A stretch of 64,000 nucleotides of DNA from assembly GCF_012272835.1 (NCBI RefSeq), contig NZ_JAAWWK010000006.1, positions 62,001-126,000 on the forward strand. Reading direction: 5' to 3'. Of this stretch, positions 1 through 64,000 are shown piece by piece. Both the position numbers and the translations under genes were made by a program. Below the pieces are notes generated by a model that saw only the letters and a program-made list of their open reading frames with translations, was not told the DNA's origin and searched no databases. Every line of letters starts with the position of its first letter. The stretch's first letter is position 1. The stretch is from Spongiibacter thalassae (lineage in GTDB: Bacteria > Pseudomonadota > Gammaproteobacteria > Pseudomonadales > Spongiibacteraceae).

Positions 1-915
<915 letters not shown>

Positions 916-946
916 CTAATTCGTTGATTTAATTGTTCTTTCAGGA

Positions 947-1237
947 TCAACCTTCGATAACACCGAAGATTTCGCCCTCGCCGAGAACAATCAATTCTTC
1001 ACCGTCAACTTTTACTGCGTTGCCTGAGTACTGACCGAAAATGACGCGATCACCCACTTTTACACCAACGGGACGCAGCTCACCGTTTTCGAGCAATTTA
1101 CCTTCACCAACTGCCAGAACTTCGCCCTGGTTTGGTTTCTCTTTTGCAGAACCTGGCAGAACGATACCACCGGCGCTGGTTTGCTCCTCTTCGCTGCGAC
1201 GAACTACGACGCGGTCGTACAGGGGACGAATTTTCAT
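947..1237 (-). CDS. groS: Co-chaperonin GroES (Hsp10)
   Basis: The 96-residue lid of the GroEL chamber. The protein begins [14 protein letters not shown], carries the mobile-loop region with [15 protein letters not shown] around residues 22-36, and ends in the usual [10 protein letters not shown]-type tail. I chose the ATG at 1237 over an in-frame TTG at 1246 because a GGAGA ribosome-binding sequence sits about 8-12 bases upstream of the ATG and because family members start at this residue. It is the first gene of groES-groEL. A sigma-32-like promoter lies about 170 bases upstream, so heat-shock control is likely. Confidence 0.97.
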
Positions 1238-1404
1238 CTTGATCAATCTCCATTAAAACAATGAATAGATTTTTATTTGACCGGACCATCCGGCGCCGCA
1301 ACACAAATGGCTGCGCTGCGACATTCCCTTGCTCAGGGACAGTTCACAGGTCCCAGCGCGCGAACCTGGTCTGATTTGTGTCAGGTCACCGTGGGCTGAG
1401 AAGG

Positions 1405-1432
1405 AATTGGGGGCGGGAACAGGGTTTTCAAG
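1405..1432 (-). promoter_or_regulatory. Sigma-32-type heat-shock promoter for groESL
   Basis: Read on the minus strand, CTTGAA (1432-1427) is followed after 14 bases by CCCCAATT (1412-1405). This fits the sigma-32 pattern CTTGAA-N12-14-CCCCATnT with one or two mismatches. It lies between the fxsA stop and groES and points at groES. The predicted start near 1397 gives a leader of about 160 bases, which includes a small hairpin (TCCCT/AGGGA, about 1325-1339). Confidence 0.62.
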
Positions 1433-1450
1433 AGTCGAAAGTAAAAAAAA

Positions 1451-1918
1451 TTACTCTTCGCGCCGATAGTCACCTTCGATGGTGACATTGCCGCTGTCTC
1501 TGGTATCCGCACCCGGGGGACGCTGAAATGGGCCGGCACCCGGCGCCGAACCCGGGCCAGTCATATTGACGACACCGCTGCGAATCACCGCGGCGATAAT
1601 TTTGCCCCGCAGCGGCGCAATCAGGCAGGCAAAGCCCAGGGCATCAGTGATAAACCCAGGGGTTAACAGCAGCGCACCACCCACCGCCAGCACCAGCCCT
1701 TCCATCATTTCCTGGAGGGGAATCTGGCCCTGATCAAGGCGTTGCTGGGCGCGAAACAGGGTGGCAAACCCTTGCTGGCGAAGCATCGACGCGCCGATGA
1801 CGGCGGTCAGTACCACACAGCCAATGGTGGGCAGCGCACCAATCATGGCGCCGACCTCGATCAGCAGCCACATTTCCAATACCGGGGCGACAATAAAAAG
1901 TAGAAACAATACTCTCAT
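1451..1918 (-). CDS. fxsA: FxsA family inner-membrane protein
   Basis: A 155-residue membrane protein of the FxsA/YtzA family. In E. coli FxsA modulates exclusion of phage T7 by the F plasmid when overproduced; its native role is not settled. The N-terminal half contains hydrophobic segments at about residues 2-22 and 26-45, followed by RQQGFATLFRAQQRL, and another membrane segment near 70-95. The tail is rich in Gly and Pro and probably cytosolic. The ATG at 1918 is the natural start. The gene sits directly upstream of groES on the same strand, as it does near groESL in many gammaproteobacteria. The sigma-32 promoter falls between fxsA and groES, so they need not be co-transcribed. Confidence 0.88.
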   Translation of the reverse strand: MRVLFLLFIVAPVLEMWLLIEVGAMIGALPTIGCVVLTAVIGASMLRQQGFATLFRAQQRLDQGQIPLQEMMEGLVLAVGGALLLTPGFITDALGFACLIAPLRGKIIAAVIRSGVVNMTGPGSAPGAGPFQRPPGADTRDSGNVTIEGDYRREE

Positions 1919-2193
1919 AGCGACTTCGACCTGCTTTAATGGGATTGGTGCCCCAGGCCGGGGCGCTCAAGATGTCTTCGACGACAGGGGCGTAGTATGC
2001 CAGCCTTTCACGGTCACTGCCCGGCCCGCAGTTTTTTTGGCGGCAGCAACACTCAACGTAGATTCCAACACCGAATTCTCTATAGAATACGCCCCTGCGG
2101 CAAAAGCAACGCATTATAAGCCCAGGGCACAGATCGTATGATCTCAAGCGACCTGTGCCCCCGTACGTCTCACTTCAGTACAGGATTAAACCG

Positions 2194-2856
2194 ATGATCA
2201 GCTCACAGGAAGCCCTGCAACGGCTCAAAGAAGGCAACGCCCGCTTCGTCGAGAAGCTCAACGACGACTCCTCTTACAAGCTCAACAACAAAAAACCGGA
2301 ACTGGTGGAAGAACAGAGCCCCTTTGCCATTATTCTTGGCTGTTCCGACGCTCGGGTACCCGCCGAACTGGTTTTCGATCAGGGACTTGGCGATCTGTTT
2401 GTCATTCGGGTTGCGGGTAACGTTGTAGCGCCCTCGGGCATCGGCAGCGTCGAATTCGCCGCCCTCAACTTCGGCACGCCACTGGTGGTAGTGCTGGGGC
2501 ATTCGCGCTGTGGCGCGGTTAAAGCCACCGTCGGCGCGCTGACCGGCAACTCCAAGATCCCCACCTCCAGCCTGCACTCTATCGTTAAGCGGGTGCGTCC
2601 GGCAGTTGAAACCCTGCTCGCCACCGAGCTGCGCCACGATGAAGATGAGCTGGTAAAACAGGCAGTGCGCGCCAATGTCCGCACATCAGTCGAGCACCTG
2701 TGCAGCGGCTCGTCCACCCTCGAGACCCTGATCAGCGAAGGCAAGCTGATGGTAGTCGGCGCCGAGTACTCTCTGGAAACCGGGGAAGTGGACTTCTTCT
2801 ACGAAGACTACTGGGAGCGGATTCGCACCCTCGACGACGAGGCGGATGCCAGCTAA
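2194..2856 (+). CDS. can: Beta-class carbonic anhydrase
   Basis: A 220-residue zinc enzyme that interconverts CO2 and bicarbonate in the cytosol. The beta-class zinc and catalytic residues are all visible: Cys50, Asp52 and Arg54 in GCSDARVP, and His103 and Cys106 in GHSRCGA. An open frame extends upstream to a GTG at 2155, but AGGA at 2182-2185 is correctly spaced for the ATG at 2194, and this start gives the usual family length. The stop overlaps the next gene by 11 bases, so the two are probably translated from one message. The symbol can is used by family resemblance to the E. coli enzyme. Confidence 0.92.
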   Translation: MISSQEALQRLKEGNARFVEKLNDDSSYKLNNKKPELVEEQSPFAIILGCSDARVPAELVFDQGLGDLFVIRVAGNVVAPSGIGSVEFAALNFGTPLVVVLGHSRCGAVKATVGALTGNSKIPTSSLHSIVKRVRPAVETLLATELRHDEDELVKQAVRANVRTSVEHLCSGSSTLETLISEGKLMVVGAEYSLETGEVDFFYEDYWERIRTLDDEADAS

Positions 2857-3160
2857 GCCCTCCCCTTCGCCCGAGCCGCTGTATCTGGTGCTCGGGCAAA
2901 TTCCCCATGGCCGACTGTGCAGCTACGGCCAACTTGCGACGCTGGCAGGGTATCCCGGCCAGGCCCGCTGGGTCGGACGCCTGCTTGGCAAACTCCCCAA
3001 CGACAGCCGCCTGCCCTGGCATCGGGTCGTCAACGCTCAGGGGAAAATCAGCTTTCCCGTCGGCAGCCCCGCCTATCATCGCCAACTCTCTCGCTTGATC
3101 GCCGAAGGCAGCGCCGACGACAACGGCAAACTACTGTGGCGACAACGGGTCTGGCCCTAA
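2846..3160 (+). CDS. atl: Alkyltransferase-like (ATL) DNA-repair protein
   Basis: A 104-residue protein with the C-terminal DNA-binding fold of O6-alkylguanine-DNA alkyltransferase. The helix-turn-helix region (GRLCSYGQLATLAG, residues 22-35) and the RWVGR sequence with the arginine finger (about 41-45) are present. The active-site PCHRV of true MGMT is PWHRV here (residues 57-61), so Trp58 replaces the alkyl-accepting cysteine. Known ATL proteins with this replacement (Schizosaccharomyces pombe Atl1, E. coli YbaZ) bind O6-alkylguanine without repairing it and hand the lesion to nucleotide-excision repair. The ATG at 2846 lies inside the end of the carbonic anhydrase gene, suggesting translational coupling. 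Confidence 0.88.
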   Translation: MPAKPSPSPEPLYLVLGQIPHGRLCSYGQLATLAGYPGQARWVGRLLGKLPNDSRLPWHRVVNAQGKISFPVGSPAYHRQLSRLIAEGSADDNGKLLWRQRVWP

Positions 3161-3173
3161 CATCTGCTCGAGG

Positions 3174-4721
3174 TCAAGCCGCTTCCAGCCGCTTGCGTAA
3201 AAACCAGATCAACGCAATGACCGGCACGCCAAGCAAACTCGCCAGAAGAAAGAATATTTCATAACCCACCGTCTCAACCACCGAGCCGGTGTAACCGCCG
3301 AGCAGCTTGGGGAACAGTGTCATCACCGAACTGAAGATCGCGTACTGGGTCGCGGTGAAAGACACATTGGTCAAACTGGACAACCAGGCAACAAAGGCCG
3401 CCACGGCGACGCCACCGCTGAGATTATCCGCGGCGATAACCACCGTCAGCGCCAGCACACTGACCTCAAGCCCCGCCAGCCACATAAACAGTAAATTGGT
3501 CGCCGAGACCAGCACCGCGCCGAGCATCAACACTCGAATAACCCCGAAACGCAGAGTGAGAAAACCACCAAGGAAGCTGCCGACAATGGTCATAACCACG
3601 CCAAATACCTTGGTCACGCTGGCGATCTCATCCTTGCTGTAGCCCATATCCTGATAGAACACATTGGCGATCACACCAAGAACAATATCTGACACCCGAT
3701 AAAAGCCCACCAATAGCAACACCCATAGTGCGAGCTTTTTATAGCGCTGAATAAAGTCGGCAATGGGCTGAACATAGCTTTCATCGACCAGCTGCTGATT
3801 TACCACCCCCATGGCACTTTGCAGGCGAAACGCCTGATAGCCGATAAACACGGCCAACAACAGCACCAGCGAGGAGTAGCTGAACGAGAACAGCTGCTGG
3901 GAATAACCACTGAACCACACCGGGGCATCAGGCATGCCGAAAAGCACCCCGACAAAGGTCGCCACCGTGATCACAAAGGCAATAAAAAAGCGCAGGTAAT
4001 CCCCGGTATCATAGTGGTAGGGAGAAACGTCTCCCGCGGGCGGCTCGGCAATTAACAGCGTGGTCGCTACCCCCACCAACATCAGCCCGGCCATACAGTA
4101 ATAGGTGTTGCGCCAGGCGATGTAGCTATAGACATCATTGGTACTGCCGAAGCCCTCCGCCAGATACAGCGCCCCCGCACCGGCGGCGATCATGCCGATG
4201 CGATAACCGGCGATATAGGTCGAGGACAGCAGCGCCTGTAACCGGGGATTGGCGGACTCGATACGGAAAGCGTCGATCACCACATCCTGGGTAGCGGCGG
4301 AAAACCCCAGCAATACCGCGGCAATGGCCATCCACGCCAGCTGTTGCTGGGGATCAACCGACGCCATCAGCGCAATGGATGCCGCCACCGCCAGTTGCGC
4401 AAACAACAGCCACCCCCGGCGGCGACCCAACGCCCGACTCAACAGCGGCAGGGGAAGCTTATCCACCAATGGCGCCCAGACGAACTTAAAGGAGAAACCC
4501 AGCGCCGCCCAACTGAAATAGGTCACATCGGACTTACTGACCCCCGCCTCCCTCAGCCACAGCGACAGGCTGGAAAAAATCAGCAATAGTGGCACCCCGG
4601 CAGAAAAGCCGAGGAACAGCATGATCCACACCGGCTTTTGCCGCCACCAGACCAGAGTCGCGTCCTCGCCCCGCTCGCTCATCGGCCTTCGCCCGGCGTT
4701 GAACGGTCCCGCTCGACCCAT
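3174..4721 (-). CDS. ampG: AmpG-family muropeptide permease (MFS)
   Basis: An inner-membrane permease of the major facilitator superfamily. AmpG imports GlcNAc-anhydroMurNAc peptides released from peptidoglycan so they can be recycled. The protein is 515 residues with about twelve or more hydrophobic segments. It shows the AmpG-like first loop (GFSAGVPLLLIFSSLSLWL), PLVDKLPLP and TQDVVIDAFRIE motifs. An alternative ATG at 4682 would remove 13 residues (product starting MSERGED); neither start has a strong ribosome-binding site. AmpD and AmpE, which belong to the same recycling and beta-lactam response circuit, are encoded at 19479-20887. The other MFS reading, an acetyl-CoA transporter-like protein, is less likely. 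Confidence 0.85.
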   Translation of the reverse strand: MGRAGPFNAGRRPMSERGEDATLVWWRQKPVWIMLFLGFSAGVPLLLIFSSLSLWLREAGVSKSDVTYFSWAALGFSFKFVWAPLVDKLPLPLLSRALGRRRGWLLFAQLAVAASIALMASVDPQQQLAWMAIAAVLLGFSAATQDVVIDAFRIESANPRLQALLSSTYIAGYRIGMIAAGAGALYLAEGFGSTNDVYSYIAWRNTYYCMAGLMLVGVATTLLIAEPPAGDVSPYHYDTGDYLRFFIAFVITVATFVGVLFGMPDAPVWFSGYSQQLFSFSYSSLVLLLAVFIGYQAFRLQSAMGVVNQQLVDESYVQPIADFIQRYKKLALWVLLLVGFYRVSDIVLGVIANVFYQDMGYSKDEIASVTKVFGVVMTIVGSFLGGFLTLRFGVIRVLMLGAVLVSATNLLFMWLAGLEVSVLALTVVIAADNLSGGVAVAAFVAWLSSLTNVSFTATQYAIFSSVMTLFPKLLGGYTGSVVETVGYEIFFLLASLLGVPVIALIWFLRKRLEAA

Positions 4722-4753
4722 GATCTGCCTGCGCTACATGCTGTCACTGATGA

Positions 4754-5236
4754 TTAATCTCTGAAATTGGTGAATTGCAGGGGCTGCTCCAGATCCTCAG
4801 CGCGCAGCAAGGCCATAACCTGCTGCAAGTCGTCGCGCTTCTTGCCGGTGATCCGCACCTGATCCCCCTGAATCTGGCTCTGCACTTTGATCTTGCTATC
4901 CTTGACCAGCTTGACGATTTTGCGGCACAGGTCTGACTCCAAACCATTTTTCATCGTGACCCGCTGCTTGACCTGCTTGCCCCGGGATTCAATATCGCCG
5001 ACTTCCATCGCTTTGGGATCAATTTTATTCTTTACCAAACTACCGCGTAGCATGTCTTCCATTTGAGTAAGCTGGAACTCGGCGTCGGCAAACATTGTTG
5101 CCGCCAAACCATCGCGCTCAAAACTCGCATCGACACCCTTAAAGTCAAAGCGGGTTTCAATTACCCGATTGCATTGGTCCAGGGCATTGGTAAAGGTGTG
5201 TAAATCAACTTCAGAAACAATATCAAACGACGGCAT
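4754..5236 (-). CDS. yajQ: YajQ family nucleotide/cyclic-di-GMP-binding protein
   Basis: A 160-residue cytosolic protein of the YajQ (UPF0234) family, two ferredoxin-like half-domains. It starts MPSFDIVSEVD and contains RFDFKGVDAS (about 28-37), IDPKAMEVGDIESRGK and QSQIQGDQVRITGKKRDDLQ, all family hallmarks. In Xanthomonas a YajQ protein binds cyclic-di-GMP and works with a LysR-type regulator; other members bind tRNA or nucleotides. Which applies here cannot be read from sequence. It stands alone, leftward, between ampG and the divergent panE. Confidence 0.93.
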   Translation of the reverse strand: MPSFDIVSEVDLHTFTNALDQCNRVIETRFDFKGVDASFERDGLAATMFADAEFQLTQMEDMLRGSLVKNKIDPKAMEVGDIESRGKQVKQRVTMKNGLESDLCRKIVKLVKDSKIKVQSQIQGDQVRITGKKRDDLQQVMALLRAEDLEQPLQFTNFRD

Positions 5237-5382
5237 TGGGCCTCTTCCTTCTTAGGTTTGCGCGGCAAGTGTAACAAGCCCCGCCACAGCTCAGCCAGAG
5301 GCTTGCCCCAGCTATTTATGTACGGCGAACTAGTGCCTCGCCCCCGGTGTCATTTCCGCCGGGCTTCGATTAAGCTGCCGCA

Positions 5383-6327
5383 ATGACCGCACACCCTCCA
5401 CAATGGCACATCCTCGGCGCAGGCGCGATTGGCAGTCTGTGGGCAGCCCTGGCCCAACGGGCCGGAAATCCCCCAGCAATGTTACTCCGCGACGGCCACC
5501 GTCTCGCCGACTATCAGCGCGGCAAGGGCATTATTTTCGAGAGCGGCGGACAAGCCGAGATCCTCCCTGTTCAGGCGCAATCCCCCGAATCCATGCAATC
5601 ACCGATCGCGCAGTTGCTGGTGTGCACCAAGGCTCAGGATACGCTCAACGCGATTTCCGCTTACGCCCCCCGACTGACACCCGACTGCACCGTGGTCCTG
5701 CTGCAAAACGGCATGGGCGTTGCCGAGGTGATTCACCGGCACTACCCGCAGTTGCGCCTGCTTCAGGCGAGCACCACCGAGGGTGCATTTCGCCGGGGCG
5801 ATTTCCACATTGTTCACGCCGGGCGCGGAGAAACCCGCTTGGGAGACATTCCCGGCATATCCACTGTCTCGGAGAGTCACGCCCGCGCTGTAGCCACAAG
5901 CCTGAGCTTCCCGCCCGTCGAGGTAGTCTATTGTGATGCAATGACCGAGATCCTGTGGCGCAAACTGGCCATCAATTGCGCGATCAACCCGCTCACGGTG
6001 GTTTACCAATGTCGCAATGGCGAGCTGCTGGACAATCCCACCGCCCTTCAACGCATGCACACCGTGGTAGACGAAGTGCTTACTGTAGCCCGGCGACTGG
6101 GCATCGACCTCGGCAGCGACCTCCACCAGCAGGTTGTCGCAGTAGCCTCCGCCACTGCCCTCAATCGCTCCTCCATGCTGCAGGATGCCGAGGCAGGACG
6201 CAGCACTGAAATCGACTACATCAGTGGCTATCTGTGCCGTCAGGCTCGCGAGCTGGGCGAAGACACCCCCGAGTCAGCGGCGCTGTATGCCGCCGTCACC
6301 CAACGTCATCCCGCCGGCGCGAATTGA
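5383..6327 (+). CDS. panE: 2-dehydropantoate 2-reductase (ketopantoate reductase)
   Basis: A 314-residue enzyme that reduces ketopantoate to pantoate with NADPH in pantothenate and coenzyme A synthesis. The N-terminal Rossmann fold has GAGAIGS at residues 12-18, and CTKAQDT and LLQNGMG follow at the expected places. The catalytic helix with ILWRKLAINCAINPLT (about residues 188-203) carries the conserved Lys and Asn, and the C-terminal part has SSMLQDAEAGRSTEIDYISG. Length is normal. The gene ends about 45 bases before the cobalamin riboswitch, so it is probably a separate unit from the B12 genes. Confidence 0.93.
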   Translation: MTAHPPQWHILGAGAIGSLWAALAQRAGNPPAMLLRDGHRLADYQRGKGIIFESGGQAEILPVQAQSPESMQSPIAQLLVCTKAQDTLNAISAYAPRLTPDCTVVLLQNGMGVAEVIHRHYPQLRLLQASTTEGAFRRGDFHIVHAGRGETRLGDIPGISTVSESHARAVATSLSFPPVEVVYCDAMTEILWRKLAINCAINPLTVVYQCRNGELLDNPTALQRMHTVVDEVLTVARRLGIDLGSDLHQQVVAVASATALNRSSMLQDAEAGRSTEIDYISGYLCRQARELGEDTPESAALYAAVTQRHPAGAN

Positions 6328-6369
6328 CCTGAACCCCCGTAAAATGCGATCATCGCCGCCCTGAAGGCT

Positions 6370-6530
6370 CCCATTGGGATTAAAAGGGAATCGCGGTGCT
6401 GTTTATGCCCCTTGCATAAACTACTCCGCAGCTGCCCCCGCAACTGTAATTGCTTAGCGTTTTTACCCCGCCACTGGCTTTGCCGGGAAGGCATAAAACG
6501 TAACAGGCAATAGCCAGGAGACCTGCCTTC
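6370..6530 (+). promoter_or_regulatory. Adenosylcobalamin riboswitch
   Basis: The leader of the B12 operon shows the conserved blocks of the cobalamin aptamer in order: GGGAATCGCGGTGC near 6386-6399, GCAGCTGCCCCCGCAACTGTAA at about 6428-6449, CCACTGGC and GCCGGGAAGG around 6471-6491, and the B12 box AGCCAGGAGACCTGCC at 6512-6527. This combination is diagnostic. It lies 91 bases upstream of the btuB-like gene on the same strand. When adenosylcobalamin is bound such riboswitches normally reduce expression of uptake and synthesis genes. Limits are approximate. Confidence 0.95.
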
Positions 6531-6531
6531 C

Positions 6532-6586
6532 ACAGCACGTGCCACGGCACTGCTGCCCTGAATTCTATCGACGGGGTGTTCGATAG
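6532..6586 (+). promoter_or_regulatory. Two hairpins between the B12 riboswitch and the btuB start (expression platform candidate)
   Basis: Just after the B12 box there are two inverted repeats. CAGCACGTGCC pairs with GGCACTGCTG (6532-6554, one bulged C). CTATCGA (6565-6571) pairs exactly with TCGATAG (6580-6586). Neither is followed by a run of T, so they do not look like a terminator. The second hairpin ends about 24 bases before the GGTGA ribosome-binding site (6610-6614) of the TTG-initiated receptor gene. A translational on/off switch is my inference. Confidence 0.45.
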
Positions 6587-6620
6587 CTCATGCACTGATC
6601 ACAACCAACGGTGAACATCC

Positions 6621-8561
6621 TTGAAACACCTGACGCAGGCCTTTGCTGCGTGCCTGACATTGCTATGGGTGCCATTTGCAACGGCGGCCACTGAGCAAGA
6701 GCACGTATTGGTCACCGATCGCCACGCCCCCAAGCGCGACAGCATCAGCGAGGTCGATCTCGCCAATTACACCGGCTTTGTACAGGTTATCGACCGCGAT
6801 CAATTCGCCCACCGCTTCACCGACATTACCGACCTGCTGGACACCCTCCCGGGCATTCAGGTAAAGCAGCTGGGTGGTCTTGGCGGGCTTAGCAGTATTG
6901 CCATCCGCGGCTCCGGCGGCAAGCAGGTGAGCGTTTTCCTCGACGGCTTACTGTTAAACAATCCAGATTCCGGTTCTGCCAGTGTAGGCGACATTCCGAC
7001 GGTACTTATTGACCGCATAGAAGCCTACCCCGACTTCACCCCGGTGCAGCTGGGCAACGCCAACCTTGCCGGGGCGATTAATTTTCGCAGCCGACAATTG
7101 CGCCGCGACGACAGCGGCGCCCGCGTCAGTCTGTCGGCGGGCTCCTTCGACACCCGTCACAGCGAGGTCAGCGGCTGGGGCAACTTTGCTCACTGGGAGG
7201 TCATCGCAGGCTTGAATTACACCGAGGCCGACAACGACTTCCCCGTCGACGACGAGCTGTTTCGCACCGACAGTCGCCGCCGCCAGAACGACGGCTACCG
7301 CCAGCACAGCAGCTTCCTCAAAGTGGGCCGCGACCAGAGCAATGGCCGCCTCAGCGCCCTGCTGCAGCACAGCAAGTCTGAAAAAGAGGTGGCCAGCGCG
7401 CTGAATCAGCAACGGGACAACGCCACCCTCGACAAGGAGTCCCTGCGGGTGCAGGCGGTAAGGGATTACCGCCTGGGCAGTGTAGATCTCGCCCACAGGG
7501 GTTTTGTAACCCGCAATACCACTCAATTCAGCGACGCCAACAGCACTATCGGTCTGGGCGAAGACCGGGTCGAAAGTGAATACGACAGTTTCGGTCTCTA
7601 CAATACTGCACGCTGGCAAGGGCAAAGTCTGGAGTGGGTGGCAGGACTGGAACTGCGCCGCGACAGCATTGAAGTACACGACCTCCTGCGCCAGCGCATG
7701 CTGACCGAAACCCGGCGGGACACCGCCGTGCTGGCACTGGCCAACAATTGGAGTGCCGGTGACAATCTGCTGGTGAGTACCGCTGTGCGCCACTATTTGC
7801 AGGACGACCATATCGACTTCTCGCTCAGCGGCGACAATAGCGACAGCACTCTGGCCGCGTCCAGCGCCCAGCTCGGCGTTCAGTGGCGCCGGAGCTCAAG
7901 CCTGACCTTCAAGGCCAATATTGGTCGCCTGCTGCGCCTGCCCACGCTCACCGAAAATTTCGGCGCCGAGGGGCTGCTTGACGGCAACCCCTCACTTAGT
8001 CAGGAACGGGCCTTCACCGGCGACGCCGGTTTCGATTGGCAGCGCGGCACTCTCACCAGCAGCGCCAGCGTGTTTTACCGCCAGGTCGACGACGCGATTA
8101 TTACCATCTACGACAGCAGGGGTGTTGGCCAGCCGCAAAACATCGGTTCGTCGGTGGTGGCAGGGGTTGAAACCGACCTGGATTGGCGTGCGTTGAAGTG
8201 GCTGACTGTTCGCGCCAGTGCCACCCTGATCGACAGCGAAAACCAATCGAACATTCGCTCGGCAAAGGGCAAGCAACTCCCCGGCATTTACCATCAGAGC
8301 ATTGGCAGCGGCCTTACCCTTAGCCTCGGCCACAGCCGGATTGAGCTTGACTATGTTGTTCACAATGAACTCTTCTATGACCCCGCCAACGCGGTCGAGG
8401 CCGATAGAAAGGAAGAACTGTCCCTGTCGTTCAGCCATTTTTGGCGTCGTGTCACCGTCGATGTGGCAGCCCGCAACCTGCTCGATAAAAACTTCCTTGA
8501 TGCGAATCGCTTTCCCACACCGGGGCGGTCTGTAACCGCCACGCTTACCCTTTCTCTCTGA
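6621..8561 (+). CDS. btuB: TonB-dependent outer-membrane corrinoid receptor, BtuB-like
   Basis: A 646-residue outer-membrane receptor that should import vitamin B12 or related corrinoids with TonB energy. Residues 1 to about 22 form a signal peptide ending in an Ala-rich cleavage site. A TonB-box-like EHVLVTD follows (about 27-33), then the plug domain (DITDLLDTLPGIQVKQ, IAIRGSGGKQVSVFLDGL) and a beta-barrel ending in an aromatic/Leu-rich strand. The start must be TTG at 6621: an in-frame TGA lies just upstream, and GGTGA sits 7 bases before the TTG. The B12 riboswitch directly upstream and the BtuFCD and CobO genes downstream support a corrinoid substrate. Identity as BtuB rests on context plus family; closeness to E. 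coli BtuB is modest. Confidence 0.88.
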   Translation: MKHLTQAFAACLTLLWVPFATAATEQEHVLVTDRHAPKRDSISEVDLANYTGFVQVIDRDQFAHRFTDITDLLDTLPGIQVKQLGGLGGLSSIAIRGSGGKQVSVFLDGLLLNNPDSGSASVGDIPTVLIDRIEAYPDFTPVQLGNANLAGAINFRSRQLRRDDSGARVSLSAGSFDTRHSEVSGWGNFAHWEVIAGLNYTEADNDFPVDDELFRTDSRRRQNDGYRQHSSFLKVGRDQSNGRLSALLQHSKSEKEVASALNQQRDNATLDKESLRVQAVRDYRLGSVDLAHRGFVTRNTTQFSDANSTIGLGEDRVESEYDSFGLYNTARWQGQSLEWVAGLELRRDSIEVHDLLRQRMLTETRRDTAVLALANNWSAGDNLLVSTAVRHYLQDDHIDFSLSGDNSDSTLAASSAQLGVQWRRSSSLTFKANIGRLLRLPTLTENFGAEGLLDGNPSLSQERAFTGDAGFDWQRGTLTSSASVFYRQVDDAIITIYDSRGVGQPQNIGSSVVAGVETDLDWRALKWLTVRASATLIDSENQSNIRSAKGKQLPGIYHQSIGSGLTLSLGHSRIELDYVVHNELFYDPANAVEADRKEELSLSFSHFWRRVTVDVAARNLLDKNFLDANRFPTPGRSVTATLTLSL

Positions 8562-8589
8562 CAGCATACTCGACTACGGAGTCTTAACC

Positions 8590-9795
8590 ATGAAATCCAA
8601 CCTCCCCCTTAAACTACTTGGAAGTCTTGCCCTGACCTCCCTGCTCGCCGCCTGTGGCGGCAGCGACGGTGGCAGCAGCGCCGCCCCCGTCGTCGGTGCA
8701 AACACAGTGGTTGTGGCAACCGTCGCCGCTGATTTTTCCGGCTCAGATATCCAGCTGGTTGAACTCGGCAGCGAAGTCACCGTCACCAGCGGCGTAGCTG
8801 GCAAGGATCAGTCAGACTTTGGCGCGGCCCGTTTTGGCGAGTTTTTTTACCATATCGGTCGGTTTAATATCGACGAAGTACACAAGCATGGTTTCATCGC
8901 CCCTGGCACCCCGATCTACCAATACACCACCCAGGCGAACGCCGAAGACCCCACCGGCAATGCCCAGCGCATGGCCTTTGTCAGTAACGAAAAAGCCTAC
9001 ATCACCCAATACCGCACCCAGCAGGTGCTGATTGTTAACCCCAGCGCCCAGACTGAAGCGGAATTTATCATCGGTTCGCTGGACCTCAGCGCTTACGCCG
9101 ACGCAGATGCCAATGGCGCACCGGAAGCCTCGGCGGCGATGATTGTCGATGGCAAGCTGTTTGTTGTGTTACAACGGCTGGTGAACTACTCCCCCGCCGA
9201 AGACGGTGTAAGCGCCTATGTCGCCGTGTTTGATACCGCCACCGATACTGAGATCGACACCAATCCCAACGACGAGCCCAGTGCTCCCAAGGGCATTGAG
9301 CTGAGCACCCGCAACCCCGGCAAGCTGGTCTACCGCGACGGCGTTGGCTTGTTCCTGCAATCCATTGGCGACGCCTATGCTTCTTCACGCAATGGCCGCA
9401 CGCCGGGCTACACCGGCGGCATCAGCAAAATTGACACTGAAACCTATAGTGTCGAACTGATAGTCGACGACGGCGACAACGACAATCACCCCTACGGGTT
9501 TATCTCCAATCTCGCCATTGTCGACGCCAACAACGGCTATTTCGTCGGCTATGAAGGCTGGATGAACACCAGCCTGTACCACTTCAATCCCAGCACCGGC
9601 GACGCCACCGCTGTTACCGCTTACGCCAACATCGACATGCGCACCATCGAGGCTGATGCCGCCGGAAACCTGTGGATTGGCATTGCGGATTCCGCCAGCC
9701 CGCGCATCGAAGTGCTCGACGGCCAGCAAAGCCTGCTGCGCACCATCAACCTGATTCAGAACCCCACCGAGATTCTGTTCAGCAAAATGCAGTAA
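8590..9795 (+). CDS. Large lipoprotein in the B12 uptake operon, possible beta-propeller, function unknown
   Basis: A 401-residue predicted lipoprotein. The signal peptide ends in LLAAC, so Cys22 should be lipidated, followed by a Gly/Ser-rich linker (GGSDGGSS). The residue after Cys is Gly, not Asp, so it is not an obvious inner-membrane retention signal. The rest is rich in beta-strand-like stretches alternating with turns (for example SKIDTETYSVELIVDDG, YHFNPSTGDATAVTAY, GNLWIGIADSASPRIEVLD), which suggests a propeller fold, but I recognise no named family. It lies 28 bases after the BtuB-like receptor, under the same riboswitch, and before cobO and btuFCD. The position resembles that of BtuG, the propeller lipoprotein that captures B12 for BtuB in Bacteroides. 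That parallel is inference. Codon use matches its neighbours. Confidence 0.75.
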   Translation: MKSNLPLKLLGSLALTSLLAACGGSDGGSSAAPVVGANTVVVATVAADFSGSDIQLVELGSEVTVTSGVAGKDQSDFGAARFGEFFYHIGRFNIDEVHKHGFIAPGTPIYQYTTQANAEDPTGNAQRMAFVSNEKAYITQYRTQQVLIVNPSAQTEAEFIIGSLDLSAYADADANGAPEASAAMIVDGKLFVVLQRLVNYSPAEDGVSAYVAVFDTATDTEIDTNPNDEPSAPKGIELSTRNPGKLVYRDGVGLFLQSIGDAYASSRNGRTPGYTGGISKIDTETYSVELIVDDGDNDNHPYGFISNLAIVDANNGYFVGYEGWMNTSLYHFNPSTGDATAVTAYANIDMRTIEADAAGNLWIGIADSASPRIEVLDGQQSLLRTINLIQNPTEILFSKMQ

Positions 9796-9820
9796 ACTTG
9801 CCGCTGCCGCTGGCAAGCCT

Positions 9821-9842
9821 TCGGGCTTGCCAGCCATCACCT
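9821..9842 (+). terminator. UUCG-capped hairpin between the lipoprotein and cobO (weak terminator or processing site)
   Basis: TGGCAAGCC (9821-9829) and GGCTTGCCA (9834-9842) form a nine-pair stem closed by a TTCG tetraloop. Only a loose T-rich stretch (CCTTTATTT) follows about ten bases later, so full termination is doubtful. It could reduce read-through or protect the upstream mRNA, giving more receptor and lipoprotein than downstream enzymes. Confidence 0.4.
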
Positions 9843-9868
9843 TTATTTACAGCAGAACGGGCCCGCCA

Positions 9869-10471
9869 ATGGAATCGAGAGATATTCGCCACAAAAAAGC
9901 CATGGAGCGCCGCAAGGCACTGGTCGATGAGAAAGTCGCCGAAGCGACCACCGAAAAGGGCATTCTCATTGTGCTGACCGGTAACGGCAAAGGGAAATCC
10001 AGCTCGGGTTTTGGCTCGGTGATCCGCTGTCTGGGCCACGGCTACAACGCGGGTATTGTGCAATTTATCAAAGGCACCTGGGACTGCGGTGAACGCAACT
10101 TTATTGAACAGCGTTGTCCGGAAGTGCCCTATCACGTAATGGGCAGCGGATTTACCTGGGAAACCCAAAATCGCGAGCGGGACATCGCCGCCGCCGAACA
10201 AGCCTGGGCAAAAGCTGAAGAATTATTGCGCGACGACAGCCTTCACTTGGTCTTGCTTGACGAATTAACCTACGTCTTGAAATACGGCTGGATCGAGCAA
10301 CAGCGCATTTTCGATGCCATCGCCAACCGCCCCGCAGAAATGAGTGTGATCGTCACCGGCCGCGCGGCGTCAAAAGCATTGCGCGAAATGGCCGACACCG
10401 TCGCCGAAGTCGGCGATGAAAAACACGCTTTCCGCGCCGGTATCAAAGCGCGCAAAGGAGTGGACTGGTAA
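9869..10471 (+). CDS. cobO: Cob(I)yrinic acid a,c-diamide adenosyltransferase (CobO/CobA/BtuR type)
   Basis: A 200-residue cytosolic enzyme that transfers the adenosyl group of ATP to the cobalt of cob(I)alamin or its precursors, making the coenzyme form. The P-loop TGNGKGKSS (37-45) is the hallmark of this family, preceded by the basic N-terminal helix (RHKKAMERRKALVDEK). LVLLDELTYVLKYGW carries the Walker B-like acidic residues, and the C-terminal part ends AFRAGIKARKGVDW as in CobO. The frame is open from 9827, but that start lies inside a hairpin; the ATG at 9869 gives the usual family start. It is followed immediately by btuF. A second, unrelated adenosyltransferase is encoded at 18027. 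Confidence 0.93.
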   Translation: MESRDIRHKKAMERRKALVDEKVAEATTEKGILIVLTGNGKGKSSSGFGSVIRCLGHGYNAGIVQFIKGTWDCGERNFIEQRCPEVPYHVMGSGFTWETQNRERDIAAAEQAWAKAEELLRDDSLHLVLLDELTYVLKYGWIEQQRIFDAIANRPAEMSVIVTGRAASKALREMADTVAEVGDEKHAFRAGIKARKGVDW

Positions 10472-11398
10472 GTGTCCCGAAACAGAAATTATCGTCAGTG
10501 GCGTCCCCTTCGCGCTTCTGCCATTGCACTGCTCGCCACCCTACTCGGGTCCACCGCCCCTCTGTGGGCATTCGAGCAGACCTTTTGCGCCACGGACGAC
10601 CAGCAGCTGAACCTCTGCCTGCCAGCCCCAGCCCAGCGCATTATCGCCCTGTCGCCAGGTATTACCGAGCAGGTCTTTGCCGCCGGCGCGGGGGGCAAGC
10701 TGGTTGCGGCGGTGTCATTCAGCGACTACCCGGAAGAAGCTCGCGAACTACCCCGTGTCGGCGGCTACAACCGCTTCGACCTGGAGGCGATTGTCGCGCT
10801 CAAACCGGATCTGCTGATAGCCTGGAGTGAAGGCAATCCGGCGGAACAGCTCAGTCAGCTGAAGGCCTTGGGGCTGCCGGTGTATCACTCAGACCCCGAT
10901 AGCTTCGACGATATCGCCAGTGCCATCGAACGCATTGGCAAGCTAGCCGGCACCGCAGACGCTGCCAACACCGCCGCGGCTCACTTTCGTCAAGGCATCG
11001 CCGAACTGGCACAACGTTACGCCGACGCCCCCAAGGTGCGGGTATTTCAGCAGATCTGGAACAATCCGCTGATGACGGTAAACAGCGACCATATGATCAG
11101 CAAGGCCACCGAACTCTGCGGCGGCGAGAATATCTTTGCCGACCTGGGCAAGCTGTCGGCGCGAATCGACCTTGAAGCGGTACTGGCAGCCAATCCAGAG
11201 GCCATCATTGCCGGCGGTATGGGCGAGGAAAACCGCGACTGGCTGGACGCCTGGGAGCGCTTCGACGGGCTCACCGCCGTACAGCGGAACAATTTGTTTT
11301 TTGTGCCACCCTCAACCCTGCAGCGGCCCACGCCCCGCCTGCTGGACGGGGCCAGGCTGATGTGCCAGCACCTGGAAACCGCCCGTGCACGCCGCTGA
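10472..11398 (+). CDS. btuF: Periplasmic corrinoid-binding protein of the BtuFCD ABC importer
   Basis: A 308-residue substrate-binding protein of the cluster that includes BtuF and siderophore-binding proteins. A basic N-terminus and hydrophobic core form a signal peptide with cleavage predicted after LWA at residue 33. The mature part has RIIALSPGITEQVFAAGAGG, DYPEEARELPRVGGYN and LEAIVALKPDLLIAW, all close to BtuF family motifs. The GTG at 10472 starts directly after the cobO stop, with AAGGAG 12 bases upstream. It overlaps btuC by 14 bases. The B12 riboswitch and the Cob enzymes around it favour corrinoids over siderophores as substrate. Confidence 0.87.
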   Translation: MSRNRNYRQWRPLRASAIALLATLLGSTAPLWAFEQTFCATDDQQLNLCLPAPAQRIIALSPGITEQVFAAGAGGKLVAAVSFSDYPEEARELPRVGGYNRFDLEAIVALKPDLLIAWSEGNPAEQLSQLKALGLPVYHSDPDSFDDIASAIERIGKLAGTADAANTAAAHFRQGIAELAQRYADAPKVRVFQQIWNNPLMTVNSDHMISKATELCGGENIFADLGKLSARIDLEAVLAANPEAIIAGGMGEENRDWLDAWERFDGLTAVQRNNLFFVPPSTLQRPTPRLLDGARLMCQHLETARARR

Positions 11399-12389
11399 GT
11401 CCATCACACACACCGGCGTATTTCGTCGCGGGCCCTTGCCTCTGCTGCTTCTGCTCGCACTGGCGCTGAGCTCCCTGCTACTGGCCATCCGTGTTGGCAG
11501 CGTGACCATGAGCAGCAGCGACATCTGGGCGGCATTGACCGGCAGCGGATCGTCCCTCCATCAAACGCTGATTATGGATTTGCGCCTGCCCCGGGCGCTG
11601 GCGGCCTTCGCCACCGGCGGCCTGTTGGCCGTGGCGGGCGCGCTGATGCAGGTATTACTGCGCAACCCACTGGCCGACCCTTATATTCTCGGCCTGTCCA
11701 GCGGCGCGGCGGTAGGCGCACTCATGGCGATGATCTTCGGCCTTGGTGCGGCACTGGTCTCCGGGTCGGCGTTTATCGGCGCGGTGGTGTCGGCCACCCT
11801 GGTCTTCAGCCTGGCCAATGGCCGCGGCAGCTGGACACCCACGCGACTGCTGTTAACCGGGGTGATTATCTCCTCCGGCTGGAGCGCATTGGTAACCTTT
11901 ATGCTCGCTGTCGGCCCTACCGACAAACTCCCCGGCATGCTCTACTGGCTAATGGGCGACCTCGCCTATTCCCGCTCGCCCTGGCCCGCACTCACCGTGC
12001 TACTGGCGATTTGCCTGCTGCTGATGCCACTGGGGCGCAGCCTGAACGTGCTGGCCAGAGGCCCGCTGCAAGCGGCCGCACTGGGTGTGCCCGTCAAGCA
12101 GATGGAATGGGGAATTTATATTATCGCCAGTATTCTCACAGCCTTTGCGGTAACCACTGCCGGCAGCATCGGTTTTGTCGGCCTGATTATTCCCCACATG
12201 CTACGCCTGGTGCTCGGCAATGACCAACGGATCATACTCCCGGCAGCCGCTCTGGCGGGCGGTAGCCTGCTGACACTGGCCGACACGCTGGCACGGACGA
12301 TTATCGCCCCCCAACAACTTCCCGCCGGGGTGATTACCGCCATGATCGGCGTGCCTACCTTTTTATATCTGCTGCGGCGGAGCCAGTGA
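11385..12389 (+). CDS. btuC: Corrinoid ABC importer permease (FecCD/BtuC family)
   Basis: A 334-residue inner-membrane permease with about nine to ten hydrophobic segments. The family hallmarks are visible: RLPRALAAFATGGLLAVAGALMQ near residues 66-88, RNPLADPYILGLSSGAA, and GSIGFVGLIIPHMLRLVLG near 257-275, which includes the region that contacts the ATPase. The last part, QLPAGVITAMIGVPTFLYLL, is typical. It starts with GTG at 11385 inside the end of btuF and ends overlapping the start of btuD. Together with those genes it forms a complete importer. Confidence 0.9.
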   Translation: MHAAESITHTGVFRRGPLPLLLLLALALSSLLLAIRVGSVTMSSSDIWAALTGSGSSLHQTLIMDLRLPRALAAFATGGLLAVAGALMQVLLRNPLADPYILGLSSGAAVGALMAMIFGLGAALVSGSAFIGAVVSATLVFSLANGRGSWTPTRLLLTGVIISSGWSALVTFMLAVGPTDKLPGMLYWLMGDLAYSRSPWPALTVLLAICLLLMPLGRSLNVLARGPLQAAALGVPVKQMEWGIYIIASILTAFAVTTAGSIGFVGLIIPHMLRLVLGNDQRIILPAAALAGGSLLTLADTLARTIIAPQQLPAGVITAMIGVPTFLYLLRRSQ

Positions 12390-13171
12390 TGACGACCCTC
12401 AGCGCCCATCAGTTGGTGATCGATATCCCTGGTCGCAGCGACGGCACCGCCCTCAATTTGTCGGTGCAAGCGGGCGATATCTGGGGGGTGCTTGGTCCGA
12501 ATGGCGCAGGGAAGACAACCCTGCTCCATACTCTGGCGGGCCTGCGCCAACCCCGCAGTGGCGAAATCCATCTGGACGGACGCAATATTCATCAGTTGCG
12601 CCGCAAGCAGCTCGCGCAATCGCTGGCGGTGGTCTTTCAGGAACGACAGGACGGCTTTCCCGGCACCGTGCTGGAAACTGCAATGATTGGCCGTCACCCC
12701 TTTCTCGCCCCCTGGGATGTAGAAACCGCCAGCGACCTGCTGCTGGCGCGTCAGTCCCTTGACCTACTGGAATTGGCCCACCTCGAACAGCGCCTCGTCA
12801 GCACCCTGTCCGGCGGTGAAAGACAACGCCTGGCCATCGCCACGGCACTGTGCCAAACCCCGTCGCTGCTCCTCGCCGACGAACCCAGCAACCATCTCGA
12901 CCTGCACCATCAGGTGCAGGTGATGGAGCTGCTGCAGCGCCGCGCGCGGAATGATTGCGGCATATTTCTGTGCTTACACGATCTGAACCTGGCCGCCCGC
13001 TATTGTAATCGGCTCTTGCTGCTCTACCCCGATGGTCGCGCCTGCTGGGGCGCCAAGGAAGACATGCTGTCACTCAGCGCGCTGGAGGCCCTCTACCGCC
13101 AGCCGCTGACACTGATTGAACACGACGGACAACAACTGTTTGTGCCACGCGCCAGCGAGTCCCCCCGCTGA
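12389..13171 (+). CDS. btuD: Corrinoid ABC importer ATPase
   Basis: A 260-residue ATP-binding subunit. Walker A GPNGAGKT is at residues 36-43, the Q-loop is in AVVFQERQDG, the signature LSGGERQR follows, Walker B is LLLADEP, and the H-loop is FLCLHDLNLAARYC. The ATG at 12389 overlaps the btuC stop (TGATG); a GTG three bases earlier is also possible. The protein belongs to the BtuD/FepC/HmuV group; the corrinoid assignment rests on context. Its ATG-ending overlap with bluB shows tight operon packing. Confidence 0.9.
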   Translation: MTTLSAHQLVIDIPGRSDGTALNLSVQAGDIWGVLGPNGAGKTTLLHTLAGLRQPRSGEIHLDGRNIHQLRRKQLAQSLAVVFQERQDGFPGTVLETAMIGRHPFLAPWDVETASDLLLARQSLDLLELAHLEQRLVSTLSGGERQRLAIATALCQTPSLLLADEPSNHLDLHHQVQVMELLQRRARNDCGIFLCLHDLNLAARYCNRLLLLYPDGRACWGAKEDMLSLSALEALYRQPLTLIEHDGQQLFVPRASESPR

Positions 13172-13827
13172 TGACCGACCGCTACTCCCCCGAAGACATC
13201 GCCGCCGTCTATCGCGCCATTGAGCAGCGCCGGGACATGCGCCATTTCAGCGGCGGCAGCGTGCCGAAGGAGACGCTGACACGACTGCTACAGGCCGCCC
13301 ACCACGCGCCAAGTGTGGGCTATATGCAGCCCTGGCGATTTATCCGTATCCGCCGTGCCGCGCTGCGCCACGCCATCTACACCCAGGTGCTCGCCGAAAT
13401 CGAACGCACCGCCGAGGCGCTGGACGAGCGACGCAATGAATTTCTCAGACTCAAGGTGGAAGGTATACAGGACTGTGCCGAATTGCTCGTTGTTGCCCTG
13501 ATGGACAACCGCGACAAGCACATCTTCGGACGCCGTACCCTGCCCGAAATGGATCTCGCCTCAGCCTCCTGCGCGATTCAAAATATGTGGCTGGCCGCCC
13601 GGGCCGAAGGTCTGGGCATGGGCTGGGTGTCGCTGTTTGATCCCGAGGATCTGAAAGCACTGCTGCAGATGCCCGATGGCAGCCACCCGATTGCCATCCT
13701 GTGTCTGGGCCCGGTCGACGGGTTTTACGATCGCCCGATGCTCGAGCAAGTGGGCTGGGCCCAGCGGCAGGATATACACGACCTGGTTATGACCGACACC
13801 TGGCAGGAAACCGACAACGATGGCTAA
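13171..13827 (+). CDS. bluB: 5,6-dimethylbenzimidazole synthase
   Basis: A 218-residue flavin enzyme of the nitroreductase fold that breaks down reduced FMN with oxygen to make 5,6-dimethylbenzimidazole, the lower ligand of B12. [17 protein letters not shown] (20-36), [15 protein letters not shown] (44-58) and [20 protein letters not shown] match BluB, as does [12 protein letters not shown] near the C-terminus. It overlaps btuD by one base and cobQ by eight. Its presence means the cell can make its own lower ligand aerobically, so the operon serves synthesis or remodelling of corrinoids and not uptake only. Confidence 0.93.
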
Positions 13828-15301
13828 AACATTGATGGTACAGGGCACGACCTCAGACGCCGGCAAAAGCGTGATGGTCGCGGGACTGTGCCGGATTCTT
13901 AAACGCCGGGGCCTCAGTGTGGCGCCATTCAAACCACAGAATATGGCACTGAACAGCGCGGTAACCGCCAATGGCGGCGAAATTGGCCGCGCCCAGGCGG
14001 TGCAGGCCAGAGCCTGTGGATTGCCCCCCCACACCGACATGAACCCGGTGCTGCTCAAGCCCAACAGCGATACCGGTGCCCAGGTGATTATCCACGGCAA
14101 GGCGCTGACCAATATGGAAGCCAGCGCCTATCACGACTACAAAAAGGTCGCCATGGACGCGGTGCTGACCTCCCATCGCCGACTGGGCGAGCACTACGAC
14201 TGGATTATTGTCGAGGGCGCGGGCAGCCCCGCTGAAATCAATCTTCGCGCCAATGATATTGCCAATATGGGCTTTGCCGAGGCAGTGGACTGCCCGGTAA
14301 TACTGATCGCCGATATCGACCGAGGCGGCGTATTTGCCCATTTGGTTGGCACCCTGAGTTTGCTTTCGCCCTCGGAACAACAGCGGGTATGCGGTTTTCT
14401 TATCAATCGCTTTCGCGGCGACATCGCCCTGCTGCAATCCGGCCTCGATTGGCTTGAGGATCACACCACGAAGCCAGTGCTTGGGGTCATTCCCTACCTG
14501 CACGACCTGCACCTCGAAGCCGAAGACGCGATCACCACCAGCCAACACCGGGATCAGGCGCAAATTCGCGTCGTGGTGCCGGTGTTGTCGCGGATCAGCA
14601 ACCACACTGACTTTGACGTGCTGCGCATGCACCCCCAGGTGGATCTACGTTTTATCGGCAAGGGCCAGGTCATTCCGCCCTGTGAGCTGGTCATACTACC
14701 GGGCAGTAAAAGCGTATGCCGCGATCTGGATTTTCTCCGCGACAACGGCTGGGACACACAGCTACAGCGGCACCTGCGCTACGGCGGAAAAGTGCTGGGC
14801 ATTTGCGGTGGATTTCAGATGCTGGGCCGCGCGGTACACGACCCACTGGGCATTGAAGGCCCCACCGGTAGCCGCGATGGTCTGGGGCTGCTGGAGATGG
14901 AAACCACCCTCGCCGAAGACAAGATTCTGCGCCAGGTCACAGGGCATTGTGTCGCTCACCTGCACCCGGACTATTCCGGCAAGGGAGCGCTGGCCGGCTA
15001 CGAAATACACGCCGGGCGCAGCGACGGCCCCGCCCTGTCGCGGCCCTTTGCCACCCTGCGCCACCACGACGCCAGCCAGGAGTTCAGTGACGGCGCGATA
15101 AGTGAAGACGGCCAGATTGTCGGCACCTATGTGCACGGAGTATTTGATCAGGAGGCCACCCGCAATGCTATGCTGCAATGGGCCGGCATCAGTGTCGTCA
15201 GCACCCTCGACTATGAGGCATTGATTGAAGCCAATCTGGATCGCCTTGCCGACGCCATTGAACAGGCGATGGATATCGACGCCCTGCTGGCTTCGGTGTA
15301 A
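13820..15301 (+). CDS. cobQ: Cobyric acid synthase (glutamine-hydrolysing)
   Basis: A 493-residue enzyme that amidates four carboxyl groups (b, d, e, g) of adenosylcobyrinic acid a,c-diamide, using glutamine and ATP, to give adenosylcobyric acid. The N-terminal dethiobiotin-synthetase-like domain has [12 protein letters not shown] (P-loop, about 6-17) and KPQNMALNS. The C-terminal glutaminase domain has Cys329 in GICGGFQM and His439 in GTYVHGVF. Length is normal. It overlaps bluB by eight bases. The enzyme acts before the salvage steps, so its presence here shows the cell handles incomplete corrinoids or makes them de novo. Confidence 0.95.
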
Positions 15302-15322
15302 CTAGAGGGTAGTGAGAATACA

Positions 15323-15745
15323 ATGAAAAAACTAAGTTTGGTCGCGTTGCTATTGTGCCTGAGCGCATGTAGCAAGCCGATCCCGTTTACCGACTACATC
15401 GTCGAGAATCTGCTGCGCGACAATCTGGAAAACCTGACCCAGCCGCCGCTGTTTGAATTGCGTGAAATCATCGTGGTAGAGAAAACCGACCTGGGTGACC
15501 GCGCCGAGGCCAGCGTCGATGTGGTGCTGTTTTTCCCAGAAAGCTTCGAAACGGTGGTGAAGGCTCAGCAACTGCAGCCGAATAATATGGCCTACAAGCA
15601 ATATCGCGGCAGCTTTGGTGCCTTCACCGCAGGCGAACAACAAACCCACCACGCCCATTACAGCTTTGTGCGTGACGGACGCAAATGGCGTATCAGCAGC
15701 AGCCGGCCACTGGCGGAACCGACAATTCAAAGGGCCGCCGAATAA
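15323..15745 (+). CDS. Small lipoprotein at the end of the B12 operon, function unknown
   Basis: A 140-residue predicted lipoprotein. The signal peptide ends LSACSK with the lipidated Cys at residue 16, and Ser17-Lys18 does not give an inner-membrane retention signal. The mature part looks like a compact alpha+beta domain, with FELREIIVVEKTDLGDRAEASVDVVLFFPE and a C-terminal YSFVRDGRKWRISSSRPL. The latter recalls small DUF4878/NTF2-like lipoproteins with a strand pair ending in K/R-W-R-I, but I cannot assign a family. It begins 21 bases after cobQ, probably co-transcribed, and ends six bases from the convergent cobC. A link to corrinoid handling is only positional. Confidence 0.7.
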   Translation: MKKLSLVALLLCLSACSKPIPFTDYIVENLLRDNLENLTQPPLFELREIIVVEKTDLGDRAEASVDVVLFFPESFETVVKAQQLQPNNMAYKQYRGSFGAFTAGEQQTHHAHYSFVRDGRKWRISSSRPLAEPTIQRAAE

Positions 15746-15751
15746 GGTGCT

Positions 15752-16354
15752 TTAACCGTGCTTGTGCAGTTGTACCCAGGGATCGTGGCCGTCGAGTTGA
15801 TACACACTGAAACGGCTCAGACAGGCATAGGGCACCGCCAGCCGAGTCATCGCCCCCATCGGCATGCCCAGCAAGTGGCACATCATGACGCGAATCACCG
15901 CACCGTGAATAACCAATAGAACGGATTCACCGGAATAGCGCTGCTGCAGGCTGTCCAGCGCAGTACACACCCGCTGGCAGAAATCCCCCATCGCCTCACC
16001 GCTAGGCGGGCTCGCCTCTGCCGGTGACTGCCAGAATTGCCGCCACTCCTGGGGATAGCGGCGCTCAGCCTCACTATGGGGCAGCCCCTCCCAGTCGCCA
16101 AAATGCATTTCCCGCAGCGCGTCATCGAACTCAAGCGGCAATTGCAGCAGACGTGACTGCTCTTCCGCAAAGCGTGCACAGCGTTGCAGCGGGGAGCTGA
16201 CAATGCGCTGCCAGCGTGGCTCCCCCACAGAGGCGACGGTGTCGCGCATCTGCTGCCAGCCCAACTCACTCAGCGGGACATCGGTGCTGCCGCGAAATAT
16301 TTCTCCCCCTTCGCAGGCACCGTGACGCAGCATATCGAGACGGGTGACAGCCAT
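15752..16354 (-). CDS. cobC: Histidine phosphatase, probable alpha-ribazole-5'-phosphate phosphatase
   Basis: A 200-residue member of the histidine phosphatase superfamily. The RHG motif that carries the catalytic His is at residues 10-12, and VSSPLQRCARFAEEQ and LREMHFGDWEG are typical of CobC. The second catalytic His is in LLVIHGAVIRVMM. CobC removes the phosphate from alpha-ribazole 5'-phosphate (or adenosylcobalamin 5'-phosphate). The start overlaps the cobT stop (TGATG), so cobU-cobT-cobC is one operon. A phosphoglycerate-mutase-like role would be the default without this context. Confidence 0.85.
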   Translation of the reverse strand: MAVTRLDMLRHGACEGGEIFRGSTDVPLSELGWQQMRDTVASVGEPRWQRIVSSPLQRCARFAEEQSRLLQLPLEFDDALREMHFGDWEGLPHSEAERRYPQEWRQFWQSPAEASPPSGEAMGDFCQRVCTALDSLQQRYSGESVLLVIHGAVIRVMMCHLLGMPMGAMTRLAVPYACLSRFSVYQLDGHDPWVQLHKHG

Positions 16355-17400
16355 CAGTCGTTGCCTCGGCTGACTCCGGCCTGCTCGAAACTGGCCATTT
16401 CGTTGTGCAGTAAACAGGCCGCATTCATTATTGGCAAAGCCAGTGCTGCACCACTGCCCTCACCCAGACGTAAATCCAGCTCCAGCAGAGGCACCGCGTC
16501 CATTTTGTTCAGCAACCGACTGTGCCCCGGCTCAGCGCCGCAGTGGGAAAAGAACAGCCAGGGGCGAATACTCGGGTTGATCTTCACCGCCGACATCGCC
16601 GCCGCCGAGCAGATATAGCCGTCGACCAATACCGCGATGCCCTTTTGCGCAGCACGAATATACGCCCCCGCAAGGGCATTGATTTCAAAGCCGCCAATAC
16701 GACGCAGGGTTTCCACGCCATTTTTCATATGGGGAAGATGACGCGACATGGCGCGGGTGACCACTGCGGCCTTTTTGGCCATGCCCTGGTCACTGATACC
16801 GGTACCGCGGCCCACCATCGCATTGGCCGACAAACGGGTGTGGGCCACCGCCAGTGCCGCGGCGGCGGTACTGTTGCCAATGCCCATTTCGCCGCCGATA
16901 AACAGATTGATATCACCGGCCTCGTCGATAATATCCCGGCCGACAATAAAGGCTTCCAGACACTGCTCCAGCGTCATCGCCTCGGTGACACACATATTCT
17001 GCGTGCCTGCGGCCACCCGCCGATCGAGCACATTGTCGAGGTCTTCTATCGCGTAGACGGTGCCAGCATTCACCACCTGAAAGGGCACCCCCATGCTTCT
17101 CGCCAATACGCTGATTGCCGCACCGCCGCTGGCAAAATTGCGCACCATTTCGGCAGTCACCGTTTGTGGGTAGGCTGAAACGCCCTCTGCGGTCACACCG
17201 TGGTCGCCGGCAAAAACGGCGATAAGTGGTTTGTTGACCCGTGGCGTTGATGTGCCCTGCAGGGCTGCCAACTGAATTGCGACATCTTCCAGACGACCCA
17301 GCGAGCCCTTGGGCTTGGTCAGATTGTCCTGATGCTGTTGGGCCCGCTGGCGATGCTCTTCGTCAGGCGCCGGGGCCTCTGCCAAATACCATTCACTCAC
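16354..17400 (-). CDS. cobT: Nicotinate-nucleotide-dimethylbenzimidazole phosphoribosyltransferase
   Basis: A 348-residue enzyme that joins dimethylbenzimidazole with the ribose phosphate of nicotinate mononucleotide to form alpha-ribazole phosphate. VFAGDHGVTAEGVSAYPQ (about 63-80) and GGEMGIGNSTAAAALA are hallmark loops. The catalytic glutamate is Glu314 in LRLGEGSGAAL, equivalent to Glu317 of Salmonella CobT. It starts at GTG 17400, overlapping the cobU stop by eight bases. It uses the product of BluB, encoded at 13171-13827. Confidence 0.96.
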   Translation of the reverse strand: MSEWYLAEAPAPDEEHRQRAQQHQDNLTKPKGSLGRLEDVAIQLAALQGTSTPRVNKPLIAVFAGDHGVTAEGVSAYPQTVTAEMVRNFASGGAAISVLARSMGVPFQVVNAGTVYAIEDLDNVLDRRVAAGTQNMCVTEAMTLEQCLEAFIVGRDIIDEAGDINLFIGGEMGIGNSTAAAALAVAHTRLSANAMVGRGTGISDQGMAKKAAVVTRAMSRHLPHMKNGVETLRRIGGFEINALAGAYIRAAQKGIAVLVDGYICSAAAMSAVKINPSIRPWLFFSHCGAEPGHSRLLNKMDAVPLLELDLRLGEGSGAALALPIMNAACLLHNEMASFEQAGVSRGND

Positions 17401-17920
17401 TGTTATGTCCTTTTAAAATTTGCTCCAAACCGGCGGTAACCAGCACAACGCGGTCGGCTAGCTGCGCAATATCCTGATGCAAACGACCGGATTCATCGAC
17501 AAACTGTCGCGACAGCGCCCCCATTGGTACTACCCCCTGGCCGACTTCGTTACTCACCAGAATCACGCGACCCGGAATACCTTCCAGCAACGCCAGCAAT
17601 TCATCCTTGATGCGCTGCCACTGCTGCGCATCTTCTTTAATCAGCCAGTTACTCAGCCACAGGGTCAGGCAATCAACCAGAATGCAGCGCTGAGCCGACG
17701 CGTGCTCGCGAATTGCCGCCGCCAGCGCCTCCGGCGCTTCGACAGTAAGCCAACCACAACCCGCGCGATCACTCTGATGGGCGGCAATCCGCGCGGCCAT
17801 TTCCGTGTCTCCGGCCGTCGCTGTAGCGATATATACCAGCTCCAGACCACTGGCCCGCGCCCGCGCTTCAGCCAGCCGACTTTTCCCGGAGCGCGCCCCG
17901 CCAAGGTATAATTCCAGCAC
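17393..17920 (-). CDS. cobU: Adenosylcobinamide kinase / adenosylcobinamide-phosphate guanylyltransferase
   Basis: A 175-residue bifunctional enzyme that phosphorylates adenosylcobinamide and then attaches GMP, preparing the ring side for joining to the lower ligand. The P-loop GGARSGKS is at residues 7-14, ERA-like AEARARASG and TATAGDTEMAARIAAHQ follow, and the conserved LVDCLTLWLSNWL and VSNEVGQGVVPMGALSRQFVDESG motifs are present. It starts at GTG 17920 with GAGG seven bases upstream. It leads the leftward cobU-cobT-cobC operon; cobS, often in the same operon, is absent here. Confidence 0.95.
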   Translation of the reverse strand: MLELYLGGARSGKSRLAEARARASGLELVYIATATAGDTEMAARIAAHQSDRAGCGWLTVEAPEALAAAIREHASAQRCILVDCLTLWLSNWLIKEDAQQWQRIKDELLALLEGIPGRVILVSNEVGQGVVPMGALSRQFVDESGRLHQDIAQLADRVVLVTAGLEQILKGHNSE

Positions 17921-18026
17921 TGGTGATCCTCTGTTATGTTCCGGTCAGGCCAACACTGCCTTCGTTAAAGCCGGTAACGTATAGTAGGCGCCTCATTCTA
18001 CAAGACAGCGGCAAGCAGAGGGAAAT

Positions 18027-18581
18027 ATGGGACATCGTTTATCCAAGATTTATACCCGCACCGGCGATGACGGCACTACCGGTCTGGGCGATGGCAGTCG
18101 TATCGACAAAGATCACGCGCGGATGCAGGCCATTGGCAGCATAGACGAACTAAACTCCCATCTCGGCTTACTGATTGCAGAACTGCCCCAGGGGGATGAC
18201 TATGCGGCCCTGTTGGCTCGCATACAACACGATTTGTTCGACCTGGGCGGCGAGTTGGCCGTACCCGGTTATACACTGGTGAGTGCTGAACGCATCGACG
18301 AGCTGGAAAAAAGCCTCGACGAGCTCAACGAAGATCTGCCGCCACTGAAGAACTTTATTCTGCCCGGCGGCAGCAAGCCTGCAGCCCTCTGTCATATGGC
18401 CCGGTCGGTATGTCGCCGCGCTGAGCGCGACTTGATTCGCTTGAACCGGGAAAATGAAGTGAACGACACCAGCCGCAAATATCTCAATCGACTGTCGGAC
18501 TTTCTGTTCGTTATGGCGCGTCTTCTCGCCAGGCGCGGCGACGGCGAAGAGGTGTTATGGCAACCCGCCAATCAGCGTTAA
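18027..18581 (+). CDS. Cob(I)alamin adenosyltransferase, PduO type
   Basis: A 184-residue enzyme of the PduO/MMAB family. It carries out the same chemistry as CobO but has a helical-bundle fold and no P-loop. YTRTGDDGTTGLGDGSRI (9-26) is the ATP-binding segment, SIDELNSHLGLL follows, and the family signature HMARSVCRRAERDLIRL is near residues 127-143. It starts at ATG 18027 with GAGGGA upstream and is divergent from cobU, sharing a 106-base intergenic region in which I see no second riboswitch. The symbol is left empty because several names are in use (pduO, cobO, yvqK). Confidence 0.93.
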   Translation: MGHRLSKIYTRTGDDGTTGLGDGSRIDKDHARMQAIGSIDELNSHLGLLIAELPQGDDYAALLARIQHDLFDLGGELAVPGYTLVSAERIDELEKSLDELNEDLPPLKNFILPGGSKPAALCHMARSVCRRAERDLIRLNRENEVNDTSRKYLNRLSDFLFVMARLLARRGDGEEVLWQPANQR

Positions 18582-18586
18582 GCGTA

Positions 18587-19462
18587 TTATCGCGGCCATA
18601 ACCAAGCCGCCCCCCTCACCCCGCTGCTGTCGCCATACTGCGCTTTCACCAGCCGGGTGCGGCAATCGTCACTGAACACCCATTGCTGCCAAAGCATTGG
18701 GACCCGTTCGTACAGGGTGGCAATATTCGACAGGCCGCCACCGAGCACCACCACCTCGGGATCGACGCAGTTAATCACTCCGGCGAGCCCTCGAGCCAGC
18801 TGCTGACAATATTGCTCCAGCGCTTGCTCTGCGAGGTCGTCGGCGCTGTCAGCCACTTCTTGCGCCGTTGCCGCCACCCCGCCAAGCTGCCGGTAAGTCT
18901 TCAATAAACCCGCTCCGCAGAGATAGGTTTCGACACAGTCCTGACGACCGCAGTAACACGCTCTTTTCTCAGCGGCTCCCGACAAGGGGTTGTGACCCCA
19001 CTCACCGGCAATGGCATTAGCGCCGGTCAACAGGCGACCATGAACGACCCAGCCGCCCCCTACTCCTGTACCCAGAATCACGCCAAACACGCTGTCGCTG
19101 CCAGCGGCACTGCCATCTTTCGCTTCCGACAGGGCGAAACAGTTGGCGTCGTTGGCGATGCGCACCTCGCGACCAAGGGCCTTGCTCAGGTCCGCCGCCA
19201 GAGGCTTGCCGTTCAGCACTGTGGAGTTGCAGTTTTTCATTAAACCACTGAGCAGCGACGGCGCGCCCGGTGTCCCCACACCCACAGAACAGCGGAAACC
19301 CAATTCCGCCTCAAGCTCCCTGCACAGCGCGCTGATCGCCTGCACCGTGGCCCGGTAATCCTGTGCCGGGGTGTTTATGCGCCGGCGCAATACAATCTCG
19401 CCGTCGTCAGCAAGGACGATAGCTTCAATCTTGGTGCCGCCCAGGTCGACTCCGATGCGCAT
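18587..19462 (-). CDS. ROK-family sugar kinase, probable fructokinase (Mak-like)
   Basis: A 291-residue cytosolic kinase that phosphorylates a hexose with ATP. IGVDLGGTKIEA (3-14) is the phosphate-binding loop. VFGVILGTGVGGGWVV and GEWGHNPL carry the catalytic region, and the ROK zinc motif is complete (His in GHNPL; three Cys in CYCGRQDC). The C-terminal part VVLGGGLSN completes the ATP site. The best match in style is E. coli Mak (manno/fructokinase); N-acetylglucosamine kinase is an alternative. It is convergent with the pduO gene (six bases apart) and upstream of nothing obviously related. Confidence 0.85.
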   Translation of the reverse strand: MRIGVDLGGTKIEAIVLADDGEIVLRRRINTPAQDYRATVQAISALCRELEAELGFRCSVGVGTPGAPSLLSGLMKNCNSTVLNGKPLAADLSKALGREVRIANDANCFALSEAKDGSAAGSDSVFGVILGTGVGGGWVVHGRLLTGANAIAGEWGHNPLSGAAEKRACYCGRQDCVETYLCGAGLLKTYRQLGGVAATAQEVADSADDLAEQALEQYCQQLARGLAGVINCVDPEVVVLGGGLSNIATLYERVPMLWQQWVFSDDCRTRLVKAQYGDSSGVRGAAWLWPR

Positions 19463-19478
19463 TGATTCAGACCTTGCG

Positions 19479-20327
19479 TTAAAACAGTTCGATCAAGGCC
19501 ATGACGCCCACCCAGCACAGCAGGCTGCGCGACAGCATTTGCTGGGCCGCCTGCAATTCATCACTGGCCCGCTGTAAAAACGCACTATCGTCCTGCGCTT
19601 CTTCAGCGCTGACACCAGGTAAGCATGTGGCACCGAGCTGATCCAGGTAGTCGTCACTGGGCAGCTCGGCAACACTGAGCTGTCGCCACACCGGGAAGCA
19701 GCGATCAAAGTGGCCAATCAACGCAAAGGCAAACCCAAGCAGGCGCGCAGGAAGGTACTCAAAGTAATACAGCCCCTGAAACGCCATGTCCCGCTCGCGC
19801 TGTTCAGAGTCTTCATGGCGAGCAATCAAAAACAGCAGGCGGTAAGCCAGCGCAAACACCGGCCCGGCAAGGAAAAACCAGAACACCACCGCAAACCATC
19901 GCTCAAAGCCGTGATAGAACACTCCCTTGCGCACGGCCTGGTGCAACTGCAAGGCATTTTCCGCACCTGTGCGCAATTCCGGATCGAAATACTCTCCGTG
20001 CCGCCGCGCCCCTTCCAGATCTCCCCGCTGCCAACTATTCAGGTAGAGCCGCAGCTGTATGTGAAAATCACCCCGCCCGAGGCTATACAGCAGAATGACC
20101 ACACTGATAATAAATGCCGGCAACCCGAACAAAATCGGGCCTAATAAAAACAACACCAGCGCCACCAACAACAAGGGTGACAGGGTCAATAGCAAGCGCG
20201 GCACGGCCCCATTTATTTTTCGAAGGGAGCGCCGAAGCGCCACAAACCAATCGTCGCTTTGAACAATTGCGCCACTGCCCCAAAATTGAACCGCCCCCCA
20301 GGCGATAAGCACCGCAAAGAATTCCAT
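19479..20327 (-). CDS. ampE: AmpE-like inner-membrane protein
   Basis: A membrane protein of about 282 residues with hydrophobic segments near residues 50-85, 130-165 and at the C-terminus. AmpE belongs to the CobD/CbiB-like superfamily and is coded downstream of AmpD, as here. Its function is uncertain; with AmpD it modulates beta-lactamase induction. Because of its fold it can be mis-called CbiB, but the neighbouring ampD, FPVWRQLSV and the length fit AmpE. Two starts are possible: GTG at 20342, overlapping the ampD stop, and ATG at 20327, which I prefer because the protein then begins MEFFAVLIAW. Confidence 0.83.
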   Translation of the reverse strand: MEFFAVLIAWGAVQFWGSGAIVQSDDWFVALRRSLRKINGAVPRLLLTLSPLLLVALVLFLLGPILFGLPAFIISVVILLYSLGRGDFHIQLRLYLNSWQRGDLEGARRHGEYFDPELRTGAENALQLHQAVRKGVFYHGFERWFAVVFWFFLAGPVFALAYRLLFLIARHEDSEQRERDMAFQGLYYFEYLPARLLGFAFALIGHFDRCFPVWRQLSVAELPSDDYLDQLGATCLPGVSAEEAQDDSAFLQRASDELQAAQQMLSRSLLCWVGVMALIELF

Positions 20328-20335
20328 AGTCTGCG

Positions 20336-20887
20336 TTAGCACTCCCAGTATTGTAGATAGCGGTGCCAGTCAAAGGCCGGCCCAGGGTCAGTTTTTCGTC
20401 CCGGCGCGACGTCGCAATGGCCGACGATGCGCTCAGGGGTAAGCAGCGGAAAGCGCTTCATCAACGCGTCGGTAACCCTTTGCAGCTGCTGATACTGCAG
20501 GTCAGTGTAGGGGACGTTGTCACAGCCTTCCAGCTCAATACCGATACTAAAGTCGTTACAGTTATCTCGCCCCGCATAATGGGACACCCCGGCATGCCAG
20601 GCGCGATCAAGAAAGGAGACAAACTGGATAACTTCCCCAAGGCGATCAATCAACAAGTGAGCAGATACGCGCAGGTCGAGCAGGTCGGCAAAGTCAGCGT
20701 GCACAGAACAATCGAGGGTATTGCAAAACAGCTGCTCAATATAACCGGTGCCAAAACAACCCGCTGGCAGGCTAATGTTGTGTATCACCAGCAACTCAAT
20801 GCTGTGGCCAAAGGGGCGCTGATTGTAATTAGTCGAAGGCCGGCGAGTCACATCGCTCAACCAACCGTCTGTATCAATCGAATACAT
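20336..20887 (-). CDS. ampD: 1,6-anhydro-N-acetylmuramyl-L-alanine amidase
   Basis: A 183-residue zinc amidase that cleaves the peptide from anhydro-muropeptides in the cytosol during peptidoglycan recycling. IELLVIHNISLPAGCFGTGYIEQLF carries the first zinc His, followed by HLLIDRLGEVIQFV and AWHAGVSHYAGRDNCNDFSIGIELEG. The C-terminal GHCDVAPGRKTDPG holds the remaining zinc ligands. There is no signal peptide, consistent with the cytosolic AmpD, not the AmpDh paralogues. It acts on the substrate imported by AmpG (3174-4721). Confidence 0.95.
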   Translation of the reverse strand: MYSIDTDGWLSDVTRRPSTNYNQRPFGHSIELLVIHNISLPAGCFGTGYIEQLFCNTLDCSVHADFADLLDLRVSAHLLIDRLGEVIQFVSFLDRAWHAGVSHYAGRDNCNDFSIGIELEGCDNVPYTDLQYQQLQRVTDALMKRFPLLTPERIVGHCDVAPGRKTDPGPAFDWHRYLQYWEC

Positions 20888-20954
20888 GGGGGATTCCTGA
20901 CAAACTGCAGGAATTGTAGCAGCCCTCAGCGCAATGCTACAGCGCAGGAGGGCC

Positions 20955-23270
20955 TTAGTTGGTAGGCTTGTTACGCATATCCCGAAGATTGCTGATCACC
21001 GACTCCAGCGCCCTATCGAACAAGCGGTCGTCGTCTATCAGTACCAAATCCCCGGACTCAAGCGCCGCTGTTAAACTGCGCAAATCGTGTTCGCAGACTT
21101 TGATACCCGCGCGATCAACAAAGATGTACTTGCCAATACCATTAATCACAGCGGCAAGGCGGCAGCGCTGCATCTTGCCATCGGCGACCGTAAGATCAAC
21201 CCAATTACCGACACGCAAATTTGCCAAACCACTGGCCATCTCCCTCGGCTTGGCGGCACTGCGGGACTCCTCTGTGTCCCCGGACAGCGGCAGCGAATGG
21301 GCCGTTCGCCCCTCTTCTGCCTCCGATATTCGATCAAATTTCTCGGCGACCGCCGCGTCGAGGTCGTCGAGATCGAGAACTCTGGCCCGGTTTTCAGTCG
21401 AGGGCTGCCCCCGACTCTTCCGCGTCAATTTGGCCATGTGCAGCCGCTCAAGCTGCTCGAACCACTGCCCGGTCTCAAAAATATTGAGCGACACCCTGTT
21501 AAAGCCCAAGCGCAGGGTTTCCGTCAACACCGGCAAGGCCTCTATCAATTCGTTGCGGTGACCCGACTCATTGTTTGGAGCCACACTCCACAGCAGACGA
21601 TCGACCAACTCAGTTTCGTCACGGAAACGGGCGCTGTCAGGGCCGGCCTGAACATAGCTGATAAAAAGAACCTTGCTCCACCCATCCTTGAGAATCTTGT
21701 GCACAACCGCCGGATAATTGCCCGAAGCCAATTTATCATCCAGCACACCGGCCACATAGGCGCGAGCGGTCTCCGCGGTCGCGCGACCACCCTCAGCGGA
21801 CTCGGCACGCTGGGCCAGCAGCTCGGCACGCTGCATCGCGCGCCGCTGAAACTTGCTGAAGTCTTGCAGTGCATCGACAAAGACCTGGGTATCAACCGCA
21901 AAGTCGCCCAGGACTCGAATCACCACCTCTTCCAATTTCTTGTAGAGGGGGTCCTTCTTCACAGCACCATTGGGCGACCAACCAATTCCGGCACCCATGA
22001 TTGAACTCAGCAGTTTTCTCGCGGGGTGTTCCTCATGGCTGAAGAAACCCTTGTCCAACAAGGCAATTTTGAGAATAGGAATTTGCAGCTGGGCCAGAAG
22101 CGCCTTCAGGTGTTCGGACAGTACATCGCCCTCAAGAATATACTCGAACAGCGAGCCCACAAAGCTGATCGTGTCGCGGTCACGCTCAGCAGACAGGGCC
22201 GATGCATCGCCAGCCCCCACCTTGTTGACCTGCTGCAGGCGCCCAATCAACTTTTCCGCAATATCTTCTATGTGCCCGGTTTCATCATTTGCCGCCCGGC
22301 GATTGAGAAAATGGGCGTACTGCTCATTCTGCATATCCTGCAGAGCAACCATAAATGAGGGCTTTGACAGCGCTTTGGGTTCAGCACCGCCAACGCCGTT
22401 ATTCACAATATTCTCCAGGGCGTCGATCAGCTGGGATACCAGCACCGTCGTCTGGGTCCGAGCACTCGCACCGGATGGGGCTTCCCCCGCTCGCGCCTGC
22501 GCCGGCGCCGAAGACGAATCACCGGGCTGTACCGGAGCAGGTTCGGGTTCCGACTCAACCTGAGGGCGCGGGCCTCTTTTGCGGTTAAGCATGTCAATCG
22601 ACAGTCCCTGAGCTTCGAGCACAGGAACCAGCAATTCAAACATTTCGCCAAAACGCCCAACCAACTCACTGTCGAATAATTTCAACAGCACCAGGCGAGC
22701 TTTAATATCAATATCCAACAAGCGGCTTGCTTCACCCAGCGCCTGGGCGATGCTGGCTGGACCAATCGGCAAGTCCGCTGCGGCAATAACCTCTCCGCCG
22801 ACACAGTGCTGCCAAGCAGTGCATAACAGCCACAATTCCTGCAGAAACTTGCGCTCGGCTTTCTTCGCCATACCTTCAATGGCGACAAGCTCTTCAAGAG
22901 CATCTGACTCAAGTAGCTTTAACTTGGCCTCACCGCGGTCCTGGGGTGAAGATCGTCCGCGCAGCCCTCGAGGTGAAAACCCATCACTCAGCACTTCCAC
23001 AAAACGGGCTTCAATGTGCTGACGATGAACGCGGATTTCCCGCATAGAGTCGAAATAGATGTGTTGTTCTTTGGCGTTACTGGCCTCATCAGCCAACTCG
23101 AACAGGCGATCATCCACCTCATCGAGCAGAACGGTCAGGCGCTCGCTTAAGTACAGACGGCTTTTTTCACAAAGCGCTTTGAGCTCTGCAGGGAGATTGG
23201 CAGTCGATGGCGCCTCGCCCTGAGGCGCTGCCTTATCGAAGCCAACTATTTTAGATCCCTTATCCGTCAT
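20955..23270 (-). CDS. DUF1631 family protein, function unknown
   Basis: A 771-residue soluble protein matching the DUF1631 family in its general build: a helical N-terminal region (about 25-110 and 130-220), a low-complexity Pro/Ala/Glu-rich segment near residues 235-270, and a long helical region after it. The C-terminal 90 residues (WVDLTVADGKMQRCRLAAVI, KYIFVDRAGIKVCEHDLRSL) look like a small PilZ-like barrel, though the classical RxxxR and DxSxxG motifs are not obvious. No signal peptide or membrane helix. It follows no evident operon partner; ampD lies 67 bases downstream on the same strand. Confidence 0.8.
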   Translation of the reverse strand: MTDKGSKIVGFDKAAPQGEAPSTANLPAELKALCEKSRLYLSERLTVLLDEVDDRLFELADEASNAKEQHIYFDSMREIRVHRQHIEARFVEVLSDGFSPRGLRGRSSPQDRGEAKLKLLESDALEELVAIEGMAKKAERKFLQELWLLCTAWQHCVGGEVIAAADLPIGPASIAQALGEASRLLDIDIKARLVLLKLFDSELVGRFGEMFELLVPVLEAQGLSIDMLNRKRGPRPQVESEPEPAPVQPGDSSSAPAQARAGEAPSGASARTQTTVLVSQLIDALENIVNNGVGGAEPKALSKPSFMVALQDMQNEQYAHFLNRRAANDETGHIEDIAEKLIGRLQQVNKVGAGDASALSAERDRDTISFVGSLFEYILEGDVLSEHLKALLAQLQIPILKIALLDKGFFSHEEHPARKLLSSIMGAGIGWSPNGAVKKDPLYKKLEEVVIRVLGDFAVDTQVFVDALQDFSKFQRRAMQRAELLAQRAESAEGGRATAETARAYVAGVLDDKLASGNYPAVVHKILKDGWSKVLFISYVQAGPDSARFRDETELVDRLLWSVAPNNESGHRNELIEALPVLTETLRLGFNRVSLNIFETGQWFEQLERLHMAKLTRKSRGQPSTENRARVLDLDDLDAAVAEKFDRISEAEEGRTAHSLPLSGDTEESRSAAKPREMASGLANLRVGNWVDLTVADGKMQRCRLAAVINGIGKYIFVDRAGIKVCEHDLRSLTAALESGDLVLIDDDRLFDRALESVISNLRDMRNKPTN

Positions 23271-23382
23271 CTCTAACTTATCGCCAATTATGCCATCGCC
23301 AACACTACGTTAATTACTCTGCAGCACTGCTGCCTGCAACACCAACCCTGAGGAGAATCTCCTAGATCACCGCAGTTTACAC

Positions 23383-25259
<1,877 letters not shown>

Positions 25260-25288
25260 TGCTCACTCCATGCACATTATTAACGTTC

Positions 25289-25320
25289 AAAAACAAAAAG
25301 GCCCCCAATTAAGGAGGCCT
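25289..25320 (-). terminator. Rho-independent terminator after pilA
   Basis: On the minus strand AGGCCTCC (25320-25313) pairs with GGGGGCCT (25306-25299) with one mismatch and a six-base loop (TTAATT). It is followed directly by TTTTTGTTTTTG. The hairpin lies 49 bases beyond the pilA stop and before tfpZ, so most pilA transcripts should end here and a few should continue into tfpZ. Confidence 0.75.
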
Positions 25321-25368
25321 CCATGCAGGGCGAAAGCCCCGACCTTACTAACTCAACATCATGTCAGA

Positions 25369-25932
25369 TTATGCGCGACACTCTGCAGGAGCCAGGTTAC
25401 CAGGCAGTGTTGCACTGGCTGGCGCATTGGTTTTACCGGCAGCATAACAAGTCCAGATGATAGCACCTGTAGGACGAACAGCAGCAGCCAAGGCACCACC
25501 GTTAACGGTAGGAATCAGGCTCACGACGTTAGAACCAGCCGCAGACACTCGATTACCAAATGCAACATCAATCTGACCTGTCGCAGTAGTAATGGTAATG
25601 GTCAACACGTTTGGCGAAGTGTTGGCAGTAACACCATTGTCACCCACTGTCTGGACACAAGTCCCCGCAGCAGTACAAGGGGTTGTCGCAACACCAGCTG
25701 CAGCGCTTGTACCATAACCGGCACCCAGACCACCGTTGGCTGCAGGGGTTACGTTCGACGCATTATCCACAACGATCATTTTTGCTTCGCCAGCCAACGC
25801 CAGACCTTCAGCAACACGGCTACGCGCTGTGTAGTCCTGGTACGCAGGCAGAGCGACTGCCGCCAAAATACCGATAATCGCCACAACGATCATCAGTTCG
25901 ATAAGAGTAAAACCCTGTTGTACTTTTTTCAT
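25369..25932 (-). CDS. pilA: Type IVa major pilin
   Basis: A 187-residue prepilin. The short leader MKKVQQG is cleaved before Phe8, giving mature [25 protein letters not shown] with Glu5 of the mature chain in place. The C-terminal domain has four cysteines: a close pair (PCTAAGTC) and a distal pair (WTCYAA...AECRA), the latter forming the usual disulfide-bonded loop. The open frame extends to 26019, but the ATG at 25932 has GGAG upstream and gives the standard leader. A sigma-54 promoter precedes it. The globular part is rich in Ala, Thr and Asn repeats. Confidence 0.95.
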
Positions 25933-25996
25933 AACGATCTCCGATTCACTACTTGTAAGGGCATCAGCCAATACTTTATTGGCATGCCTAGGAATT

Positions 25997-26012
25997 AGCA
26001 TTGAACATGCCA
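25997..26012 (-). promoter_or_regulatory. Sigma-54 promoter of pilA
   Basis: On the minus strand TGGCATG-TTCA-ATGCT (26012-25997) matches the sigma-54 consensus TGGCACG-N4-TTGCT, with exact spacing of the GG and GC elements. The predicted start is near 25985, about 52 bases before the pilA ATG. In Pseudomonas pilA is transcribed by sigma-54 RNA polymerase with the PilR activator; the regulator is not in this window. The 305-base pilA-pilB gap holds nothing else I can name. Confidence 0.75.
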
Positions 26013-26237
26013 ATCTCAATTATTTTATTAACTCATTGTTTTTTATAAAATAACCTAGCAGCTCATCGCAAACACCCAGCAACAGACTGACATTTTTTGT
26101 CAGCAAGACATGTCAATTCGCAAATTTTGTCGCCCATTACCCAGGTCTGTCATCAGCAATACCCCTCTTGCTCCAGCATCTGCCATAATGAGGGGAAAAT
26201 TCGCTCACACCCAAATCCTGGAAAATCGGCTTACACG

Positions 26238-27956
26238 ATGAATAGCTCGCAAACCCCACTCACTGGCTTGGCCAGACGCCTTGTTTACGATGGCCTGCTG
26301 GACGAGGCGGCGGTCGCCAAAGCCCAGGAAAGCGCGCAGAAAAACAAAAAGAGCCTGGTCACCCATCTTGTCGAGAAAAGCCTTGTCGACGGACTGGCCA
26401 TCGCGGAAGCCGCCGCTGATGAGTTTGGTGTGCCTTTTCTCGACCTGCGCGCCTTTAATATGGAGTTTGCCCCGCAAAAGCTGGTGGACAACAAACTTAT
26501 CAAACAGTATCACGCCCTTCCGCTATGGAAGCGAGGCAAGCGCCTGTACATTGGGCTTTCTGACCCAACCAACTTGCACGCACTGGATCAGATCAAGTTC
26601 CACACCAATCTCATTACCGAACCCATCGTGGTGGAGGAGGCCGCTCTCTCTGCCGCCATCGAAAAGTATATTTCGGCCCAGGAAGAGTCTCTGTCAGACA
26701 GCCTGGGCGATATGGAGGATGTTGACCTTGAGGGGCTCGACGTCTCGGCGGTAGACGAAGACGCCGCCGCAAACGCCGACCAGAGCGGCGCCGACGAAGC
26801 CCCAGTAGTGAAATTCGTCAACAAGGTGTTACTCGACGCGATTCGCGGCGGCGCTTCCGACATTCACTTTGAGCCCTATGAAAAAGCCTATCGAGTGCGA
26901 TTTCGTACCGATGGCATTCTGCAGGAAGTTGCCCGCCCTCCGGCATCGCTGGGTTTTCGTCTGGCCGCGCGACTGAAGGTCATGTCGCAAATGGACATCT
27001 CCGAGCGCCGCATCCCCCAGGACGGCCGGATTAAAATGAAGCTGTCCAAAACCCGCGCCATCGACTTTCGGGTTAACACCCTGCCCACCCTGTGGGGTGA
27101 AAAAGTGGTACTGCGTATCCTCGACCCGTCATCCGCACAAATGGGCATCGATGCCCTGGGCTACGAGCCGGAACAAAAGGAAATGTACCTGTCGGCGCTC
27201 AACCAACCCCAGGGTATGATACTGGTCACCGGCCCCACAGGTTCGGGTAAAACCGTTTCGCTGTACACCGGGCTGAATATTCTCAACACCGTAGAGCGCA
27301 ATATCTCCACCGCCGAGGACCCGGTTGAAATCAACCTCGAGGGCATCAACCAGGTTCACGTCAATGCCAAGGTGGGGCTGGGCTTTCCCGAAGCACTGCG
27401 CTCCTTTCTCCGCCAGGATCCGGACATCATCATGGTCGGCGAGATTCGGGATCTGGAAACCGCGGAAATCGCTATCAAGGCAGCACAGACCGGTCACTTG
27501 GTGCTATCCACCCTGCACACCAATAGCGCACCGGAAACGCTGACCCGCCTGCTGAACATGGGGGTGCCTGCGTTCAACGTGGCCACCTCTGTCAGCCTGA
27601 TTATCGCCCAGCGTCTCGCCCGTCGGCTGTGCAGCGAGTGCGCCCGCCCCGCCGACATTCCCAGAGAAACCCTCCTCGACGAGGGCTTCACCGAAGATAT
27701 GCTGAACAGTGCGCGCATTATGGAGCCGGTTGGCTGCGATCGATGCAATGGCGGATACAAGGGCCGAGTCGGTATTTACGAAGTCGTTCGCGTTACTGCG
27801 GACATCTCCCGTATTATCATGGAGAACGGTAATTCCCTGGAAATTGCCGAGCAGGCACAAAAAGAAGGGTTCCCCAACCTACGGCAGTCCGCGCTAAAGA
27901 AATGCGCCCAGGGGGTAACCAGCCTCAAAGAGGTCAACCGTGTCACAAAAGATTAG
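26238..27956 (+). CDS. pilB: Type IV pilus extension ATPase
   Basis: A 572-residue hexameric ATPase that powers pilin polymerisation at the inner membrane. The N-terminal GSPII_E-like domain covers about residues 1-150. GGASDIHFEPYEKAYRVRFR begins the core. Walker A is GPTGSGKT (332-339), then the Asp box with EDPVEINLEGINQVHVN, Walker B with RQDPDIIMVGEIRD, and the His box TGHLVLSTLHTN. A zinc motif follows (CSEC near the end, then CDRC). The frame is open from 26097, but the ATG at 26238 gives the conserved start. It is divergent from pilA and heads pilB-pilC-pilD. Confidence 0.96.
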   Translation: MNSSQTPLTGLARRLVYDGLLDEAAVAKAQESAQKNKKSLVTHLVEKSLVDGLAIAEAAADEFGVPFLDLRAFNMEFAPQKLVDNKLIKQYHALPLWKRGKRLYIGLSDPTNLHALDQIKFHTNLITEPIVVEEAALSAAIEKYISAQEESLSDSLGDMEDVDLEGLDVSAVDEDAAANADQSGADEAPVVKFVNKVLLDAIRGGASDIHFEPYEKAYRVRFRTDGILQEVARPPASLGFRLAARLKVMSQMDISERRIPQDGRIKMKLSKTRAIDFRVNTLPTLWGEKVVLRILDPSSAQMGIDALGYEPEQKEMYLSALNQPQGMILVTGPTGSGKTVSLYTGLNILNTVERNISTAEDPVEINLEGINQVHVNAKVGLGFPEALRSFLRQDPDIIMVGEIRDLETAEIAIKAAQTGHLVLSTLHTNSAPETLTRLLNMGVPAFNVATSVSLIIAQRLARRLCSECARPADIPRETLLDEGFTEDMLNSARIMEPVGCDRCNGGYKGRVGIYEVVRVTADISRIIMENGNSLEIAEQAQKEGFPNLRQSALKKCAQGVTSLKEVNRVTKD

Positions 27957-27980
27957 TAGCATAGGCGGCAGAGAATAATT

Positions 27981-29192
27981 ATGGCGACAAGCAAGACACA
28001 GGTATTTGTCTGGCAGGGCACCGACAAACAGGGGCGTAAAACCCGCGGCGAAATGTCAGCGGTGTCTCCCGCTATCGCTAAGGCGCAATTGCGTAAACAG
28101 GGCATTGCTGCCAAAACGGTCAAGCGCAAACCCAAGCCGCTGTTCTCCAGCAAGAAGCCGATAAAACCGGCAGATATCGCCATTTTTACCCGCCAGATGG
28201 CCACCATGCTCAAGGCCGGTGTACCCTTGGTACAAAGCTTTGATATTGTTGCCGAGGGCGCCGGCAACCCCACCATGACGGAGCTGGTCCTCGAGATTAA
28301 AAATGACGTTGCCTCGGGGGGAGGGTTTGCCTCGGCCTGCGCCAAACACCCGAAATATTTCGACACTCTGTTTTGCAGCCTGGTTGATGCCGGTGAGCAG
28401 TCCGGTACTCTCGAGCTGATGCTGGATCGGGTCGCCACCTACAAAGAGAAAACCGAGCAACTCAAGGCGAAGATTAAAAAGGCCCTGACCTACCCCATCG
28501 CCGTTATCGCCGTCGCCATAGTGGTCACTGCTATTCTACTTATCAAGGTTGTGCCACAGTTTGCCGAGACCTTTTCCAGTTTCGGCTCTGACCTGCCTGC
28601 GTTTACCAAAATGGTTGTCAGCATGTCCGAGTGGATGCAGGCAAACTGGTATATCGCCGCAGCTATTATCGCCGCCGCTGTCACAGCGTTCACCCAAGCG
28701 CGGCAACGCTCTCAAGCCTTTTCCGACTGGGTGGACAAGATGATGCTCAAGCTCCCCGCCGTTGGTGAAATTGTTTACAACTCAGTCATCGCGCGTTTTT
28801 CCCGCACCCTGGCAACGACCTTTGGTGCCGGTGTCCCCTTGGTGGATGCCTTGAATTCCGTAGCCGGCGCCGCCGGTAACGCCGTGTACAACAAAGCCAT
28901 TATTCAAATCAGGGACGATGTCACCACCGGGCAAACGCTTTACTCATCCATACGCTTCACCAACCTCTTCCCCACCATGCTTTTGCAAATGGTCTCCATT
29001 GGCGAGGAGTCCGGTTCACTGGACGAAATGCTCGACAAGGTCGCCAATCACTATGAAGAAGCGGTCGATAACGCGGTTGATTCCCTCACCGCATTACTGG
29101 AGCCGATGATAATGTCGGTGCTTGGCGTTCTGGTGGGCGGTATGATGATAGCCATGTACCTGCCGATATTTATGCTTGGCAGTGCCATCTAA
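27981..29192 (+). CDS. pilC: Type IV pilus inner-membrane platform protein
   Basis: A 403-residue GspF-family protein with two similar halves, each a helical cytoplasmic domain followed by membrane segments (about residues 172-192, 218-240 and 375-400). AIFTRQMATMLKAGVPLVQSFDIV (about 68-91) and FSRTLATTFGAGVPLVDAL mark the two repeats, and IGEESGSLDEML the conserved helix before the last membrane segment. It starts 24 bases after pilB. It anchors the PilB motor under the growing pilus. Confidence 0.96.
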   Translation: MATSKTQVFVWQGTDKQGRKTRGEMSAVSPAIAKAQLRKQGIAAKTVKRKPKPLFSSKKPIKPADIAIFTRQMATMLKAGVPLVQSFDIVAEGAGNPTMTELVLEIKNDVASGGGFASACAKHPKYFDTLFCSLVDAGEQSGTLELMLDRVATYKEKTEQLKAKIKKALTYPIAVIAVAIVVTAILLIKVVPQFAETFSSFGSDLPAFTKMVVSMSEWMQANWYIAAAIIAAAVTAFTQARQRSQAFSDWVDKMMLKLPAVGEIVYNSVIARFSRTLATTFGAGVPLVDALNSVAGAAGNAVYNKAIIQIRDDVTTGQTLYSSIRFTNLFPTMLLQMVSIGEESGSLDEMLDKVANHYEEAVDNAVDSLTALLEPMIMSVLGVLVGGMMIAMYLPIFMLGSAI

Positions 29193-29215
29193 AGCCTTAT
29201 TATTGCCCAGACTCC

Positions 29216-29241
29216 GCACCGCCAGCGGCGGTGCTTTTATT
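29216..29241 (+). terminator. Rho-independent terminator between pilC and pilD
   Basis: GCACCGCC (29216-29223) and GGCGGTGC (29227-29234) form a perfect eight-pair stem with a three-base loop, directly followed by TTTTATT. This is a good intrinsic terminator 23 bases after the pilC stop. The next gene, pilD, starts only 25 bases after it, so pilD must depend on read-through or on a promoter within this segment. Confidence 0.7.
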
Positions 29242-29266
29242 GCCCCTGACACTGCGACCCACAACT

Positions 29267-30148
29267 ATGTTTGACTTCACCTCAGCGCCCAGCTTCGTTC
29301 TGCTGGCCAGCACTGGTTTGCTGGCCCTCCTCTTTGGCAGCTTTTTTAATGTTGTGATTTATCGTCTGCCCAAAATGATGGAGGAAAATTGGAAACGGGA
29401 GTGCCGGCTGATTCTGGAACAGGACAGCAGCGATACCGGGAACGACTCCGACTTCAACCTCGCCTTCCCTCACTCTCACTGCCCCAGGTGCGAGGCCCCT
29501 GTGCGAGCCTGGCAGAATATTCCCGTGCTTAGTTACCTGATACTCGGTGGCAAGTGCGCCAGCTGCAAGACTGCAATCAGCCTTCGGTACCCGCTGATTG
29601 AACTGGCCACTGCTGCGCTGGCGGTGTTGGCGATCTGGCAATGGGGCGCCACCCCCCAGGGCGTGGCGATGGTTATTTTCAGCTGGGCCCTGCTGATCAT
29701 GACAATGATCGATATCGACCACCAACTCCTGCCCGACAGCTTGACCCTGCCTCTGCTATGGCTGGGACTCACATTCAATAGCACCGTGGGTAGCGTCGCC
29801 CTCAATGACGCCGTGTGGGGCGCCATTGGCGGCTATCTGTCGCTGTGGTCAGTGTACTGGCTATTCAAGCTCGTTACCGGCAAAGAGGGTATGGGGTTTG
29901 GCGACTTCAAGTTACTTGCCGCTCTGGGAGCCTGGCTCGGCTGGCAAATGCTGCCGCTCATTATTCTGTTGTCGTCGGTGGTTGGCGCAGTGCTCGGCGG
30001 CACGGTACTGATGCTACAGCGCAAGGACAGCAATGTTACCATCCCCTTTGGGCCGTACTTGGCCATCGCCGGGTGGATCGCCCTATACTGGGGCGACCAA
30101 CTCGTTGCGACTTATATGCAAATATCCGGGCTTTCGCCCGCGCCCTAG
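29267..30148 (+). CDS. pilD: Prepilin peptidase / N-methyltransferase
   Basis: A 293-residue inner-membrane aspartic protease that removes the leader of PilA and pseudopilins and methylates the new N-terminal Phe. The N-terminal domain has FNVVIYRLPKMME and two CxxC pairs (CPRC and CASC) that bind zinc. The catalytic aspartates lie in MIDIDHQLLPD and GFGDFKLLAALGAW. About seven to eight membrane segments follow. The ATG at 29267 gives the usual start; an upstream frame from 29231 overlaps the terminator region. Confidence 0.95.
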   Translation: MFDFTSAPSFVLLASTGLLALLFGSFFNVVIYRLPKMMEENWKRECRLILEQDSSDTGNDSDFNLAFPHSHCPRCEAPVRAWQNIPVLSYLILGGKCASCKTAISLRYPLIELATAALAVLAIWQWGATPQGVAMVIFSWALLIMTMIDIDHQLLPDSLTLPLLWLGLTFNSTVGSVALNDAVWGAIGGYLSLWSVYWLFKLVTGKEGMGFGDFKLLAALGAWLGWQMLPLIILLSSVVGAVLGGTVLMLQRKDSNVTIPFGPYLAIAGWIALYWGDQLVATYMQISGLSPAP

Positions 30149-30244
30149 CGGGTGGTTGAATTGTTTCGCCCCCGATGTAACCCAGATCATCAATCAACGG
30201 CTTACCGAACAACTGACCCGACTACAGACAAGACAGCACACCCT

Positions 30245-30853
30245 ATGACTAAATTGATAATCGGCTTGACCGGGGGCATTGGCAGCGGCAAAACCGCTGT
30301 CTCGACACTGTTTTCCCAAAAGGGTATCGATGTGATTGACGCCGACATCGTCGCCCGCGAGGTGGTCGAAATCGGCACCCCGGCCCTTTCCCGTATTGCT
30401 GAACACTTTGGCCCGGCGATTCTGTCCGCTGACGGCTCGCTGGATCGGGCAGCGCTGCGCAAAACCATCTTTAGCGACCCCGCAGCGAAGCAGTGGCTGG
30501 AAGCCCTGCTCCACCCTCTCATTGCAGAGGAGACCCGACGGCAGCTGGCACACGTCAGCAGTCCCTACGGCCTTTACGTGTCCCCGTTGCTGGTTGAAAT
30601 GGGCCAGCAGAACTATTGCCAGCGACTGCTGATCGTCGATGTCAGCGAAGACACCCAGCTGCAGCGCACGATGAACCGGGACAACAACGATCGCGCCCAG
30701 GTTGAACGTATTATGGCCAGCCAAGCCAACCGTCGACAGCGGCGCGAGGCCGCAGATGATATCATCGACAACAGCGGGGACCTCGCGTCTCTTGCTGTCC
30801 AGGTAGATCGCCTGCATGCTCACTATTTAACTCTTGCCAAGGAATTGAGCTGA
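30245..30853 (+). CDS. coaE: Dephospho-CoA kinase
   Basis: A 202-residue enzyme that adds the 3'-phosphate in the last step of coenzyme A synthesis. IIGLTGGIGSGKTAVS (4-19) holds the P-loop, DVIDADIVAREVVE follows, and VSPLLVEMGQQ and RIMASQANRRQRREAADDIIDN match CoaE. The ATG at 30245 is chosen over the longer open frame from 30152 because it gives the conserved start. It overlaps yacG by one base, as in other gammaproteobacteria, and follows pilD. Confidence 0.95.
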   Translation: MTKLIIGLTGGIGSGKTAVSTLFSQKGIDVIDADIVAREVVEIGTPALSRIAEHFGPAILSADGSLDRAALRKTIFSDPAAKQWLEALLHPLIAEETRRQLAHVSSPYGLYVSPLLVEMGQQNYCQRLLIVDVSEDTQLQRTMNRDNNDRAQVERIMASQANRRQRREAADDIIDNSGDLASLAVQVDRLHAHYLTLAKELS

Positions 30854-31080
30854 TGACTGCACAGCCCCCCGTTGTGGCCTGCCCAGGCTGCGGCCACAAG
30901 CAACCCTGGAATCCCGCGAACCCCTCCCGCCCTTTTTGCTCTGAACAGTGCAAAAATCAGGACTTTGTTGCCTGGGCTCACGAGGAGCACGCCATTCCCG
31001 GCTCACCGGACTTTGACGATGTACTGAGTGGTGATATTGAGTTGGGCCTGTTACAACAGCAACGAGACGGGATGCAATAA
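30853..31080 (+). CDS. yacG: DNA gyrase inhibitor YacG, zinc-binding
   Basis: A 75-residue zinc protein. CPGC (10-13) and CSEQC (29-33) give the four-Cys zinc site, and RPFCSEQCKNQDFVAWA is typical. In E. coli YacG binds the GyrB C-terminal part and blocks DNA binding. Its ATG overlaps the coaE stop. The C-terminal third is acidic and probably unstructured. Confidence 0.93.
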   Translation: MTAQPPVVACPGCGHKQPWNPANPSRPFCSEQCKNQDFVAWAHEEHAIPGSPDFDDVLSGDIELGLLQQQRDGMQ

Positions 31081-31128
31081 ACAAAGGGCGGGAGAGAGAA
31101 ATCGGGGGCTGTTCGCCGAAATGCGGGC

Positions 31129-31560
31129 TTATACCGATACAGATGCCCGAATCGCATCCACAATAGCGGCATTGGCCGCGGGCAAGGGATAATCATTCAA
31201 CTGCGCAATAGGCACCCATTGTACCGGCTGTCCTTCGCACCCCCTTGGCTGACCGCCAAAGTCGTTTACCCAGCACACGTCCAGGCAGACCTGTTTATCG
31301 CCGTAATCGTGTTCAATTTTTATCAGCGGCGCGCAGTCGGTGGGCTGGACGGTAATACCCAGCTCTTCATGCAGCTCACGGGACAAGCCGTCCAACAGAG
31401 TCTCGCCGGGTTCCAGCTTGCCCCCAGGAAATTCCCACAATCCGCCTTGATGCGCATTGGCCGCACGCCGACTGAGTAGAATCCGGCCGTCGCGGCGGAT
31501 AACCCCCACCGCCACATGGACCGATGAATCAGCTGCGGTATTCGGCATTGATTTTGACAT
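31129..31560 (-). CDS. mutT: 8-oxo-dGTP diphosphatase (MutT, Nudix)
   Basis: A Nudix hydrolase of about 143 residues that removes oxidised dGTP from the nucleotide pool. The core starts VHVAVGVIRRDGRILLSRRAANAHQGG, and the Nudix box is complete from GGKLEPGE through RELHEELGI. The start is uncertain: ATGs at 31566, 31560 and 31548 are in frame, and none has a clear ribosome-binding site. All overlap the end of argJ by 20-38 bases, suggesting translational coupling. The adjacent argJ-mutT pair is also seen in Pseudomonas. Confidence 0.92.
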   Translation of the reverse strand: MSKSMPNTAADSSVHVAVGVIRRDGRILLSRRAANAHQGGLWEFPGGKLEPGETLLDGLSRELHEELGITVQPTDCAPLIKIEHDYGDKQVCLDVCWVNDFGGQPRGCEGQPVQWVPIAQLNDYPLPAANAAIVDAIRASVSV

Positions 31561-32746
31561 AGTCATAGGAAAAATCTGTGGTCCACACGGTTTCCCGCTG
31601 CTCGCCACGGCCGAGATTGATGCGAATGGTGATTTCATCCTGCTTCATCACCGCCGCCCCGGCGGCTTCGGTGTAACTGCGGGCGCGGCCCCCGTTCTCA
31701 GCAATAAGCACCTCATCAAGGTGGACGCTGACACCGCTGACATCCAGTTTTTCAACGCCTGCGCGACCAATCGCCGCAAGGATACGCCCCCAATTCGGAT
31801 CGCTGGCAAAAAGTGCGGTTTTCACCAGTGGCGACTCCGCCACGGTATACGCCACTTTGAGGGCCTCGCTCTGGCTCGCCGCACCGCCAACTTCAACAGC
31901 AACGAATTTGGTTGCCCCCTCGCCGTCCCGCACAATAGCGTGGGCCAATACCAGAAATACCTCGTCAAATACCGCTTGCAAGGCCGCGTTCAACTCCGGC
32001 GTGTCGTCGCTCAATGCGACCCCGGAGGCGCCGCTGGCCACCAACATGCAGGCATCGTTGGTGGAGGTATCACCGTCCACAGTTATCCGGTTAAAAGACG
32101 CCTCGGCGCTTCGGGTTACCATCGCCTGCAATAGTGTCCGCGGAATAGCTGCATCACAGGCAACATAGCCCAACATGGTCGCCATATTGGGTTTGATCAT
32201 TCCGGCGCCCTTGGAAATACCGGTGATGGTAATGGTTTTACCCTGCCACTCCAGCTGCCGCGAACAGGCCTTGGGGCGTGTATCGGTGGTCATAATGCCG
32301 ATTGCCGCAGCCGCCCAGTTATCCTCGGACATATCCGACAAGGCATCCGGCAGGGCCGCAACGATTTTCTCTACAGGTAGCGGTTCACCGATCACCCCGG
32401 TTGAGAAGGGCAAAATCTGTTCGGATTTCAGTGAGGTTAATTCGGCCAGCGCCGCGCAGCAGCGATGGGCATTGGCCAAGCCCTGCTCCCCGGTGCCAGC
32501 ATTGGCATTACCGGTATTCACCAGCAAATAGCGGCTTGGGGCCGCCTGAATGTGGTTCTTGGCAACGGTCACCGGCGCAGCGCAAAAGGCGTTTTGGGTG
32601 AACACCCCCGCCGCGGTACTTCCCTCTGCCAATTCAAATACCACGACGTCCTTGCGCCCCGGCTTTTTTATTCCGGCACTGGCGATGCCAATGCGCACAC
32701 CGGGCACCGAATGCAAGGTGCCAAACTCCCCAGAACCCACCGCCAT
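31529..32746 (-). CDS. argJ: Bifunctional glutamate N-acetyltransferase / amino-acid acetyltransferase
   Basis: A 405-residue enzyme of arginine synthesis that moves the acetyl group from acetylornithine to glutamate, and in some bacteria also uses acetyl-CoA. It is made as one chain that cleaves itself before the Thr of MATMLGYVACDA, with KGAGMIKPNMATML giving that site around residues 184-197. DGDTSTNDACMLVASG and DPNWGRILAAIGRAGV are further hallmarks. Whether it is bifunctional cannot be told by eye. It lies nine bases after secA on the same strand. Confidence 0.95.
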   Translation of the reverse strand: MAVGSGEFGTLHSVPGVRIGIASAGIKKPGRKDVVVFELAEGSTAAGVFTQNAFCAAPVTVAKNHIQAAPSRYLLVNTGNANAGTGEQGLANAHRCCAALAELTSLKSEQILPFSTGVIGEPLPVEKIVAALPDALSDMSEDNWAAAAIGIMTTDTRPKACSRQLEWQGKTITITGISKGAGMIKPNMATMLGYVACDAAIPRTLLQAMVTRSAEASFNRITVDGDTSTNDACMLVASGASGVALSDDTPELNAALQAVFDEVFLVLAHAIVRDGEGATKFVAVEVGGAASQSEALKVAYTVAESPLVKTALFASDPNWGRILAAIGRAGVEKLDVSGVSVHLDEVLIAENGGRARSYTEAAGAAVMKQDEITIRINLGRGEQRETVWTTDFSYDYVKINAEYRS

Positions 32747-32755
32747 GCTATTTCC

Positions 32756-35500
32756 TTAATCCAGTTTGCCGTGACACTGTTTGTATTTTTTACCCGAACC
32801 ACAGGGACAGGGCTCATTGCGCCCCACCTTACGGCCGTCCCGCACAAAGGTTTCCGGTGCAGAGGCTTGATCCCCCGCCGCGGCTGGCTCCTCTTCAGCA
32901 GCCAGCGCTGAGGTTTCAGCATGTTGAAATTCCATCGCCCGCGCAGCTTGCTCGTCCCGGCGTTTCTGCTCCAGCGCTTCGGCACTTTCGTTCTGCTGCA
33001 GCTGCAAATGCGAGAGGAAGCGCACCACTTCGTGTTTCAGGCTGTCGAGCATTTGCTGGAACAACTCAAAGGCTTCCCGCTTGTATTCCTGTTTCGGATT
33101 CTTCTGGGCAAAGGCCCGCAGATGAATACCATGGCGCAGATGATCCATCGTTGCCAGATGCTCCTTCCACAGGGTGTCCAGCACCTGGAGCATGATATGC
33201 CGCTCGATTCTGCTCATCTCCGGACCAACGGCAGCGCGTTTTTCAGCGTAGGCGGCTTCCACAGCGTCGTATATACGCTGACGCACACCCTCTTCCTGGA
33301 GTTTCTTGTCTTCGTCCAGCCACCGCTGGATGGGCAGTTTGACGGCAAAGTCACCCTCTACCCGGCGCTCGAGCCCGGCAATATCCCATTGCTCAGCCAT
33401 GCTCTGGGGAGGAATATACTCGCCGATAACGTCCTGCACGACATCGTTGCGGATCACCCGCAACATGTCGCTGATGTCCTCTGACTCAAGCAGGTCATTG
33501 CGCTGCTGATAGACAATCTGGCGCTGGTCGTTGGCAACGTCATCGTATTCCAGCAGCTGCTTGCGGATATCGAAGTTGCGACCCTCGACCTTGCGCTGGG
33601 CCTTCTCGATGGCGTTGGACACCATGCGATGCTCGATCGCCTCACCTTTCTCCAGCCCCAGCGCCTGCATAATGCCGCGCACGCGATCCGAGGCAAAAAT
33701 GCGCATCAGGCTGTCTTCCAGCGACAGGTAAAAACGGGACGCCCCCGGATCACCCTGGCGCGCAGCCCGCCCGCGCAACTGGTTGTCGATACGCCGGGAT
33801 TCGTGGCGTTCGGTGCCGATAATATGCAGGCCACCGGCCTGTATCACCTGTTCGTGACGCAGTTTCCAGGCTTCACGCAGTTCCTTGATAACCGCTTCCG
33901 AGGGCGAATCCAGCTTTTCAATTTCAGCATCGACATTGCCACCCAGCACAATATCTGTACCGCGACCGGCCATATTGGTGGCGATGGTGACCACCCCTGG
34001 ACGACCGGCCTGAGCAATAATTTCGGCTTCTTGCTCGTGATATTTGGCGTTGAGCACCTTGTGGGTAATATTGGCCTGCTGGAAGCGGCGCGACATTTCC
34101 TCGGAGGTCTCGATCGAGGCCGTGCCCACCAGCACCGGCGCACCGGCTTCGACGATCTGTTTGACATCCTCAACGATGGCGTCGTATTTCTCTTCCTTGG
34201 TGAGATACACCAGGTCATTGGCATCGCGGCGAGCATTGGGCTTGTTGGTGGGGATAACCACCACATCGAGGCCGTATATCTGCTTGAATTCGAAGGCTTC
34301 GGTGTCCGCGGTACCGGTCATACCCGCCAGCTTGTCGAACAGGCGGAAGTAATTCTGGAAGGTAGTAGACGCGAGGGTCTGGCTTTCAGCCTGCACGGTC
34401 ACTCCCTCTTTCGCCTCAATGGCCTGATGCAAGCCCTCGGAGAGGCGGCGTCCGGGCATCGTCCGGCCGGTGTGCTCATCGATCAGCATCACCTGATCGT
34501 TCTGCACGATGTACTCCACGTTATTGTGGAACAACACATGGGCCCGCAGCGCTGAGTTGACATGGTGGAGCAGGCTGAGGTTACCCGCTGAATACAGGCT
34601 GTCACCCTCATTGAGCAAGCCCTCTTTAATCAGCAGTTCTTCCACCCGCTGGTGACCGGCCTCGGTCAACTCTACCTGACGCATTTTCAGGTCAATAACA
34701 TAGTCACCGGTTTCCGGTTCTACGCCGGTTGGGGTTTCCTCGACAGACTCGGGCACCGGCTCCAGCAGCGGAATAAAATGGTTGATCTGTTTATAGAGCT
34801 GCGAACTGTCCTGAGCAGGGCCGGAAATAATCAGCGGGGTACGGGCTTCGTCGATAAGGATCGAATCCACCTCATCGATAATCGCGAAATTGAGCTTGCG
34901 CTGGTAGCGGTCTTCCACCGCGAAGGCCATATTATCGCGCAGATAGTCAAAGCCAAATTCGTTGTTGGTACCATAGGTGATCGCGGCCTCATAGGCAGCG
35001 CGCTTTTCATCACCGGACTGCCCCGAGCGGATAATGCCCACACTCAGGCCAAGAAACTCATACAGCGGCCGCATCCAGTTGGCGTCGCGCTGGGCCAGAT
35101 AATCATTCACGGTGACCACGAACACGCCGTCGCCACTCAGGGCATTAAGGTAAACCGGCAGGGTCGCCACCAGAGTTTTCCCCTCGCCGGTGCGCATCTC
35201 GGCGATCTTCCCCTCGTGCATGGCGATACCGCCGATAAGCTGCACATCGAAGTGACGCATCCCCAGTACTCGGCGGCCCGCCTCACGGGTTACCGCAAAG
35301 GCCTCTGGCAGCAGATCGTCCAGCGACTCCCCCTCACTTAAACGGGTTTTGAACTCCGCCGTTTTCGCCTGCAAACTGGCATCGCTCAAACCGGTCAGCG
35401 CCTCTTCCTGGGCGGCAATACGAGCCACGATTTTGCGCATGCGCTTCAATTCGCGGTCATTTTTACTTCCAAATACCTTTTTGACTACTGCTGTGATCAT
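32756..35500 (-). CDS. secA: Preprotein translocase ATPase SecA
   Basis: A 914-residue motor that drives preproteins through SecYEG. Walker A lies in [20 protein letters not shown] (about residues 103-122), the DEAD-like box in [21 protein letters not shown]. The second motor domain has [14 protein letters not shown] and [21 protein letters not shown]. The C-terminal end carries the zinc site [13 protein letters not shown] that binds SecB and lipids. Length is normal (E. coli 901). There is no recognisable secM upstream. It starts at ATG 35500. Confidence 0.98.
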
Positions 35501-35854
35501 GATGGGTCGTTGCTATTCCTGGGGAGTTTGAGGTCCTGCCGACAGACTACCGAGAAAACTCAAGGCAGCTGTAGCGGCGTCGAAGGCGGCTTCTTTGAAC
35601 AGGTTTATCTCGACTACATAAAATCCGCTATATCACCAGTTTGCACCGGTACAGTTAACCATTAGCAGGCTGTCTATCGACAACAGCAGCCCGCAGAACA
35701 CTTCAGGTACACGCCGTGCTGTTCGATTCGGTGAAGGTCAGAGGGAAGCTCGAATAGTTGCCAAACTGGCGATCGCACCAACATGCCACACCGGCAAAAC
35801 CGCTGGCACGTACCCTGTGCACCGTCGCGCTACCGAAGGGCAATATCGCATAGT
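35501..35854 (-). other. Leader region between the lpxC terminator and secA; no recognisable gene
   Basis: About 350 bases precede secA. In E. coli this position holds secM, which adjusts secA translation. Here the only minus-strand ATG frames are very short: 35851-35738 (37 codons, beginning MRYCPSVARRC and then mildly hydrophobic) and a 36-codon frame starting near 35784. Neither has a Shine-Dalgarno sequence or a SecM-type arrest motif. The region must hold the secA promoter, but I cannot point to a convincing one. Confidence 0.5.
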
Positions 35855-35903
35855 TGGAAAAAGAATGCCAACCCCGAGACTGCGTGGCAGGCGCGGGGTT
35901 GGC
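35855..35903 (-). terminator. Rho-independent terminator of the dcw cluster, after lpxC
   Basis: GCCAACCCCG (minus 35903-35894) and CGGGGTTGGC (35876-35867) make a perfect ten-pair stem with a 17-base loop, followed by ATTCTTTTTCC. It lies 12 bases beyond the lpxC stop. It should end the long leftward dcw transcript and separate it from secA. Confidence 0.8.
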
Positions 35904-35914
35904 GGCGGTAGCGA

Positions 35915-36826
35915 TCACGCCCCTGCGGCGGCTACCGTATAGGTAATCGGCGCTTCGCTGGGGTCCTCGAAGGTCACCCACTCCCAGGCGTCGGTTTCCT
36001 GAATGAGCTTGCGCAGAGAGGCGTTGTTCAAGCCGTGGCCAGACTTGAATGCCTTGAATTCACCGATCAGGCTGGTGCCCAGCAGATACAGGTCGCCGAT
36101 GGCGTCGAGGACCTTGTGCTTGACGAACTCATCCTCGTAGCGCAGACCGTCTTCATTAAGAATGCGGTACTCGTCCACCACGATAGCGTTGTCAACACTG
36201 CCGCCCTGGGCCAAGCCTTTGGAGCGCAGATATTCGATTTCGTGCATGAAACCAAAGGTGCGCGCCCGGCTGACCTCCTTGACGAAAGAGGTGCTGGAAA
36301 AGTCCAGCTCGGCGTGACCGGTGCGATCGCGAAATACCGGGTGATCGAAGTCGATGGTGAAAGATACTTTAAAGCCGTCAAAAGGGAGGAAACTCGCGAC
36401 TTTATCGCCATCTTTTACCGTCACCGGACGTTTGATCCGAATAAACTTCTTCGGCGCATCCTGCTCTTCAATGCCCGCTGACTGAATCAGGAACACAAAG
36501 GGGCCGGCGCTGCCGTCCATAATCGGCACTTCTGAGGAGCTCAGCTCCACATAGGCATTATCGATACCCAAACCCGCCATCGCTGACAACAGGTGCTCCA
36601 CGGTAGACACCCGCACATCACCATTGACCAGTGTTGTAGAGAGTGTTGTGTCGCCGACATTCTCCGCATGGGCGTGGATTTCGACAACCGGGCTCAAATC
36701 GGTACGGCGAAATATCACTCCGGTATCGACAGGGGCTGGTTTCAGGGTCAAAAAGACCTTTTCACCAGTATGCAGACCGATCCCTGTCGCACGGATAGTG
36801 TTTCGCAAAGTACGCTGTCTGATCAT
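35915..36826 (-). CDS. lpxC: UDP-3-O-acyl-N-acetylglucosamine deacetylase
   Basis: A 303-residue zinc deacetylase that performs the committed step of lipid A synthesis. [20 protein letters not shown] opens the protein. The zinc ligands are His78 in STVEHLLSA and the His and Asp of [22 protein letters not shown]-like [22 protein letters not shown] is also as expected. It is the last gene of the dcw cluster, downstream of ftsZ, and is followed by a strong terminator. Confidence 0.97.
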
Positions 36827-36961
36827 GTTTCACACTCTTACAAAAGACGTAGAAACGCCCTGACGCTACATCAAGCCGACAAATCTGTCGGCCGATGGTG
36901 CGCATCGCTACCGGGTCAAGCTGTAACCAGCGGTCAGGCTGGCCGGCGCTTTATGTGCAGA

Positions 36962-38122
36962 TCAGTCTGCCTGGCGACGCAAAAACGCTGGAATATCGAG
37001 GTACTCCATATCCTTGTCGTCAACCATCGGCGCGGCCGCTACGGCTTCGCGCGCGGCAACAGCCTGCTGATTGCGCATAATGGTAGGGCGATCCAACTTG
37101 CGATAGTCGCTTGAGCGGGGCTCCACCACTTTGTTTTCAACGGCTTTCAGCGGCACATCCTTGGTCAGGCTGTCCAGCCCCGTTGCCACAACAGTTACGC
37201 GCAGCTCGTCGCTCATTTCTGGGTCAATAACTGTACCCACCACCACGGTAGCGTCCTCGGACGCGAATTCCTTTATAGTATCCCCGACATCGCTGAACTC
37301 GCCTAGAGACAGATCCAAACCCGCGGTAATATTAACCAAAATGCCACGGGCACCTTGCAGGTTCACATCTTCCAGTAAAGGGCTGCGAATAGCGGCTTCT
37401 GCGGCCTCTGCGGCGCGGTTTTCACCGCGGGCGACACCACTACCCATCATCGCCATACCCATCTCGGACATCACTGTGCGCACGTCTGCGAAATCGACGT
37501 TAATCATACCCGGGCGGATAATCAGGTCAGCAATCCCCTGTACTGCGCCCAGCAACACGTCGTTGGCGGCCTTGAAGGCATCGAGCAGGCTGGTTTGCTT
37601 GCCCAATACCGGCAGCAGTTTCTCGTTGGGAATAGTAATCAGCGAATCCACATGCTGACGCAACTCACGCATACCCGCCTCGGCGACGGCCATACGCTTC
37701 TTGCCTTCAAAGGGGAAGGGCTTGGTCACCACCGCCACCGTCAAAATACCCAACTCCTTCGCCACTTCGGCAACCACAGGCGCGCCCCCGGTGCCGGTAC
37801 CACCGCCCATACCGGCGGTGATAAATACCATATCAGCCCCTTCCAGCGCCTCGGCAATCCGGTCGCGGTCTTCAATCGCCGCCTGGCGCCCCACTTCCGG
37901 GTTGGCGCCGGCGCCAAGCCCTTTGGTGATGGTGGTGCCCAGCTGCAACACGGTTTTGGACAGGACGTCGGTCAATGCCTGGGCATCGGTATTGGCGCAG
38001 ATAAAATCAACACCATCTACCGAGTTGGCAATCATGTGCTTAACGGCATTACCACCACCGCCACCAACACCGACAACTTTTATTACTGCGTTCTGAGGAA
38101 CGTTATCAACGAGTTCAAACAT
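36962..38122 (-). CDS. ftsZ: Cell division protein FtsZ
   Basis: A 386-residue tubulin-like GTPase that forms the division ring. [16 protein letters not shown] (about 15-30) and the GTP signature GGGTGTG (about 106-112) are present, followed by [13 protein letters not shown]. The C-terminal tail [11 protein letters not shown] is the conserved peptide that binds FtsA and ZipA. The frame is open to 38164, but the ATG at 38122 has GGGAG upstream and gives the standard MFELVDN start. A 135-base gap separates it from lpxC. Confidence 0.98.
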
Positions 38123-38180
38123 GGTTTTTTCTCCCTTTTTGCATTTCAGCCGTGCTGCCAACACGACCGCCTACAACTCA

Positions 38181-39410
38181 CTAAAAATTGTTTTGTACCC
38201 AGCTTTTCAGCCGCGACAGGAAACCATCGCGACGCACACGGCCGCGGCTGCCGGTCTCAGCCTGATGTTTAATGCCGTAATGCAGCAATCCGACACTGGT
38301 CGCATAGATGGGATTGCGCACGATATCGGTCAACCCCCGCGCATCCTGCGGTGAGCCTATGCGGACCGGCATATGGAAAATTTCCTCTGCCAGTTCCACG
38401 ACCCCTTCCATTTTTGACGTACCGCCGGTCAATACGACACCGGCGGCACACAAATCCTCGTAACCACTGCGCCGCAGCTCAGCCTGAACCAGGGTGAACA
38501 GTTCGTCATAGCGGGGCTCGACCACCTCTGCCAGCGCCTGACGCGACAGTTCGCGGGGCGCGCGGTCACCCACACTGGGCACTTTGATGGTTTCACCTTC
38601 ACCGGCGAGCTGAGTCAGCGCACAGGCGTATTTGATCTTTATTTCCTCAGCGTACTGGGTGGGGGTACGCAGTGCCATGGCAATGTCGTTGGTCACCTGG
38701 TCGCCGGCGATGGGAATCACTCCGGTATGACGAATAGCGCCGTCGGTGAAAATCGCGATATCGGTGGTGCCACCACCAATATCCACCAGACACACTCCCA
38801 ACTCTTTCTCATCGTCAGTGAGCACCGCATAGCTCGACGCCAGCTGCTCCAGAATGACGTCCTCGACCTCCAGGCCGCAGCGGCGAATGCACTTCTCGAT
38901 GTTCTGTACTGCGTTGACTGCACAGGTCACCAGATGGACCTTGGCCTCCAGGCGCACACCGGACATACCCAGTGGCTCCTTGATACCCTCCTGCTCGTCG
39001 ATAACGAATTCCTGGGGAAGGATATGCAGCACCTTCTGATCCGCCGGAATTGCCACCGCCTGGGCGGCGTCGATGACCCGATCGAGATCGAGCTGAAACA
39101 CTTCGCGGTCGCGAATCGCCACAATACCGTGGGAGTTCAGGCTGCGAATATGGTTGCCGGCAATACCCACGTAGACACTGTGAATTTCACAGCCAGCCAT
39201 CAATTCGGCCTCTTCTACCGCACGCTGAATGGAGTGCACGGTGGATTCAATATTCACCACCACCCCTTTCTTCAGTCCTCGGGAGGGATGGGAACCGATA
39301 CCCACGATTTCGAGTTTGCCCTCGTCATTGGTCGCACCGACAATGGCCACCACCTTGGAGGTGCCGATATCGAGACCGACCACCATTCTTCCCGCATTTG
39401 AACTAGACAT
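38181..39410 (-). CDS. ftsA: Cell division protein FtsA
   Basis: A 409-residue actin-like ATPase that ties FtsZ to the membrane. VVGLDIGTSKVVAIVG (about 9-24) is the phosphate-1 site, LVDIGGGTTDIAIFTDG the phosphate-2 site, and GVVLTGGTSKMEGV the adenosine site. The C-terminal LSRLKSWVQNNF is the amphipathic membrane-targeting helix. The ATG at 39410 has GGGGGAAG upstream; the longer frame to 39443 is not needed. It lies between ftsQ and ftsZ. Confidence 0.97.
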   Translation of the reverse strand: MSSSNAGRMVVGLDIGTSKVVAIVGATNDEGKLEIVGIGSHPSRGLKKGVVVNIESTVHSIQRAVEEAELMAGCEIHSVYVGIAGNHIRSLNSHGIVAIRDREVFQLDLDRVIDAAQAVAIPADQKVLHILPQEFVIDEQEGIKEPLGMSGVRLEAKVHLVTCAVNAVQNIEKCIRRCGLEVEDVILEQLASSYAVLTDDEKELGVCLVDIGGGTTDIAIFTDGAIRHTGVIPIAGDQVTNDIAMALRTPTQYAEEIKIKYACALTQLAGEGETIKVPSVGDRAPRELSRQALAEVVEPRYDELFTLVQAELRRSGYEDLCAAGVVLTGGTSKMEGVVELAEEIFHMPVRIGSPQDARGLTDIVRNPIYATSVGLLHYGIKHQAETGSRGRVRRDGFLSRLKSWVQNNF

Positions 39411-39494
39411 TACTGCGCTTCCCCCACGCTTGGCATCCAACAAGTACCGGATAGGTGTATCCGGTCTCGCGGAAAATATATTCGCCGAAAATGC

Positions 39495-40259
39495 TCATCC
39501 CTTTTCACCTGATTCCACCCACGCCACCGCGAGGCCATTGATGTAGCGCGTGTCCACACGTTTGACCCGATCAAACTCCGCCGCCAAATGCTGACGGTAT
39601 ACCCATAAAAAACGCCGCAGTTTTTCCAGCGGTTCTACACGCCCCAGCACCAGTTCCACATCGTTGTCGATGGTCGCGGTCCAGCTGCCCCGCTCGCTCA
39701 TCTGTAAACGTTTCAGCTCCAGCTTTTCATCGCCGAGCAGCTGACTCATCAGTCGATACTGACGCATGATTTCTATCGCTCCGCCCTCTGGCCCATCCAG
39801 TAAGGGCAGACTGTCATCCCGTGCAGTCCCGCCGCTTTCGGGCAGGAATATACGACCCCGGTGATTCAGCAATCCACCTCGCCCCCACACCGCAATCGGC
39901 GTTTCCTCGACGATGGTAATTTTCAACTCCCGTGGCCAAACCCGCTCCACTATCGCCCGGTAAACCCAGGGCTCCTGCTCCAGCTCGGACTGAATTTCCG
40001 CGAGATCCAGACCGATATAACCCACCGCCAGATGGCCAGTCACCCGCTCGACGAGCACATCCCGGCTCACCCGCTGCAGATCACCGGCAAATACCACACG
40101 CTCCACCGGAATCGCTTCCAGTTGCTGACCAAGCCGCTCAACGCCATACACAAAGGCAAATGCCACAACCAGCAATAACAGCCGGTTGGCAATGCGCCCC
40201 CACTCCCGGCTGCGCTCGCCGGGTTTGCTTGGCTTGAAGCGGTTCTCTTTGCCAGTCAT
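39495..40259 (-). CDS. ftsQ: Cell division protein FtsQ
   Basis: A 254-residue bitopic inner-membrane protein linking early and late divisome proteins through FtsB and FtsL. A cytosolic basic tail is followed by one membrane helix (LLLLVVAFAFVYGV, about 25-38). The POTRA domain follows, with VERVVFAGDLQRVSRDVLVERV, then the beta domain with EEPWVYRAIVERVWPRELKITIVE-like sequence. The ATG at 40259 is preferred over the open frame to 40331, which would run into ddlB. Confidence 0.93.
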   Translation of the reverse strand: MTGKENRFKPSKPGERSREWGRIANRLLLLVVAFAFVYGVERLGQQLEAIPVERVVFAGDLQRVSRDVLVERVTGHLAVGYIGLDLAEIQSELEQEPWVYRAIVERVWPRELKITIVEETPIAVWGRGGLLNHRGRIFLPESGGTARDDSLPLLDGPEGGAIEIMRQYRLMSQLLGDEKLELKRLQMSERGSWTATIDNDVELVLGRVEPLEKLRRFLWVYRQHLAAEFDRVKRVDTRYINGLAVAWVESGEKG

Positions 40260-40269
40260 AGTGAGTGTG

Positions 40270-41220
40270 CTACTCCCCGCGCTGCACTGGGCGCAAACTT
40301 GTCGCCAGAATCCGTAACACCAGCTCGTCAAAGCCGATACCCGCCTGTTTTGCCGCCATCGGCACCAGACTGTGGTCGGTCATTCCCGGCACTGTGTTCA
40401 CCTCCAGCAAATAGAACTGTCCATCTGCTCCGCGCATCACATCGACCCGCCCCCAGCCGGAACAACCCACACTGTTAAAGGCGTTAATGGCCAGCTGATT
40501 CAACTCTGCCTCGTCGGCCTCAGACAAGCCCGCCGGACAGAAGTAACGGGTGGTATTCGAAATATATTTTGCGTTGTAGTCATAGAACGACGCGTCGGTT
40601 TCAAGACGGATGGCCGGTAGCGCCGCACCGTCCAGAATCGCGACGGTGTACTCGCTGCCGCTGATCCACTGTTCGGCAAAAACCCGGCCGTAACCTCTGG
40701 CGGCCTGCCAGGCTGCCTCCAGTTCCGCCGCGTTTGACGCCCGCGCCATGCCAATACTCGAGCCCTCACAGGCGGGCTTTACAATCGCCTCGCCAAGCAG
40801 GGCTGCCACTGCCGTCCAATCGCTGTCGGCGGTCAATTCCACAAAGCGCGGCGTACTCAGCCCCTGCCCCAGCCACAACAGCTTGCAGCGCAGTTTGTCC
40901 ATACCCAAGGCCGAAGCCATTACGCCGCTGCCGGTGTAATTCACGCCCAGACATTCCAGCGCACCCTGCACCGTGCCGTCTTCGCCACCGGGGCCGTGCA
41001 AGGCCAGAAAGCTGTGGCTGTAGTCCGCTTTCAGGGTCTGCATCCAGTCCGCGCTTGCGGTATCAATCCCCTCAGCGGGAATACCCAGGCGTTCAAAGGC
41101 CGCCAACACCGCCGCGCCGCTCTTGAGCGACACCGGGCGTTCCGCTGATTTACCCCCCAGCAACACGGCAACACGTCCGCCGATGCGCGCTGAAAGCTCC
41201 TGTGTAGTAATCGTCGTCAT
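40270..41220 (-). CDS. ddlB: D-alanine-D-alanine ligase
   Basis: A 316-residue ATP-grasp ligase that makes the D-Ala-D-Ala dipeptide of peptidoglycan. VAVLLGGKSAERPVSLKSG opens it; HGPGGEDGTVQG and SGVMASALGMDK follow. The metal-binding region FYLLEVNTVPGMTDHSLVPMAAK is complete. The ATG at 41220 is four bases from the murC stop; a longer open frame to 41271 would overlap murC. Confidence 0.96.
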   Translation of the reverse strand: MTTITTQELSARIGGRVAVLLGGKSAERPVSLKSGAAVLAAFERLGIPAEGIDTASADWMQTLKADYSHSFLALHGPGGEDGTVQGALECLGVNYTGSGVMASALGMDKLRCKLLWLGQGLSTPRFVELTADSDWTAVAALLGEAIVKPACEGSSIGMARASNAAELEAAWQAARGYGRVFAEQWISGSEYTVAILDGAALPAIRLETDASFYDYNAKYISNTTRYFCPAGLSEADEAELNQLAINAFNSVGCSGWGRVDVMRGADGQFYLLEVNTVPGMTDHSLVPMAAKQAGIGFDELVLRILATSLRPVQRGE

Positions 41221-41224
41221 TGCC

Positions 41225-42646
41225 TTATTTCGTCCAGTCTTCGGCGGCGAGCTGCTGTGCCAGCACGCCAATATTTCCAGCGCCCTGGGTCAGCAATACG
41301 TCGCCGTCGCGCACAAAGGGCTTGATCTGTTCAAAGGTCTTTTCCGGCGATTCAACAAATACCGGTTCCAACCCGGTTTGCAGGCGAATGCTGCGGCACA
41401 GATTGCGGCTGTCGGCCCCCGGAATCGCGGTTTCACCTGCGGAATAGACATCCAGCAGCATCAGTCCGTCGGTGGTCGCCAGCACCTTGACAAAGTCCTC
41501 ATACAAATCCCGAGTCCGGGTGTAACGATGAGGCTGATAGAGCATCAACAAGCGCCGCTCCGGCCACGCCTGGCGGGCCGCTGCGATGGTTGCGGCGACC
41601 TCTGTCGGATGGTGGCCGTAGTCGTCCAGCAACATAAAGCTGCCTTCTTTCAGTGGAATCTCCCCGTAACGCTGGAAACGTCGGCCCACGCCCTGGAAGT
41701 TCTCGATGCCCCGGCATATGGCTTCGCTGGGCAGGTTTTCGTCACTGGCCACCGCGACTGCAGCGGTGGCGTTCAGTACGTTGTGCACACCGGGTTGGTT
41801 GATACACAGCGACAATACGTCACCACCGGGGCGAGCGATCTTGAAGCGGCTCTGCAGGCCGTTTTTCTCTACGTCGAAGATACGGAAGTCAGCGTCTTCA
41901 GCGAAGCCATAGGTCAGTGTGTGCCGGCCAATTTGCGGCAGCAATTCCCGCACTACGGGGTCATCGATACACACTACCGCCACACCGTAAAAAGGCAGGT
42001 TGTGGAGAAATTCGATAAAGGTTTGCTTCAAGCGATTAAAGTCACCGCCATAGGTGTCCATATGATCGGCTTCGATATTGGTAATCACCGACACCATTGG
42101 CTGCAAGTGCAGGAAGGACGCATCGCTTTCATCCGCCTCGGCAACCAGGTAGCGGCTTTCCCCCAGCGCGGCGTTGGTGCCCGCGCTATTCACCAGCCCA
42201 CCGATAACAAAGGTGGGGTCGAGATCGGCCTCGGCGAAAATCGAGGTGATCAAGCTGGTCGTCGTCGTTTTGCCATGGGTGCCCGCCACCGCGATGCCGT
42301 GGCGATAGCGCATCAGCTCCGCCAACATTTCCGCGCGGGGCACAATCGGGATACGGTGTGTCCGCGCCGCGACCAGCTCCGGGTTTTCCGCGTGGACCGC
42401 GGTAGATGCGACCACCACATCGCAATTGGCCACTCGCTCGCCATCGTGACCAAAGGCTACCTTTGCGCCGAGCTGCTGCAAGCGCGCAGTGCTGGGTGAG
42501 GCCTTCAGGTCAGAACCCGATACCGAGTAGCCCAGGTTCAATAACACCTCGGCGATACCGCACATCCCCGCTCCGCCAATACCGACAAAATGAATGCGCT
42601 TCACGCGGCGCATTTCGGGAACTACAAAGGGATGCTTAGTCACCAT
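41225..42646 (-). CDS. murC: UDP-N-acetylmuramate-L-alanine ligase
   Basis: A 473-residue enzyme that adds the first amino acid, L-Ala, to UDP-MurNAc. [28 protein letters not shown] is the N-terminal UDP site, [11 protein letters not shown] the ATP P-loop (about residues 126-136), and [16 protein letters not shown] and [12 protein letters not shown] are MurC-specific. The ATG at 42646 overlaps the murG stop by 11 bases. The frame is open to 42862 inside murG, but starts there would lengthen the protein beyond the family. Confidence 0.97.
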
Positions 42647-43718
42647 AGGCGTACTCCATACAACAGTCTGCCGCGACCTGTGCCGCATCGATTTTCGCCA
42701 GCTTGCGCGCTGCGCAGGCTTTGGCGAGAACGCTGTCGCGATCCTCGGCGGCAGCGCGAATCGCATCGCCAAGACGCTGCGCGGTGAGGTCTTTTTGATC
42801 GATAATTTCACCGCCGCCGCCGTCGACAAACCAGCGGGCGTTGGCGCGCTGATGGTCGTCAATAGCGTGGGGCAAGGGAATCAGAACAGCCGGCACTCCC
42901 GCCGCTGCCAGCTCGGCGACCGTCAGCGCCCCCGCGCGACAGATCACCAAATCTGACCACGCATAGGCCGCAGCCATATCGGCGATAAACGCGTCGGCGC
43001 GCACGGTCAGCCCCTTCTGTGCGTATCCTTCACGCACAATGGCTTCGTGATCTCGCCCGGTCTGATGCCACAGCTCGACCTCACACTCCACCGACAAGGT
43101 CGGCCATACATCAAGCACCGCTTCGTTGATCGCCCTGGCGCCCAGACTGCCGCCCAGCACCAGCACCCGCAGCGCTCCCTCACGGCCGGCCAAACGCGCC
43201 TCAGGCGCGGGGATAGCGGCAATTTCACGCCGCACCGGGTTGCCAATATAACGGGCCTTAGCGCCACCCAAGGGAATTGGATAACCGGTCAAACACTGGC
43301 GCGCAATTTTTGCCAACAGACGATTGGTGGTGCCGGCCACCGCATTCTGCTCGTGGATCAACACGGGGATTCCCAGCAGTCTGGCTGCCAGTCCACCCGG
43401 CCCCGAGGCATAGCCCCCGAGACCAATCACACAAAACGGCTTCAAACGCCGCAGCAACATCATGCTATGCCACACCGCCAGCCCGGCCTTGGCAATCGCA
43501 GCGAGCCGGAACAGGGGATTCTTGCCCCTCACCCCAGCCATTTTCAAACAGTGGAGGGGGATGTCGGCCGCGGGCACCAGGCGCGCTTCGATACCCGCCG
43601 CCGTGCCCAGCCAATGCAATTCAACGCCGCGGTCGCGTAACTCCTCCGCCACTGACAGCGCGGGAAACACGTGTCCGCCGGTGCCGCCGGCCATAATCAG
43701 TACACAGTTATTTGCCAT
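42636..43718 (-). CDS. murG: UDP-GlcNAc:lipid I N-acetylglucosaminyltransferase
   Basis: A 360-residue peripheral inner-membrane GT-B glycosyltransferase that turns lipid I into lipid II. The glycine-rich loops [17 protein letters not shown] (about 12-28) and [14 protein letters not shown] are present, then [15 protein letters not shown] and the donor site [32 protein letters not shown]. It overlaps ftsW and murC at its ends, in the usual dcw order. Confidence 0.97.
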
Positions 43719-44847
43719 GTACCCCCCGACATTCCCGCTCGATTCGCGCGACCAGCGCCACCATCGCTAAACACACCATCAGACTGCTGCCACCGTAGCT
43801 TAAAAATGGCAACGTCAGCCCCTTGGTGGGCAGCAAACCGGTGTTGACGCCCATATTGATGAACGCCTGCGCGCTGATCATGCAGGCAATTCCGTAGGCC
43901 ACAAAAGCATGGAACTGCTGACCAATGCGCTCGGCGTGGCGACCAATCATCAGAATGCGTCCTACCAAAGCAATAAACAGCGTCAGGATCAGCAGTGTGC
44001 CGAGGAAACCAAATTCCTCGGCAAAGATTGCAAAGACAAAATCCGTGTGGGCCTCGGGCAGGTAGAACAGCTTCTGCACGCTATTGCCGAGTCCCACCCC
44101 CATCAATTCGCCCCTGCCGAAGGCAATAAGCGACTGGGTGAGCTGATAGCCAGTGTTGAACTGATCTGCCCAGGGGTCGGTAAAGGCGGTCAGCCGTTTC
44201 ATTCGGTAGGGCTCAAAAATCACCAACGCCACCGCACCGGACACACAACTGAGGATGACTAGCAAAAACTGCCCCAGCTTTACGCCCCCTAAAAAGATCA
44301 TCACAAAAGCAGTGCCAACGGTGACCACCGTGGCGCCGAAATCGGGCTCAAGCATCAATAACAGCGTCAGGGCAAACAGTACCGCCATTGGCTTGATGAA
44401 ACCCGACCAACGCTCCCTCACCTCGTCGCGGCGACGCACCAGGTAGCCCGCGAGATAGAAAATCATAAAAAGTTTGACGAACTCCGATACCTGCAAGGTC
44501 AAAGGCCCCAGCGCCAACCAGCGGCGACTGCCGTTCACCTCTTTGCCGATACCGGGCACCAGCACCAACGCCAGCAACAAAAAGCCCAGCAACAACCACA
44601 GCCAACCACTGCGCTGCCATACCTCTACAGGCGTGGAATACACCGCCACCGCCAGGGCAAAGGCCACGCAGAAATGAGCGGCATAGCGTTTGGCAAAGTA
44701 GAAGGCGTCGCCATAGCGACTTGCGGCAACTTCAATGGATGCCGAGGTCATCGCGATAAAGCCAATAATCAGCAGTGCCACCACCAGCAGCTGCAGCACC
44801 TGATCCATATCGAAAAAACCATCGCGGAAACGGCTCACAATATTCAT
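43708..44847 (-). CDS. ftsW: SEDS-family peptidoglycan polymerase FtsW
   Basis: A 379-residue inner-membrane septal peptidoglycan glycosyltransferase with about ten membrane segments. GSRRWLALGPLTLQVSEFVKLF and LMLEPDFGATVV are SEDS hallmarks, including the catalytic Asp region, and NMGVNTGLLPTKGLTLPFLSYGGSSL is the last conserved loop. The start at ATG 44847 overlaps the murD stop (ATGA). It works with FtsI, encoded in the same cluster. Confidence 0.96.
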   Translation of the reverse strand: MNIVSRFRDGFFDMDQVLQLLVVALLIIGFIAMTSASIEVAASRYGDAFYFAKRYAAHFCVAFALAVAVYSTPVEVWQRSGWLWLLLGFLLLALVLVPGIGKEVNGSRRWLALGPLTLQVSEFVKLFMIFYLAGYLVRRRDEVRERWSGFIKPMAVLFALTLLLMLEPDFGATVVTVGTAFVMIFLGGVKLGQFLLVILSCVSGAVALVIFEPYRMKRLTAFTDPWADQFNTGYQLTQSLIAFGRGELMGVGLGNSVQKLFYLPEAHTDFVFAIFAEEFGFLGTLLILTLFIALVGRILMIGRHAERIGQQFHAFVAYGIACMISAQAFINMGVNTGLLPTKGLTLPFLSYGGSSLMVCLAMVALVARIERECRGVHGK

Positions 44848-46193
44848 TGCCCCGCCTCCATTGCCCGCACTGCCTTGGTGAAGCATTCACCGCGATGAGC
44901 ATATCCCTTGAACATATCAAAGCTGGCACAGGCCGGCGCCAGTAATACTCGGTCGCCCGGCTGGGCCAGCGCCGCCGCCTCGGCAACAGCCTGTTCCATA
45001 GTGTCAACGCGCACTGTGGTCACTTGTCCTGCCATCGCCGACTCGAGCAACGCCGCATCGCGCCCCATCACGATGACCGCACGGGCATTGTGAGACAAGG
45101 CCTGTGCGAGGGGTGCAAAGTCGCCTCCCTTGGCCAAACCACCCGCCACCAGCAGAATTTTTCCCGCGGATTGCAGCCCTTTTATGGCCGCCACCGCGGC
45201 ACCAACATTGGTGGCCTTGGAGTCGTTGTAGTAGGTCACTCCGCCGATCTCGGCAACAAATTCACAGCGGTGCGCAAGGCCTCTGAAGGTGCGCAACGCC
45301 GACAACATTGCCGCCATGGGCAAACCCGCAGCGGCGCCAAGGGCCAGCGCCGCCATCGCGTTACTTACGTTGTGGCGGCCGACAATCCGCAGCTCATCGA
45401 CACCGACCAGAGGCTGGCGGGCAAGCGCAATAGACTCGCTCTGACCTGAGGCCATCAAACCAAATCGGCGAAAATCCGACTGACCCAGGCCGAAATACCA
45501 CTGTTCGACCTCATCGGGTACCAACGGTGCACTCAGGCGATCGTCGGCGTTAATCACCGCCTTCCTGCAACCCTGGAATATTCGGTGCTTGGCCTGGTGA
45601 TAGTTCAGCATCGACCCGTGATGATCGAGGTGATCGGCGGAAACGTTCAACACCGTTGCCACTTCAGCACCGAGATTGTGGCAACGTTCCAACTGGAAGG
45701 AGGACAGTTCCAACACATAGAGTTCGCACTGATCGTCGAGCAGTTCCAGGGCAGGAACACCCAAATTACCGCCAACGGCAACCCGCACCCCCGCTGCACG
45801 GGCCATTTCGCCCACCAGCGTTGTAACCGTACTTTTACCATTGGAGCCGGTAATCGCCACGATCGGCGCTCGCGCCTCGGCGGCAAAGCAATCAATGTCG
45901 CCGCTGATACGCACCCCGGCGCGCTTGGCCGCGGCAATTGCGGGGTCACTCAGTGGTATACCCGGATTCACATACAGCTCACCAGCCGAGACAAACTGGT
46001 TGTCGTCGAAGTCGCCTAATTGCAGCGACACCTGGGGAAACTCTTGCTTAAAGGTTTCCAGCCCCGGCGGGTTGGCGCGGCTATCCGCCACGGCAAATGG
46101 CAATCCACGCGCAGCAAAATGCCGGGCCACAGAGAGCCCTGTGGCCCCCAGCCCTACAATCACGCGTGTAATGTCAGATGCAATCAAGCTCAC
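44844..46193 (-). CDS. murD: UDP-N-acetylmuramoyl-L-alanine-D-glutamate ligase
   Basis: A 449-residue Mur ligase that adds D-Glu. VIVGLGATGLSVARHFAARG (about 11-30) is the N-terminal nucleotide site, ITGSNGKSTVTTLVGEM the P-loop, and NVSADHLDHHGSML the conserved metal region. LVAGGLAKGGDF is also typical. It begins with GTG at 46193. It overlaps ftsW by four bases. Confidence 0.97.
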   Translation of the reverse strand: MSLIASDITRVIVGLGATGLSVARHFAARGLPFAVADSRANPPGLETFKQEFPQVSLQLGDFDDNQFVSAGELYVNPGIPLSDPAIAAAKRAGVRISGDIDCFAAEARAPIVAITGSNGKSTVTTLVGEMARAAGVRVAVGGNLGVPALELLDDQCELYVLELSSFQLERCHNLGAEVATVLNVSADHLDHHGSMLNYHQAKHRIFQGCRKAVINADDRLSAPLVPDEVEQWYFGLGQSDFRRFGLMASGQSESIALARQPLVGVDELRIVGRHNVSNAMAALALGAAAGLPMAAMLSALRTFRGLAHRCEFVAEIGGVTYYNDSKATNVGAAVAAIKGLQSAGKILLVAGGLAKGGDFAPLAQALSHNARAVIVMGRDAALLESAMAGQVTTVRVDTMEQAVAEAAALAQPGDRVLLAPACASFDMFKGYAHRGECFTKAVRAMEAGQ

Positions 46194-46215
46194 TGCGCCG
46201 ATACCCGTTAAAAAT

Positions 46216-47298
46216 TTATCTCAGTTTCAATGTCGCCAGGCCAAACAGCACCAGCATGACGGTGATAATCCAGAAGCGCACAATCACCCGTGGCTCCGGC
46301 CACCCCTTCAATTCGAAGTGGTGGTGAATGGGCGCCATACGGAAAATCCGCCTTCCCGTTAACTTGAACGAGGCCACCTGCAAAATCACCGACACTGTTT
46401 CAAGCACGAAGATTCCGCCCATAATGAAAAACACAATTTCGTGCCGGGTAATCACCGCGATACAGCCCAGAGTGGCACCGAGAGCCAGGGCGCCGACATC
46501 ACCCATAAACACCTGGGCGGGGTAGGTGTTGAACCACAGAAAGCCGAGCCCTGCGCCACCGAGTGCACCGCAAATCACGATGAGCTCACCGGCACCGGCC
46601 ACATAGGGAATGTGCAGGTATTCCGCAAACTTAAGGTGCCCGGAAAGATAGGCAATCAAGCCCAATGCCGAACCCACCAACACCGTAGGCAGAATCGCCA
46701 AACCGTCGAGGCCGTCAGTAAGGTTTACTGCATTGCTCGACCCGACGATGACGAAGTAGCACAGCACCATGAAAAACGGCCCCATCTGCCAGGCAAAGTC
46801 CTTGAAGAAAGGGATATACAAGGTGGTGTCTACTGGACTATCCGCCGTGACATACAGGAATATTGCCGCGCCAATACCGGCGACGCTCTGCCAGAAATAT
46901 TTCCAGCGAGCGGGCAGGCCGCGAGGGTTGCGTTCGATCACCTTGCGGTAATCGTCTACCCAACCCACCGCACCGAAGATAAAAGTGACAACCAGCACCG
47001 TCCACACAAAGGGGTTGCGCAGGTCTGCCCACAGCAATGTACTGGCAAAAATCGAGACCAGTATCAGTGCACCACCCATTGTCGGTGTACCGGATTTACT
47101 CAAGTGCGATTGGGGGCCGTCATCCCGCACCGCCTGACCAATTTGATGGTAATTCAGGCGACGTATCATCGTCGGTCCCACCAGCAGGGAAATGGCCAGG
47201 GAGGTCATCACTCCTAAAATGGCACGAAAGGTCAGGTACTGGAACACGCCAAATCCGCTGATGTACTGGCTCAGGTATTCCGATAGTAAAAGCAGCAT
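46216..47298 (-). CDS. mraY: Phospho-N-acetylmuramoyl-pentapeptide transferase
   Basis: A 360-residue inner-membrane enzyme that makes lipid I from UDP-MurNAc-pentapeptide and undecaprenyl phosphate. About ten membrane segments. [17 protein letters not shown] (about 60-76), GWVDDYRKV and [14 protein letters not shown] carry the catalytic aspartates, and [15 protein letters not shown] is the histidine loop. It follows murF by one base and precedes murD. Confidence 0.98.
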
Positions 47299-47299
47299 T

Positions 47300-48664
47300 T
47301 CAGCCTGGCTCCCCGTTTAGATTTGTTTTTAGCGCCTGCACAACCGTATCCATGGCTGCGCTACGGGAGCCTTTCACCAGCACCGCATCTCCAGAGCGGA
47401 TGTGCTGTAATACGTCCTGTTGCAACGCGATTTTGTCGCGGAAGGCCCGGCCACCATCGCCAAACTCAGCGGCCATTAACTCGGCGAATTCGCCGACACA
47501 AAGCAGGCATTCAATACCGGACTGCCTTGCCATCAACGCGATATCCCGGTGATGCTGCGGCGCGTTTTCACCCAATTCCGCCATAGTGCCAAGCACGAGA
47601 TAACGTGTGCCCAGCTGTTCCGCCAACACTTTAATGGCCGCCGCCACCGAACCCGGGTTCGCGTTGTAGCTGTCGTCAAACAATGTAATGCCGCCGATGT
47701 CGTGGCGGGATAGCCGACCTTCAGCATTTTTTGCCCGGCCGAGCCCTGCCGCCACGGACTGAAGAGTCGCCCCCGCCGACAGTGCCGCGGCCGCCGCGGC
47801 CAATGCGTTGCGAATCATATGCTCGCCGGGCAGCGGCAGCGTCACCGCCACATTCCCTGCGAAACTGCATAGGGTGAAACTCTGGTTACCCTGTTGATCG
47901 CGATTGATATCACTGGCGTACACATCTGCCGAGGACGAATGCAAACTGAACGTGCACCGCCGGCAGTGGGCAGCCATTTTCAGCCACAAATCAGCGTAGA
48001 CATCATCGGCGTTGATAATCGCTACACCCTCTGCTGCCAGAGCGGTAAATATTTCGCCCTTGGTATTGGCCACGCCATCCAGCGAACCGAATCCGGCGAT
48101 ATGTGCCGCCTGTGCGTTGGTCAATATCGCGATGGTCGGCTCGGCAAATCCACACAGATAAGCGATATCACCGGATTTCGCCGCGCCCATCTCGGTAACC
48201 GCATAGCGATGGTGGTGACTGATATTTAACAATGTCAGCGGCAGACCTATTTCGTTATTCAGATTCCCCCGTGTGGCTAATACGGGCCCCTCTTCCGACA
48301 AAATTGCCGCCAAAAGTTCCTTGGTTGAGGTTTTCCCGCTACTACCGGTAAGCGCGATTACCGGGCCGCTATAGGCGCGTCGATTTTCCCGCGCAACAAT
48401 CCCGAGAGCCTTCCGTGTGTCGACGACCTCTACACAGGGCAAGTGAGTGCTGGGCGATGAAACTAACGCAGCGACTGCGCCGCGCTGCTTTGCTCCCTCG
48501 ACAAATTGATTACCATCGAATTTTTCACCGCGAAGGGCAACGAACAGCGCCTGATCCGGCATGTTCCTGCTGTCAGTGGAAACACTGTGTATTGCAACAT
48601 CGTCACCCCGGTGGACACCGGTCACGAGCTCAGCAATTTGCGACAGCATCATAGGCTTTATCAT
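47300..48664 (-). CDS. murF: UDP-MurNAc-tripeptide-D-alanyl-D-alanine ligase
   Basis: A 454-residue Mur ligase that adds D-Ala-D-Ala, the product of Ddl[22 protein letters not shown] is the P-loop region (about 103-123), [16 protein letters not shown] is MurF-specific, and [12 protein letters not shown] holds the C-terminal substrate site. The ATG at 48664 overlaps the murE stop (ATGA). Confidence 0.97.
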
Positions 48665-50151
48665 GACGCCTTCCTCATAGCGATGGCACGACTGGCCACA
48701 TCCACATCATCAAAGGGGATTTTCTTGCCGCCAATATCCTGCCATTTTTCGTGGCCTTTTCCCGCGATCAAGACAATATCTCCGGGCTGAGCCTGCACCA
48801 CCGCGTGAGTAATCGCGGCGGCTCTGTCCACTTCTCGCAGGACTTTCTCGGTGGTGGCAATTCCCGCGTAGATTTCGTCAAGAATCGCTTCAGGCACTTC
48901 GGTACGCGGATTATCACTGGTTATCACAATGGTGTCGGCGGCCATCGCCGCACGACCCATTTTCGGGCGTTTCGCCCTGTCCCGATCACCGCCGCAACCG
49001 AATACACACACCAGCTCGCGCTGGCATAGCGGTCTAAGGTTGCTCAGCGCCTGGCTCAGGGCATCATCGGTATGAGCAAAATCGATTACGACCAAAATAT
49101 CGTCGTCGCTGCGCAGGCATTGCATGCGCCCCGGCACCGGTTGCAACTCGGCAATTTTAGTGGCGATGGTATCCGCGGCAATGCCGTGGGCCAGAAGCGC
49201 CGCACAGGCAGCGGCGAGATTGGCCAGGTTGAATTCACCCAGCAGGGGCGACGCAATATCGAAGTTGCCCCAGGGGCTGTTCAGCCGCGCTTGGGTACCG
49301 TGAATACTCTGCGCCAAAGGCTCCACATACACGGTGGCAGACGTATCGCTCAGGCTATAGTCGACAATTTGTGCAGCGCTGGTTGTCGCCAACAGGCCGC
49401 GACCAAACTCATCGTCGCGGTTGACGATGGCGAATCTCAGCTCCGGCCAAGTGAACAGGCGCGCTTTGGCCGCACCGTAGGCCTCCATAGTACCGTGGTA
49501 GTCGAGGTGGTCCTGGGTGAGATTGGTAAAGATCGCCGTGTCAAAGGACAGCGCGTCAACGCGATGTTGGGCCAGGCCGTGGGAAGACACTTCCATTGCC
49601 GCCCAATTGGCACCGGCGCTGCACCAGTTCGACAACAGGGCCTGAATGGCGATGGGGTCCGGCGTGGTATTTACCGAGGACGCCAACCCACTTAAGCGGC
49701 CATTACCCAAAGTACCCACCACGCCACATGGCTCCGACAAGGCCTCCAGCAGCTGGGCTAATATCCAGCTGCAGCTGGTCTTGCCATTGGTGCCGGTGAT
49801 GCCCACTAATTTCAAATACTGCGACGGATGCCCATAATAGCGACCGGCAATATCGCTGAGACGGGCCGACAAATCGGCAACGGCAATAACCGGCAAAGAC
49901 CAGGCGCTGTCGTCGCAGGGGGCATCGGCGATTACCGCTACAGCACCGGCACGCACCGCATCGGCGATAAAATCCCGACCATCACTGCGGTGTCCGTTCA
50001 CAGCGATGAAGACATCACCCGCCTGCAATACTCGACTGTCCAGACACAGGCCGCTCACCGGGATGGCGGCAACTTCTGCACTCAAGCCGTCAAGCAATTG
50101 TCCCAACGAACAGTCCGAAGCGGGTTGATAAGGCGCGCTGGAAATCGTCAT
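48661..50151 (-). CDS. murE: UDP-MurNAc-tripeptide synthetase, meso-diaminopimelate-adding
   Basis: A 496-residue Mur ligase that adds the third stem residue. VGITGTNGKTSCSWILAQLL is the P-loop (about 114-133). TSDNPRTE contains the DNPR motif that selects meso-diaminopimelate over lysine, as expected for a Gram-negative. AGKGHEKWQD is at the C-terminus. The ATG at 50151 overlaps the ftsI stop (ATGA). Confidence 0.97.
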   Translation of the reverse strand: MTISSAPYQPASDCSLGQLLDGLSAEVAAIPVSGLCLDSRVLQAGDVFIAVNGHRSDGRDFIADAVRAGAVAVIADAPCDDSAWSLPVIAVADLSARLSDIAGRYYGHPSQYLKLVGITGTNGKTSCSWILAQLLEALSEPCGVVGTLGNGRLSGLASSVNTTPDPIAIQALLSNWCSAGANWAAMEVSSHGLAQHRVDALSFDTAIFTNLTQDHLDYHGTMEAYGAAKARLFTWPELRFAIVNRDDEFGRGLLATTSAAQIVDYSLSDTSATVYVEPLAQSIHGTQARLNSPWGNFDIASPLLGEFNLANLAAACAALLAHGIAADTIATKIAELQPVPGRMQCLRSDDDILVVIDFAHTDDALSQALSNLRPLCQRELVCVFGCGGDRDRAKRPKMGRAAMAADTIVITSDNPRTEVPEAILDEIYAGIATTEKVLREVDRAAAITHAVVQAQPGDIVLIAGKGHEKWQDIGGKKIPFDDVDVASRAIAMRKAS

Positions 50152-51887
50152 GCGGCCTTATCCTTCTTAACAACAACGTTTGTGGACGCACTCTCACCCT
50201 GCTCGGGTTCAATATCATCCGGCGCAATATTCATCAAACGCAGGGCATCAGCCATGACTTTGGAAAATACCGGCGCCGCGACCAAACCACCAAAATAATC
50301 ACCTTCGGGTTCATCGATGGCAATCACTGCGACGATGCGCGGATCGGACGCTGGCGCAATGCCCGCAAACAGCGAGAAATAGCGGTCTTCGGCATAGCCA
50401 CCGGCCACTGCTTTATGGGAAGTCCCGGTTTTACCGGCAACGCGATAGGCATCCACTCGAGCCCGAGTCGCGGTGCCGCCAGGCTGGGTGACGAGCTCAA
50501 GCATATCCACAATCTGACGCGCGGTTTTGGGAGTAATCGCCTGAACCCGTTCTGCCTGCTCCTTGCGTTTCAACAGACTTACCGGCTGGAACACACCGCG
50601 ATTGGCAAACACAGCATAGGCCTGGGCCAGCTGTAAATTGGTCACCGTCAAACCGTAGCCAAAAGCAAAGGTGGCTCGCTCAATCGCGCGCCAACTTTTG
50701 TGGTTGGGAAGCACTCCGGCACTTTCGCCAGGGAAACCGGATGCTGTCATTTCACCGAGGCCAAACCGTTTAAAGACCGACCAGACGTCCCGTTCATCCA
50801 GGGACAGGGCAATTTTAGTGGTGCCCACCTGGCTCGATTTTTTCAACACTTCGGCCACGGTGAGCACGCCATAATTGCGATGATCTTCCAACACCTTGGG
50901 CCCGACCTTGATATAGCCAGGGTGAGTATTGATTGTGGTGTCAGGCTCGTAGCGACCGCTCTCCAACGCTGCAACCAAAGTCATCGGCTTCATCGTCGAC
51001 CCCGGCTCGAACATATCGAGCACTGCGCGATTACGCATTGCCCTGGGATCCAGACGGCTTTTGTTATTCGGATTGAACGAGGGCTGATTGACCATCGCCA
51101 GCACTTCGCCGGTGTGGCTATCCAGAATAACGACGGAACCGGCTTTAGCGCCGGTTCTCTTCAATGCTGCCTTCAGTTCGCGATAGGCCAGGTACTGCAA
51201 GCGGAGGTCGATGCTTAACTGGACATCTTTGCCCGGGCTGGCCTCCTTTCCAGCATCTATTTCGCGAATGATATTTCCGTACAGGTCCTTGAGTACCCGC
51301 TTCCTGCCAGGTTCGCCGTTGAGCCATTCATCGTAGGCAAGTTCAAGCCCTTCCTGGCCGCGGTCATCAATATCGGTAAAACCGAGCAAGTGAGCAGTCA
51401 CTTCACCAGCGGGGTAAAAACGGCGGTATTCCCGCTGCATATACAGCCCGGGAATTTTCAACGCCAATATGCTTTGAGCGTCGTGAGGTGCCATGTGGCG
51501 GCGTAGATACATAAACTGACTGTCGCGATAGCGCTCCAGCCGAGCCGCCAATTCCGATTGAGGCAGGCCCAGTACCTTGGCCAGCCGCGGCCAGCTTGAC
51601 TTGGCATTGAGCAGTTCCTGGGGGTTGGCCCAGATGGATGCCACCGGCGTGCTTACCGCAAGGGGCTCGCCATTGCGGTCTGAAATCATTCCCCGGTGGG
51701 CAGGGATTACTTCGGTGCGAATGGTCCGGGCGTTGCCCTGGCCTTGCAAAAACTCGTAGCCACGGTCCACATCCAGCACTTGCAGGGTCAAAGCACGGGC
51801 GAGCAGAAGCGCGGCCAGCGTGAGCAAGCCTGCAGCGACAACCCAAAAGCGCCAGGTCGAAATTGGCGCGTTAACCTGCTTTCCCAT
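50148..51887 (-). CDS. ftsI: Septal peptidoglycan transpeptidase FtsI (PBP3)
   Basis: A 579-residue class B penicillin-binding protein. One membrane helix is near residues 13-33 (WVVAAGLLTLAALLLARAL). The pedestal domain follows from RTEVIPAHRGMISDRNGEPLAVS. The transpeptidase domain has the active-site Ser in EPGSTMKPMTL, KTGT in AGKTGTSHKAV, and motif 2 as SSQ in KKSSQVGTTK, where most PBP3 proteins have SxN. It overlaps ftsL by 17 bases. The partner glycosyltransferase is FtsW. Confidence 0.97.
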   Translation of the reverse strand: MGKQVNAPISTWRFWVVAAGLLTLAALLLARALTLQVLDVDRGYEFLQGQGNARTIRTEVIPAHRGMISDRNGEPLAVSTPVASIWANPQELLNAKSSWPRLAKVLGLPQSELAARLERYRDSQFMYLRRHMAPHDAQSILALKIPGLYMQREYRRFYPAGEVTAHLLGFTDIDDRGQEGLELAYDEWLNGEPGRKRVLKDLYGNIIREIDAGKEASPGKDVQLSIDLRLQYLAYRELKAALKRTGAKAGSVVILDSHTGEVLAMVNQPSFNPNNKSRLDPRAMRNRAVLDMFEPGSTMKPMTLVAALESGRYEPDTTINTHPGYIKVGPKVLEDHRNYGVLTVAEVLKKSSQVGTTKIALSLDERDVWSVFKRFGLGEMTASGFPGESAGVLPNHKSWRAIERATFAFGYGLTVTNLQLAQAYAVFANRGVFQPVSLLKRKEQAERVQAITPKTARQIVDMLELVTQPGGTATRARVDAYRVAGKTGTSHKAVAGGYAEDRYFSLFAGIAPASDPRIVAVIAIDEPEGDYFGGLVAAPVFSKVMADALRLMNIAPDDIEPEQGESASTNVVVKKDKAA

Positions 51888-52221
51888 AGCCCCTTACCAT
51901 TATGACTTTACGCATGTCCGGAGCGGTCATACCCAGCTCGTCCTCTGCCAATCGTTGCACGCGATCAGGTGACGCCCAGGTACTCTGCTCCAACAATAAC
52001 CGCCCCCACTCTTCTTCCAATTGCAAGGCGTCCTGCCGAAGATCCTGCAGTTCGCTAAATAGTTTGCGTGCGCGATGGGAGCTCTGCACCAGCGCCACAC
52101 TGGAGATCACCACCAGTATCAGCAGCAATGGCACCAGGGAGCCGCTTAACGCCGGCTCCGCCTGGGGTGTTGCGGCACTGCGCCGCCGCGCCGCTGTCTC
52201 GCGCAAACCCTGCCGACTCAC
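51871..52221 (-). CDS. ftsL: Cell division protein FtsL
   Basis: A small bitopic protein of 116 residues that forms the FtsQ-FtsL-FtsB complex. A basic cytosolic tail is followed by one membrane helix (VPLLLILVVISSVALVQSS, about 28-46) and a periplasmic leucine-rich coiled coil with SELQDLRQDALQLEEEWGRLL. The open frame goes to 52269, but I choose GTG 52221, which has CGGAG seven bases upstream and starts just after the rsmH stop. It gives a size close to E. coli FtsL (121). Confidence 0.88.
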   Translation of the reverse strand: MSRQGLRETAARRRSAATPQAEPALSGSLVPLLLILVVISSVALVQSSHRARKLFSELQDLRQDALQLEEEWGRLLLEQSTWASPDRVQRLAEDELGMTAPDMRKVIMVRGYGKAG

Positions 52222-52234
52222 CCGCACACTCCGT

Positions 52235-53161
52235 TCACGCCAATTTCTCGGCAACGCGCATGACTGCACTGCGCGCCCGGGGGTTGATGTCTACTTCCGC
52301 GGCAGAGGGCTTTACCGCTTTACCCAGCAGACGCATGCTCTTGCCCACCTCGGCATCGGTCAGCGGCAAATAAGACGGCATTGATTCACCCAATGACTGC
52401 CGGCGCATGAAGCGCTTGACGATGCGATCCTCCAGCGAGTGAAAGCTGATCACCACCAACCTTCCACCCGGCGCCAGCAAGGACACCACTTTTTCCAGCA
52501 GCAGCTCGAGGTCACCCAATTCGTTATTAATAAATATTCGAATCGCCTGAAAACTCCGGGTCGCGGGATGCTTGTGTTTTTCCCAGGCCGGATTTGCTTC
52601 AGTAACAATTTTCGCCAACTGCAATGTTGTGGTAATTGGCTTCTCTGCCCGGTACTCACATATTGCCCGGGCAATGCGCTTGGCAAAGCGCTCTTCGCCG
52701 TAGGTTTTCAGCACCTTGGCGATATCCGCTTCAGCCGCCTCGGCGATCCACTGCGCGGCACTCAAACCATTTTCGGTGTCCATGCGCATATCAAGCTGGC
52801 CATCGCGGGTAAAACTAAAGCCCCGCTCTGCCTGATCCAGCTGCGGCGACGACACCCCCAGATCCAACAGAATTCCGGTAAAGGGCGCCGCGACGCCACT
52901 GGACTCTGCCAGTTGTTCGAAATCGGCAAAGGAACCTTTGGCAATCACAAAGCGGGAATCCTCTGCCATTAACTGCTCACCCGTCGCTATCGCCTGGGGA
53001 TCCTTGTCGATGCCCAGCAACTGCCCATCGGCATCCAGCCCCGCGAGAATGGCGCGGCTATGGCCGCCGCGACCAAAGGTGCCATCGACATAGCGCCCGG
53101 CGGTATCGCTGATAAGTGCAGCGACCGCTTCGTCCCGCAAAACCGTTAGATGCTGTTCCAA
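52235..53161 (-). CDS. rsmH: 16S rRNA (cytosine-1402-N4)-methyltransferase
   Basis: A 308-residue SAM-dependent methyltransferase that modifies C1402 in the ribosomal decoding centre. [16 protein letters not shown] (about 23-38) is the SAM site, [21 protein letters not shown] follows, and [16 protein letters not shown] is at the C-terminal side. The start must be TTG at 53161: an in-frame TAA lies closely upstream, and AGAGGGG precedes the TTG. RsmI, which methylates the ribose of the same nucleotide, is encoded at 54304. Confidence 0.96.
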
Positions 53162-53173
53162 GGCAGTCCCCTC

Positions 53174-53617
53174 TTATAGTGACAGCGACAGCACTTCATC
53201 TGGCAACGGACCTTCGTCGTCGCCATTATCAAGCTCGGCGTTCCAGCCGGTCTCACTCCACAATTCCAATTTCTTTCCCTGGCCGACCAGGATCAATTTT
53301 TTCTCCAGCCCTGCGTAATCACGCAGAGTCTGCGGCAGGAGCACGCGCCCGTTACCGTCGAGTTCAAGTGGCGTGGCATAACCCAGCAACAATCGCTGCA
53401 TACGGCGAGCCTTGCGATGGATATTCGGCAGTGCCTCTATTTTCGGCTGCAACTCCTGCCACTGCGGCTCGGGGTATATCAGCAGGCAACGCTCTTCAGT
53501 GTGCGCAGTAATCACAATTCGGCCCTCACAGGCAGACGCCAGGGCATCGCGAACTTTGGCCGGTATCGCCAATCGCCCCTTCGCATCCATAGTGATTGCA
53601 AAACTGCTTATAAACAC
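53174..53617 (-). CDS. mraZ: Transcriptional regulator MraZ
   Basis: A 147-residue AbrB-fold DNA-binding protein that forms rings and represses the dcw promoter in E. coli. The two swapped-hairpin repeats are visible: [17 protein letters not shown] (about 10-26) and [19 protein letters not shown] (about 85-103). It starts at GTG 53617, with GGTGA about six bases upstream; a later ATG would remove the first strand. The expected MraZ operator repeats lie directly upstream. Confidence 0.95.
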
Positions 53618-53628
53618 ACTAAGTCACC

Positions 53629-53687
53629 AAATTCCCACCAAACCCACTTGAACACCCATTCAAACCACAAAAAACCACTTTCCACCA
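53629..53687 (-). promoter_or_regulatory. MraZ operator candidate: six TGG(G) repeats at about 10-bp steps
   Basis: On the minus strand TGG triplets begin at 53687, 53677, 53667, 53658, 53646 and 53637, spaced 10, 10, 9, 12 and 9 bases. The last three are TGGG. E. coli MraZ binds direct TGGGN repeats separated by five bases, that is, one per helical turn, downstream of the dcw promoter. The array here lies between the predicted transcription start (about 53690) and the mraZ start codon, the same arrangement. Confidence 0.65.
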
Positions 53688-53696
53688 CTAAACGAC

Positions 53697-53726
53697 ACTA
53701 TATGAACTGACAAGTCCCAGTGTCAA
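53697..53726 (-). promoter_or_regulatory. Sigma-70 promoter of the dcw cluster (Pmra)
   Basis: On the minus strand TTGACA (53726-53721) is followed after 18 bases by TATAGT (53702-53697). The -35 is a perfect match and the -10 has five of six consensus bases. Transcription should start near 53690 and run into mraZ and the following fifteen genes. Confidence 0.75.
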
Positions 53727-53847
53727 GGTGAACAAGCAGGTATCTGCAGGGATTTTTGGCGAAATATCGGCGAACATGCAGGGAAATGACAAAACACGCC
53801 ACCATCAAAAGCATTCTATATGAGGAAAAACAAAGACATGAAAAGAC

Positions 53848-53870
53848 CACTTAATGTAGTACATTAAGTG
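53848..53870. repeat. Perfect 23-bp palindrome between rnpB and the dcw promoter
   Basis: CACTTAATGTA (53848-53858) and TACATTAAGTG (53860-53870) are exact inverted repeats around a single G. It lies about 20 bases past the 3' end of rnpB and about 120 bases upstream of the dcw promoter. An RNA hairpin here would have no proper loop, and only TTTT appears a few bases beyond on the minus strand. It looks more like an operator for a dimeric repressor than a terminator, though it could end rnpB transcription. Confidence 0.6.
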
Positions 53871-53889
53871 TCTATCATTGAGAGAGGAA

Positions 53890-54262
53890 AAATGAGTCGG
53901 CCTATAAGCCGGGTTCTGTCGTGGACGACCATTCATCTGGGACCTGCGTCACCGCAGACCTCAAGCAGCCTACCCGAATCCACCGCGGGTCGCGGCAAAG
54001 GATTCCTATTTGGCCTTGCTCCAGGTGGGGTTTACCCTGCCACGAACTGTTACCAGTCGCGCGGTGCGCTCTTACCGCACCATTTCAACCTTACCGGCAA
54101 CCGAAGCTGCTTAGGCGGTATATTTTCTGCTGCACTAGCCGTAGGCTCTCGCCCCCCAGGCGTTACCTGGCACCTTACCCTATGGAGCCCGGACTTTCCT
54201 CCCGGCGCCGACAATAGCAAAGCTATTACCAACCACCGAGCGGCCGCCCAGCCGACTCAACT
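53890..54262 (-). ncRNA. rnpB: RNase P RNA (bacterial class A)
   Basis: The catalytic RNA of ribonuclease P. Read on the minus strand, the 5' part has GAGGAAAGTCCGGGCTCC and AGGGTAAGGTGCCAGGTAACGC-type sequence, and the middle has the universally conserved AGAG and GGTAAG elements. The 3' part has ACAGAACCCGGCTTATAGG, which pairs in P4. GAGTCGGC at the 5' end pairs with GCCGACTC at the 3' end (P1). Limits are accurate to a few bases. Placement between rsmI and mraZ is common in Pseudomonas-like bacteria. Confidence 0.96.
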
Positions 54263-54303
54263 GTAAGAATAACCAGTAGTCCAGCAAGTAACAAGCCCCT
54301 TCG

Positions 54304-55158
54304 CTAGATTTTTATCGGATTATCCAAGCCATACTGATACAGCAGATTCTTTTTTCCACCATACAGCCGCGCCGCCAGCGCCGCCGCCTGTTTCATCGGC
54401 AGCTCCTCGCGCAAAATATCAAAGCCCTTGATGACTTCCGGGTCCAGCACATCGCGCTGGGCGTGATACCCTTCAATCAACACCACACATTCACCCCGCT
54501 GCTGATTGCGATCCGCAGCCACCCAGTCACGCAGCTGTCCTGCGGGCATACGCACAATGGTTTCGTAGAGCTTGCTGATCTCCCTCGCCAGCACGACCCG
54601 GCGATCATCCCCCATGCATGTCGCGATATCATCGAGGCACTCGAGCACCCTGTGAGGGGCCTCGTAGAAAATCAAGGTTCGCTCTTCTTTCACCAATGCA
54701 TTTAACAATGTTTTTCGGGCCTGGGACTTGGCGGGAAGAAAACCTTCGAAGCTAAACCTGTCTGAAGGCAAGCCAGCAGCCGACAACGCCGCCACCAGGG
54801 CACATGGCCCCGGTATTGGGCACACACGAAAGCCCTCCGTCAGTGCCGCATCCACAAGCCGAAAACCGGGGTCGGAAATCAGCGGTGTACCGGCATCGGA
54901 TATTAATGCGATACTTTCTCCGCTCCTCATAATATCCAGAAGACGGGAAGTCGCTTGCCTGTCACTATGGTCGTGATAGGCTGACATCGGCGTATCTATA
55001 CCAAAATGCGCCAGTAGCGGCGCACTGCGCCGCGTATCTTCCGCGGCAATACGGGCCACAGTTTGAAGGACTTCTATTCCTCGGGGTACCATATCGGCCA
55101 GATTTCCCAAGGGCGTGGGCACAATATAGAGTGTCGGGGTTTGCTCCAAGGGATTCAC
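54304..55158 (-). CDS. rsmI: 16S rRNA (cytidine-1402-2'-O)-methyltransferase
   Basis: A 284-residue SAM-dependent enzyme of the tetrapyrrole methylase fold that methylates the ribose of C1402. LYIVPTPLGNLADMVPRGIEVL (about 9-30), AAEDTRRSAPLLAHFGI, LISDAGTPLISDPGFRLV and FYEAPHRVLECLDDI are all diagnostic. The frame is open to 55302, but GTG 55158 gives the conserved start; no strong ribosome-binding site is seen. It is divergent from lpoA, 39 bases away. RsmH modifies the same nucleotide. Confidence 0.93.
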   Translation of the reverse strand: MNPLEQTPTLYIVPTPLGNLADMVPRGIEVLQTVARIAAEDTRRSAPLLAHFGIDTPMSAYHDHSDRQATSRLLDIMRSGESIALISDAGTPLISDPGFRLVDAALTEGFRVCPIPGPCALVAALSAAGLPSDRFSFEGFLPAKSQARKTLLNALVKEERTLIFYEAPHRVLECLDDIATCMGDDRRVVLAREISKLYETIVRMPAGQLRDWVAADRNQQRGECVVLIEGYHAQRDVLDPEVIKGFDILREELPMKQAAALAARLYGGKKNLLYQYGLDNPIKI

Positions 55159-55197
55159 CTCACTATGATTCGGCCAGCGAAGACTAACAACGGCGCA

Positions 55198-57141
55198 ATG
55201 ATGAAGACAAGACTTATTACCACCGCACTTTGTTGCGCTGTTTTGGCAGCCTGCTCCAGCCCACCGAGCCAGCCGACCCAGAATGACAATCAGCGACTGC
55301 AAACCTACCGGGATATCCGCCCTCAGCCTCAGCGCCCTCGCGTCCCGGCCAAGGACACATTCAACCCCGCTCTCGCCGACTCAACGCAAGTTGAAGAGTG
55401 GCTGGCCGCCGCCGAGTCAGCCGACCCTGAAGACGCCGCCGGTCTTCTGCTGCGGGCTTCCGAGGTATTGCTGCGCGATGGCGAGTTAGCCCGTGCAGAT
55501 GATGTCGTCAGCCCTCTTTCCACCGAGGAACTGCCCCCGGAACAGGCGTTGCGGCTCGCCATGATACGAGCGCGCGTTCATCGCGGCCACGGAGAGTTTT
55601 CCGAGGCATTGGATCAGCTTTCCACACCGATTGTAGAGGGTGCCGTACTGGAGGCGCCGATCCGCACACAGCTGCAATTCAGTCAGCTCCGCGCCTCGCT
55701 GTTCGCGATCGAGGGCGATCATCTTTCTGCCGTTCAGGAGTGGATTTTTATCGACCCACTGCTGACCCCGGTACAGCAGAGCCACAATCGCGAAGCGATC
55801 TGGGCATCGCTGATGCAGATTCCAACCCAGACATTGATCGACCGCCTCGCCAGCATCAGTAATCGCGATTACATGGGCTGGCTGGAACTGGCGTCAATTG
55901 CCAAGGACAATCAGGGCGATATTGAAGCGCAGATACGCCAACGCAACGCCTGGCTGTCGCGATGGCCGACACACCCGGCTCGCAAAGACTTGCCGGGCGG
56001 CCTTGGCGAACTGGACGCATTGATCGTCGAGCGCCCGAACAAAATAGGCCTGTTACTGCCGGTCACCGGGCGCTATTCGGTATTCGGCAAGGCCATCAGA
56101 GACGGGTTCTTCGCCGCCTATCACGACGCCCGGAGTCAGGGTGCCCAGGTGCCGGTTATTCAACTGTATGACAGCGCCTCGCAAAACATTACCGAGTTGT
56201 ATCAGCAGGCCCAGACGGACGGCAACGAGCTGATTATTGGCCCTCTGCGCAAGGGACTGGTCAGTGACCTCACAGCCGTCCATAACAAGGTGATGCCCCT
56301 GCCAACACTTGCCCTCAACCGTATCGACGGGACCGCCTTTCCCAGCGGCCTCTATCAGTTTGGCCTGAACCCTGAAGACGAAGCCATACAGATCGCCGAT
56401 ATCGCCCAGCAAAAGGGTTTTAAACGGGCATTGCTGATCACCCCCGAAGGCGACTGGGGAAACAAGGTTGCCGAGGCCTTCTCCCAGCGCTGGCAATCAC
56501 TGGGCGGCACCGTTGTCACCAGCGCCAACTTCGACGCTCGGCAAAACAATTATTCAAAAAACATCAAGCAGGTCTTGCAGCTGGATCGCAGTGAACGCCG
56601 CCGCCAGCGTCTGCAACAGGTCATCGGTAAGCGGCCACATTTTGAACCCTACCGGCGCACAGACATCGACTTTATTTTCCTCGTCGCCAGACCAAATGAA
56701 GGCCGGGCAGTAATGCCCCTGCTCGCCTACCACTATGCCGGCGACATTCCGGTATTCGCCACCTCGCATATCTACCACGGCAATACCGACCCCTCCCGGG
56801 ACCAGGATATTAATGGGGTGTACTTCGTCGATATACCCTGGGTGTTTAATCCCGATTCAGCCATTCGCCGCAATATTCGAGAAGGCTTGCGGGGTAGCGA
56901 TGCCTACCAGCGCATGTACGCTCTCGGTGTTGATAGTTTTCGTCTGCACCTCCGGCTCAAGCAGCTGCGCCACGGCGGTGGTCAAGTCTTTGGTGAAACC
57001 GGCACCCTGAGCCTCAATGACCTCGGCCAAATTGAGCGCGAGCTGACGCTTGCACATATCGCCGAAGGCCGCGCCCAAACGGACATGGTGCCCCGCAAGG
57101 CAGAATCTGACCTGCCCGCTGGCGCCGCAGCAACCCGGTGA
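55198..57141 (+). CDS. lpoA: Penicillin-binding protein activator LpoA
   Basis: An outer-membrane lipoprotein of about 647 residues that stimulates the peptidoglycan synthase PBP1A. The signal peptide ends LAAC, placing the lipidated Cys at about residue 18. The N-terminal half is helical, with TPR-like stretches, up to about residue 275. The C-terminal half has the periplasmic-binding-protein fold beginning NKIGLLLPVTGRYSVFGKAIRDG. Two adjacent ATGs (55198, 55201) are possible starts. It overlaps yraN by four bases. Confidence 0.92.
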   Translation: MMKTRLITTALCCAVLAACSSPPSQPTQNDNQRLQTYRDIRPQPQRPRVPAKDTFNPALADSTQVEEWLAAAESADPEDAAGLLLRASEVLLRDGELARADDVVSPLSTEELPPEQALRLAMIRARVHRGHGEFSEALDQLSTPIVEGAVLEAPIRTQLQFSQLRASLFAIEGDHLSAVQEWIFIDPLLTPVQQSHNREAIWASLMQIPTQTLIDRLASISNRDYMGWLELASIAKDNQGDIEAQIRQRNAWLSRWPTHPARKDLPGGLGELDALIVERPNKIGLLLPVTGRYSVFGKAIRDGFFAAYHDARSQGAQVPVIQLYDSASQNITELYQQAQTDGNELIIGPLRKGLVSDLTAVHNKVMPLPTLALNRIDGTAFPSGLYQFGLNPEDEAIQIADIAQQKGFKRALLITPEGDWGNKVAEAFSQRWQSLGGTVVTSANFDARQNNYSKNIKQVLQLDRSERRRQRLQQVIGKRPHFEPYRRTDIDFIFLVARPNEGRAVMPLLAYHYAGDIPVFATSHIYHGNTDPSRDQDINGVYFVDIPWVFNPDSAIRRNIREGLRGSDAYQRMYALGVDSFRLHLRLKQLRHGGGQVFGETGTLSLNDLGQIERELTLAHIAEGRAQTDMVPRKAESDLPAGAAATR

Positions 57142-57497
57142 CGTCGCGCCAGCAGCGCGGAGCGAGTGCGGAGCAAGCCGCCTGCGACTGGCTCCGCAAA
57201 CACCGGCTACAGGTGATCGAGCAAAACTACCGCTGCCGGTTCGGTGAGATTGACATCATCGCCCGCGACCCCAGCCACCTGGTTTTCGTTGAAGTACGAT
57301 TCCGCAGCTCTTCCCACTTCGGGGGCGGCGCGGCATCGATCAACTATCGCAAGCAGCAACGCATCATTCACACCGCCAGCGACTACCTGCGCCGACACAG
57401 CAGGCTAGAACTTCCCTGCCGCTTTGATGTCATTGAAGCATGGGAAGCGCGCGGGGAAATTCAGCTAAACTGGATACAAGACGCCTTTCAGCTATAG
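57138..57497 (+). CDS. yraN: YraN family (UPF0102) endonuclease-like protein
   Basis: A 119-residue protein of the restriction-endonuclease-like fold. GASAEQAACDWLRKHRLQVIEQNYRCRFGEIDIIARD and LVFVEVRFRSS carry the conserved Glu, Asp and E-x-K-like active-site pattern (here EVR). Its function is unknown. The GTG at 57138 overlaps the lpoA stop (GTGA). It lies in the conserved rsmI-lpoA-yraN-diaA-dolP block. Confidence 0.92.
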   Translation: MTSRQQRGASAEQAACDWLRKHRLQVIEQNYRCRFGEIDIIARDPSHLVFVEVRFRSSSHFGGGAASINYRKQQRIIHTASDYLRRHSRLELPCRFDVIEAWEARGEIQLNWIQDAFQL

Positions 57498-57510
57498 GAA
57501 ATACACATAC

Positions 57511-58107
57511 GTGGATCACGCCGAACAAGTTGTAGACCTGTTTCACCGACACATTGAAAGCTGCATGTACACCATGGAGGCGGTGAGCGAAGGGATTTCG
57601 GAAGCCAGCCAATGCATTGTGGAAAGCATGCTCCAGGAGCGTAAGGTGGTGTGCTGTGGTGAAGGTAGCAGCGGCCTGATCGCCCAGCACTTTGCTACAA
57701 ACCTGCTGCACTACTTCCAGCACGAGCGCCCGGGCCTTCCCGCCCTCTGCCTCAATGCCGACAGCGCCACAGCCACCGCGATCGCCTCCCAGGCAGGCTA
57801 CAACGACATCTACGCCAACCAGATACGCGCCCTCGGACAACAGGGAGACTGCTTGCTGCTTTGCTACCACGGCAGCAGCAACTCGAATACACTGCGCTGC
57901 GTTCAGGCCGCCCATGAACGGGATATGCGGGTCATTACCCTGTGCGGCCCCCAGGGCGGGGACGTCAGCGCTCTGCTACAGCCCGATGACATCGAACTGG
58001 CCTTTCCTGTTGACAACAAGGCGCGGCTCAATGAAATGCATCTGATTGCCGTGCACAGTATTTGCGAACTCATCGACACTCAACTATTCGGAACAAGCGC
58101 CCTATGA
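57511..58107 (+). CDS. diaA: DiaA/GmhA-like SIS-domain protein
   Basis: A 198-residue SIS-domain protein. KVVCCGEGSSGLIAQHFATNLLH (about 45-67), CLNADSATATAIASQAGY and GDCLLLCYHGSSNSNTLRCVQAA are the sugar-phosphate-binding loops. In E. coli DiaA binds DnaA and promotes timely initiation of replication; close relatives are phosphoheptose isomerases. Position between yraN and dolP favours DiaA. It starts at GTG 57511. Confidence 0.88.
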   Translation: MDHAEQVVDLFHRHIESCMYTMEAVSEGISEASQCIVESMLQERKVVCCGEGSSGLIAQHFATNLLHYFQHERPGLPALCLNADSATATAIASQAGYNDIYANQIRALGQQGDCLLLCYHGSSNSNTLRCVQAAHERDMRVITLCGPQGGDVSALLQPDDIELAFPVDNKARLNEMHLIAVHSICELIDTQLFGTSAL

Positions 58108-58676
58108 TCGATAGAAAACTGCTGATTAGCGCCCTGCTCGTCGCCTTTCTCGGCACGGGCTGCACACAAATATTGACTGCCACCACTGAAGAACCCATCG
58201 AAGAGGACCCCGGCACTCGCAGTCTCGGGAGCTACATCGACGATGAAATCATCGAGACCAAAATCGGCGTCAATCTGCGTAAGGCCAACCCGGCCTTCAG
58301 TGACGCCCGGGTCGACGCCACCGCCCACAATGGCATCGTCCTGCTTACCGGGCAGGTGCCCAGTGAAGCCATGCGCCAACAGGCCTATGACATTGCCAAC
58401 AAACTGAAAAAGGTCCGCAAGGTACACAACGAACTCACTGTCAGCGCCAATATTGCGCTGATGGCCCGCGGCAGCGATAGCTGGCTCAGCACCAAGGTAA
58501 AGAGTCGCCTCTCGCTGGACGAGCGGCTGGACGCCTCTCGCATCAAGGTTATCACGGAGAATGGTGTGGTCTATCTGATGGGGTTGGTATCCAAGGCAGA
58601 GTCTGACGTGGCAGCGACGATTGCGGCAGAAACCGGTGGCGTGCAAAAAGTCGTTCGTGTATTTGAGTACTACTAA
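58104..58676 (+). CDS. dolP: BON-domain outer-membrane lipoprotein DolP (YraP)
   Basis: A 190-residue lipoprotein with a signal peptide ending FLGTGC (Cys at about residue 19) and two BON domains (about 50-115 and 125-190), with IVLLTGQVPSEAMRQQAYDIANKL and VVYLMGLVSKAESDVAATIA. In E. coli DolP supports outer-membrane integrity and the BAM complex. The ATG at 58104 overlaps the diaA stop (ATGA). A terminator follows. Confidence 0.93.
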   Translation: MIDRKLLISALLVAFLGTGCTQILTATTEEPIEEDPGTRSLGSYIDDEIIETKIGVNLRKANPAFSDARVDATAHNGIVLLTGQVPSEAMRQQAYDIANKLKKVRKVHNELTVSANIALMARGSDSWLSTKVKSRLSLDERLDASRIKVITENGVVYLMGLVSKAESDVAATIAAETGGVQKVVRVFEYY

Positions 58677-58697
58677 TCGACAATCGAACCCCAACAA

Positions 58698-58728
58698 AAA
58701 AGCCGCTGTGTTGGCAGCGGCTTTGCTT
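58698..58728. terminator. Bidirectional terminator between dolP and sspB
   Basis: AAGCCGCTG (58700-58708) and CAGCGGCTT (58715-58723) form a nine-pair stem with a six-base loop. A run of A precedes it and TTTGCTT follows, so it can end both the rightward dolP and the leftward sspB transcripts. Confidence 0.85.
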
Positions 58729-59131
58729 ACTTGACGACCTTCAACGTCGGCTTGGTACTGGCAGGTTTCGGCTTGGTACCGCCACCGCCGCCCGCAGGCG
58801 GGCCATCGGGAGCGGGCTCCTCAGCATCAAACAACATTCCCTGGCCGTTTTCCCGGGCGTAAATACCCAATACCGCTGAAACCGGCACCCGAACTTCCTG
58901 GGCAACCCCACCAAAGCGGCCACGAAAGCCCAACTCGTCGTTACCGACATCCAGACCCACCACCGCCGACGGCGAGATATTCAGCACAATCTGCCCATCC
59001 TGGACGAACTGTTGAGGTACCTCCACCCCCTCCACCAGGGCATTGACCAGAATATACGGAGTGCAGTCGTTATCGACCACCCACTCGTATATTGCACGGA
59101 TCATATAGGGCTTGCTGGAGGTCATTACCAT
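58727..59131 (-). CDS. sspB: ClpXP protease adaptor SspB
   Basis: A 134-residue adaptor that brings ssrA-tagged proteins to ClpXP. The folded domain has PYMIRAIYEWVVDNDCTPYILVNA and ISPSAVVGLDVGNDELGFRGRFGG. A flexible Gly/Pro/Lys-rich linker leads to the ClpX-binding tail LKVVK at the end. Two ATGs (59131, 59125) are in frame. It follows sspA by 21 bases, as usual. Confidence 0.95.
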   Translation of the reverse strand: MVMTSSKPYMIRAIYEWVVDNDCTPYILVNALVEGVEVPQQFVQDGQIVLNISPSAVVGLDVGNDELGFRGRFGGVAQEVRVPVSAVLGIYARENGQGMLFDAEEPAPDGPPAGGGGGTKPKPASTKPTLKVVK

Positions 59132-59152
59132 TACACTGCGTCCTGTAAAACC

Positions 59153-59800
59153 TTAGCTACCCGCAGACTCACTGCGCAGTTCGCGTTCTTTTTCCGTGAG
59201 GCTTTCCTGGAATCCCGGGCGCTCAAACAGACGCTCCATATACTCAAGCAAAGGCTTGGACTGACGGCTCTGGGGGATCTCAACACCCAGTTGCGGCAAG
59301 CGCCACAGAATAGGCGCCAGGCAGCAGTCGACCAAAGTAAACTCTTCATTCATGAAGAAAGGCTTCTCGGAGAAGATCGGCGCAATCGTCAGCAGGCTGT
59401 CCCGCAGGTCCTTGCGCGCCTTGTCCAGCGCTTTCTGGGTTCCGCCAGCCAGAATCTCATCAACAAGGCGACACCAGTCACGCTCAATACGGTAGATATA
59501 CTGACGACTTTCGCCCCGTGCGACCGGATAGACCGGCAGCAATGGTGGATGCGGAAAACGCTCGTCCAGATACTCCATCATCACCTTGGACTCGTACAGC
59601 GACAAATCACGATCCACCAGTGTTGGCAGACTGTTGTAAGGGTTGAGTTCAGAAACTTCTTCAGGCAGGTTTTCAGGGTCAACGTCGATAATATCGACGG
59701 TCACACCTTTTTCTGCCAATACAATCCTTACGCGATGACTGTAATGACTACTGGCATCAGAGAAAAATGTCATTGTAGAACGCTTGGCGACAACGCCCAT
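59153..59800 (-). CDS. sspA: Stringent starvation protein A
   Basis: A 215-residue RNA-polymerase-associated protein of the glutathione S-transferase fold. [26 protein letters not shown] (about 8-33) and [35 protein letters not shown] make up the thioredoxin-like domain; the helical domain contains the conserved PQLG. It regulates stationary-phase and stress transcription and is the first gene of sspA-sspB. Confidence 0.95.
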
Positions 59801-59836
59801 GGAGCTTACCTCAAACAGTAAATCGATATGACAACA

Positions 59837-59893
59837 AACGGGCAGTCCCCTTAACGAAGCCGCCCGTTACATGCATAGACCTTTCAGGTCTAT
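59837..59893 (-). terminator. Hairpins after the cytochrome bc1 operon (weak terminator)
   Basis: Two inverted repeats lie between petBC and sspA: ATAGACCT/AGGTCTAT (59875-59893, three-base loop) directly beyond the petBC stop, and AACGGGC/GCCCGTT (59837-59868) beyond that. No long T run follows either, so partial termination is the most that can be claimed. Confidence 0.4.
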
Positions 59894-59896
59894 AAA

Positions 59897-61951
59897 TTAG
59901 TGTACGTCTTTCCAGTATTCGCGGTTCAACAGGTACGCAAACACAAAGAATATGGCAATAAACGCCAGCACATAGATACCAATGCGCTTACGCTTCGCCT
60001 GAGCAGGCTCTCCGACATACTCCAAAAAGTTTACCAAGTCGTAAACGAGCTTGTCATATTCAGCCGGGCTCAAACGCCCCTCTGTGGAATAAGTGAAGCT
60101 GCCGCAGGGGTTGAGTGCATTGCCTTCATCGTCAAACAACACGTCTTCGCCGGTCAGCGGATCGCGCAGTATACCACCATTATCGGCATGAACCGGGCCG
60201 GGGGCACACTCGGGCATCCCCTGAAGTTCAGCCAGAACGTGAGGCATGCCCACATCCTTGAACACTTTATTGTTGACACCGTAGGGGCGCGAAGGATCCG
60301 CATGGAAGGTGCGCAGGTAGGTGTACAACCAGTCGGGGTTGCGCGCGCGCGCAACCAGTGTCAGGTCCGGTGGCGCCGCACCGAACCATTTCTTTGCATC
60401 GTCAGCGGCCATTGCATTGGTCATCAACGCACCGATTTTTGCCTCGCTGTCGAACTTCAGGTGCTGCTCGAACAGATCAGCGGGAATTCCCAGATCGTCA
60501 GCAGTGCGCTGGTAGCGCCCGTACTCCAGCGAGTGACAGCCCATACAGTAGTTCATATAGGTCTGTGCACCGCGCTGCAGCGACGGCAGGTCAGTCACAT
60601 CGGTTTCAATTTCGTCACACTCAATGGTGCCGCAATTGAAGGCCGATTCTGCACCGGCCGCTTTCAATGGAATGATGGTCAGGGCCAACACCGCCGCCAA
60701 CACCAGCATGCTCTTCCAGAAACCCATACCACCGTCGGTCACCCGAGTCGGCTCAGGCTTGGTCGCTTCCCACTTGGTCCAGAAAGGCATCAGCAGGAAG
60801 AAGCCGAAGTAGATCACCGAGCAGATGCGAGCCAGCAGAGTACGCGCTTCAGTCGGAGCCTTAACACCCAGCACACCCAGAATCAGGAAGGCAGCGGCAA
60901 AGACAACCAGGGCGATCTTGCTCACGCGGCCTTTGTAGCGAATTGACTTCACTGGGCTGCGGTCAAGCCACGGCAGCAGGAAGAGAATGGCGACAGATGC
61001 GGCAAAGGCAATGAAGCCAAGCAACTTATCCGGCACCGCCCGCAGTACTGAGTAGAACGGAGTGAAGTACCACACTGGCGCAATGTGCTCAGGGGTCTTG
61101 AGGCCGTTAGCGATCTCAAAGTTCGCGAACTCGATAAAGTAGCCGTTCATTTCCGGCGCGAAGAAAATAATCGCCGAGAATACGAACAGGAATACCGCAA
61201 TCGCCGTCAGGTCATGAACCGTGTAGTAAGGGTGGAAAGCCACACCATCAAGGGGCACGCCATTGGCGTCCTTGTTCTTCTTAATTTCAACACCGTCCGG
61301 GTTGTTGGAACCCACTTCATGCAAGGCCAGCAGGTGGAGAACAACCAGTGCCAGCAGCACGATGGGCAGAGCAACCACATGGAGAGCGAAGAAGCGGTTC
61401 AGGGTGATACCGGAGATCAGGAAGTCACCACGCACCCACTGCACAATATCTTCACCCACGTAGGGGATTGCACCAAACAGGGAGATGATTACCTGCGCAC
61501 CCCAGTAGGACATTTGTCCCCAGGGCAGTACGTAACCCACAAAGGCCTCAGCCATCAGCACCAGGAAGATAAACATCCCGAATACCCAGATCAGCTCGCG
61601 GGGCTTTTGATATGAACCGTAGAGCAATGCCCGGAACATATGCAGATACACGACCACAAAGAATGCCGAAGCACCGGTGGAGTGCATATAGCGGATGATC
61701 CAGCCGTATTCCACATCACGCATGATGTATTCAACTGAGCGGAAGGCTTCTTCCGCACTTGGCGTAAAGCTCATGGTGAGCCAGATACCCGTCAGCAGCT
61801 GGTTTACCAGCACCAACAGAGACAGCACACCAAAGAAGTACCAGAAGTTAAAGTTTTTGGGCGCGTAGTACTTGCCCATGTGGGTGTCCCATGCGCGCAT
61901 AATCGGCAGGCGGGCATCAACCCAGTCGCGCAGGTCAACTAACATTTTCAT
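59897..61951 (-). CDS. petBC: Ubiquinol-cytochrome c reductase, fused cytochrome b and cytochrome c1
   Basis: A single 684-residue frame holding two subunits of complex III. Residues 1 to about 410 are cytochrome b, with eight or more membrane helices, the heme region MHSTGASAFFVVVYLHMFRALLYGS, GYVLPWGQMSYWGA, and the quinone-site PEWY-type motif as PVWYF. Residues from about 428 are cytochrome c1: a signal-like helix ending KAAGAES, heme-binding CMGCH, WFGAAPPDLTLVARARN, and a C-terminal anchor ending REYWKDVH. Pseudomonas codes these as two genes; the Bradyrhizobium fbcH gene codes a similar fusion that is cut after synthesis. No stop or frameshift lies at the junction. It overlaps petA by one base. 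Confidence 0.95.
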   Translation of the reverse strand: MKMLVDLRDWVDARLPIMRAWDTHMGKYYAPKNFNFWYFFGVLSLLVLVNQLLTGIWLTMSFTPSAEEAFRSVEYIMRDVEYGWIIRYMHSTGASAFFVVVYLHMFRALLYGSYQKPRELIWVFGMFIFLVLMAEAFVGYVLPWGQMSYWGAQVIISLFGAIPYVGEDIVQWVRGDFLISGITLNRFFALHVVALPIVLLALVVLHLLALHEVGSNNPDGVEIKKNKDANGVPLDGVAFHPYYTVHDLTAIAVFLFVFSAIIFFAPEMNGYFIEFANFEIANGLKTPEHIAPVWYFTPFYSVLRAVPDKLLGFIAFAASVAILFLLPWLDRSPVKSIRYKGRVSKIALVVFAAAFLILGVLGVKAPTEARTLLARICSVIYFGFFLLMPFWTKWEATKPEPTRVTDGGMGFWKSMLVLAAVLALTIIPLKAAGAESAFNCGTIECDEIETDVTDLPSLQRGAQTYMNYCMGCHSLEYGRYQRTADDLGIPADLFEQHLKFDSEAKIGALMTNAMAADDAKKWFGAAPPDLTLVARARNPDWLYTYLRTFHADPSRPYGVNNKVFKDVGMPHVLAELQGMPECAPGPVHADNGGILRDPLTGEDVLFDDEGNALNPCGSFTYSTEGRLSPAEYDKLVYDLVNFLEYVGEPAQAKRKRIGIYVLAFIAIFFVFAYLLNREYWKDVH

Positions 61952-62547
61952 TAGGCTGCTCCCTGGTCAACACCGATGACAATCACATTGTCACCTTCAT
62001 AGGAATAGGGTGGAATCACGAGGTTTTGCGATGCTGGAGAACCGGCATAAACGCGGCCAGACAGGTCAAAACGAGAGCCGTGACAAGGACAGAAGAAGCC
62101 GCCTACCCACGCATCGCCACCCAGGTCAGGCACACCCACTTCCGGCCGGTGCTTCGGTGCACAACCCAGATGGGTACACAAACCCACCATCACCAGTACG
62201 TCGGGACGAATCGCGCGAGCGGCGCCTTCAATATACTCCGGCTGATCGGCACCGTCGGATTGAGGGTCTTTCAGGAAGGGTTTGACTTTTTCCAGCTCGT
62301 CAATCTGCTTTTGCGTGCGTTTCAGCACGTAAACAGGCTTTCCTCGCCACTCAACTACCACCATTTGGCCGGGCTCAAGCTTGCTTATATCAGCTTTAAC
62401 CGGCGCACCAGCCGCCCGGGCTTTAGCGCTGGGGTTCCATGAACCCACAAATGGCGTTGCCACACCGACAACGCCGGCAGCACCAACAACCGAGGTAGCC
62501 GCGGTCAAAAAGCGCCGACGCCCCGTGTTTACGCCGTCATTACTCAT
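61951..62547 (-). CDS. petA: Rieske iron-sulfur subunit of cytochrome bc1
   Basis: A 198-residue subunit of complex III. The N-terminus has a Tat-type signal (TGRRRFLTAA) that also serves as membrane anchor. The cluster ligands are in CTHLGC and CPCHGSRFD (about 126-131 and 151-159). It is the first gene of petA-petBC. Upstream 62548-62705 holds a GGGGGAAA ribosome-binding site and presumably the promoter, which I could not fix. Confidence 0.97.
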   Translation of the reverse strand: MSNDGVNTGRRRFLTAATSVVGAAGVVGVATPFVGSWNPSAKARAAGAPVKADISKLEPGQMVVVEWRGKPVYVLKRTQKQIDELEKVKPFLKDPQSDGADQPEYIEGAARAIRPDVLVMVGLCTHLGCAPKHRPEVGVPDLGGDAWVGGFFCPCHGSRFDLSGRVYAGSPASQNLVIPPYSYEGDNVIVIGVDQGAA

Positions 62548-62705
62548 GACGTTTCCCCCATAACATACGAATAATCAGACTGAACTCCCCTCAAGCCGGG
62601 AGGTCACAGCAAATTTTAAATGGGCCAAATAGTAATGGAATTCCGCCCCTACTGACAATCACTTAACGGCCGGCTCTCTCCGGAAAGCGGCTGGCGATAT
62701 GTCAG

Positions 62706-62742
62706 GCAAAAAAAAACGCCCACAAATGCTGCTGGGCGTTTT
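62706..62742 (-). terminator. Rho-independent terminator after rpsI
   Basis: On the minus strand AAAACGCCCA (62742-62733) pairs with TGGGCGTTTT (62722-62713), continuing into a run of nine T. It lies 50 bases beyond the rpsI stop and separates the ribosomal genes from petA. Confidence 0.85.
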
Positions 62743-62792
62743 CCGATAGCCGCCAAATAAGCGTCCTCCGGCCACGTAACGGGCCGCAGCGG

Positions 62793-63185
62793 TTAACGCT
62801 TGGAGAACTGTGGCTTTTTACGAGCTTTGCGCAGGCCGACTTTCTTACGCTCAACTTCACGCGCATCGCGTGTCACGTATCCTGCCTTACGCAGTTCGGC
62901 GCGAAGGCCTTCGTCGTACTGCATCAGCGCACGGGTAATACCGTGGCGAATCGCACCTGCCTGACCAAAGCTACCGCCACCGCTGACGTTAACCTTGATA
63001 TCGAACTTCTCAACCATATCAACCAGCTCAAGGGGCTGACGAACGATCATACGGGCAACTTCACGACCAAAATACTGATCCAGTCCGCGGTCGTTAATTG
63101 AGATCGCACCGGTACCTGGCTTCAGGAATACACGGGCTGATGAAGTTTTACGGCGACCAGTGCCGTAGTATTGAGTGGCTGACAT
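62793..63185 (-). CDS. rpsI: 30S ribosomal protein S9
   Basis: A 130-residue ribosomal protein. [20 protein letters not shown] at the N-terminus, [23 protein letters not shown] in the middle and [17 protein letters not shown] at the C-terminal tail, which reaches the P-site tRNA, are diagnostic. It follows rplM by 13 bases. Confidence 0.98.
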
Positions 63186-63198
63186 AGTACGCTTCCGA

Positions 63199-63627
63199 TT
63201 AGATATTCAGTTCAACAGGCTGTTGCGCGGCATGTGGATGCTCTGCGCCAGCGTAAACTTTCAGTTTTTTAAACATTGCACGACCCAGTGGGTTTTTAGG
63301 CAGCATGCCCTTAACCGCGCCCTGGATCACTCGCTCTGGAGCCTTGTCAATCAGCTTCTCGAAGCTGATTGATTTGAGACCACCGGGATAGCCAGTGTGA
63401 TGATGATACATCTTGTCTGTAGTTTTATTGCCAGTTACACGGATTTTCTCCGCATTGACAACCACAATGTAGTCACCGGTATCGACATGAGGCGTATACT
63501 CGGGCTTATGCTTACCGCGCAAACGGTGCGCAATCTCGCTGGCCAGACGACCCAATGTTTTATCGGCGGCGTCAACCACGTACCAGTCGTGAATGACATC
63601 GTTGGGTTTTGCACTTAAGGTTTTCAT
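63199..63627 (-). CDS. rplM: 50S ribosomal protein L13
   Basis: A 142-residue ribosomal protein. [53 protein letters not shown] and [21 protein letters not shown] are all typical. It is the first gene of the rplM-rpsI operon, with a promoter immediately upstream. Confidence 0.98.
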
Positions 63628-63667
63628 GAATCTCGCCTATGGGGACCGTACCGAACAAAGAGCGCGA

Positions 63668-63696
63668 ATACTACATAAGCGCCAAGTGATTTTCAA
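63668..63696 (-). promoter_or_regulatory. Sigma-70 promoter of rplM-rpsI
   Basis: On the minus strand TTGAAA (63696-63691) is followed after 17 bases by TAGTAT (63673-63668). Transcription should start near 63661, about 35 bases before the rplM ATG. Confidence 0.65.
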
Positions 63697-63743
63697 GTGG
63701 AAAACGCAGCTTTTTCAGACCACTCGCCGACCACGCCACCCAC

Positions 63744-64000
63744 TTATGGACGGTGCTCGCGGGACAGGTAGTCCTGTGACTGCATTTCCAGCAAACGACT
63801 TTGGGTACGTTCAAATTCAAAGTCCAGGCGCCCACCCTCATACAAGGATTCAAGTGGCGCCGCCGCAGACAATACCAGCTTTACATTGCGGTCGTAAAAC
63901 TCATCGATCAAATTTATGAAGCGCCGGGCCTGATCATCTCGCCCCGCCCCCATCACCGGCACCCCGCTGAGCACCACCGCGTGGAACACTCGAGCCAACT
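63744..64000 (-). CDS. zapE: Cell division ATPase ZapE (AFG1 family), C-terminal end, cut by window edge
   Basis: The last 85 or so residues of an AFG1/ZapE-type ATPase, open through base 64000. RRFINLIDEFYDRNVKLVLSAAAPLESLY, FEFERTQSRLLEMQSQDYL and the GVPVM before it match the C-terminus of ZapE (YhcM), which associates with the division ring under stress. The AAA+ core lies outside the window. It precedes rplM, as in E. coli. Confidence 0.9.
   Translation of the reverse strand, partial: LARVFHAVVLSGVPVMGAGRDDQARRFINLIDEFYDRNVKLVLSAAAPLESLYEGGRLDFEFERTQSRLLEMQSQDYLSREHRP

Follow-up and report, generated by a model that had tools for sequence, protein, structure and literature searches.

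A lipoprotein gene lying directly behind the gene of a BtuB-like receptor in Spongiibacter thalassae raises the question of whether its product captures corrinoids for that receptor in the manner of BtuG. The window examined here, a stretch of 64,000 nucleotides, encodes this 401-residue protein from an ATG start at positions 8590-9795 on the forward strand. Our analyses support it as a candidate BtuG-like corrinoid-capture subunit of the adjacent receptor, a reading to which we assign a probability of roughly 0.78.

The locus opens with a cobalamin riboswitch aptamer (RF00174; 6348-6545, forward strand), which cmscan matched completely (model positions 1-189, 97.5 bits, E 4.4e-23). It precedes a BtuB-like TonB-dependent receptor of 646 residues (6621-8561, forward strand, TTG start) with the Pfam domains Plug and TonB_dep_Rec_b-barrel, and only 28 nt separate the receptor stop codon from the lipoprotein start. 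Further downstream on the same strand are genes for the corrinoid adenosyltransferase CobO/BtuR (9869-10471; PF02572 E 6.8e-59, NF004637 above its cut-off), a BtuF-like periplasmic binding protein (10472-11398; PF01497 E 1.4e-29, NF002894 BtuF E 8.7e-55 and below its cut-off), a BtuC-like FecCD permease (11385-12389; PF01032 E 4.1e-87) and a BtuD-like ABC ATPase (12386-13171; named by eye and from its position after btuC). A cobQ-type ORF, named by eye from the ORF list, lies downstream on the same strand, and bluB was found downstream of the lipoprotein gene in the Pfam/NCBIfam scan of the window. The cobO ORF was listed from a TTG at 9827, and the in-frame ATG at 9869 is the more likely start. 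Between the lipoprotein gene and cobO is a GC-rich, perfect 11-bp hairpin with a UUCG loop (9809-9834, forward strand). The 74-nt stretch containing it gave a z-score of -1.82, with 12 of 200 shuffles folding equally well, and a terminator scan found no T-run terminator match at this position. The hairpin may be a candidate partial terminator or mRNA end and, as it stands there without a T-run, cobO may or may not share the riboswitch-lipoprotein transcript. The earlier note had placed the lipoprotein between the B12 receptor and cobO under one cobalamin riboswitch; the gene order and the riboswitch stood, with the qualification that the hairpin intervenes before cobO. As separate observations in the window, a second lipoprotein-like ORF of 140 residues without a Pfam row follows cobQ (15323-15745) and has a relative in the same region of locus L001, and a bacterial RNase P RNA of class A (330.6 bits) lies at 53889-54259 on the reverse strand.

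The N-terminus of the 401-residue protein (MKSNLPLKLLGSLALTSLLAAC22GGS) is a lipoprotein signal peptide (8590-8655, forward strand) with the lipobox LAAC22GG. The Gly at +2 means, by the usual rule, that there is no Asp signal for inner-membrane retention. The gene was single-copy in a whole-genome search. All of its Pfam and NCBIfam rows were sub-threshold (3A, E 0.17; PorZ, E 0.022; LptM, E 0.48), and up to E 1 there was no row for DUF5074 (PF16819), the Pfam family of BtuG, for the YncE model NF052280 in NCBIfam, or for an enzyme family in either database. A phmmer search against PDB sequences likewise returned nothing below E 0.36. The AlphaFold model was nevertheless confident, with pLDDT of at least 87 in each block of ten over residues 31-400, and predicted a beta-propeller spanning residues ~36-399 (8695-9786, forward strand), which bore out the strand-turn periodicity pointed out in the earlier note. 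BtuG ranked first in two structural comparisons (Foldseek and VIA-align) and was the closest fold match, as represented by B. thetaiotaomicron BtuG1-3 (PF16819; PDB 3dsm, 8bai, 8bmy, 8okv, 8blw and 8p97). The VIA-align superpositions ran from model residues 32-37 to 398-401 at 14-21% identity, and the Foldseek TM-scores with BtuG structures were 0.63-0.67.

Other fold matches ranked lower. XusB of B. fragilis, reported as a xenosiderophore-binding surface lipoprotein that works with a TonB-dependent receptor (PMC13142918), stood at Foldseek rank 16, below BtuG, and its ligand differs. BtuK1 of B. theta (9s6c), reported to be a cobalamin-binding lipoprotein (PMC12751083), stood at rank 27 with a TM-score of 0.55 and an rmsd of 7.1. 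The gene of E. coli YncE likewise lies next to a TonB-dependent receptor gene (pqqU, locus L085), but YncE differs from the window protein in its Foldseek rank (31), its pI (9.2 vs 4.25) and its profile alignment (hhalign Prob 5.3 over 57 columns). Propeller enzymes were placed under BtuG by VIA-align, at 7-8% identity. The mature window protein has a calculated pI of 4.25, and the median of 73 precursors of its family is 4.14; acidity does not discriminate, however, and weighs little, since it is shared by the control proteins Pgl (5.06) and BamB (4.72).

Whether the likeness to BtuG extends from fold to ancestry was addressed with an alignment (A1) of the window lipoprotein and 72 of its 232 homologues. 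In these 73 sequences, Tyr169 and Asp294 were invariant (73/73 each), Arg196 was present in 72 and position 200 was aromatic in 64. A full BtuG was taken from a natural B. finegoldii plasmid locus (L082); it matches DUF5074 at E 1.9e-20, and its Trp194, Tyr239, Trp272, Tyr316 and Tyr335 bear the same numbers as in the BtuG2 paper. The BtuG profile was built on 18 sequences and is narrow in range, 17 being alike at 77% or more. Profile-profile comparison of A1 with this 18-row alignment by hhalign gave Prob 96.5 and E 7.7e-10 over 298 columns, and a second BtuG alignment gave Prob 96.2 and E 2e-9, each E-value holding for one comparison; global mode gave Prob 97.8. Under the control setting, Prob was 94.2 against the BtuG profile, 69.6 against a single BtuG sequence and 0.2 against the reversed BtuG profile. 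Since no lactonase or YVTN propellers were found in the window's own genome, E. coli propellers served as controls; these scored far lower (YncE, Prob 5.7; BamB, 2.1; Pgl, 1.1), as did reversed sequences (Prob at most 2.9). Two single Persicobacter proteins of the DUF5074 type, which themselves adjoin TonB-dependent receptors, matched A1 hardly above the control propellers (Prob 12.3 and 11.7), indicating that the signal between A1 and BtuG needs a profile.

Direct sequence searches gave weaker signals. BLASTP between single sequences of the window lipoprotein and BtuG found a 28-residue match (E 6e-5 for one comparison), and a PDB search with the A1 profile picked up BtuG chains (E 0.003-0.013), chiefly over one blade (FVSNEKAYITQ...IVNPSA vs FLSDEKAYVTQ...IINPKT), with sensor-kinase propellers outscoring BtuG (E 0.00016). 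In the remote alignment, the corrinoid-contact residues of BtuG did not pair off individually: Trp194 falls near A1 column 200, the aromatic position noted above, and Tyr239 was matched by eye to column 263, which is not uniform, with Phe in 19 and Tyr in 8 of the 73 sequences. Taken as sequence evidence, the homology to BtuG, visible with profile-profile comparison only, points to shared ancestry, and the suggestion in the earlier note of a possibly independent example is therefore disfavoured. With BtuG the window protein shares its lipoprotein nature, a btuB-type receptor gene as neighbour, control by a cobalamin riboswitch and significant profile-profile similarity. Unlike BtuG, it is proteobacterial rather than from Bacteroidetes, shares only 14-21% identity in the structural alignments and falls outside DUF5074, and some of its relatives have C-terminal tails in place of the lipobox. 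The gene order also varies, with the receptor first in the window and in Persicobacter, and BtuG first in B. finegoldii. Because the lipoprotein does not reach DUF5074, whereas true BtuG matches it at 1.9e-20, the window protein is described here as belonging to a BtuG-like sister family and is not filed as BtuG.

The association with B12 genes was then considered across relatives. When each species was represented by one genome, a scan with one peptide pattern found 111 encoded relatives, the best 80 of which formed the locus set. The lipoprotein gene was almost always beside a BtuB-like receptor and a cobalamin riboswitch. Neither of two findings that the earlier note named as grounds for rejection, a fold other than a propeller and homologues mostly unlinked to B12 genes, was thus observed. 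In 77 of the 80 loci its ORF lay within 230 nt of a receptor-related ORF or overlapped it as listed; the receptor was upstream on the same strand in 75 of these and the genes were convergent in the other two (L007 and L019), while the remaining three loci (L022, L036 and L043) begin near a contig edge, close to the lipoprotein gene. The riboswitch count was limited to the 69 of 77 loci in which the sequence ahead of the receptor extended for 350 nt or more, being shorter in the other eight. A stringent two-motif B12-box scan missed most riboswitches, and covariance-model hits from a scan of all 80 loci were used instead. These placed a riboswitch on the right strand upstream of the receptor in 64 of 69 loci, a count that may include a few false ones because hits were placed in loci by coordinates only and direct rescanning exposed chance placements inside short contigs (it recovered neither the site listed at 780-962 in L056 nor the 'others' listed for L013). 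The same rescan confirmed the riboswitch in each of the seven tagged loci that it covered (L003, L007, L013, L019, L044, L056 and L074). Among the five loci counted as lacking one, L002 had no Rfam hit and a B12-box pair upstream; L009 had a riboswitch ahead of a btuFCD-btuB-lipoprotein run; L065 had a sub-threshold hit of 29.8 bits ahead of btuD-btuC-cobO-btuF-btuB-lipoprotein and none at the gathering score; L068 had a sub-threshold hit only, downstream of the lipoprotein gene; and a direct scan of L038 found no cobalamin riboswitch. In the two convergent loci the lipoprotein gene has its own riboswitch (102.5 bits in L007 and 105.8 bits in L019) in addition to that of the receptor (80.1 and 69.1 bits), which ties the lipoprotein itself, and not just its neighbour, to B12 control.

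Further samples gave a similar picture. When the class was sampled evenly, the receptor was adjacent in all seven member genomes besides the window's own and the riboswitch was present in six, the seventh locus being at a contig edge; two of these loci (L093 and L095) are apparent repeats of L029 and L073, so that five of the seven are new. Within the genus, the same three of 18 genomes carry both the lipoprotein (E <= 1e-10) and the receptor (E <= 1e-60), the other 15 carry neither, and all 18 contain cobalamin riboswitches. Mirror-tree correlations were 0.73-0.91 for all gene pairs and, being high for each pair, are weak evidence. BtuF and BtuC relatives were often near the lipoprotein gene in the relatives' loci, and btuFCD, cobO and cobQ neighbours recurred.

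The receptor itself is worded as BtuB-like because its scores fall below the curated BtuB cut-offs. TIGR01779 (TonB-B12) was its best NCBIfam model (E 5.9e-35, 120.9 bits vs a cut-off of 599.7), and PRK10641, the E. coli BtuB model, gave 79.9 bits vs a cut-off of 836. Five receptors from other loci also scored below cut-off, the top model being TIGR01779 for four of them and that of E. coli BtuB for the fifth. At E 1e-15, neither TIGR01779 nor PRK10641 matched the receptor that accompanies true BtuG in B. finegoldii. Among PDB sequences, the window receptor was closest to the TonB-linked receptor 9gbc, followed by B. theta BtuB3 (8p97 and 8p98) and E. coli BtuB. Elsewhere, a second cobalamin riboswitch of the window genome (locus L088, G000:C8, 288291-288531) precedes another TonB-dependent receptor, identified by eye, whose partial sequence did not match the window's BtuB at E 1e-5. 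Of two more cobalamin riboswitches in this genome, one (L090) stands ahead of the gene of an uncharacterised membrane protein and, next, a cobB-like gene, and the other (L091) ahead of a cobN-like gene, all named by eye.

The proposed role follows from these features. Given the riboswitch class, low intracellular corrinoid would permit expression of btuB and the lipoprotein gene. The lipobox and Gly at +2 suggest that the protein would be lipidated at Cys22 and delivered to the outer membrane, where it might be displayed on the cell surface. By analogy with BtuB-BtuG, the propeller could form a lid over BtuB, its central cavity binding corrinoids and passing them to the receptor, after which BtuF, BtuCD and CobO would presumably import and adenosylate them. 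The orientation at the membrane is where the leading alternative arises. Outer-membrane lipoproteins of gammaproteobacteria are placed in the inner leaflet by default, a placement that the lipobox and Gly at +2 fit, and such a protein could equally face the periplasm. There it might act in the same B12 pathway, taking corrinoid from BtuB for BtuF or helping to assemble or stabilise the receptor, and the BtuF and BtuC relatives so often found nearby agree with this. However, the nearest folds are those of surface BtuG proteins, the hhalign result with BamB (Prob 2.1) argues against a BamB-like role, and the CFI motif (18 of 119 homologues) and a choice-of-anchor U domain (5e-22) suggest surface anchoring in the family, although not in close relatives of the window protein. 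We thus regard a periplasmic role as unlikely, if the least improbable of the alternatives. Ranking just behind it, and also unlikely, is an ordinary propeller independently recruited to BtuB, an analogue whose likeness to BtuG would reflect a common fold only; the near-full-length BtuG profile match, well over YncE, Pgl, BamB and the reversed controls, and the first place of BtuG in both structural comparisons speak against it.

The same receptor could also import some ligand other than corrinoids as such, perhaps a cobalt chelate or part of a cobamide, and the propeller would then bind that. That the receptor is only a remote relative of BtuB and that siderophore-binding XusB is among the fold matches would suit this idea, but the riboswitch and the btuFCD, cobO and cobQ neighbours recur and BtuG structures outrank XusB, making it quite improbable. 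Very improbable, finally, is a propeller enzyme that alters corrinoids before uptake, given the rank of propeller enzymes under BtuG and the absence of a Pfam or NCBIfam enzyme family at E up to 1. Corrinoid capture at the BtuB-like receptor remains the preferred reading.

Proteobacterial BtuG relatives would bear on how BtuG is understood. In a 2018 study, BtuG is reported as exclusive to Bacteroidetes, with no homologues outside that group by the BlastP criteria used, and its origin is discussed in terms of gut competition (PMC6143338). Within the part of the open-access literature that was searched, no later paper described a BtuG-like protein from any other group. Systems of this type are thus already known, and their proteobacterial occurrence, in divergent form, appears to be new. 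We lean towards the view that BtuB is served, in Gammaproteobacteria as well as in deltaproteobacterial lineages, by BtuG-homologous lids that make up a large family so far unrecognised, in part held by C-terminal sorting tails and in some members joined to an uncharacterised second domain of ~220 residues, and that the design is old or widely transferred rather than a speciality of gut Bacteroidetes. If so, these homologues would broaden the gut-competition explanation of BtuG, and a family that lacks a Pfam model would gain a likely function. With one receptor and one lid in the same three genomes of a genus sampled by 18, they would also offer a simple system in which to study the contribution of the lid to a BtuB. 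As E. coli BtuB works without a lid, comparing receptors with and without lids would directly test the reason for capture subunits in a part of the BtuB proteins.

The distribution of the family is wide but patchy. The protein search returned the 232 homologues at E <= 1e-3, and the names among the 120 listed included Spongiibacter, Marinobacter, Algiphilus and Desulfobacterales. By record titles, genera with relatives also included Alcanivorax, Colwellia and Pseudoalteromonas, which, like Marinobacter, are mostly marine. A member was present in 8 of 143 genomes in the even sample of the class, including the window's own, and in 3 of 21 genomes of the family Spongiibacteraceae, all three within the genus, which makes up 18 of the 21. 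The gammaproteobacterial occurrence proposed in the earlier note thus holds, although not exclusively, since deltaproteobacterial (Desulfobacterales) genomes encode relatives as well; in a lipoprotein tree of 79 rows, deltaproteobacterial and gammaproteobacterial rows were intermixed. Viral contigs yielded nothing related to A1 or to a 52-residue segment of BtuG, and searches of plasmids found no relative of the window lipoprotein.

Anchoring appears to differ among members. A crude lipobox pattern was found in 62 of the 119 listed homologues with a start residue, 4 of the 62 having Asp at +2, which favours the inner membrane in E. coli. A CFI motif within the last 35 residues occurred in 18 of the 119, one of them (P0087) named from a Desulfosarcinaceae bin, with no overlap with the lipobox pattern; seven of these 18 continue beyond the motif for 20 residues or more, in a stretch that by eye begins hydrophobic and turns basic. 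The model NF041763 (CFI-box putative sorting motif) was matched below its cut-off by the CFI carriers P0043 and P0068 and by P0048; in P0081 a choice-of-anchor U domain was recognised (E 5e-22). Judged from the names of these motifs, the C-terminal tail suggests a second route by which the same propeller is fixed on the cell surface.

Three homologues (P0038, P0052 and P0057) carry a domain of ~220 residues behind the propeller, a fusion that parallels that of BtuG1 and BtuH. The domain had no Pfam match, no useful PDB sequence match (best E 0.17) and no plasmid match, and in the structure prediction of P0052 pLDDT was <50 over most of the C-terminal part. Comparison with BtuH, BtuJ and BtuL-type proteins of B. 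finegoldii gave no sign of kinship (Prob 0.1, 2.7 and 10.6). In L066, where a riboswitch was placed by coordinates, the domain occurs as a separate gene directly downstream of the receptor and lipoprotein genes (L066:11013-11807, E 1.1e-84), and its product has a PEP-CTERM-like tail just under cut-off. Weak similarity (Prob 16.7 and 36.5; BLASTP E 0.002) linked the domain to short genes in Persicobacter plasmids (L083:3094-3912 and L084:88-888), which lie ahead of a TonB-dependent receptor gene and a DUF5074-type gene.
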